From Ectocarpus siliculosus (taxonomy: Eukaryota; Sar; Phaeophyceae; Ectocarpales; Ectocarpaceae), in NCBI GenBank assembly GCA_000310025.1, contig FN649740.1:4731789-4795788 (forward strand): DNA of 64,000 nt, read 5' to 3'. Of the stretch, positions 1 to 64,000 are shown piece after piece (the stretch's first letter is position 1; every line of letters starts with the position of its first letter). Both the position numbers and the translations under genes were made by a program. Below the pieces are notes generated by a model, which saw only the letters and a list, made by a program, of their open reading frames with translations, was not told the DNA's origin and did no database searches.

Positions 1-328
1 GAAACCCGGGTGAAATCCACGCCATAAAAACATTACTACCGTTACTTTCATAGGCCGTTGAATTTTCCGTCCAGCATCCACCTTTAGGGTGGTTTTTCCG
101 ACAGCAACGGGTAGAAAGCGGCCAACCAACCGAAACGCCTTGCTGGCAGAGAGAACTCCCCGCAACATCATACGCGGAACCGAATTCCCTCCTACTACCC
201 CGTGTTCCGGCTCTCGGCCTGAGAGGGTGAGTAGAAGACGAAGACCACAAACATCGACACCAACAACACGGCAAAAAGACAGCATAACCCGGGGAATCTC
301 AACCATCATCCCCGACCCCGGGAGATTT
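1..328. other. 3' flank of the sulfate-activation gene
   Basis: No coding region or repeat is recognised here. The stretch lies just downstream of the stop codon at 329-331 of the minus-strand gene and presumably holds its 3' UTR and polyadenylation region. Open frames here resemble no known protein. Confidence 0.4.
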
Positions 329-14486
<14,158 letters not shown>

Positions 14487-17400
14487 CTGTTCGTTGATTT
14501 GATTGATCAAGAGGCGCAGGCAGTAGATTGGTGGTAGCAGCTCGGACGGATGAGCCTACCATTTTTGGTTCTAAAAACATCAGGCTAGAGTTGCCAGCTG
14601 TTGGCAGTAGAAAGTAGCCGCGAAATTGCTGTGCATGTGTAGGCGTATGTGTAAGCACGGTGGTAGTTTCCGTGGTTTTTCCCCAAGCCGAAAATGCGAA
14701 TTATCTAGTGGAGTCTGTCACCCCGGCAGTTCAGTTGGTGCCCTCGCAAAATGTCCGACTCGACAAGCACGGCGGGAAGAGGGGGGGGAGTGGAGAGCAA
14801 AAGTAAAACCCGGTGTTAACCCCTTTAGGGCTGGATCGCCTTTCGGGGACACTTTTTGTCCCCATCTTCTTCACCTGCTTTACCTCGCGAAGATTGGCAT
14901 GATTGTCTCCTCCTTTGCAGTACTCGACCAGGGGGGTGCCAGGGTACACAGGGACGACTCTAGTCTAGTATGGATGCTTTGTAGAGTGGAGGAGTATGAG
15001 GGTAATGAACAGGTCGAATCGCGGGGCGATTACGCCGCCGGTTCAACAGCGAAATTGCGCCGCGTCTGTCTACCCTTGGGTGGAAAGCGCTACTAGGGGC
15101 AAGCGCGGAAGAAGTACCTAGACCACCGTTGATAGGAGGCACCAAGCAACCTAGGGCTTGAGTTAGAAGGTCTCGCTTTCCCTCTAGAGAAATATCTTGA
15201 AAACCTCCTTTTCGTGCCCCGTTTGCCACGCTCCCGCCAGTTGCTGTCTATATTCCCTATCAATTGTCCCCTCGTGTCCCCTCGAATCGAGGGGACAATT
15301 GATAGGGGTTATAGACAAGAGACGGCTCAAGTGGGAAGGCAGCTTTGCACTTGCACCCAGGGATGGAACTGTCTGCACCATCCAATCAGCGGGCGTCGTT
15401 CGCTCTTTTTCTTACATTTAAGAAATTTCGCAAGACCGCCCAATTTTCTGTGCGTGGTAAGGGGGTTAAAATCCGGTGATAAACCTCCCTCCTCTCTTCT
15501 GTGTGACCGGACCACCTTCAATAGGAAAATGAAATAGAGAGGGGGGGCTCGTATCCTACCCCTAACCCTAAGCTTACCCAATTATACGAAAACAAGGGAT
15601 GAATGTCGTCGCGAAGGCTGCTGATGTGGCCCCGGTTGGTGGGTCAAACACCTTCTGAGGTCAACACTGACGCCCAGACTAGATCGGACAAAACACACAA
15701 ATAAATATTGTCTGCATACACACCTTGATTTCATTCTTTGTTTTTTTGCTCTCAGCGAAGCAAGAGAGACGCTCTACCCTCACAAAAAGAACACCGAATC
15801 CGCTCATTGGGGGAGACTTGACAGTCCCGAGGGACGAAGGCAAACTTGGTTGTAGACAGAAAAGTGTCCCCAAATGGACGGGGACACTTTATACTGAAAC
15901 CAAGTCAGCAATTGTTTCCAGTTCTAGGCTACATAGGCTTTACCAACAAGGGGACACGCGGCTTGGGAGATATATGTGTACAACAAGTCAGACGCCGAGG
16001 AGAGGCATCACACAGCAGGCAGTAGGTCACACACGATCCACCTCAAGCACGGTAGACACGGTTTCCCACGTGCGATTAACACATCGGAGCCTGGTGACGA
16101 CTACAGACAGCAGTGCGACAACTTTGAGTGCGTGTCCCCAAAGTTTTCCCATTTGGGCGTCCAGTACAGAGGAAGGAGGAGGAGGAGGAGGGCTCGGGCG
16201 CACTGCTGTCACAGCAGTCACCTACGCATACGAGATCTAAGGCCAAGCGTTTCTTGACACCCGTAAATCGTTCGAAATCACAAAAAAAAAACATACTTCC
16301 GCCACGTACTTATCGAGCTGGCTCCAGCGTAAAACCCAGCAAAGCCCCCTTTTTCCTGTGCTCGCAAAACTCCGCTATTCAGTCTTTCGACCGACAGCAG
16401 TGCTGTCCCGCTTTGATGTGTAACGTGTGGTAGCCCGTCGCGCTCTGCTGTCGGCGCGGCTGACGCATTGAATCATGTTCTCCCATGGGTGCCTATTGCT
16501 TGCATAGAACTCCGCCTTCCGCAATTATATCGTGCCAACAGCGGATTCTCTACACCCGCAACTGTGGTTGTGATCACACACCAGAGCATAGAGTGTGGGA
16601 TTCGTTGAGCATCATGAACAGACGACTTGTTAAGTCTCAAGGATCCCGTGCATGTCTCAACTTTCTCCCCTTACGGAAATGAGTTGTTGTGGGCACGCGT
16701 TTATCTTGACACCGCAGGCACCAAAGCCGAGTGTGCCACACATTCGGGCATCCAAGAATATAAATAAATAAATCCCCGTTGGAAAACAGGAGCGGAGACA
16801 CATCCACAGACGATTGCATGAGATGTTGTACGCCTGCTGCCCCGCTTCCGACAGATGAGAAAAAGACGGACGGCTCCCAACAACACAGAGATTAATCAGG
16901 AACGTGCGGTCCAATTCCTCCGCTTCGAGTACATGTACGTGAGGTGTGTGGGTGTGACCGGCGACACGCCGACTCTCCATACGAACGACGAACACGGATT
17001 ACCGCTGATGCCGAACAAAATGGAAAGGAGCGAAAATACCATGCAAAAATGGCCGGAGTAGTGCTTGCTTACAACCCGCCCCCCCATTGGTGCAGGAGGC
17101 GACTGCGAAAGGCAAGGGAAGGCATTCAGACGTCTAGGTCATCAGAGACTGAGGGGTAGCAGAAAACCGTTGGGTACGTTTGTGCACGGCCAGGGTTGGG
17201 TTATAGAAGTATCATTTCCGCCGCCTTTTTGCGGGAAAGGTGTGTCTCGCAACATGATATGCAGCACAGAGGAGACGGATAGACGAGCAGTGACCCCCAA
17301 ATTAGAAAGCAGAGGATAACGCAACAATAGGCGGTGGGAATACATGCACCGCGAGGCATCCTCGGGCATGTCCCAGTGCTATCTACCGCCCCGTCACACC

Positions 17401-19191
17401 TTTGCACAACCAACAATGGCCCTCGCGCGACTCCAAGAAGAGAAGGCGAGATTGAGATTGCCACTACTGGTGATTCGATTCGCAGCTCAGAATGCATGGC
17501 CGCCTCCTGGCTTGTCCATCACGACCGAGTGTTCTTCCGACTCAACAAGCCCGGTACCCCCCGGGGGGGGAAAGGAGGGCTGGAGAAAGAACGAGGGTCG
17601 TTGCTGACAACCGTATGAGGCCGTAAGGGACAGCAGTCCTGCAACACTGCTAAAGGCCACGGAGAGAACACTGCTGGTGCTGGTGGTACTGCTGTCTCGA
17701 AGTGCGGGGGATCACGCGTGCACAGCACCCATTTGGACGGGGGGAAAAGAGGGGGTGTGGGTAAACCGCTTGCGCACGTCGCTAAGCCGGGAAGAGGCGC
17801 ACACAAGGGGAGCACCTCTTCCCTTCCCGCAGTAAGACCAAGCGTCGAACAAATGCGGGCTGGAGCCCTTAGAAGGAACACCACTGCTGTCGGCGATGTC
17901 CCACGACGACAACGCGGACATCATCGGATCAAACAAACGTACGATACCACATCACCAATAAACACACCATACCTGAGCCACCGGGGCGTACTTGTACACC
18001 GCCATGGTGTTCCCCCCTCCGATTCTTCAAAAAAAAAACCGGTTGCCAAGGCTAAGAATGCCGAGGCTTGGTCTCTGCAGGCCTGCGCAGCAGCAGCACT
18101 GGTCGTGTGTGCGGCTGTCACTGCTTTGTCGTGGTGTGTTGATTTCACGCTTCCCAGCTTCCACAACCCTCGGGGGGGGTACGCAAATAGGAACTCCCTG
18201 AAGAAGGGAGGGGGGGGGGCTGGCCCGCCCGCACCCGTCGCTACAGTTTCAGATCCAAATCGACAGCAGCGATGCGATGCCGATCCATCGGTGGCTAGTG
18301 GAGCAGTGCTTGCGCTTCTTGCCCCTGTAAGAGAAGAATATCGCCACCTTACGTCCTGTTACCGTCATCTTGCACTACCATCCTGCACTGCTGCGGTATG
18401 GTGTTCTTCAGGCACACACGCTTAGCGGCGCCGTTACACACAGGCACCGCGGTGTTTGCCCCCCGCCCAGCTAGCCCGCCGTCTCGAGGGCAAGATGCTT
18501 CACAGCTCAGGATCCCAACTTAGCCCCTATTTCAGAACGCCCCCCAGCAGAGTGGAACGAAACTTGGCACACTGCGTCGGGGGGCATGACACAAAGCATG
18601 CAAGCCTAAAACGCGTACAAATACGGTACGGCGGCTAGCAACTGCTGCACGCTGTCGATTGCATCCTGAGTGATCATGCGGTACAGAGTAGCACACCAGG
18701 AACGAACGGTGGCTTCAGACGGGGGTGCCGGGGCACACGAAAGCACGGACATGAATATGTACACAGATAAAGACTAGTCTACTGCAAACAGTTCAACTTT
18801 CACAAGCGTGGGCCACGGCTTTCGCAAGGACATGTTGGTCACAGGGCGAATCTTCTTCGTGTACGCACGGTAGACCGTTGGACACACACCACAAAAGTGG
18901 AAGACAAAAAAGGCACCCTGCGAAAAGGACTATGTACGTATTATTGTACCGTGTACCACCATCGTCAAAGGCAACGCCTACACACGGAACGGCATCCAAA
19001 TACTTCAAAGACGTATAATTCTACGCGTTCACACGGAACGACATCAATCAAAATAATGCAAAGACGCAAACAGATAGTAGATAGAGTGATGCATCCGGCT
19101 CAAAGGCTTAACAAGTGACACTCTCTTCAAGTTCACCCCAGCCCCCCTTCGAGAAAAAGTACAACACGAGGATGCATAGTTTCGAGGAGGC
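14487..19191. other. Intergenic region, no recognised gene
   Basis: This lies between the 5' end of the sulfate gene and the stop codon of the cassette gene. I see a hairpin at 15245-15317 and several long but unsupported open frames, including a plus-strand frame over 17718-18425 with one hydrophobic stretch. No exon resembles a known family. The promoter and any further 5' exon of the sulfate gene should lie at the low-coordinate end. Confidence 0.5.
15245..15317. repeat. Stem-loop
   Basis: CTATCAATTGTCCCCTCG is followed about 13 bases later by its inverse CGAGGGGACAATTGATAG. Pairing extends outwards through TGTCTA and TAGACA. This makes a strong hairpin in non-coding DNA. No protein is associated with it. 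Confidence 0.8.
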
Positions 19192-22100
19192 TCAAAGGTC
19201 GTCGTGGTCTTCTTCCTCGTCATCACTGCCAGTACAGTTTCCTGGCGGGCCAAATTGAGTGGTGATGGGGGATCGATCGGAGGGCGTGTGACAACAGCGT
19301 CAGTACCACCACACCATTAAACACACTGAGACCAACAGTGATTATACTCCATGGTAGTCCTTTCGCTCACTTCATCCAAACTACCAACCCGCCAGCAGAG
19401 GTTGAATGGTGGCTTCACGGTGCCCGGAAAACTACGGTTTGTTCGGAGTGCAGTGGGCACCGTGCGGTACATACAATACGTGCCGTCTCCGACGGAGACA
19501 CATACAGACTACAGTAGATATCCCCTCAATAACACTGGAGAGGAGGTACCGGATATATGAACGCCCATGTAGGCGTACAGTTACACCACAAACAAAGACC
19601 CCTCACCGGCTATGATGTCGCGTAGGGACATGAAGGTGGCGGGCATTCGCGTAGCGAGGCGGCCACCTCCTCCGTCTGGGAAACCCTCCCCATCTCCCGC
19701 TCTCCTCCCTGCGTGGTTCGACACTTCAGCCGGCGCGGCTCCTCCCACGCCAGCCGCCGACTCCTCCCAGGCCTCCGGCGCACCACCGCTTTGGACAAGG
19801 TCGTAGTCGTCCAAGTACACCCGCGGACGCTTCGATGGTGGAAGTCCATCGTTCGGAGACTGTTCAACCGTACCGCTGTCCGGCGCACCATCGGCAGGCG
19901 CTGTTCCGCCATTAGCACTGCTGCCACCACATGATGTTGCCGACGATCCCGATAGGTCAATGACCCGCAAACCCGCGTCATCCCACGAGCGCTTGCTCCG
20001 TGAGGTCGAGGTGCTCGGAACCTCCACCACGGGGCTGATATTCGCGCGGGCGGTAGGCTGCGCCTTCTCTCCCCACCAGCATGCTCCGATTCCAATTGAC
20101 CCGCCGGAAGTCACGTCGCCGGGTTTGGGTGGACCATACGACGACACTGTGCCTTCTTTCGCACCCGGCGGTGGGCTGTCGTTCTGTACTGCATCGGGAG
20201 GTGCTCGCCTGGCGCAAGGCCGCACGGACTGAAGCTGGGCCGCGTCGTAATCTTGTTGGCCTCCGTCGCCCCTCCGGCTGTACGAAGAGGCGGACGTCGT
20301 AGAAGGCCGGCTGGCGTGCTCGAAGGTGTAGAAGTCACCGCTTGTAGTCCCGCTCCCTCCATCGTTCTTGAAACAAGATGACGTGGCAAGCATTGGAAAG
20401 CTGCGGTTATGGCCTGTTGGTGCAGGTGACTTAGACGAACACATGGAATGGCTGGAACTGCTTGGGCGTGGTTTTCCTACTCTCAACTGTTGAAACAATC
20501 ACGGCCGAACGTCGCGAGGGTGTGAGAATCTACGCTAGACATGAACATGTCTTCCTATGGTAGGCGAGCGCAGGTCGTATGTGTGCTACCCCGAGAGTTG
20601 CGTTTGACGTGAGCACTCACTCACCTCGTTGCCAGGGGACCCAGGCGAGTATGCCCTAGCGGGGGCAGGGATGTTGTTGCTCGTAACTGGTGATTCCGTG
20701 AAGCGTCGCTCAAACGTGGGAGCAGGGTCGATGAGGTCGCCATGGTAGGATGGTTCGTCGTCCTCTTGCTCCCCCTCTTCGTCATCGGTGATGTCCATTC
20801 CGTTTCCTGGTGGGCCGGATCAAGTGCGAGGGCGTCCGGCGAGAGCAATTTGACGGGAAAGTCAGTGTCATTTCACCGCCACCAACGCGGGTTTGGACAG
20901 TTGGAAAACATCGGCAACGATATCAACTACCTCACCGGCAATAATGCTGCGCAGGGAACCGAACATGGTGCGGGGTCGAGCAGCAAGGCCGCCGCTTCCG
21001 TAGATTCCACCTTCTTCGTCTAGGTGGCGCTTCCCGTTTCCCGCTCTCCTGTTTGATTGGTGGCGGATTCCACCGACGATGCTCTTGTACGAGATCGACG
21101 ATGCTGGTGACGAAGGCGCGGACGCTTCCACACCAGCTGTGGACTCCTTCGAAGCCTCCTCCTTACCACCATCAGAGGCACTGCCCCTGAAACACTCGCT
21201 CCCTCCGTCGTTCTTGGAACAACATGGCATATCAAATCAAGCATGCGGAAAGCTGGAATTACGGTATGATTTGTGCACATGGGATGTAGAATGGTTGGTA
21301 CTGCCTTTTTGTGCGCGTTATATTGCGGAACTATCGGATGGAGCGTTTCTCGGGAAGCAAGAGTTCTCTAGAAACGGATATGTTTGTGTTGGATGCGTGC
21401 ATACAGATACCTCGAGGTCTGTTTGACGTGAGCACTCACCTCGATGCCAGGTGTCGATGGCCAGCTCAGCCCACTGTCTGTCGAGGCCCCCTCATCTCCA
21501 TCCCCGGTGTACCCCTCCGAGACCGGTGGCTGGTAGTACGCGACCTCGGTCTTGCTCGTGCCTGATGATCCCATGAAGCCTCGCGTCGACCTGGGAGGTG
21601 TTACCGTGAGGTCGGCATTGCGATCTTGAACACCGTGTTGCACGTCGTCCTTGTCGTCGGCGGTATCCATGTCGTGTCCTGGTAGAGCAGATCAAGTCCG
21701 AGGGCATATATATACATGCAGTGAGAGGTGTTGGACGGGGCAGTCAGTGTCTTTTCACCGTTATCACGACATAACAAGGGGTCCACGAGAGTTAGTCTCG
21801 ATTTCCGGTCGCGTTGACAATCGTTGCTTAGTGCAAAGCGTACCAACCGACGACAAAGTAAGAGGTTTGACTCATATAGAATGATTTCTTCCTTCTACAA
21901 CAGAAAACCTTTCCTTTTGCTTCGGGGGCACTGGAGTGGAGTTACTTGACTCAAGAAGAGAGAGGTCAACGCACGTCCCGTGAATATGAAGACACACAAC
22001 AACAATGGCACAAACCTGAAATGGTGTTGCGAGGTGAACCCAACATGGTCGGGCTACGGGTAGAAAGGCTGGTGCCTCCGTAGCTTCGGCACTCTCCGTC

Positions 22101-23805
22101 TAGGGAACACTCCCGGTCTTCAGCTGTCCTCTGTGGGTGGTTCGATTGGTGGTGGATTCCACCGAAGCTCTTGCATGAGGTCGACACAGCTGCGGGTGTC
22201 CACGGCGAGGACGCTTCCGCCTGAGCTGTGGACTTCTCCAAAGTTCCCTCCGTGCCACCATCAGAGACATGACCCTTGTAGATCCCGCTCCCTCCGGCGT
22301 TCTTGGAACAACATGGTATATCAAGCACACGGAAAGCTGGAGTTACCGCCTCTTGTTGCAGGTGGCTCGGCTGAAGAATGAACGGTTTGGGAACTGCTTG
22401 GTACGTTCTCTTGCGGAACTACAAAAATAATCACTCATGTCAGGTGCGGTAGGGTGCGTGTGGGGTCTGCATGAGTGAGAAGGCAACCTCGGGGTCTGTT
22501 TCGACGTGAGTGCTCACCTCGTTATCGGCGGACCCAGACCGGTATTCGCTACCGTGGGCGGGGACGATGCCGCAAGTGGCCGGCGATGGCGGCGAGTCCA
22601 TCACGGGCCGCTCCAACCTGGGACAAAACGTCGATCAAATCCGGTTTGTATGTTTGTGTGTCTCGGCGTTGTCAAGGGCATGTCGCTCTGGGTTGTTACG
22701 CACATATGTGAGCGCTAGACGGACGCACGCACTGACCTCTACAGTAGGCTTGAAAACTACTAGGGGGATCCCGGTAAAGTGCGACGGGACACAAACCAAT
22801 CAAACGTGTTCTTCGGTACTTCGCACAACAGCCAGCCGTGTTTGTTTATAGAACGGTACGTCTAACGATGGTGACTATATTGGGGTGAGCTTGCCAAATT
22901 TACCAGAGACCCTCCTTTTCGTCGGCGACACACGGCACGATTCAGTAGTATCCACACCTTTCGTGTCCATCGTTTCGCCGCCCCACACCGAGAACTGGCG
23001 CCAGCGACAAGCCTGCTGCGCTGGATTGGCTTGGTCCTGCACCCTGCGAATCACACCCGATGCCGTTCATCATGTCGTTTCTGAGAGACGCCTTGAGAGC
23101 GGAACGCCTGGCTGATCTTACCCTAGCCGCAGCTGCGAAGAAGGTACGGTGGGCCGACCACGGCTCGTTGCTAATTCCAAATTCCAAGTCATCGCTACCT
23201 CCGGCTGCCGGTGCGTCCACCTTCGGCGGGAAATCGTTCCAAGGGTCCGTGTACTGCTCCATGCTAAGACCCCTCCGGACTGTTGGCTGAGAGCTCGTGG
23301 TGTACCTGATCGAGGGAGACGCTCGCCTCGCAGAGCCCGAACGAGGATCAGCCCATAATCCGCCGCTGCCGGAGTGCGATGCTTTGCTCCCATGCCCGCG
23401 TCTGCCGCCAGTGCCGCGGTCTTTCCCCCCACCTCCCCAGCCTTCCCCACCTCCTCCTCCCCCACCTCCTCCTTCCCCACCGCCGATCCCATCGATGCCC
23501 CGACTTGGCTCAACGATCCTAGACGGTTGTCCCTCGCCGCCCGAGGCTCCATTCCCGTGCTTGACTGGCCTCGCGGAAATTCCAGCCCCTCGCACGGTTC
23601 CTGTCTCGCTGTCTGCCTCACTGCTTCCGGCCGTGCTTCCGCCGAAGACTCTTCGTGTGACGCTGCACGGAAACAGGAGGCGCCAGAGACTGAACCGCGA
23701 GCGTGCGGCCGTGGAGGCAGGGGCCGATTGCTGGCGCGTCGTAGCGGACCCCGCCGGTGTTTGGTCCGGGCCCAACGATACGGATCCTGTCCTCTTCTTC
23801 GTTAC
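19192..23805 (-). CDS. Unrecognised Ser/Gly/acidic-rich protein built of tandem exon cassettes (5' partial)
   Basis: Eight exons join in frame: 23805-22958, 22617-22518, 22418-22016, 21678-21440, about 21212-20936, 20806-20625, 20486-19607, 19241-19192 (stop TGA 19194-19192), giving about 990 aa. I recognise no domain. Type A exons (22617, 21678, 20806, truncated at 19241) end in a Pro/Ser-rich NE or IE before the donor; two start MDITDDEE / MDTADDKD. Type B exons (22418, 21212, 20486) share KNDGGSG-like and HQSN or RAGDG blocks and end in variants of PTMFGSLRSIIAG. The upstream 23805 exon is Gly-rich. The copy at 21212 is degenerate: its homologous start contains stops, and only a weak AAG acceptor rescues the frame. 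At least one 5' exon is missing. Splice sites and phases support a gene; its function is unknown. Confidence 0.6.
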
Positions 23806-26800
23806 CTGAGTACAGGATGACGAATTAATTCAGCGGGAGGGGTGTTGGTTGGTGGAGGGGTGGGTTCCTTGTAAGGCGATATGGTATACTGCTGTATCAT
23901 CACAAGTCTATATGGATGCATGTCATCGATCGGCAGCGGTCGTTATCGGAGTACCTGTGGAGCACAAGCGCGCTCGCTCGGCCAATCTAAAACCTACCCT
24001 CGGGGTCTGGAGCTTTTTTGGGTGTCATCAGGAGATGCAATAACAACCTATCGATTCCAGACCAATATTCCTCCCTCGACGTATCCGAAAGAGCAGGGCA
24101 CACCACGGCAGAGAGAGGTGGCGTTTCCTGGACAAGCGCGCGAGCCCCTATAACTCAAACTCACCCCATATCGATGAACTCTCGCATCCCTTGCTCCTCT
24201 GCTTCGTCCGCTGTTGGTCATGTCGTCAGTTGACTTGATGCTTCTCTGGTTATTTGTTTTGATGCACACACGCCGGCCGGTGCTGGCACGACCGGTATAC
24301 GGTAAACGGTATCCTTCGTCGCGAAAGACAGGGTAGGAGGCCGAACCGTCTCGAGGATGACACGCGCAGATCTTGTGCTGCACGAGAAGTAGTGGTTGGT
24401 CAGCGGCTGCCTTACACCGCGCTTCAGAGTACGATCGATGAGGCCAGATTGTACTGGTCAGGCAACTTCTCGCCTTCGCCTCTCTCCAGTAGCAGCAGTG
24501 TTGTAGTATTAATAATACCTCTCGGCTCAACAACCCCCACGGTCGTTCAGTGTTCAGGCTGAGGCGACAACGGAGAATCCGCTGTTGTCTACGTCGCGCT
24601 GCCCCACAACCTGCCGATTGTGGTTGAACTTCCTTGACTTGGGAACAGGGACTTGGGTCTTGTGTTGGTGCTGATGTGTGACCAGGCAGGCACCGCGAAA
24701 AGTGCGTAACGAAACGAGGAGACACATGTCATTTTTTTGGTCGCTCCCTTCGTCGGCGGAAATCCGAAACCGTCGATATCTGTTTTGGTTGACTGCAATG
24801 GTTGACACAGGATCTCACATCCTCGCACGATCCCATCCATCCCCGTCAAGTTTGTCTTTCTCCGTCCTCAACATACTGGGAAGCATAGGCTCCACTCATC
24901 CGCAAACACGTGGCATATAGGCGCTGTGGATAGCACATAAACTTGACCTGCACGACGACCACCGGTATACATCGATCGGAGGCATACAGTGTCTACATAG
25001 ATGATCTGTGACCCGGAGAAGGCAGCATCTCATCCCCGGGTGTTCCATACATACAAGCCTGAGCAGCAGTCACACTTGTTGTTTGTGTGCTTAATCCGGT
25101 GCTTTGGCCGCCTTGAGCAGCACGAAGAACTCGTCCGTGATGCTCACCCAACTGCTTCAACAAGGAAGTGTTGACTCGTGGCGCGATCAGATAGATGCTT
25201 TCGAGACAACATGCGCTGCTGTACTACTACTGTTGTCCGCCATCCATTCATTGCTTCTGAGAAACATTGTACCGTGGTCTCAGACGAATTCTGTCGAGAG
25301 GGGTCGCGACCTTCGGATAGACCTTTGGTAGGCCATTATTAACGAAAGCGCTTTCCCCGCGAAACACGCAACAGTCTAATGTGCTGCTGTAGATCTATCG
25401 GTGTTGTTGTGTTGTTCCTTACTCTCTTCTTTGGCGAGCAGGTCGTCGTTGTTCACCAAGAGAAGAACATATATGTCTCGCATCGCATTTCTCTTGTGGT
25501 TTATTCGGGAACGAACGCGCGTTCAACCACAGGCACCCATTCCAACCAGGAAGAGTATCTGGGACTTGGTGCGAAGCTGTAGCCCCTTCGTTTGATAGGC
25601 GCCATGTTGTTGGTCAGCCGCGATGTTAGAAGTCGTGGCGACGGCAACAATTATTGTCGAATGACTGGATGGACACCGACACAATCCACAGAGTCAGTCT
25701 TGAGAGTCGCAGGAGGCCGCAAATACAGTAAACTTGTGCATCTTCTGTATCAGTGACCCTGGCTGGTTTTTGCGTTAGATGAGAGAGACCATGCCCCTTC
25801 GCCACTTAGACTAGTGCTGCTGCCGGCATGTACCGGGCCGGTTCTAACCCCAAGCGGGTACCGGCCAAAATGCTTTCAAAGCGCATGTTAACAAGAAACA
25901 AATGTCCCAACAGCTGTGGCATGGATGCATCGTCACCGACCGGCTGGCTCTACCGGGAGTATGCATAGCACCATCAACCGAGAGAGGCATTCATTGCCGT
26001 TGAGCGTTACCCAAGCTGGTGTGATTGCACCGCACCACCGCAAGCTTCAACTCGCATCCACATGCTTATCGAAGACGGCAGCAGTGAGTGGTGGATAACT
26101 GAGGCACACCAACCAAAGCGAAGATATGCAAGATGAAAAGCACAAACAAGTAAGTAAGTCTGGTCGAGAAACCGATGCGTTTGGTTTTTATTGAGGCCGT
26201 TCCTTGGCTTTGCTTTCTATTGGTTGGCTGCCGAGCTTCGCATGTTCAGCAGCCAATTAACGCGCGACTCATCAAGGCACGCTCCCGGGGGAAAATAAAA
26301 ATACCAAGCACGCAAACACCCTCGTTGCCCAGGAGCTAGCCCATCTAAATACCACACGAGGGTACCCCACCCTTCTCCCACCCGTTTCCCTCTGCCTGCA
26401 AGGGTCACAGGCAGCCATGCCATTAAGGTCCGCTCAAAAGTTCCGCGAACAGGCTAAAGGGTATTCAAGGGAAAATATTCACCCTGGCTTAATAATGTTG
26501 GCGGTGGGTTGCTGCATGCCAAAAGCCGCCAGGGGCGGGGCGGGTGGGGGGAGGGGGGGGTAAAACAAACCCAGAGTAACGCCTATTCAGAGGCCATCTG
26601 TCGGGGCCCCCGAAGAGGCTCTACAACACTACCCCGAAAAACCGTTACAACGCTCGTGGGTGCATCGTCCACATGTGCGTGTGGTACGGTATCTCATCTA
26701 AAAATGTACGAACCCCTTCCTTCGGCACTACATAACGCACAAACTTCTGTGATCGATCAACCACGAACTACTCTACTACGTCTTTGGAAGAGAGCCAGCA

Positions 26801-26855
26801 CAGCAGCGAAACGCAGCAGCTGCAGCAATGTCGGTTAACTAAACGGTTTGCAGCA
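23806..26855. other. Intergenic region with one possible exon
   Basis: This lies between the 5' side of the cassette gene and the stop codon of the light-harvesting gene. The missing first exon of the cassette gene may be near 23806-24800. A possible terminal exon is at 25091-25151. No other part resembles a known gene or element. Confidence 0.4.
25091..25151 (-). CDS. Possible terminal exon of an unidentified gene
   Basis: On the minus strand an acceptor (GAAGCAG) is followed by an open frame ending WVSITDEFFVLLKAAKAPD and a TAA at 25093-25091. Codon use is rich in G/C at third positions, as in the confirmed exons of this window. I found no convincing partner exon upstream, so gene and function are unknown and the exon may be spurious. 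Confidence 0.22.
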
Positions 26856-29800
26856 TTAGTAGCCCTGTCCCTCGAGGAACGGAACGGCGCCCTTGATCCA
26901 GTGCTCTGAAGCGCACGCCGCCACCGAGATCATGGCCAGACGGCCGTTCTTGAGCTCCTGGAGCCGCAGCTTCTCGACGGCCGCCTTGCCCCTGTGTGGC
27001 CGTAGAAGGGCACGGCCGCGAAGGGGGGGGGGATCGAGCGTAAAAAGAAACGAAACGAATTTGAACAACAGTGGACCACAACGCAAGTACGAAAAAATAA
27101 ATGGGTACACAAATGTTCCCGCTTCGTGATGAGCTCGCCGATATCGGCAAACGCTGTACATTTTGTATACCCCGCTTGAATTCTGAACGGAGAACACTCT
27201 CCGCCTTCAACATTGCGTCCAGAATCTCGTCGTCTTCGACGATGTTCCGCAGTCTTTCCGGAAAAGCCCCTCCGACAAGCGCTCGTTACATCAACATGAC
27301 CAGCGCAATCGCTACACAAGACACGTTTTTCCGCCGTACTTTCAAGCTTCTGGGGGCATCAACTATGAGAAAACCCGGGGGATGTCAACGCGTTCGGGCA
27401 GGACGAATAATTCCAAAACCAAAGGCGCAACGACGGTTCACACACAAAAAAAAAAGAAAAAAAGGGACAGCACTCTCTTGAAACTTGCACGTACAGAGTA
27501 ACCGCACCGAGTATTCGGGTACTTGCTTCGTGTATAATATTCAAGTGAGGGCACTACTACATCATGGCCAGGGGTTCCGTAGACGCAAACCACGACGCCT
27601 CCTTTGTATTGCACTTGCCGGAATACGTTCCGCCGGCCACCCAAGCATTGCCATACCGTATGCATACCCGACACAAGAGCCTCGGTTCGCTTCCAGGGAT
27701 CCCTCCGACCCTGAGCGTATATTAAACGCAACACTTGAGCAAAAAAACACCCGTAGTACCAAACACGCTACACCAAAAGCACGACAGCATTGTGATATGT
27801 ACAAAGTTGCAGCACAATAGTAAAACTTACGGCTTCTTCAAGTACAAGCCAAGGTCCCCCGCTTCGCGCTCTCCTCCTCCGCTCCAGAAGTCGCCGCAGT
27901 AGGTCGCACCCTCCGCCACAGCGAAGAACAACATAAGCTGCAGACAAAACAACCCACCACGTGACGCCGATTATCGACAGCAAGAAGAGAAGGAAGGAAG
28001 ACAACAAAACAAAACCGGGCACCACAGGAAGGGGTAGGGATTTTTAATAGGGTATTAATCAAGATTCCTAGCCAGAAGGGCCAAAAGCAACGAGAGATCG
28101 GGTTGTCGAGAGCTCGTCACAGACCAAACAAAATCAGAGAAACCTCACCCTCTCTCTCCTGGTATTTCTCAAAGGACATGTTTGTGTTGAGCAGTCTCTA
28201 CAGCGGCGGACTGGGTACAGAGTCAGTAAAACACATGATATCACAGCAAAGACTGCCCGCTCGAGGCAACGCCTCCATTTGTTCCGAGTCTTCTTACCTA
28301 CACACACTCAGAAATCCGTTCCGCGAGCGACAAAGGCAAGGGAACACAGCAAACAAGACTACGCAGTCGAGAACATATTCCACATTTGTTCCCAGTCCTC
28401 TACGTACATCCACGCAGAAATCCGTTCCGCGAGCGACGAACGCAAGGCATCACAGAAAGACTTACGTGTTCGAGAAAAAAAATCTACATTTGTTCCAAGT
28501 CCTCATGCGTACATCCACCCCCAGACATCCGTTCCGCGAGGGAGCGAGCGGGAAGGGAAAAGGAAAGCGTACGTCTCAAAGGGTACGGCTAAAGAGTGCT
28601 ACCGCTGTATGCAGGCACGTATTACCTGGGCCAGCCCACCCGGGTTCTTCGAGGCGAACTCGTGGAACTGGTCGTACCACGGCACGGCATCGTACCCCAG
28701 TCCAGGGAACACGAAGCCCGACTGGGCCGCTGCAGAGCAAACACGTACAGAATGAGGGGAGGGGGGGGGGGTGTACTCATAGTCGTGCATGCCGTAGTCG
28801 TTAGACCATTGACCTCGCATCCCTACAAAGCCGGGACGGAGCACGCCGGGTTCTCACCGGACCAGGCTCTCGCATCACCAAGCGCGAAGCGCCGTGAGGT
28901 ATTTGGCGAGGGGAGGGGGGGGGGAAGCACACAAGGACTACAGCGACATGAACCGCAGCAGTCACCACAGCGATTATGTTTGTCTTACACCCAAGGGATA
29001 CACCGGCTATGCATACAACACCACAATAGCAGAGCTCCGAACAGCAAGAGCAGCACAGCAGTCGAGGCAATTGACATCAACAACATACAACGGACGGTCA
29101 CATTGTATTTTGCAGCCTGAACGGTTCTTCGCTTCCTGACGACTTACCCCAGATGCCAACGAAGGCAAGCATGCAGATGCGGCAGTGCTTGATCTCAGCC
29201 TCTTGCAGCCACTGCATTGCACGATAGAAAGGGGAGAGCGACAACGAGGACACACCAAGTCGGAGAGGGTGGATGGGGTTTTACGGTGTCACCTCAAAAC
29301 CAGACCGTTGCACATCAAAACAAGCCACAGGTGGATGGAACAGCAGCAACCCAGCAGCACTCAACGCAGACTCAGGCAAAATAAAATGGTCGGAACTATC
29401 CCGTTACACATCACTCAATCTATTAGAAACTGCCCTGCGCGCCAAATACCTACTCATGCGGTGTGCAGACTTCACATCAGGTCAGGGCAAGGGTTGCAGG
29501 GTTATTTCGTATTTCAAACCAGGTTGCAAGGAAAAAAAAAAAAGGTTGTGTTGTTTCGGTCAAGCCCCTACGTCACCTCGGCAACGTAAAAAATAAAAAA
29601 TGGAACGCATATTTTTTTCACAACCAAGAACAAAGGTACGTTAGCCGGGTTGCACGGAGGGGCCCGTCGCGATCCAAACGACACGAGATGCGCCGCGTTC
29701 TCGCAGCGCTTCGTCACCGCTGCGTCCGGCCTGCTATGTATCAAGCAAGTCTGCTGCCAAAAATGCTTGCTGGCGCTACATACTTTCCTACACAGGAGCG

Positions 29801-32222
29801 TCGCGACTCAAGAACCCTTAGCTTACGTGAGGCTCGTTTCTCACTCCTTCTGAGGGGGAACCTAACAGCGACGACATGTATGGGTTTTAGAGTCGGATCC
29901 GTAATTCCAACCCTCTAGTCCAAAGAAAGGTTTCCCCAATCCATCACTAGCCGCAGGCGTTTGCTGTTATCTTTTCTTGTCCTTTCTGGGACTGCTCCTG
30001 TCTGACCCCGGCATCGGATAGCGACAACATCTACGACATCTACGACGACTTGATCGACCAAGAGACGGCAAGCTGCACCGGTGTTGAGTGCATGAGAGCG
30101 ACGGAGGTGCGCTACAGTCCTTCCACCGCCCCCAACGCACAGCAAACATCCGCATCACCGATGAAAGAAAGCACCAACACCAAAAGTCAACCAACTGTTG
30201 TTCACCCCCTCCCCCCCCCTTTTTTTTTGTGTCCGCCGATGTCGAAAAAATTCTTAAGTGCTTTTTCTCTACGCTATAGGCGGAACAACTGCGGTGTCCA
30301 GCAACAGGATCAACAGCACTACACCCGATCACGCGGATGAATGTCCGCGCGGAACCACTTTCAAGAGCCTACCAAGCACAAACAACGCACAATTAAATTC
30401 TGCGTACCTTGGGGTGGGGGTTGACGAGCGGGTTGATCGAGTGGAGCTCCGCGAGTCCGAGGGGGTCGAAGACGGCACCTCCCGCCTCCAGCGAAACGCC
30501 GACCTCGCCGTCCACGGCGCTCATCGACAAGGGCGTCTTAGACGATGCCTGTATTGCAGTAGCAGGAAGGATTGTATTGGTACGTAGTCAGGAAGAGGAG
30601 AGGAGAGAAGGAGAAAGAAGTAAGGTATCGGGAGGAATGGAACCAACACGAAAGATCGTGTCATCTATGTAGCACACTTGAATACTTTAAAGTGAATGTC
30701 GGTGTGTGTTGTCATGTAGCAAGAGATCGATATTCAGCAGCCGTTGGCGGGCGGAGGTCCATCGCACGCGCAATCGCGGCGGTTGACGAGGGCATCGTGC
30801 ACGCGGCGGCGGCCTGCGCCGTAGCACAGCAGTACTGGAATCAAAACAACCCATCCCGTATGAAACAAGGCTCATACATGTATCGTAGGTGGACACGATT
30901 TGAAACCAATTTTCGCACACACCGTAGATAGAGAGGCGTTTGAGCTGTGTTTTGGTGTGTTTCCTTGCTCCTTATGGGGGCTCCGGGAAAGGCATTTTCA
31001 GAACTCGACAGGGGGGGTGGTAACTTCCACACGTGGTAGCGTGTACATAGTGGGCCCGTGGTCAAGGTGTCAACATTTTGCAAGCTTCCGCCGGGAACGT
31101 GTGCCTACCGCGAATATGTTGCACATGCGGGGCTGTCGTGTGAAATGTGTTCGTGAAAGAAAGCTTCATACATACGTCGCAAAACCAGCAACACATGCTC
31201 GATCGCTGCAGATACTTCAAACTTCAAACCACCACAGCTCCGACTGCCAAGAACAGTGCGCAAAACATATGCATATGGCACAAGAAGCTGCAGACGTGAC
31301 TTGCTCACAGGCCACAGCGATCTTTTGTCTGGTGAACATCTCGGGGCGAACGGGTGCCTGTTGCACTTCTATGGCAGCGCTGACAAACGTACTTGCTTCC
31401 ACTAAATTTTATGGCGCGACACTTGCTACTATATAATATTAATAAGAACAGCTGCGTCGTGTCGTCAAAAACATCGATAACGCACGTGCACCACACGCTA
31501 CATCGCCCAAAACGACGCGCGTACGACCGGATCATGAACTTTGTCTCTCCTTGCCCACCCATGCCAATTTGTGCGACACTGAAAACAGAAAACAACCGGA
31601 ACAGATAACATGCCAACATCTTCTTTTCTCTATCCCCTCTCGCCCCTCCCTAACAAAAAAAAAAAAGGTGCGGATGAAGCTGCTGCGGAAATCATGCTGT
31701 GGCGTGTATGCGTACGTAGCGGGGGCCTCCGAAACTCTGTGTGTTCCAAGTCTACAGCACATCTCTCGATCCCAAGGCACCATTCCAAGGCACCATTGCA
31801 CCCGCGATGTTTTCCAGCTTTGTTTCCTGTGCCTATGCCCCCCGGCAGCAGCTCAGTCAAAAAGTCGCTGTTGCTACATACCAGTGCTTGGTGCGCATGA
31901 TCGATCGCGGGCAACAACAACAGGATTCCCGCCACCATGGGTCAGAGTGGTGGCAGGAACTGCACCCGGGAACCATACACCAGACCCTACGTCCCTCGTT
32001 CATACTGCAGCCCTAGCGTTGCTGATGGTGTGCCCTGAAAGCTTGCAGTCTGTCACATGTTCGCTCGCGCGATAATGACGAACACAAACATTGGTACATA
32101 ATGATGTCTTCATCCAAACGTACCTTGCTGAGCGATGCGGTAGGTGCCCGGAAAGCGCCAGGGGTCACGAAAGCGCTTGCCATTCCAAGCGAGCAAACGG
32201 CGGCTGCGGCGGTGACCTTCAT
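26856..32222 (-). CDS. Chlorophyll a/c-binding light-harvesting protein (FCP/LHC family)
   Basis: Six exons join in frame to 216 aa: 32222-32124, 30548-30408, 29211-29148, 28729-28626, 27937-27831, 26991-26856 (stop TAA). The ATG is 32222-32220. The leader has a hydrophobic signal peptide and MASAFVTPGAF, the heterokont ASAF motif with Phe at the cleavage point, indicating import through the ER into the complex plastid. The mature start carries FDPLGLAELH. Helix 1 is EAEIKHCRICMLAFVGI; helix 3 is LQELKNGRLAMISVAAC. Both carry the chlorophyll-ligating Glu and His/Asn plus the Arg of the ExxH/NxR motif. The middle helix is LMLFFAVAEGATY. Helix 1 has Cys where Gly and Ala are usual (HGRxAM). The subfamily cannot be fixed by eye. 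Introns of 0.5-1.6 kb are repeat-rich. Confidence 0.92.
28276..28560. repeat. Tandem ~105-bp repeat in a light-harvesting gene intron
   Basis: Three diverged copies start near 28276, 28383 and 28487. Each has CATTTGTTCC, AGTCCTC and ATCCGTTCCGCGAG in the same order. They lie in the intron between exons 28729-28626 and 27937-27831. The long plus-strand open frames here are products of the repeat. Confidence 0.8.
28771..28873 (+). repeat. Dispersed SINE-like repeat, copy 1
   Basis: After a G run comes TGTACTCATAGTCGTGCATG, then GTAGTCGTTAGACCATTGAC, CTCGCATCCCTAC, and GCCGGGTTCTCACCGGACC. Copies 2 (50341-50450) and 3 (53158-53262, minus) share this order. GTAGTNGTTAGACC resembles a tRNA A-box region. 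Class is uncertain. Confidence 0.6.
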
Positions 32223-35200
32223 GGTTTCAGAGGATAGTAGTACGATAGAGCTACGGCCGTAGGCGGAGCGAGTGCTTTAGCGCCCAGAAGGTGTGTGTTT
32301 GGAAGGCAGGAGCAAAAACAGGAACGCCTTTACTTTAGTCTAATACTAAAACTGAGTTAATTTTAGAGGATCGCGCCTCAACAGCCGCTCCCGTCCTACA
32401 GTGACACCGGGGACATTTACCAACCATCCCCGGAAAATGAAAGTAGGTATTTTTCTCCGCATGCGACCGCTGCTGTGTCGTTTTCTTGGCGAGCACTACT
32501 CTCATTCATTCATTCGACAACGCGCCATCCCCTTGGCCCACCTCCGTCAGAGCAATACTCCATCCACTGCGACGCATCCTTTTCTCATTTTTATTGGCTC
32601 GCCACAGATGGTGGCGGACAACAACAATCACCGATCATCTGGGGCGACGTGAGACATGCCGGTTTCACGGCACAGCGGTGTTGTACATACTACTGTACTA
32701 GACGATCTCGGTGTGTAGGCACACATTGTTGCAGTCTACACAATCTGGTTTCAAAGGATAGTGGCACAATCGAGCAAAAAGACCGCCACCATGTCCTCTC
32801 GTGAACATCATACTGCAAGAGAAACAACTATCCCCGTTTTACGTGACAAAGTTCAACTTGGTAGGAGTATTATTTTTGAACGACGCGTACTGCTGTAGTA
32901 GCATATAATGCAGCAGCGCAGACCTGCTTGGTCAGACTCAATGACAATGTAGATACGGTGTGCCGGCAGGGAATACCACCGAAGTCTAGCCTAGCGGTTA
33001 CAAGCGTATATGTATTTTCCGTGTACCGTCGCATGTGCATATAGTCTCACAAGCACCAAAACCATCTCGCAGCATGACTTATTTGTAGTCGCTTTGATCT
33101 CTAGACTACTTAGTCTACATGTCATTCCCACGACGAGGGAAGAGGAGAGAAACCACATAGCCAATCGCCCACACACACGACGAAGCTCTTGGACTGTATG
33201 TATAGTCTTGTTTGGTGGTGCTTGGTTTACAGTTGGGTCAGGGTTTTGGTATGGTTCAAACTAGGATACAAGGGAACAAGATTGACCTGTGCCTTGCTTG
33301 GTCGACCTTTGCTTCCCACAAGAGTCAGTCGTGAGACTCCTCCTTTCCGAATACAAGTCATTCGAAAGCATTACGACCACTACCACCTACATGTAGCCAT
33401 CGACGACCTCGCCAAGGGCGTTGGTTTTTGTGACGGACAGCACGGTGCAAGAGACTACGTAGAGGGTCACGCACGGCCTGCCCTGGACCGCGTTTGCTGT
33501 TCTTTCGATCGTATCGTGTCGTGTCCTCCGTAACCCCCGCGGGCAAGGAGAAGAGCCGGTCCGTCTACGAAAACATAAATCACAATCCAGGATTTACCAT
33601 CATGAAAAAAATGATTGACCTCGAGGGAACTCGCGCATATATATAGATCCATACGCATACTTCTACACGGAAGGAACAAGACAACAATCAAAACACAAAT
33701 ACACGAATGGGTAAAGGTTGGGAACATACTAATGTAGTAGTGGCGGGGGTTGCCGTATATATTACCGGTAGTGCTGTGCAAACGAAACACTGTTGACTTC
33801 CCTCCCGTCACAAAGAAAAAGCATAGATAATCTAATCACCAGACGAACGTTCGAGTACTGCTGACTATTGCTGTGCGCAAGACCACATGAAGTGGTGGGG
33901 GAATGGTACGCGCATGCAATGCGTGTGTGTGCCCATCACCACCATACCCGCATGCATGTGTGTCCCGCTGAATTCTTAGGGACGGAACCTCTGAGCACAA
34001 CGGCAACAACCAACAGCAGCTGGATAGGACAAACATCAACACCGTGGGAGTACTCTAAACACGGGCCAGCCTCCCGCCCTGCACATATCACGCGGGATGT
34101 AGACGTTACGTGCGAAGGGTGCCCATACCCTCTTATTCCCGTTCCCGTCCCTATTTCCTCGTGACGAAAAACAAAACCTAGAGCACCCCCCCCCGCTGAC
34201 AACGAATCAAAATTAACCAACACACAGTGTGTTTCCTTTTCCACCCTTTGAAACCGCTCTCTATTCGTGCAAAGCTAGCCGCACATCTTCGTCGTTTCCA
34301 ACTCCGGTGCTATCGCTACCTCGACAACGAGCTAGGTATGTGTGCAGCAGCGCACAAAAAAGAAGAAAAAAAAAGAGAGAAAAAAACGTTTTCGGGTTCT
34401 TGCCACCCGTTTTTCCCAGTAGATCTCGCTAATTGCACCGCCGTGAATTACTCGCGTTTCGGTTTCAAAAAAAATCAAAACATAACCTCGTCGATTCGTA
34501 CGAGAAGAAGACAGACAATAGAACGATACATGCGAATTGAGAGCCCCCGCCATCCACCGAGGTAACAGGCCAGACTCGGACAGGAGCATCAACGTCAAAT
34601 CGACACCAACAAAACAGAACGCGCGATCCACTCAAGAACCTTGCAAGTCAAGCACTCCAGGCTCCAAAACAAATCGGAATCTTGAGAACTCGATCATGAC
34701 AACAGGTGCGCAGTTAAGTCTCCTACACCACAGCCTGCATCGTCGATGTTGGATCATATGAAAAAACATTAGACAAGCTGCCGGAGTAGCCTCGTAGCAA
34801 AATATGAGGGTCTGACAGGCGGTAGTGCAATCTGTCACTGTACGTATCAAATCAAGCCCATTGGTGGAAGAAATTGACTGTTCGCGACAGTTCGTAACCG
34901 AACGGAATGTGGAGGCACTCGGTGGACATCAGAAATGGTTTAGAATGTCCGATGATGAAATCAAGGAAAAACAAAGACATTGACAACAGCAGCACCACCA
35001 ACGACTGCCTCGCTCAAGGCACCAAGGCTCCCCGAAACACCGTTTATCAACTTGGAAGACAACCTCGACACGCGTAGTACCGCTTGATGCGACAGATCCA
35101 CCAAGGAACGGCATTTTTTCCCACCTCAACTCTACAAGAAAGTAATGCGAGTTTGGAAGTAGTACGTGGGTTCGACGCTTGCTTGAAAGCACAAGGCTGT

Positions 35201-36519
35201 TCCTGGAACTCACTCCTACATAGGTGGATATTCGAACAAGCTTCTCCAGTTCCACGTAATTTCAAGAAAATTCTTGAGCATCTAAGAACCTCTCTTGTTG
35301 GCTTAAAGATTCGACCGCGTAATCCGATCGATTTTGCACCATGAGGATGTCAGACCTCTCAGACTACACAGCAAAACGACTCGTGGTAGACGATCAACAG
35401 AGCTATGTCACGTACGTAATGGTACAATCCTTCCGCCTTCTTTCCTCGGGCGTGTGACGTCACGACGCAAGACGGGGCACATGAACGAAAAGAAAATCAT
35501 TCCATGCCTCTGACATAAAAAGCACAGCAGCACCCCCTTCCGCATAACGCATCTGTGCGAAACCCCTAAGAGCCCTCCGATTTACACCCACTACCACCCT
35601 GCTGCCGTCAAACTTACCAGCTGCGTGCCCCCTCCTCCCGCGGCCTCACCCATTGCGCTCCTCACTTATCCCTTGGAAATCCATATCCACTCGGCATTTG
35701 TGATTTTGGAAAACGCAACGACTCGCGCGACCGCGCGTTTTCGCTACCGCCACTCCCTTCCCCATCTTGGCACGCAAGGGACCAACCACTCTATGAGTGC
35801 CATGCCACCGATTCGAAACGAAATCAGAACAAAATACAAATTACAGGGCCCTCTCTCTACTGTTCGCCGCGAGTTCCCGCCGTACCCCCCAACCAAAATT
35901 AGCCACCAATCGGCAGACAACAAAACACAAAAAAGATATTACTCCGGTCAGTTGTACCGGGACAAGAACAACACTAAATCCTCTGCTGATACCTCCCCCC
36001 CCCCATTTTTCCCATTGAACACATGCAAACAAGCAAACACCTGCTGCGCTTTATCCACCAATCCGAGGGCACTTGACACGTGTCTCTCTCGCATGTGCCT
36101 CAGGGGGGGATAAGGAGCAGGTTGTCCGCCTCGTCAGAGCGAAGTGCATGCCTTTCTGTCCCGTGATAATTAAAAAACAACAAACAAAAAACTTGAGTCC
36201 CTTCATCCAAAACAAACTCTGCCTTCCTTCCCCAAACAGAAGACAAACCCACGCGTGTCTGACAAGCAGGCTCAAGCCGTGCCAGAAGCTGTTCGTGGCA
36301 CAAGACGGACCATCGCGGCGGTCTCTTGTCGGCCCGATAGAGCGAAAATCAATGCCGCTTCTGTCGTTGGCGTATTATATTCGAAAGAGATGCGAGCGTA
36401 AATCAGTGCTGCTTCTCTCCTTCTATTCTTATAAAGCCATTGAGCGAGCGAACAAGAGGCCATGAGCAACGCCTTCCTCACCACACAAACACCTCCGCTT
36501 AACTCCGAGCTGGTTTGGT
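32223..36519. other. Intergenic region, no recognised gene
   Basis: This 4.3-kb stretch separates the 5' end of the light-harvesting gene from the 3' end of the myosin gene. The light-harvesting promoter should be at its low-coordinate end. I see only short A/T-rich and A/C-rich tracts and unsupported open frames. Confidence 0.45.
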
Positions 36520-39353
36520 TTACTTACAGTCGAAGCTCGTGAGCGTGATGGCTAACGCCTGTCATGCCGTGCAAGAACCAGGACAAGGGTCAGGGGGGCA
36601 GGGGGAGGTTAAGAAAAGAAAAAGGGAAGGAGCGGGGTAGAAGAGGATAACTACACTATTGATGGGGCGGCTAGCCGCGTAATGGTACCTCAGTAATGCC
36701 TGATGTGTACCGTACTGAGCAGACAGACACCGGCTTTCTAGCGTTAAGATGGCCACAACAACAACAACAACAACAACAACAATAACGCAGATATTAGATA
36801 CTTGCAGCGGAGACAAGGGGTGGCAGAAGTCCATGGTGAACTAATTCGTGCAACGACAGGGACAACGACAACAAGCACAACGAACAACAACGTAGATAGC
36901 GGCAACATACCTGCAGCGGAGACAAGGGGTGGCAGAAGTCCATGGTGAATTCATTCGTGTGAGTCCTCCCGAACTGCAAGGTGATCTGCTCCGTCACATC
37001 TCCCTGAACGACCAGCTGGAAGTTCTTCACGGACGCTTGAGTCACCCTCCCGTGGAAGTTCAGCACGAACGCCTGTACCTGTTGTTCGTAATAACACGGG
37101 GGGGAAGCCGGAGCATTGGTCGGGTGCGTACATGGGGAGGGGCTGGGGTTGAGGGAAGCGGGAGGCGAGACCATTCCGCGAATAACTGTTCACTATTCAC
37201 GGAAGCAACAACGTGTGCATTGTACGTGTGTTCATGTGAACTGAAAAAAAAGAAATGAATGGTGTTGGGGAAGGTGTGTTCGTGCGTGAACAGAAAAAGT
37301 AACCAAGCCAAGCCACACATATGTATAGCAACACAACCACACCAAACCTAGGGGGGCATGGAATTGCGTTTCTTCAAGAGAAAAGAACCCGGGCTGCCCC
37401 ACAGCATGCCACGCGGCCAAACGGTGTCATCATGGACACGGCAACGACGGCGACAACGAAAACCAAACGACAACAACTACTTCAACAATGACAACCATAG
37501 GACAACAACAACAACAACAACAGCGACGGCGACAACAACAAAGTACCATGACACCAAACACACCTTGGCGTTCCATCGCGGATTTCTGTTGATGAGGCAG
37601 GGCTCCTCTAGAGAGTCCAGGCTTCCCCTCAGCATGCGGTGAAGCAGGGACGATTCTGCCTCCACGTCCGCATTGTTGCCGTGCATGTTGCCCAGTACCA
37701 CCCTCATCTTGCGGGGCCCCTCGTACCTAATATACCAGACAAGAAGCAGAACAAAGGAAAACATCAAGGAGGGGGGGGAGGCATGAAAGAGAGAAAGCAA
37801 GGATAAGTCCAAGGATAAGGGATTACAGTGGCGGCTACGGTTCAAGAGAGGGTCGTGACAAACCACTATTTCTCTATTAAATCCGGTTTTCTCTTAAACC
37901 GTACTGTGACATGTATGTATTTCTCATGGTCGTGACAAGGCAGTTTGACTCTTAAATCGGTAATTTCTCTTAAATAGTCTCTCTTAAACCGTAGCCGGCA
38001 CTGCGTGTACAACTATCAATAGGGAGAGGGAGCTTGAGAGAGGATAAGTGGTAGAGGTGCGAGGCCGAAACAGGGGTTCCGCGGCATCACTGAGGCTGCC
38101 GGATGAGTACCCCATCTACTTTAATTGCCATGGCTTTCACGATGGAAGGAACCAGCACCGTATGACGTCATTAACATGATCGCCGTGGGTAGCCTCGTCC
38201 CGTCAGGAATACAGCAGCACGCACGTGGAAACGGCTGCGTACTCCCAAGCACAAAACGGGCGTGGACGGGGCGACAACTTCAGTACCACCGCCGAAACCC
38301 TTCATTGCCAGCAGCTACATCAAAACCCACAACCCACAACAAAAACAAAAACAACGAGAACACCATCAGCAGCAACAACAAAAACAACAGCAGCAGCATC
38401 AGCAGCACCAGCAGCACCAGCAGGAGCAACAACAATCTCACCGTCCATGCGGATCCATCTTGTCAGCCGAGTAGTGCACCGCAGCGACCTCCTTCTCCTT
38501 CCCGTTGCCCCTGTCGTCTGGACCGGTGAACCTCGGGCTAAACACCTGCAAGTACACACATACACAGGCCGGAGCTGAGCGTGCGTACCGTCTGATTCCT
38601 TCGTTGATGTCGAACTTTTTCGTATCTGCCATCTCACAAATCATCGTCGGCACGAAATGTAGACTACGCCTGTTGCGTCCCGCAGATGACAGAAAACATA
38701 CATACCGCTCGAATGACCTTGCCCACACATAGGAACAATAGCGTTTTGCGAGGGAAGTCGAGTGCTCTCAAAGGTCTCCGGCCGATCCCGTGACTCCACC
38801 AGTGACGAGGGTTGCAAGAAGAGAGAGCGAGAAAAAACGAACACCCAAGAACAGTAATGTTATGTGGTATATGTGGTATGTGGTACCTGAAACTCCTCCG
38901 ACGTCCTGGTGGTGGCCTTGAGTCGTCCCACGATGTTGCTGCTGTTGCCGTTGTCGTCACCGTCCTCCCCGTCCTCCATGCTCATCACGAACTGAGACGC
39001 CGAAGCTCCGCCTTTCTTACGAGCCGTCATCAGATAACGGTCCGGGAAATCTCCTGCCGCACGCGTGTGCCGTCATTTAGAGCGTACGGTACGGGAAGAT
39101 GAAGAAATTGCGGCGGGATACATGACGTTTCGGTGAATAGGATGGCGTATCAACGACCTGAGACGCCGAAGCCCCTTCTTTCTTTCACCGCCAGCGACAA
39201 AGGCTGCTATCCTCCGGCCCCCCGCAAAAAACGGCACTTTTTCAAGCAGACCCAAACATGTTGATACTCTCTCTCTATCTCTATCTCACCCTTTCCCTCC
39301 ATGTAGAGCTTGTACACCTCGTTGCCGCGGATGAGCTTGCTGAAACCTCGAAC
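36520..39353 (-). other. C-terminal Tubby domain of the myosin
   Basis: Six exons encode about 234 residues of a complete Tubby barrel: YKLYMEG then [106 protein letters not shown] and stop (36522-36520). The blocks [24 protein letters not shown] and the final SFD are the family signatures, and the C-terminal helix that plugs the barrel is present. The Lys/Arg pair in GPRKM sits where animal Tubby proteins bind PI(4,5)P2. Confidence 0.93.
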
Positions 39354-42300
39354 CTGTCGATATCAAATAAAGTCAAGAGCGACGGACGTTCAAACGACGA
39401 CAGGGAGGAAAAACATTGTCTTCAAATGTGCAGCCTTCTTGCGGAGATTCCCCCCCCCCTNNNNNNNNNNNNNNNNNNNNNNNNNNNNNNNNNNNNNNNN
39501 NNNNNNNNNNNNNNNNNNNNNNNNNNNNNNNNNNNNNNNNNNNNNNNNNNNNNNNNNNNNNNNNNNNNNNNNNNNNNNNNNNNNNNNNNNNNNNNNNNNN
39601 NNNNNNNNNNNNNNNNNNNNNNNNNNNNNNNNNNNNNNNNNNNNNNNNNNNNNNNNNNNNNNNNNNNNNNNNNNNNNNNNNNNNNNNNNNNNNNNNNNNN
39701 NNNNNNNNNNNNNNNNNNNNNNNNNNNNNNNNNNNNNNNNNNNNNNNNNNNNNNNNNNNNNNNNNNNNTTTTGTAGGGAAGCCACCGGGAGACACGAGGG
39801 CATCCCACAAAGGAAAAAAAAAAACGCTGGTTGGTTGATTCATGGAGGGTGCTCCTCTCGTCTTCTTTCGTTGGGAATGGATTCTTTTGACGCACCTCCT
39901 TTTCTTCCTCCTTGCGTTACGCGCATGCCGAAGTTTTTCTCCCCCTTTTCGCCCCCCTTTTGTTGAACATACACAACAAACCCCCCCAACACAATCCAGC
40001 AGTCGGCAGCTTCAGCTTCAGCTTCAGGGGGGGTGGGGGCGACAGCAACCCCCAAGAAGCGAAGGGTGGGAGGGGCTTCAACGGGGCAGGGAGGATTTAG
40101 GATGAGGTTTTATCACAAAAATTGAAAAATTGCTCTGTATACCTAGCTATATGACCGGTAGCAGCACAAGCACAGAGGGAGAGACTCACGAAACATTTCG
40201 TAAATAAAAGGGAAGGGGGGGGGGGGTGCTGCAGTTGAACACGAAAAGACGGGGTGTGAACCCCCTTAGGTCGGGAGTCAAAGACGCTCGAAAAAAAACA
40301 AAAAACAATCGAGCCCTGATTGGTCGAGAACAAAAAAACAGCTAGTCTGGGTTGTTGTTACAGAGCTCAATTTTGACTTTTCGATAAAAAAAAAAACTGA
40401 CAAGGCTTTTATTGTTCAAGTCAAGCAATCCAAGACCCCATTTTTTGTAGCCGGGAGCCGATTACTTTTTCCGGCCAAGGGAGCCAACCGATTTTGATTT
40501 TGTTCGAGCCTCGTTAATTTACTACGGGAGCAACCTGACCCCTTACCGCGTTGTGGAAAAGTGGGTTGTAGCGGCCGACCGACATTCCCCCCTCGTCGTC
40601 CCCCTCCCCCGCACCCGCACCCGCGGCGCCCCCATGGCCGCTGTAGAAGCGGGAGAAGGTGCCGCCGGAAGACGAGCCTGACTTGAACTTGTCTTGCATG
40701 TCCATAGGCATGTCGGTGTCGGAGTCGTAGTCGGGCATGATGCCCAAAATCTGAGGGATTAAAGTCGGGGGGTTGGTGGTGCGGTTTGGATGCCGGGGAA
40801 GGCAACTAACTGAGAATTGCCATACAACACTGCGCTCGTAGTAGTTGGTACGGGGGAGCGGGCACAGCAGTAGTGCCGGCATGCTCCGCTCAAATCCACA
40901 GAATCCTCAGCAGCCCAAACCACTTGTGAAACACACAAAAAAATGAAATAAAAATTTACAGCAAGAAAAAGAACTACGAGGACGACAGAGCGATATATAC
41001 ATAGCGGGGTGGCTCTCTCACTCTGTCCCGTCTCTCTTCTCTCTTCTCTCACCGAATTGCCGTTATCGACAGGGCTATCCTGTGCGAACTCCCCCCCCGC
41101 CCCTCCCCCTCCCCCGCTGCTCCTGTCCTTCTTGCCGCCGCCACTGCCCCCTCCGATCAGCTTCCCCATCAAGCTACCCCCGCCAGAGGCAGCCTTCTCC
41201 GCCTTCTTCGCAGCCTGTGTTTTACGTATTGGAATATACCATGTATTTATTAACAGGCGACCGTTATTGTACGGAATTTATTTTGTTGCGACACGTTTCT
41301 CTTTTCGAAACGCGACAGTACGAAACGCGTGATCACAGTAAAATCATGTACATTACAAGCTTCAGATTCTGCGTGTATCTTTATTTTTTCGCACGTGGGG
41401 GATACTACAACGGTGTCGTAGCTCCGAACTAAATAACGCGGACCCCCACGTAGATACCGTGCGTACAATACGTTCATAGACAACCCTGCTTGCAGTCTGG
41501 AAGACCAAATAAGCACAAGACAAGGAAGGCACATGGAAGACGACGGATGAAAAATACACCTTCGACGTACATAGAATATGTACAATATGACAAGAGAGTC
41601 CTACACAGATACAAATGTAAAATACACCTTCGGCGTACATAGAATATGTACAATATGACAAGAGAGTCCTACACAGATACAAGTGTAAAATACACCTTCG
41701 ACGTACATAGAATATGTACAATATGACAGGAGAGTACAGCAGTACACACAACGGCGATGTATGTAGATTTGTTGTTGTGTTCGTCGAGAAAAAATGGTCC
41801 AACTGACTCGGGCGCCTTCCGTGGTCTACGGCCAACCATTTACATACCACTTTCGAACCCAAAACGCACATCCCCAGTGCAAAACCGCGCGCCATTAACA
41901 TACTTCGAAGTATAAAAAATCGACGAACCTTCTTCCGCTCTTCCTCCTCCTTCTTAATCCGCTCGTCCTCTGCCTTCTTGGCAGCGGCCAACCTTCTCTC
42001 CTCCTCCTCCCTCCTCCTCCGTTCCTCTTCCTCCCTCGCCCGTCGTTCCCGCTCCTCCTTTTCGACCTTCAATCGCTTCGCCGTCTGTCGATCGACGTGT
42101 CCCCTATTGACAGGTAGGTTCGTTTTTTAAACGAAAGGCGGTGAGGAAAACAGCAGTAACAACAACAACAACAGCGACTGCGACGACGATAACGGCACCG
42201 CAGAAGACAACGAAAACTACGACAGCAGCAACAGTAGCAGCAACGGCAGCAATATTGAAAGACACCAGCAGCTAAATCGCAGCAACAGCAGCAGTATCGA

Positions 42301-44998
42301 CAACGACAGCAACAATGCCGACAGAGAGAACAGCAACCACAGCAACAACAATTGCAGCAGCAGCCGCAGCAATAGCACAACAGCAGCAATGTCATCAAAG
42401 ACACCAACGACGACAGCAACAACCACATCGCAGCCGCAGCAGCCGCAGCCGTAGCCGCAGCAGCGTCAGCAATGTCGTCACAGACAGCGACAACGACAGC
42501 AACCACCAAACCGCAGGAGCAGCAGCAACGGCAGCAGCAGCAGCTGCAGCAATGGCGACAACGACTCCGATAGAAACAGAAAAAAAAATCTCACCTCCAC
42601 AACTTCTGCGCCACTATCGCGGAGGTCCGAAGCCTGAGGTAGGGCCTGCGCTTGGCGTTCCCCATGAGCGCCCGCTGCACCGTGACTACTTTCACTCTAA
42701 CGAACTTCCCGCGCTCCTCCTCCATCTGCTCGAGCACCCCAGCTCGGAAATACACCTGTGTCCGCGACGTTTCAGTTTCAGCACCTGTCAGCTTTTCTAC
42801 GGTTGAAATTTTCCAAGGGATAAAACCAAAATAAGGGCGGGCTCGACAACCCGTAATAGTGCCGAGGAAACTTTGACGTTAACAGATTCACGACAAGTAT
42901 CGCCAGGATCAAATTCGTCTCCACGTCAAACGCGGTTATTTCCAGTTCCATCACGGGTTGGAGTAAACGGCACAAAGGATGTGAGCGCTGATTTTTGGAG
43001 TCAATACTACAAAAAAAAAAAAAAGACCCACTAGGGTTGTCGTTCTTGAATCTATACTGCCTTGTCGCCCTGCATCAATCAATGCACAATGCACGGCGAC
43101 AAAACCAGCAACCCCAACGGAACACATCTGACTCAAACAACCGCGCACGACGCCGCCAACAGCAATAACGGCAACAACAGCAACACCGCTCTCTCTCTCT
43201 CCCCACCTTGGTATTACCAAGACAGCACTTGCTGTCCTTTTCGCGTCCCAGAAGCTTCTCCAGAATGAACTTGCACTGCGACGACTCCGACCGTCTTCAA
43301 GAAAAAAGGAACAGAAAAAGAAGGAAAAAAAAACATTTGTGAGTGCCATGCCAAGGGTTTCCAGCAACCCCGGAACAGGCGTGGATGCCGGAAAACCATG
43401 CACGTACGGAAAAGCGTGGGATGGGATGGGACGGGATGCGAGAATGCGAAACGAAAGTAAAAACAGCTTCAACTGTGCGTACGAATGTACATACAAGGCT
43501 CCCCTTCCGGGATAGGTACACTTGCCTCCCGGGGGCGACGCAAGAGGACATGGCCACTGCTATAATGGTTGCATCGTTGTATATCTCAACCCACCTCCGG
43601 TAGTGCCACGGTTCGTTTCGGAAACTAACTCGCATCAATTTGCATCAATTTGCATCAATTTGCGGTGGAAACGTTTTTTCGCCGTTACTCTTCGTGAGTG
43701 CTCTCGCGGTGTCGTTGCCGTAGATCCTACTACTGCTGAAACACAGACTGCCGCTGCTGTGTTCTTCAACTAGATGCTTTTCGGCGGGTATTTGTGCGGT
43801 CATCGCTCGGAAGTTTCTGCGCAGAATCTCTGTGGTCATTCGGCGGGAAATAAGTATCGTTTCTTTTTGCGATATACCCCGGCGGTAAACGGGAATAAAT
43901 TGGAGCCGGTATCGTTCCGTATTTGTCCGTGATGCTTGTTATGCAGCAGTTGGCCTGGTGAGTCCCAAGCACACATACGATAGGGAAGCGGCGTCCTTGC
44001 CGCAGGTCGTACTGCTATAACCCGCTGCTCTTGCTCTCTCTCTCCCTCCCTGTTGTGTTTTGTACGGCGTTGCTCATGATGTGTGGAACGTGTGTGCAGT
44101 TTGAGCACGCGACAAAAAAATCAGAACAATGGTTCCCTCTTGTACGGATGACAAAAAACGTATTGTAAATCCTGCAAAGACCTTTGTGGTTCGGATTCGC
44201 GACCCCTGGAATAGAGCCAGTGCCAGCGACTTCTGAGCGGCCATCACGTGCATCACCGAGGTCCCGCGAGCCCGACGCGCAACGGGCAATGTGCCGACGG
44301 GTCCTCTGAGTGCCATGCAGACAAACGTGTGAGAAAGAACGCTGTCCCCGGAAGAGGAATAGACCAAAACCAAGCAAACAAGTGGACTTGGTACATCATG
44401 CAGACAAACGTGTGAGAAAGAACGCTGTCCCCGGCAGAGGAAGAGACCAAAAAACCAAGCAAAAGAGTGGACTTGGTACATCAAATGCATATACCTGGCG
44501 AATGCCGCCGCCTCCTTCTCCCTCGTGGCCTTGCTAGCGCCGCCACCCCCCTTCGTAACCTTGTTCGCCATCACCTCGAAACGTCGAGAAAACTCGCGGA
44601 AAATCATGCGGTTGGGGTACGCCGCTCGCGAGATTCGAATCGCCTGTTTTCACGATTTTCACGAGCGAGGTGCACATGTGATTTTTGTTCAACATGACAA
44701 CGGGAGAGGAACAAAAAATAGGGGGCGGAGGGATGAGGGGAGGGAGGCGAGAAGCAAGAAGGGATCGCTAGGAAAGAGCGGGCGAACGGGTACGACGCTC
44801 GTGGCCCCAGGAACACATAACACACAACTTGCAATGGACTGCTGTTGCTGCGGAACTCCAACAGAGCACAATGTACGACAGCCAGCGACACGCGATGGGA
44901 TGCAGACACAAAGAGGACCAAACAAGACAAGACAGCAGCAGCAAACAACAACAACAACAACAGTCACAGCACCAATAACGGCAGAAGCAGTCAAAACA

Positions 44999-45031
<33 letters not shown>

Positions 45032-48000
45032 AACCACAAACCAAATTTAAACGAGACCATGCTTCTCACCTCCACAACCCCTGCACATCTCAGCTGCTCC
45101 ACCACCATGAGGCAGTTCAGCTCGTCCTTCGACTTGTTCGCGTTCGGCTTGATGCACCGGACGTACTGCACCTCAGTCCTCTGGATGGCCGCCATCAGGG
45201 CGTGCAGCTGACGCTTGAACTTGGATCCGAGGGACTCCTGTTGGACGCAGACGAAGAACAGAACAATAACGACGACGGCACAGCAGCGAGTGAGTGAGAA
45301 AAACGAAAAAGGGAATGGGCGTTGTAGTGGATGCTTGTGAATACTGAATAATGCGACACAATTCTTCACGAATTGCTTGGACAAGTTGCGAGTGTTTCTG
45401 GCAATCTCTCTTGTTATAGGAGGATATCCACAGTATTTAGTGGAGAACAGTGACAACCAAAAGAAGAGCAAACAGAGAGTAGAAAGGAACAACAAAGCGG
45501 CCTGGATCAAAAGAGCAATTGCCGGCGATTTATGTTGAGAAAGAAGGAAACGAGTCACTACTGACGGGCAGATGATCAACATACACGAAAACACTGCTCC
45601 TGAAAACAAATTTAGCCGTGACACGGTCGTGTCGACAAACGTTTTCTTCGCGTGCGCCCCGCCCCAAAAACAAAACACGCACCAAGGACATGGAAATTTC
45701 ACACTTCGAAATATCCCCCCAACAACAACAAATCTTGACGGCAGAACAAGACTCTGAAATGTGGAGGCAGGACTAAGACTATTTCCCAAACAAGCGGTAA
45801 CGCTCAGTCACAAGACAATACAATAAACATCGGATGAGAAACAAAGAAACCAGCGAAAACTCACCTGCATGAGGGAGCCCTTTCGTTGTCGGCTGTTGGG
45901 GCCATTCGAGTCCTGGGGTAGCAAGGGCTTCGCCTGGCTCTTGAAGCAGGACCCGAGCACCCCGTTGGTGGACTGTGACAACATCTGCACCAAGTCAGAC
46001 TGCAGGAAGAAAAAAAAACAAAAACAGACACAGGTAAAGCGCGGTCCATGCTAATCGCTCACAGGTAGTGTAAATTAACATTTTTTGGGGGGGGTTGGAG
46101 GACAACTAAAAACACACGCACGTAACCTGGTGTGGTGCGCGTAAAAAGAGCAATCATCTCGTCTGGAGAGGACCAGCGAACACAGACAAACATCCTACGC
46201 CCGTGAAGCGAGAGCAAACACCACAATAGTTACGCCATCGAGCGGCAACGGCGGCGACGGGGACACCTGCAGCTGATCCTTGTTCTTCTCCACGAAGCCC
46301 CCGGTGTTGTAGACTACTCTGCCGGCGTAGTGGTGGACCGTGAATTCGAGCTTGGTCGCGAAGCGGTCCTTGCCGAAGTTCTCGTGGTCCTTGTACGCCT
46401 GCGCGTTTTGTCCGTGGAAGTTGAAAAAAAAAAAAAAAGGAGGTACATCAACCGTAAGATGACAACGTCAAAATACCAGCAATACCAACAGATCGCAGAA
46501 ACACCCATCAAGACCAACTAGCATCAAGACACACCCACGATACGAATAAAAAAACACAAAAATGACATCATGGAGAACAAAATAACACTGTAGGTCTACA
46601 ACAAGCATCAACCTCAACATCATCAACAACAACAACTGCGAGGCAGGATCCTTGACTGCCTTGGAAGCCAAGCCTCTTCTGCGACACCTTTCATCACCGA
46701 CAATACTGCAACACCGAGAGGGAGGCAGGAAGGCACCTTGATTGCTTTCGAAGCATAGGCCTCATCCGTCCCCTGGGGGAGCATGCACTCCTCGTCGAGC
46801 AGAGAGAGCAGGCCTCTCCGTGGCTCCTCTATCATGCCCAGCACCGCCGCATTGTCCTGGAAGTCGATGTGTGACCACGGGATGCCCTCCTCTTGGTACT
46901 CCACCTACCCTCGGGGGCAATAAAAAAACAGTGAAAAAAGAAGGTCCGGTCCGGTTAAAACAAATGAAGAAAACAAAAGCACACACGTTACACTTCGGAG
47001 AAACTCACGAGCCCATACATACATATACGAGTTGACGGAAACAAAAATGGGACCTGTACGAGATTGGTGCTTGTTGAGTTTCTCCGATTTGGGGTACGAG
47101 GCAGAGCTTGTGGTACCAGGTATCATGCATGGCGTACACACGGTGGAACGTAGGCCACATGGTACACAGGCAGGCTTGGTTTCCGCAAGAGATCTTGTGT
47201 TTATTTTTCGACCGTTTTTCTGACAATCAAAGTCGTCCTGATCGTCCCTCTTTGGGTCAAAAACATACAAGAGTGTGTGACACGTTTCGAAAAAAAAAAA
47301 TCGAACACATCACCACGACAAAGACATGAAAAAAATCAAATCACACGTCTTTCGGAAAGTTCTATCTCTCGACGAGACAGACGGTCCCAAAGCCTCCCGC
47401 CGTTTTCGGCGCAACACCCATTATTTGTGCTGCAGAGTAATCGGGCCTGGAAGATCGGTCGAAGCAGTTGTGTCATCTAACGCTACCTACTCCACGGCAT
47501 GCGGAAGCATTCATATTCCTCATTCTTCGCGTATTTTTTTTTTGTACGCACCTGAACGTTCTTGAAGACATCCTGTGTGAACTTTTGCTGCAGTTTCTCG
47601 TTGGCGTAGTTGATGCAGAACTGCTCGAAGCTGTTGTGCTGGAAGGTCTCGAAGCCGAAGATGTCCAGGAGGTCGATGGTTCCCTTGTTGCTGCCGTCGG
47701 AGCATCGCATCGAGTCGTTGATCTTGGCCACCAGCCAGTCGAACATCCTGTGTCATCGCAAAGTAGCGTGTTGCAGGGGGTTTGTGGTGTCACCTGCAGT
47801 ACAGTAGATCCGTGCCAAGGCCGGTAGGGGCCCTTCGCGGACAACGAAAGCACCACCGATGCCACCACGCACAACAAAAAACAGGAAACACAACCACCAC
47901 CACCACCACATGAACAAAAATGACAACAACAGACTCTGCCTGTAACCCCCACAGCCACCAAACGCTATCACCCAAGGAACACAAGGCCAACAATAACAGT

Positions 48001-51000
48001 AGTAACCACCACCAACACCAGAACAAAAAAAAAAAAAAACACGAACAGAAGACGGGCGCCTTCACCTGCAATAAATCTCCTTGGCGAGACCGTCAAGGCT
48101 GTCCGTCGCAGCCGCGGGCGACAGAGGCACGTTGATCGTCTTCCCCTCCACCTTGACGGAGCGGTGTGTCAGGTGCTGCCCTAGATCGCCGGGCGTCACG
48201 CCGAGCATCGTTGCTGGTGCCACTAGCTTCTCCGAGTCGCGCGCCTCGCACTCGTGCGCCCCGCTGTCGCTGGCTTTCTCCACGAAATCGATCTAGTCGG
48301 AACGACCGGGGTGCGGCAGGAGGAGACAGCCAACAGCGTGCCACACGAGAGATCAGAGAAGGAAAATAGAGGGAGAAAGAGAGGAAAGAGACACCAAAAA
48401 TGGGGAGATCGAAGAGAGAGTTAAAATGAGAGAGGAAAGGGGTGGGGTGGGTGGGTGGGTGGGTGGGTGGGTGCGTGGGGAAACAAGCGGGAACAACAAA
48501 CACGCACTGCGGGAAAGCCGTGGCTGACGTACGTCAATAGGCCAAACGCCCAAGTGTTTTTTCGGAAAGAAGCCATATCCCATAAAAAAAAATCCACGTT
48601 CAACGTGCACCGCAACACTGAAGGGTGCGTGTTAATTTCATCGTATCGTATATTCTAGTTGGGAGTATAATATCGAGGGTTTGGGAAGGTTCTAAGTTGT
48701 GTAGATTTATTCAATTTCTTGATTGGGTTGGGGAAGACAAAAACGACAAAGGAGACACAACAAAAAAGGGACAGACAGGGATGCCTGTTTTACCTGTCCT
48801 AGGTGCAAGACTCCAGAGACAGCCGAGAGGAGCTCTGACTTCTCCTTCTCAGCCATGCCGATGATGTCCAGAGCGTCCGAGGTCTGCCGGAAACGGTCAC
48901 CGTCCGACATCCCCTCGATCACACCTGTTCACAGGAATGTATGTGTTTTGTAATATCGATAACGAGGGCACAAGTTGTTTTTTGCTGACCCGTCTATTCT
49001 CAATCTACGAGGACACAAGGGCAACAGAACGAGGTGTGTTGACCCATTTTGACCAACAAGGACATGCAGTAGGGCAGTAGGACTAGAGGCTTCTAGGTTG
49101 ACTGTTCTCGAACAATGATGGCGAGAAAACAATGCTTCAAAATTCTAAAGCAGCATGACATCCATACAACAGGAAGAGAAAATGCTTCTATTTCGTCCGT
49201 TCTCAGTCAACGAGGGCATTACATAGGGCCACCCGCCACCCCCTCCTGGACGGAAACCCAGTGGGCATGCCATGTACCAGAACGTCTCCTGGTGAATTGT
49301 TTGCCTTCAGCCTGAGAGCGAGAAATGTTTGGTACTCTTTTCGGGGGTGCAGGTTAGAGGGCGTACAGTACCTTTTTGGTCCCCTCCCATGCTGGTGTAT
49401 CGGAAGGAGGCGCTCCCCTGCCCCTCCAGCCCGTAGCGTTTCTTCTCAGACTCCGGTGCCGCCAGAAGCTGTTGATGGTGATGATAACGTCAAAAACAAC
49501 ATGCAAAGATAAGCAACAAAGATGACAGACATGGTACCAGCACCAGCACCAGCACCACCGTCATCATTAACAACAACCATCGGTCAACGACACCGTCAAC
49601 AACAACAACAACAACAACAACGATAGTTAACAGTTTTGCGTGCGTGAACATCATCATCATGTGGACAGACGACAGCAGTGGCTCAAGACCAAATACTCAA
49701 CACATCCAATGACGGGGCCTCTCGTCGCGAACACGACAAGAGTTTCGAGCAGCGTGAAGATCGACATTCTCCTATGCATAAAACGTTCAAACGTTCCCAA
49801 GGATGTATTACAAGCAAAATACATGGTAATTTCACCCCACGCTTGTGGACAACACCGGACGCTGTCCGTCGCAGCCTTGCTGAAGGTGTGTAGAAGAAGT
49901 CTACGGAATCTTCAACAGCAAAGCACACGTCATACACCTGGTAGAAGAAAGTCTACGGAATCTCCGACAGCAAAGCACACGCCACACACCTGGTAGAAGA
50001 AGTCTACGGAATCTCCGACAGCACGCAAGCACACGTCACACACCTGGTAGAAGATGTGGTACGTCCGCTCTCCCCTGGCGTGCGACACGACCCGGACCTT
50101 CTCCAGCAGGTAGGTGTTGCTCTGGGACCCCGCCAGGCGGCACCTCGAGTCCAGCTGCAGCTCCGTGAACTTGCCGAACCGGCTAGAGTTGTCGTTTCGA
50201 AGGGTCTTCGCGTTGCCGAAGCTCTCGAGAAGAGGGTTCGACGTGATCACCTGATTGATTTTCACACAGCACGGAAGCGGCCGGGGTGTGGGGGTGTGGG
50301 TCGCAAAACGTCGTACGAAAGCGGGGGGGGGGGGGGGGCGGCGGTACTCATGTAAACGCATACATCCCGTAGTGGTTAGACCATTGACCTCGCATCCCTA
50401 CCACGCCGGTACGACGGAGCGACATGTCCGGTGTTCGCCGGCCCGGGATAGTAGTACTACATGCGTCACAAGGGTGAACGAAAAGCCGGTCATCATTCCT
50501 GCCGAATTCGAAGCGGCTCTACAATATCTGGAACAAGTTATTCAAGGCGATGCCTTCGCCTTTCAGAGGGAAGTCAGCAGCGGATTGGCCTGGAGGCGTA
50601 TCTGTGGTTGGCAGGGCGGTCAAGAACCGGAAAACGACCACGTTGTGACAAGGCGGCCGAACCAACACGAGCAAGAACCAGAGCATGTAAATATCTACTA
50701 AAATACCTATGCTATTCCGTGGGGTTTTGGTAGCAAAACTCACACACAGAGATATACCAGCACCGGACACAAAAGGTTGTGTGGGCCTCAGGTATTTTAA
50801 TTTTATCCAACTACAATAGAGGTGATATCCTTTATGCCAGCACAACAACGAAAGCTCAACACCAATTGACCGGCCCTCCACACCACGTATATTGCATATC
50901 TCGCGCCACGTGCAGCCGAGGCCTTTCAAGCAACTGCACAATGTCAAGGGCCAAGAAGCACCGCTTGATCCTCCCCCCTAGATGTCGTGCCAACTATAAA

Positions 51001-53470
51001 ACTGCGAGTCCCACGTAGCAACGTACCTTCTCTATCGTGCGGTCGTCGGCGTGGGACCCCGCGATGTCGGCGAGGTGGTTCAGAAGGATCTTCACTGTCT
51101 CCGTCTTCCCCGCCCCGCTCTCGCCGCTGACCAAGATGCTCTGGTTCACGCCGTACGTTTGCAAGCCCTTGAAGGCCTGGGCACTCGTCGCGTAGACGTG
51201 TGGCGCCATGTCCGACCGCTTCGAGGCTTCCTTGTACCGTTGCCCGAGTTCCTGCACAAACAAAAAAAATGAGATAAGAGTCGTGGTCCCGGCTAAAGCG
51301 TTTCCCTGTAGCGGGATGCCTTAAATAGCGGGTTTCCCTGTAGCCGGGATGATCCCGGCTAAGCGCTTCCCTGTAGCGGGATGCCTTAAATAGCGGTCCA
51401 ACATCTCGTGGCACAGCAGCTGCACCTCGGTAGTCAAACTACCACACAACCGCCAATTGGGTTGATAGCGACGACGCCCTCAACAACGGTTAAAACATTG
51501 TGCGGCCCAATGGACCGCTAACCCGGGACCAAGACTAAACAGTAGAGAAAACATAAAAAAAAAATGAAACACGTGGAGAAGTGGCGAGCGAAGGGTACTG
51601 CCCTGAACTTTTGGAAGAAAAAGATAGAAATGAAAAAAGAAACGACACCCCGCGGACAAACGGAACCACAGATATATGTGTCTGCGCGCATGTGTGCTTG
51701 TTCAACCACCACGACCGCTGCAACCGGCTGACCAATGAAAATGCGAGCCCAGTTAAGATCCCCTGTAACTAAAACCTATGTACCATTTGTAGCATATGAC
51801 CCTACAGGTCCTAAGCATCCCAGCCTCGGTAACAAAAGCTCGGTACGGTACATACCTTCCCGTAGATGTCCAGCCACTGGTACGGGTTTATGGCGATGCA
51901 GATCTCTCCCGTGTACGTGTAGGGCAGCAGGCTCATGAAGCGCCTCCGGAGGTTGTAGAGGATGGCCGGCTCATGGAGGTGGTTCAGGGCACACATGTCC
52001 GCGACTCCCTTCCCATCCGCCGTTTCGGCGTTCTAAGCGCAAAAAGAAGAAAAAAAAAAGAGAGGAAAAATTCAGTATTGTATAGGCTTTTAACAGACTC
52101 AAAAATAAGCTCGGTTTCGAGCCGGTTACCCGCCAATCACGGGAAAGACTTCAGCACATAAATCCCTTTCGACTGTGGTTATATATATAACGGTTATTCT
52201 GTGTGTTTTTCAATACTTTCCGAAAAATATGTAAATGGCTTCATGTTGCTGTCTGGTGAATACAGATTCGTGTTACTTTTTTTTTATTTGATCAGTATCA
52301 CCCAACGAATCCATCTCTATCGAATAAAATAGTCTAAGATAGTCTTTTTTTATTTTTGATTCCGTGAGGTGGTTCGGTTCGCCGGGCTCTCGGAGTCTGA
52401 AACACGTCAGCCAGCTGTGTGGGCTGTTCACGCTTGGACAACGTCACGGCTGGCAGACCGTCAACTTTTCGAGCCCATATTGTTATCTTGCATCACCCCT
52501 TTTATTGTGACACTGCTGTGCTCCCAGTAGCCAACTTCGGAGGTCACCCCCCCAACACATCGCGGGATCCAACAATCACAACCATTCCATCATGACCGTC
52601 GCAAAACAAACATCCAACCCCCGCTCACCGCCTCAAAAGCCACTCCCTTCCCTACCCACCCTTACCGGAAACATGAGATGCCTGTTCTCGCCCCCGCCGA
52701 GATACACCAAGAAAATCGCGACATTGGTCATGGGACAAACACATCCCCCCCCTCCACACACAGGCCTCCGTCAGAGTACAACGGCCACACGACTCTCACA
52801 AACGACAAATGAGTATCCAGCGAAAGAAGCGAGTCCATGCCCCAAACGTCCGCCGGCACGCACGCTTCCAGTACTGTAGGAAACGAAAGTCCTATGGAAC
52901 ACCAAACCAAGCATGCCACCACGACTATCCTATTGGAACCCCCCCAAATCCCTTGTCAATACACTCCGCCCCCAGCCCGCACTTGAAAGTTGCCATCACC
53001 CCCCACTCGCATCGGGAGCGGGATCTCGCGCCCCAAAACCACGACCATAGCGCATCCGCCCCAAACATGCAATGTATACGCACCAAAGACCACCAACCCT
53101 GCAACCCTCCCCCCCCGTAATAAGCTTCAGCCATTGCCCCTTCCCCCGGGCCTTTGAGAGAGCCTGGTCCGGAGAGAACCCGGCGTGCTCCGTCCCGGCT
53201 TTGTAGGAATGCGAGGTCAATGGTCTAAAGACTACGTCATGCACGACTATGAGTACACCCCCCCCCCCTCCGGGCCTGTACCTGCAATGGGAGGGAGTCC
53301 ATGCCCTCAAACCCCGGCCCGGACGCATCGACAACCACGGAGCCGGTTACGCGCGGCTTGAGCCCACCCCGCTCCTGTGACCGCTCCACCTCAACCTCGA
53401 ACCTGGAGCCCCCCAGCGGGTGCATCACGGTTGCTCTTGCCCACGCGATGTCATCATCCGGCACGTACAC
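36520..53470 (-). CDS. Myosin heavy chain with C-terminal Tubby domain (5' partial)
   Basis: Exons, 5' to 3': 53470-53282, 52032-51856, 51251-51027, 50250-50044, 49468-49372, 48924-48794, 48292-48066, 47747-47552, 46904-46737, 46398-46267, 45999-45865, 45237-45070, 44643-44495, 43294-43207, 42755-42595, 42103-41929, 41214-41053, 40750-40547, 39353-39290, 39053-38887, 38545-38442, 37726-37564, 37078-36911, 36558-36520. Lengths and phases close at all 23 joins, giving about 1,231 aa without the first exon, which I could not find. The protein is an actin-based ATPase motor with neck and charged helix joined to a Tubby domain, a fold that in animals binds phosphoinositides and so could tether the motor to membrane cargo (inference). 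The 39461-39768 gap lies between exons 40750-40547 and 39353-39290; the phase 0 join still fits, but a small exon could be hidden there. Confidence 0.92.
36801..36959. repeat. Partial duplication of a Tubby exon end in the next intron
   Basis: 36801-36850 repeats 36911-36959 almost exactly. The original is the 3' end of exon 37078-36911 with its donor. The copy lies 110 bases downstream in sense, inside the last intron. Its donor has changed from CAG|GTATG to CAA|GTATC and an in-frame TAG has appeared. Confidence 0.85.
39461..39768. other. Assembly gap (308 N)
   Basis: The N run is preceded by a C run. It sits in a myosin intron at the linker/Tubby boundary, so a small exon could be hidden here. 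Confidence 0.97.
40547..42755 (-). other. IQ neck, charged single-alpha-helix and Gly/Ser linker of the myosin
   Basis: After the converter come one degenerate IQ-like stretch ([16 protein letters not shown]) and one clear IQ motif across the 42595/42103 splice (AQKLWRGHVDRQ). Next are about 45 residues of alternating Glu and Arg/Lys ([19 protein letters not shown]), typical of a stable single alpha helix that lengthens the lever arm rather than a dimerising coiled coil. The exons at 41214 and 40750 encode low-complexity Gly/Ser/Asp sequence with no recognised domain, forming a flexible linker to the Tubby domain. A monomeric motor is therefore likely (inference). Confidence 0.8.
41551..41735. 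repeat. Tandem 68-bp repeat, 2.7 copies
   Basis: Copies start at 41551, 41619 and 41687, each with AAAATACACCTTCG and ATAGAATATGTACAATATGA. They are nearly identical and lie in the intron between the myosin charged-helix and linker exons. Confidence 0.92.
43632..43662. repeat. Decamer tandem repeat
   Basis: Three copies of GCATCAATTT in a myosin intron. Confidence 0.85.
44314..44482. repeat. Tandem 83-bp duplication
   Basis: Two copies starting at 44314 and 44397, each beginning CATGCAGACAAACGTGTGAG and ending near GGACTTGGTACATCA, with few differences. They lie in the myosin intron directly after the donor of exon 44643-44495. Confidence 0.92.
48441..48472. repeat. (GGGT)n microsatellite
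   Basis: About seven GGGT units on the plus strand in a myosin intron. Confidence 0.88.
49932..50046. repeat. Minisatellite that multiplies a myosin 5' splice site
   Basis: The donor of exon 50250-50044 (sense TACCAG|GTGTGTG) is repeated at 49990 and 49938 in units of 54 and 52 bases, each ending GACTTCTTCTACCAG or close to it before a GT. The exon ends HIFYQ in the motor. Use of the second donor would add 18 codons with no stop; use of the third would shift the frame. Confidence 0.9.
50341..50450 (+). repeat. Dispersed SINE-like repeat, copy 2
   Basis: After a long G run comes TACTCATG, then GTAGTGGTTAGACCATTGAC, CTCGCATCCCTACC and CGGTACGACGGAGCG. It is more diverged than copies 1 and 3 and lies in a myosin intron, antisense to the gene. 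Confidence 0.55.
52362..52560. repeat. Dispersed ~190-bp repeat, copy 1
   Basis: Shares the ordered blocks TTCGCCGGGCTCTCGGAGTC, CACGTCAG, GTGTGGGCTGTTC, CTTGCATCA and CACCCC..TTTATTGTGACAC with 57590-57750, and more weakly with 57125-57320. Non-coding; class unknown. Confidence 0.55.
53158..53262 (-). repeat. Dispersed SINE-like repeat, copy 3
   Basis: Reverse complement of copy 1 (28771-28873) with few differences, ending in a C run on the plus strand. It lies in the intron after myosin exon 53470-53282, sense to the gene. Confidence 0.6.
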
Positions 53471-55337
53471 CTTTTGGGAGCAGTTGCAGTTGCGGGCGAA
53501 ACGGACAACAAAATTGGGTGGATCTGTGCGTGAGCGCTCCTCTCATCGACCGCGCTAATTGGTTGACCAATGAAAATACGACAGTCTCGTTGGGGTTGAA
53601 AACACCAAATGCCTCTCAAGGACATCATCTGGGACCCCGTGACGGAGCGTCATGGGAGAGGCTTAAGTTTTTCTCTCTCTGTGTGCGTGTTTAATTAATA
53701 TGAGCATCGACTGCGTTTACCCGACTGACCAATGAGAGTCGCCATTCAGTCTCTTTTGTGGTTTGTGGGCGATGCGTTTGTTTTCCATCTACTCTAGCCG
53801 CCAGTGTACATCCTTCGGTGTATTGTACCATAAGTTTGACGAATCGGCCGGAGCCACACACTACAGCACGGTAAAACAACAAAATTGGAGATTTTGCCTC
53901 GGAAACAGGAATACGGGCTGGTGTTGGTACACATCAGGTTGCAATCGCGCCTGGCACGTTCGTAGTACACCCACGACCAGATGATGGTGAGCCTCAAACA
54001 AGCCTCTGGCTTAAAGTACTACAGAGGCGGCCGTAGGCCTGAAACACGCCACATCCCCCCGTGCACTCTCAATTTCAGCCGCTGATGCCCCATCTGGTCA
54101 GGTCAAGACGTTTGCAACCCCCAGTCAACATACCTTTCGGTGTACATTTCTGACGTATCAGCCGGGGTCGCACACGAGGAAGGTCACGCAGGAGCTCTTC
54201 CATAATACTCCGTACTTCTTACATTGTACTTCGTTCATACTGTAGACACGTAAACGCCCATATTTTCATCACATCACACCTCCGAGAGTGAACAAACGTT
54301 GCGAAGTCCGTTTTGGTCTGGAGGAAAGGGTCAAGTTTGGTGCCTACAGCAGTCCCGATCGTTCTCCCTGCTATTTTAAGCGACTGCCCCGTATAGCTTG
54401 TAGCGAGCACAAAATCGCTGGGCACGACTGCACCCAAATCAAAGAGTAGCCGCCCAGAACGCATCACGTGGCTCTAAAGGGTCTCTTGGCGATTGGGTAT
54501 TCGAGCTTGAAATGTTGACTTACGGGTGTGTGATATAGTACGTCAAGTCATGTACGGTACTCTTGTTGGCATTCGAACACCGACCGGGCCCGCGTCTGTC
54601 TGCAAGTGCTGGCCGTGTCATAACCGTAGGACAGGGTGCGCTGTACAACAACCCAAGAACCCTCCTTCAATCTAGGTCAAGCAGCAAATTTGCCCCTAAC
54701 GAGACTGTCGAGTTCGGCCAATAGCAAGAGAGCATGAACTCAATGCCAGAATTCGTCGTTTTCGGACAGGACGACAAAATACCCCAGATGGTCGCCTTCC
54801 CAAGAGTTTCCTTTAAGCCGCTTGTGCATAAGAGTGACAAATATTTTCGTTGACCAGCCGGTCAGCGCGGTCAATACAAAAACATGCTCAAAACAGCAGT
54901 GAGGGTAACGTGGAACGGGAAGACTTGGGACAAGAATCGGACGAGAGGGTGCAGCGACGGGTGTGGCGCTGTCGTGCGTGCTTTTAACTTCCAGACTACA
55001 TGCACCACTACCGCAAGGCGGTTCAAACAGCATCCAGATCCACGCCCTTCCGAGAACACATGAGCAGCCGTCCCTACTCTGAGGACGCTCATGATTTTTC
55101 TCCAGAAAGTGAAATACAGTATTAATAAAAGCGGGCATGTGTCCTAAATATGATACAGCAGCGGCATACCCTCAATTTGTTCAGTCATTTTGCGGGGGAA
55201 TGCCATGCTCCATAAAACATGGGAGACCATGATGCGGGAAGTGTCCCTATCCTCGGTCTGGCGTCCTTCAAGCGGGTATGTATCACCCTGTCCCAAACTC
55301 ACTATCTCCGCGGAAGGTAGAGGCAATGCATAACACG
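53471..55337. other. Upstream region of the myosin gene
   Basis: The first coding exon of the myosin must lie here or beyond. The frame of exon 53470 stays open only to a TGA near 53545 with no ATG, so a separate 5' exon is needed. I could not identify it. Two short copies of a motif with TTGACCAATGA and AGCGCGGTCGA/CAAT are present. No other gene is seen. Confidence 0.45.
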
Positions 55338-57102
55338 TAATCCCTCTGGTCCGAAATAAAACAAGATCGGTTGGAACAAAATGCGGTCTAACTCGGGCCC
55401 ATCTTGGATTTTTTCCGAACCGTTTCTTTTGTTCGTTTCGCCGCGCTCAGGCGGAACGCGCAGAACCGATTTTCTGTGAACCCTCCACGAAAGAGGTTCT
55501 CCCACCCCAACAGCAGTCGCTCGAAATCACCACCCCAACTGAAATTTGAACCTCCGGTCAAGAGCCTTCCTGCCCATCACTTGACTTGACTAAGCATGCC
55601 CGCCAGGGGGGATGCTTCGCGGGTGCCAAAATGCAAGAGTCTCAACGCAGAGGAGAAAAATGCCGTGATTCTGCACACCTCTCCTCGCTCGCAGCAGAGA
55701 TGGGATCCTGAAGCGAGTTGCGTACGAGCAAGCCGCGGAGAAGTTCGGTTGATATCGCAATGGCAGTCCATCAAGAGAGTGTGGAAGAAGCACGATACGC
55801 AGGACAGCAGGGGTGGCGAGCCCGCAGCTCGCAAGCGGTCGCAAGGGGAAAAGCGGGAGGAAGGGCATTCCCCCTGGAAGAGTTGCGTACGCGTCTTCGT
55901 GATACAGTATCCCGCTGAACGACCGCACCACACAGCGCCGCTTGGCTGCGGCGCTCGGGTCCCAAAACCACGCTCCTTATGCTAGAAACCTCAAGAAACT
56001 TGGATTGAGGGAACACTCGAAGGCGCTCAAGCCTTATCTCACAATCCAGGGGAAACTTGACAGGCTGAGGTGAGTGCAACGGTGGGAGCGGATACCAGCA
56101 GACGGTTCTTGAGTGGTGCACGACCTCATGGACTTCGTCCACGTGGACGATAAATGGTTCTGTCTCTTGAAGGACGGGCGGAAGACTTCTGCCTATCCTT
56201 GAAGAGATAGAACCACTTCTCATCCACGTGGACCAAGTCCATGAAGTTCTCTGTACATCCTTGAAGAGACAGAACCACTTCAACCACGTGAACAAGTCCA
56301 TGAGGTCGTGCGCTACTCTAGAACCGTCCGCTGCTTCCGCACCGACCGTTGCACTCACCTCAGCCTGTCAAGTTTCCCCTGGACGGTGTGATACGTCTTT
56401 GTCGCGTTCGAGTGTTCCCTCAATCCAAGTTTCTTGAGGTTTCTAGCATAAGGAGCGTGGTTTTGGGACCCCAGCGCCGCAGCCGAGCGGCGCTGTGTGG
56501 CGCGGTCGTTCAGCGGGATACTGCATCACGCGGGCGCGTACGCAACTCTTCCATGGGGAATGCCCTTCCTCCCGCTTTTCCCCTTGCGACCGCTTGCGAG
56601 CTGCGGGCTCGCCACCCCTGCTGTGTCCTGCGTATCGTGCTTCTTCCACACTCTCTTGATGGACTGCCATTGCGATATCAACCGAACTTCTCCGCGGCTT
56701 GCTCGTACGCAACTCGCTTCAGGATCCCATCTCTGCTGCGAGCGAGGAGAGGTGTGCAAAATCACGGCATTTTTCTCCTCTGCCTTGAGATTCTTGCGTT
56801 CTGACACACGTGAAGCATTCCCGCTCGCGGGCATGCTTAGTCAAGTCAAGTGATGGGCAGGAAGGCTCTTGACCGGAGGTTCAAACTTCAAAGTTGGGGT
56901 GGTGATTTCGAGCGACTGCTGATGGAGTGGGAGCACCTTTTTCGTGGAGGGTTGATAGAAAAAATGGTTCTGCGTGTTCCGCCTGAGCGCGGCGAAACCA
57001 ACAAAAGAAACGGCTCGGGAAAAGTCCAAGATGGGCCCGAGTTAGACCGCATTTTGTTCTAACCGATCTTACTATACTCCGTATTTCGAGCCAGAGGGAG
57101 TA
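55338..57102. mobile_element. Inverted pair of decayed Tc1/mariner-like elements
   Basis: Two similar arms (about 55338-56185 and 57102-56250) face each other. Outer ends read TAATCCCTCTGGTCCGAAAT and, inverted, TACTCCCTCTGGCTCGAAAT, resembling mariner/Stowaway termini (CTCCCTCYGT.CC.AAAT) with flanking TA. Each arm carries remnants of the transposase N-terminal half: LNAEEKNAV, a helix-turn-helix end SIKRVWKK, HSKALKPYLT and the first catalytic block FVHVDDKWF or LVHVDEKWFYLFKD. Stops and frameshifts are frequent, and the second half of the transposase (the remaining DDE/D residues) is absent, so it cannot be autonomous. The direct repeat ATGCATAAC lies just outside both ends. Confidence 0.8.
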
Positions 57103-57124
57103 TGCATAACTGGCGTAGTTTGCT

Positions 57125-57320
57125 CTTCTTGGTCCGTTGCGATTCGCTGGGCTCTTCGAGTCAAAGCATGCGAGTGAGCAGTGTGAGCGGCCACCACGGG
57201 CAGTTGGCAGCCGGCTGTGGGCTGTGGTCCTGCTCCCTGCTTTTATTTTCGTCTTGCATCATCACCCCTACATGACTCACATTTCATGGGCCCACTTCTC
57301 CGGAGGGATCACGTGTAGGG
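57125..57320. repeat. Dispersed ~190-bp repeat, copy 2
   Basis: TTCGCTGGGCTCTTCGAGTC, GCTGTGGGCTG and CTTGCATCATCACCCCTAC match copies 1 and 3 in order. It abuts the mariner-like pair. Confidence 0.5.
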
Positions 57321-57589
57321 TGTGAATACTTGTAATAATATTCTTGCTCGTGTACGAATGTGTACAATGCAGGAGTGGCTACGCATAACCCTGACGCTGT
57401 GTGGGATGTGCATGGACGCAACGTCTGCCAGTGCACACGAAGCGCACAGCACGCAAAGCATGTGAGCGTGGGTCTATGTGTGCGTGTGCGCTTGTTGTGT
57501 TCGTCCGATCCATTTGCTGCCAGCCTGGTACATACTGCTGTAGGCTGTAGTAAAACAACGACTGCTGTGTGCAGATTTGGAAGATTTTC

Positions 57590-57750
57590 TTTCTTTGTTC
57601 GTTGAGGTTCGCTGGGGCTCTTCGGGTCGAGAAGCACGTCAGGTGTGTGGGCTGTTCCTGCTGCCTGGTTTGATTGTGCCACCTTGCATCAATCACCCTG
57701 TTTATGACACGTTGCTCTCATAACCCTCGTCGGAGCGATCACCTCTATCA
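57590..57750. repeat. Dispersed ~190-bp repeat, copy 3
   Basis: TTCGCTGGGGCTCTTCGGGTC, CACGTCAG, GTGTGGGCTGTTC, CTTGCATCAATCACCC and TTTATGACAC match copy 1 in order. It is 270 bases from copy 2. Confidence 0.55.
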
Positions 57751-60700
57751 TACATATCTACATGGTTGACTGGTAGTATGTGTTGTACCAGCAGCAGCAT
57801 GCATGCACGACGAAGCAGAAGTATTTTTTCTTCTAGAACAAAACAACGAGCCTATCATCTCTACAGCATTTCCACCGACGAGCCCAGTTTTATGGACCAC
57901 CTTGTCACCTTTCCTCCTGAGGTTGGCCTATTCATACACCACCGGGTTCCGCAAAAATAGAGAGGGTGCTGCTGAACCTTGGACCCATTTCCTCTGTTAC
58001 ATTAACACTGCATACTATACGTTTGTGTATATATTCGTGAAGTGTGTGCAATGCCAGAAAAAACACCTGTTTCTTCCAGCTCGCTGCTTCATTTTCTCGC
58101 CGCACAGCTTTAGCATTTTTGTGACCACGGGCCGAGTCTTCGCTAGATATTGGGATTTGCAACTGACACGAGTTTAATGTGAAGAAAAACAACAAACAAC
58201 AACAACAGCAGACAGGGCACCCGAACAGCAGTACCCCCCGAAACTTTTTGAAAGCTTCCATTTTTTCTTGCGCGGCCCCTCAAACAAACACCCTTCTTCC
58301 ATTCCCCTGCCATCCACACAAACACACCCGGTGAGAAGCAGTGAGAAGGGAGAAGCACACAAGACCCCAAACGCCGAAGCGTGCGGAACCGAACTTCCTG
58401 AACCGAAAAATTCCTGCTCTTGGAACAGGTAAACTACCTGCAGATTGTATACAAACACAGAACAGAGGGGACCGCTGCTGCATTGTTTGCCCGTCAACTA
58501 ACCAAGCGTCGTCACCGCCCGACCGGCTGCTGCGTTGACATCGTTACGGACGATAAGGATTGACCAAGCCCGGGCTACTGCTGCACTTTCGAGAGGAGTC
58601 TGACTGTTGCTCACGTTCAGAGGTGGGGCCAGCAGCAGCAGCAGCAGCAGCAGCCGGAGTGACAAAAATCACGAAGACAGGAAAGCTGCTGCGACTTCGC
58701 CCAAAACGATTAAAACAATATGGGAAAAAAATCAATTGGGAAAAAAAAAAAAAGCGCGCCTCGTTCTTGCACAGCAGTACGTACAACACCACAGTTCGAT
58801 ACAGCAGCAGGACTGCTGCCCACTCCACCCCCCACACTACATCGTGAATTCCGCGCTTCGGAAGGGAGCACGAAACAAGGCGTGCGCCGCGTTCCGCCAA
58901 CAACCGGTGGACGGCCAAAGGACGGCGGCACTTCTTTGGCTCTCTCAGATCCTTCCTATTCTTGAAAAACTGGTGTACTTGTCACAAGTGCAATCCTACA
59001 AAATACTCTGCTTGTGTTTTGATGAAATGGTGTGTATGTGAAAATTAGAGCAGTGGGGGTTGATTCCGACGTCAGACCAAAAGGGGCAAAAGACGGTTGT
59101 GGGGGGAAATGTGCCAAAGATAGAGAGATAACGCTCGTACTTATCGTAAAAAAAGGGCAGCGAGGGAAAGGGTAAAGCGGGGGCGTTCCCTCACCCCCGT
59201 AGCTTGCCTGCTGCGTTGTTGGGGGAAAGATGGACTGCTTGCTAAGGAGAGGTGGCCTCACATGGGCTGTATGTGTAGGTGCGCAACTCGAATTTTCAGG
59301 GGGAAAAGAGAGAAAGCGGCGGGGGGAAAAAGCAGGTAGCTGAGAGAAATAGAGTCTCGCGCAAAAAATCCATTACCACAGACAGGGAGTATCAGACGGC
59401 TAGCCGCAGTAGCTGACACTACACCAAGGGCGTGGTGTCGTGCTCGCAGCTCAAGAAGGTACGAAACGCTATGTGGCTCGGAGATTTGCTGTGTGTGTGG
59501 TGAAAGGCTGTTTTTGTCATACGTGCCCTACCGCTGCCTACAGGCAACATTTTTCCTGATTCTAGGAAAAAGATGCAGTCGTGCTTGCTCATTGCACACA
59601 TCACGCCCTGCTGCACGTATCTCCTCCCTCTCTTTTCACACACCTTCTGCCCCTCGATGACTCCTTCCACATTGACCGCCGCTTTGTCTCTCCCTCGTCC
59701 GTTGGTCATCCTCGCCATGCTCACGCTGCAGCGGCGCTACACAGAACCCACGCTTTCTTCTTGCTTGCGCCAGCAGCAGCAGCAGCGCTTCCCGCTGCAC
59801 AGAAGCAAAGCTCCTCCTGTCTATGGATCTGAGGTTTCTCCTGCGCCTCTTGCCCCGTCAGCAAGCAGCGTGTTGACTCAGCGAGGCTATTCCCGCCAGA
59901 CCTCTCTCAGACACGAAGGAGCACGCGGGGTTGGAACTCAAGAAGACGGTCGAATTTGACGAGGTTTTCGGTGATAGGTGATCGGCAGTGATTCCTGAGT
60001 TTGCCCATGCGCGGGCGCCGTGGGGGGTGGGTATACCTGCCGCAGGGGCTCCGTGGAGGATAATTCCTTGACATGATGGCCGCAATGATGATGACACTGG
60101 CTGCATGGATGTGATTCCAGTTTCACAGACGAAGGATTCCGCACGACGAGGTGGTTGCCCTTTTTCTGCGTGGCCTGGCTGGGCAGGGGAGAAGCAGCAA
60201 CAGCAGAGGGAGAGAAACAAGCCGGCAACAGAACGAAAATGAGAAAAGAATCAAGCACGATGGACCTAGAGATACATCTTACATCCTGCTGTTGTTGATG
60301 ATCCACGTATTAATAGACTATATGCATACCGCGTGTGGGTGTCCACGTCCGAAAGTCCGCACGACGCTAATTACCAATACCGACGGTAGAAGAGTAGACA
60401 TTAATGATGGTGACTTGATTGTTGCGGTGCAGCAGCGAATGATGGCGCTATCCGGCCCCCTTTTCCACCCAACCATGGTAGTGCTCAATCGCAAATTTTA
60501 GTCTGCAGCTGTATACATACGTGATACCATGATCCGCAAGCAATGAACCGGGAGGATGGAGGGCGAACGTACAACAAGTAGTATAGGACAACAAGTAGGA
60601 AACGTTATATCATCGTCGTCAGTGGCCGTACTCATACCGCCACGAAGTAAAAGTATTTCATGCTACCGAGCGTCCCTTTTGGGTGAATGATGATGAGGTG

Positions 60701-62308
60701 CGTCTGTTCTTACATTTGATTAGATAGAATTCACGGCTGTGCTTGGCTGTTTGGATTCGACCTATACGGAAGATGACGCTCTTTATTGTCATCTTCCATA
60801 GGATTCGACCGGTGCGCGGTGCCGATGGTTTTGGAAGGCGGATGAGGCATGTTTCTGCTCCAACTGTGACAATCGCTGCCTCACAGTAGTCCTGATGGGT
60901 GCGCACACTCATCTCCCCCCCCTTCGGCGACAAACAACTGGGAGGCACATGCACAGGTCGGCCGGTTCGTCGTTTCATAAAAAAAAAGTTGAGCTATCGT
61001 CTTCGCGCCGATGACAGAAAACCCCACCGAAAACCTGCGTGGCGCTTGCTCTCTTTCCAGAATCTCCTGTTCTGCACTCCCTAAGGAAGAAGACAAGAAT
61101 TTCCGTCGTAACAAGGGTGAGCAAGATTGGCCATCTATGTCGCTTCGTGTTGAACACACACACACACACCTTGTAGATAGAAAATAGGAGTTTTGTCTAC
61201 AACTTCAACCTACACCCCCACCCACACGCACACATTCATGCCGCCCTGCTGCCTGACGAAAAACTCACACAACCTCAACGCGCCATGTATTTACCCCGTC
61301 AACGCGGAGTCCTACCTCCCTCAACTTGAGTGTCCCTTACCGTACAAAGGCAAGGACTAGGCAAGCGAAGAACTATCTCGTCTGTTCTTGGCTCCGCTCG
61401 CAAGAACATGCACTTGTGCCATTTTTGTGACCCCACCCATTCTACATGCATGCCCAAAAAGAACTACCTGTCACCATCTACAATCTCCTGTTTCTGAGAC
61501 ACGCAAGCACAACCTTAAAAACTTCGAGTGGATACAGATAGCGCCATGCGATTTCATGTTTCTGTAGCAAACACGTTTGTTTCTTTCCACCTAGCGCCAA
61601 GGAGCTCAAAACAGCTAACGGCGGTTCCACTGGTAGTGTCCCGCCGACCGGAAGTTCGTGCACTGTTCGTGGAAGCTAAGGAGTATTCCCTTCGACAATA
61701 CCCTTCGCGCGTGCCCCCGTTCCCTGCTGTCACCGTTGGCGGGTGTGAACCCATTCGCCCCCCCGGCTAAATCGAATCTAAAACATCGAATCTAAAACAA
61801 CGATACCTAGGGCGATACAGGCTCAAGCGCGATGTGGAGGACTCGGCTCCATGAGTGGGCTGCGCTGCGCCCGCGAAAAGTTAGCAAAAACACCCCCAAG
61901 ACTGCCCCGATTGCCTCGACTAGGCAGGAATACGAGAAATAGTCACGGCGCGCCCCACACGCGTGCACAGCCCAGCATCTCCGGCCCCTTGGAGGCCATA
62001 CACGGTTGCACCGACCGTAGCAAGCGGTGAGATACGTGCACTACCATTCGTCTCGAGCAAGAACCCATCCTATTGGAGGCTTGGCTTGGTGACTGGAGAC
62101 ACCTCTGGGGCGAGACATCCAACGCCGGTCACATGGGCAGGCGTTTCGAAAAAGTTCGAGTGTCGAGGCGAGTCCATCGGCCATCTCCATAGGGGGCTAT
62201 TGTCCAAGCGCTTTTGCCATAACCTCTGCCGGCAGTCTAGCCCGGCTGCGGCTATCTCATTGGTATAGCCGGCCACCCAAACGACACCTTGACGGTCATA
62301 CCCTACAT

Positions 62309-62462
62309 AGCATGCCCTCCAAACTTGGCGGCTACCTTCAAGCCGTTGCTAACAACGACGACAGCACCAAACCTCCCGACTAGAAACGCCTAAAAAAACA
62401 TGACGGCTACCCGTAGCATGCCTGGCGGCCATCTTCCAAGCCGTTGCTGACAACGACGACGT
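62309..62462. repeat. Diverged direct repeat
   Basis: TAGCATGCC..., GGCGGC, CTTC..AAGCCGTTGCT and AACGACGAC occur in the same order at about 62309-62362 and 62415-62462. Confidence 0.6.
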
Positions 62463-63716
62463 CGACGACAACAACTACCCGCTTTCACACGGTGCTAACA
62501 AATGACGACCACAGCCAACTACCGACTGCTGCATGGCGCCCGCTATTACGGCTATCTTGTTTCCTCCAGCGAATCCAGCGAGCGCACGACCAGCCCCGAC
62601 CTAAGCTTAGGCTCGAACCAAGTCGCCTGCTCGCAGGACAGTGACGAAGAACAGCAACACCACAAAAATGGGGAATTTTCCGAGAAGTTTCCAGTGGGCA
62701 CGGGTCTACAACAAGAGTCGCTCGAAAAGCTGCAAGTTCGGCCAGCTCATTGCGTGGGGTGAGAGGCCCACGTCACAGTACAAGAACAGCGAGGGTGGGT
62801 GCCTTCGAGAACACGGTATACTGCCACGTCTTTCTCATGCGCTTCTAGAGTTTTCGGTGAAAAGACACGTCTTTTGCTCACCTAAACGGTGCGTCTTACA
62901 TATTTGCTTCTAGCACCTTCGGCAATATGTACGTCTTCCATCATCCAAAGGCGAGGCCTTTTCTTCTCTTTCTTCGCACCTTGGGGGGCATGAGCTGATC
63001 GGCGTCCGCTACCCTCATGACTTGATCCACCGATACCGGGAACATGCAGAACGCCACCGCCCACGACCCTTCTTCCGGTACCGGGTTTGTCACCAGCCGT
63101 TGCAGCTCGTTAGATCCTCGGATTCCCCCAACTTAAACCGAAAGGGGCGCCGCGGAAACGGATGGGGGGGGGGGGGGGGTAGCAAGGGGGAGCAGACAAG
63201 GGCACACACAAACCTGTGAGAGTTGTTTTCGTTGTTTCTGTTCCCATGTGATGGACGATGAAAACAAAAAAATAATAGGGGAGACACAACGATACGCTAT
63301 CTGCCCACTTAGGACAGCACGCGCCTACACTTTCAAGCACGTCATATTTTGCACGAGGCTCGTTTATTATTTTCTCCGTGGGGTAGGTGTAGGTGACCCA
63401 ACATGACTAATTCTTGCCTGAGCACCTGTCCTTGCGGCCTACTTGGTAAAACGTGGTTTCGCTCTTCGAGCCCGCATGTATTGTAACCCACCGTGTACTA
63501 TGCGGCACGTCCAGTGCCTTTCGTCGCCAAGCGCATCCTCGTTTCGAGATTGTGACAGAAGGAGGGGCGACGTGGTAGGAAAACAAGATAACACAAAAAC
63601 CATCCTGTCTGGAACAACGCCAGACGAAGGTAGCACAGCAGCCCCTTCAGAGCCTGCCTGCAAGTAGTGTACGTGGATGGGTCACCGCTAGACCCAACAG
63701 AGGGCGTCCAAGATAT

Positions 63717-64000
63717 GTGCGGCACCCCCCCCCCCCCCCCCGCGCCCCCCCCTGTCCCGAAAAACCCCCCCCCATCAAACGACGGCCACAAGGGGCGGGG
63801 ACCCCCCCCCAAACAACCGGGGGGCTGGTTGCCCAAAAAAAACTTCCTCCCCACACGGTAACACCAAAATGGCCCCCCCCGAAAAAAAAAATGGGCCTGT
63901 CAAGGGAAGCCCGGGTGTGCCCCGGGAAAAAAACTAAAATTCTTCTTATCCCCCCCCGATTTTAAGCGTTCCGCCGGCCCGGGGGTTTCCATGTTTAAGA
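63717..64000. other. Low-quality contig-end sequence
   Basis: Long C runs (up to 18) alternate with A runs, unlike anything else in the window. The pattern is typical of homopolymer miscalling at a contig end. Proline-rich open frames here should not be trusted. Confidence 0.6.

What the first reader, a model, noticed from the sequence alone, without database searches (positions are those of the whole stretch)
36520..53470. Myosin motor fused to a Tubby domain
Twenty-four exons join in one frame from P-loop, switch I and switch II through an IQ neck and charged helix to a full Tubby barrel. Tubby domains bind phosphoinositides in animals, so this could be a motor that reads membrane lipid directly. 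I cannot recall an established class with this layout and cannot search for it.
Basis: partly seen in the sequence, partly recalled or inferred. Interest (0 to 1): 0.82.

Follow-up and report, generated by a model that had tools for sequence, protein, structure and literature searches.

The report
Myosin motor with Tubby-domain tail
A probable brown alga carries a gene for a myosin motor whose tail ends in a Tubby domain, a module that binds membrane lipids in animals; the fusion is very probably real and occurs in more than one gene of this genome, but the pairing was already listed in print in 2014 and only its function is unexplored.

Summary
On the minus strand 24 exons (53470-36520) join through 23 GT-AG introns into one open frame of 1231 aa. 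Pfam gives Myosin_head E=9e-218 and Tub E=7e-48, profile 23-255 of 256. No transcript could be checked, but two more loci of the genome have a motor followed by Tub on the same strand. In one (C14) the lever/acidic exon and the first Tub exon are 150 bases apart, phase-compatible, and converter, lever, acidic linker and Tub read as one frame. Linker exons 17 and 18 score as coding. A fused protein is very likely. The pairing is not new: a 2014 survey (PMC3942036) lists Tub (PF01167) among tails of "myosin XXI" in heterokonts and haptophytes. Best reading: an actin motor attached to phosphoinositide-bearing membrane. The two key tubby lipid positions stay basic but swapped (K330 to R, R332 to K), and other pocket residues differ, so lipid binding is plausible, not shown. 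New member of a known kind.

The parts
36520..53470 (-). Myosin-Tub gene, 24 exons found (5' exon with start codon probably missing)
   Evidence: 23 of 23 GT-AG introns, one frame, 1231 aa
53282..53470 (-). Exon 1: N-terminal part (VYVPDDD...), SH3-like by recall; begins at a splice acceptor
   Evidence: no Pfam domain matched here
51027..51251 (-). Exon 3: P-loop GESGAGKT
50044..50250 (-). Exon 4: switch [10 protein letters not shown]
   Evidence: aligned to myosin Va
47552..47747 (-). Exon 8: switch II DIFGFE
   Evidence: aligned to myosin Va
43207..52032 (-). Exons 2-14: Myosin_head domain (residues 74-767; the last few lie in exon 15)
   Evidence: E 9.1e-218
41929..42755 (-). Exons 15-16: end of converter, degenerate IQ neck and charged helix
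   Evidence: IQ below cut-off
41053..41214 (-). Exon 17: Gly/Lys-rich linker
   Evidence: true-frame score 0.81; maximum of 255 intron windows 0.16
40547..40750 (-). Exon 18: acidic/Gly linker
   Evidence: true-frame score 0.64; not part of the Pfam Tub match, which starts in exon 19
39354..40546 (-). Intron 18, holds the assembly gap 39461-39768
36520..39353 (-). Exons 19-24: Tub domain to stop codon
   Evidence: E 6.9e-48, tubby structure 1s31 E 2.6e-28

Best explanation
It is one gene for an unconventional myosin with a motor nearest (among solved structures) to myosin V, a short IQ-like neck, a charged helix that may lengthen the lever, a flexible linker and a C-terminal Tubby barrel. Shown: the sequence of these parts, one open frame, and recurrence of motor then Tub at two other loci. 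Inferred: the motor hydrolyses ATP and moves on actin (catalytic motifs intact), and the Tub barrel is the cargo end, binding phosphoinositide headgroups of the plasma membrane or of vesicles, so that the motor pulls or tethers membrane directly without a separate adaptor, working like (but not a member of) class I myosins with their lipid-binding tails (recalled).
For: Gene model with 23 of 23 GT-AG introns. Myosin_head E 9.1e-218 and Tub E 6.9e-48 in one protein. Of 12 distinct solved motor sequences at E<=1e-150, 11 are named myosin Va or Vc; all 6 solved sequences matching the tail at E<=0.001 are tubby or tubby-related proteins. Linker exons score as coding in the predicted frame. Of seven Tub loci (my grouping of the matches), three lie downstream of a motor on the same strand (C15 window, C14, C62); random placement within 16 kb would give three or more with about 4e-8 (24 motor clusters counted by eye from the 96 matches, the 16 kb limit set after seeing the data). 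At C14 the converter, lever and first Tub exons join over introns of 402 and 150 bases, open in one of three frames only; the joined piece with further Tub exons matches Tub 3-251, E 4.9e-34. Published precedent for Tub tails in myosin XXI. Positions 330/332 of tubby are basic at all three loci: R,K in the window, K,K in C14, K,R in C62.
Against: No transcript evidence. Intron 18 contains a 308-N gap at exactly the junction. Linker exons 17-18 have no match at C14 or C62 at E<=1, and outside the window only weak low-complexity matches in the genome (best C40, E 8e-4). Exon 18 is not part of the Pfam Tub match: an exon 18-20 piece scores only profile 23-63, E 0.0067, below the cut-off. At C62 the chain of exons between motor and Tub was not modelled; its 47-residue Tub start is open in all three frames, so the frame rests on likeness to C14, and Pfam does not recognise that piece alone. 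The three loci could descend from one ancestral pair of neighbouring genes, so they are not independent. Against lipid binding: in the window tubby N310 is Q, Y343 is F, R363 aligns with E, and of the basic run 301-305 only three of five positions stay basic (alignment); in tubby even R332H lowers PI(4,5)P2 affinity, and residues 301-305 form a second binding site (passages of PMC10445746).
Confidence: 0.72

Rival explanations
1. Two neighbouring genes: a myosin ending at or near exon 17-18 and a separate tubby-like protein beginning in intron 18 or at an ATG in exon 18.
For: Assembly gap in intron 18; exon 18 holds in-frame ATGs; four Tub loci (C8, two on C33, C21) show no significant match to the window's motor in the stretches fetched, about 4.6 to 15 kb upstream of their first Tub match, so unfused tubby-like genes probably exist in this genome.
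Against: Exon 19 has an in-frame stop 12 bases upstream, so it needs a spliced-in start. Same order at C14 and C62, with 150 bases between the tail exon and the Tub exon at C14. Phases fit at the 17/18 and 18/19 joins. Published listing of Tub in myosin proteins.
Confidence: 0.07
2. Fused protein in which the Tub domain has lost lipid binding and serves as a protein-binding module, for example for cargo or flagellar proteins.
For: Swapped basic pair, Q at 310, E at 363, weakened basic run 301-305; tubby-like proteins are described as membrane-associated adaptors for trafficking into cilia (start of the abstract of PMC10151737, listing).
Against: Basic residues at 330 and 332 at all three loci; Y343F, the state at 343 here, did not impair tubby clustering and is described as not substantially affecting affinity (PMC10445746 passages).
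Confidence: 0.2
3. Pseudogene or assembly artefact joining unrelated pieces.
For: Gap within the locus; no start codon found at exon 1.
Against: No stop or frameshift in 3696 nt, intact catalytic motifs, coding-like codon use in 23 of 24 exons, two other loci with the same order.
Confidence: 0.01

Closest known systems
Myosin XXI of heterokonts and haptophytes in the 2014 survey PMC3942036 (Sebe-Pedros et al., author name recalled)
   Same: Described with IQ and Tub (PF01167) among its tails, in heterokonts (the group suspected here) and haptophytes, within a myosin V-related assembly
   Different: Class membership of this motor was not tested by a tree; the passages read do not name the species with Tub or the order of parts. 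The name myosin XXI is also used for kinetoplastid myosins (listing), a different usage
Myosin V (solved structures of myosin Va and Vc)
   Same: Closest motor domains of known structure, E down to 5e-160
   Different: Tub tail and about one degenerate IQ core; six IQs and a globular cargo tail in myosin V are recalled
Tubby / TULP proteins (PDB 1s31, 1c8z, 1i7e, 8fh3, 2fim, 3c5n)
   Same: Nearly the whole Tub domain aligns, query 16-234 of 234 in the best hits, E down to 2.6e-28
   Different: Behind a motor; lipid pair R/K instead of K/R
Class I myosins with lipid-binding tails (recalled)
   Same: Would work alike: motor attached to phosphoinositide-bearing membrane
   Different: Unrelated tail domain; not a member

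Membership tests
Myosin superfamily | Complete motor domain with P-loop, switch I, switch II | tested here: met
   Myosin_head positions 2-679 of 679, E 9.1e-218; [23 protein letters not shown]
Myosin superfamily | T, E, D or S at the TEDS position (rule and place recalled; has exceptions and does not define the superfamily) | tested here: not met
   Lysine aligns with a myosin Va glutamate at the recalled position
Tubby domain proteins | Tub domain over its length and above the curated cut-off | tested here: met
   164 bits against 27, profile 23-255 of 256; the first 22 profile positions are not matched
Tubby domain proteins | Basic pair corresponding to tubby K330/R332 | tested here: inconclusive
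   R and K: charge kept, residues swapped
Heterokont/haptophyte myosin XXI (PMC3942036) | Tail with IQ and Tub among the class's architectures | tested here: inconclusive
   Tub met; IQ only below the cut-off; class described
Heterokont/haptophyte myosin XXI (PMC3942036) | Motor domain branches inside the class in a tree | not testable with these tools
   No reference sequences of that class are held; only nearness to myosin V among solved structures was seen
Single fused transcript | One mRNA across exons 18 and 19 | not testable with these tools
   No RNA data; indirect support from C14

The most novel reading that the evidence does not exclude
The lineage evolved a family of at least three Tub-tailed myosins that use the Tubby barrel as a direct, lipid-selective membrane anchor, the varied basic residues (R/K, K/K, K/R) tuning each motor to a different phosphoinositide and so to a different membrane.
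Probability: 0.2. Interest if true: 0.55.

Novelty: new member of a known kind. Interest (0 to 1): 0.35.

Why it matters
A Tubby tail would couple an actin motor directly to phosphoinositides, without an adaptor, in a lineage whose polarised growth and secretion are little explored at the molecular level (my judgement, not searched). The combination is in print as a domain listing; I saw no functional study of it in the nine paper searches made here. The exon map and the three loci give concrete genes to test.

Tried and rejected
Chance neighbourhood of two genes: made unlikely by C14 and C62. Tub relatives in viral contigs: none of the back-translated patterns matched (close relatives only). 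Motors near the other four Tub loci (C8, two on C33, C21): no match to the window's motor reached E 0.2 in the stretches fetched; these reach about 6.3, 7.5, 15 and 4.6 kb upstream of the first Tub match (including weak ones), so a more distant or more divergent motor is not excluded; one search lists none near them. Linker elsewhere in the genome: beyond the window only weak low-complexity matches.

Literature: nine searches and eleven papers opened. Of PMC3942036 I read one section and passages; of the others passages or term counts only; no whole text. Only PMC3942036 gave Tub in a myosin tail. Whole-word 'tub' has no occurrence in the main text of PMC5583752, PMC5795050, PMC5378345 and PMC10547550, nor word-start 'tub' in PMC2375034 and PMC8215601. 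PMC4501334 names Tub only as a DNA-binding-protein family, apart from myosin. PMC7203096 holds one 'tub' by the search listing but none in its first 300,000 characters, the part held. The other papers listed were not opened, and supplements and most subscription papers were not searchable.

Structure prediction was not used: its rule accepts proteins that the DNA gives letter for letter in a frame, and a spliced protein is not that; none was submitted.

Full report
Observation. Pfam finds a complete Myosin_head (E 9.1e-218, profile 2-679 of 679) and a Tub domain (E 6.9e-48, profile 23-255 of 256) in that one protein. Against solved structures the motor is nearest to myosin Va and Vc (E down to 5e-160; 11 of the 12 distinct sequences at E<=1e-150 bear these names, the twelfth is called only 'motor domain of myosin'), and the 6 sequences matching the tail are all tubby or tubby-related (E down to 2.6e-28). 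A codon-usage test trained on the other exons puts the true frame above the five other frames in 23 of 24 exons, the exception being the 39-nt last exon; linker exons 17 and 18 score 0.81 and 0.64, while the best of 255 intron windows reaches 0.16. The training exons belong to the same gene model, so the test is internal.

Position 53470 is a splice acceptor; there is no ATG between the upstream stop and exon 1, and the first in-frame ATG is residue 16, so a 5' exon is probably missing. The IQ motif is below Pfam's cut-off (12.0 against 20.3 bits). The 308-N gap (39461-39768) lies in intron 18, 1193 nt long, third longest of 23.

One gene or two. No RNA can be searched here. The genome gave 96 exon-level matches to Myosin_head (65 of 144 candidates were scored, so a lower bound), which I group by eye into 24 clusters, and 12 matches to Tub at E<=0.001, 20 at E<=10, which I group into seven loci. 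Three of the seven lie within 16 kb downstream of a motor on the same strand: the window (C15), C14 and C62. Under random placement the chance of three or more is about 4e-8. The 16 kb limit was set after seeing the data; the figure speaks for linkage, not fusion; and the three may descend from one ancestral locus. For the other four (C8, two on C33, C21) no match to the window's motor reached E 0.2 in the stretches fetched, which reach about 4.6 to 15 kb upstream.

C14 is the sharpest evidence. Its converter exon (ending VGRTKIFIR), the lever and acidic exon, and the first Tub exon (TMRAFLNQPVEPQTGVIECMIRRKKG) join across GT-AG introns of 402 and 150 bases, phase 2 to 2, and stay open in one of three frames only (splice sites chosen by eye). 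With the further Tub exons the joined piece scores Tub 3-251 of 256, E 4.9e-34. A 150-base intron leaves little room for the 3' end of one gene and the promoter of another. Its last Tub exon was not found. At C62 the corresponding Tub start (AMRAFLTEPVPKKYGAIRCRV) joins over a 295-base GT-AG intron, but this short piece is open in all three frames, so the frame is chosen by likeness to C14; Pfam does not recognise it alone, and the exon chain from the C62 motor to its Tub was not modelled. The window's linker has no counterpart in these loci and only weak low-complexity matches elsewhere (best C40, E 8e-4), so it diverges fast or was gained separately. Exon 18 is not part of the Pfam Tub match.

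Mechanism. Shown: intact ATP-site motifs and a nearly complete Tub domain in one frame. Inferred: an actin motor whose cargo end is the Tub barrel. In mouse tubby K330 and R332 are the PIP2-binding pair; passages read say that the matching pair places plant AtTLP3 at the plasma membrane and that changing it can disrupt this (PMC6366083), and that in tubby R332H lowers affinity and the double alanine change lowers it further and nearly abolishes clustering (PMC10445746). The window has R and K at these positions, C14 K and K, C62 K and R, and the apparently unfused C8 gene K and R. Against full lipid binding in the window stand Q at 310, E at 363 and a weaker basic run at 301-305, three of five basic, the last described as a second PI(4,5)P2 site. 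F at 343 is tolerated in tubby. I therefore hold lipid anchoring as the leading reading, with a protein-binding Tub as the main rival. A lysine aligns with the myosin Va glutamate at what I recall as the TEDS site, which could affect regulation.

What is known. The 2014 survey PMC3942036 (section 22 and passages read) states that myosin XXI homologues, found in heterokonts and haptophytes, have tails including IQ, WW, PX and Tub (PF01167), and groups them with myosin V-related myosins. It includes Ectocarpus siliculosus, but the passages do not say which species have Tub. So the pairing is in print. A 2017 survey (PMC5583752, passages) counts Ectocarpus plus Saccharina myosins among unclassified orphans and has no whole-word Tub in its main text. 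Passages of PMC5795050 report expansion of myosins XXX and XXI in Pseudofungi.

Verdict. A very probably fused myosin-Tub gene, one of at least three loci in the genome with a motor followed by Tub; a new member of a known kind, function untested. Confidence in fusion about 0.92; in the whole statement with lipid anchoring 0.72.

Noticed in passing
window 2641-11678, minus strand: APS kinase (ORF 10794-11678, E 1.1e-14), ATP sulfurylase (matches at 6444-7386) and inorganic pyrophosphatase (ORF 2641-3501, E 6.3e-6) follow each other on one strand, possibly a fused sulfate-activation gene of the kind recalled from other heterokonts; a 100-N gap lies at 10281-10380.
   Followed up: partly
window exon 7 (48066-48292), minus strand: Lysine at the position aligned with a myosin Va glutamate at the recalled TEDS site, an apparent exception to the TEDS rule.
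   Followed up: no
window 36520-36535, minus strand: The last codons contain a GTAAGT donor-like site, so an alternative C-terminus through a further exon is possible.
   Followed up: no
L006 (C33) and L007-L008 (C33): Two Tub loci about 48 kb apart on one strand, without a detected motor in the stretches fetched.
   Followed up: partly
L003-L004 (C62): A more divergent third motor-Tub locus: its Tub piece carries the canonical K/R pair, while one tblastn alignment puts HMFRLE opposite the window's switch II DIFGFE, so its motor may be catalytically altered.
   Followed up: no
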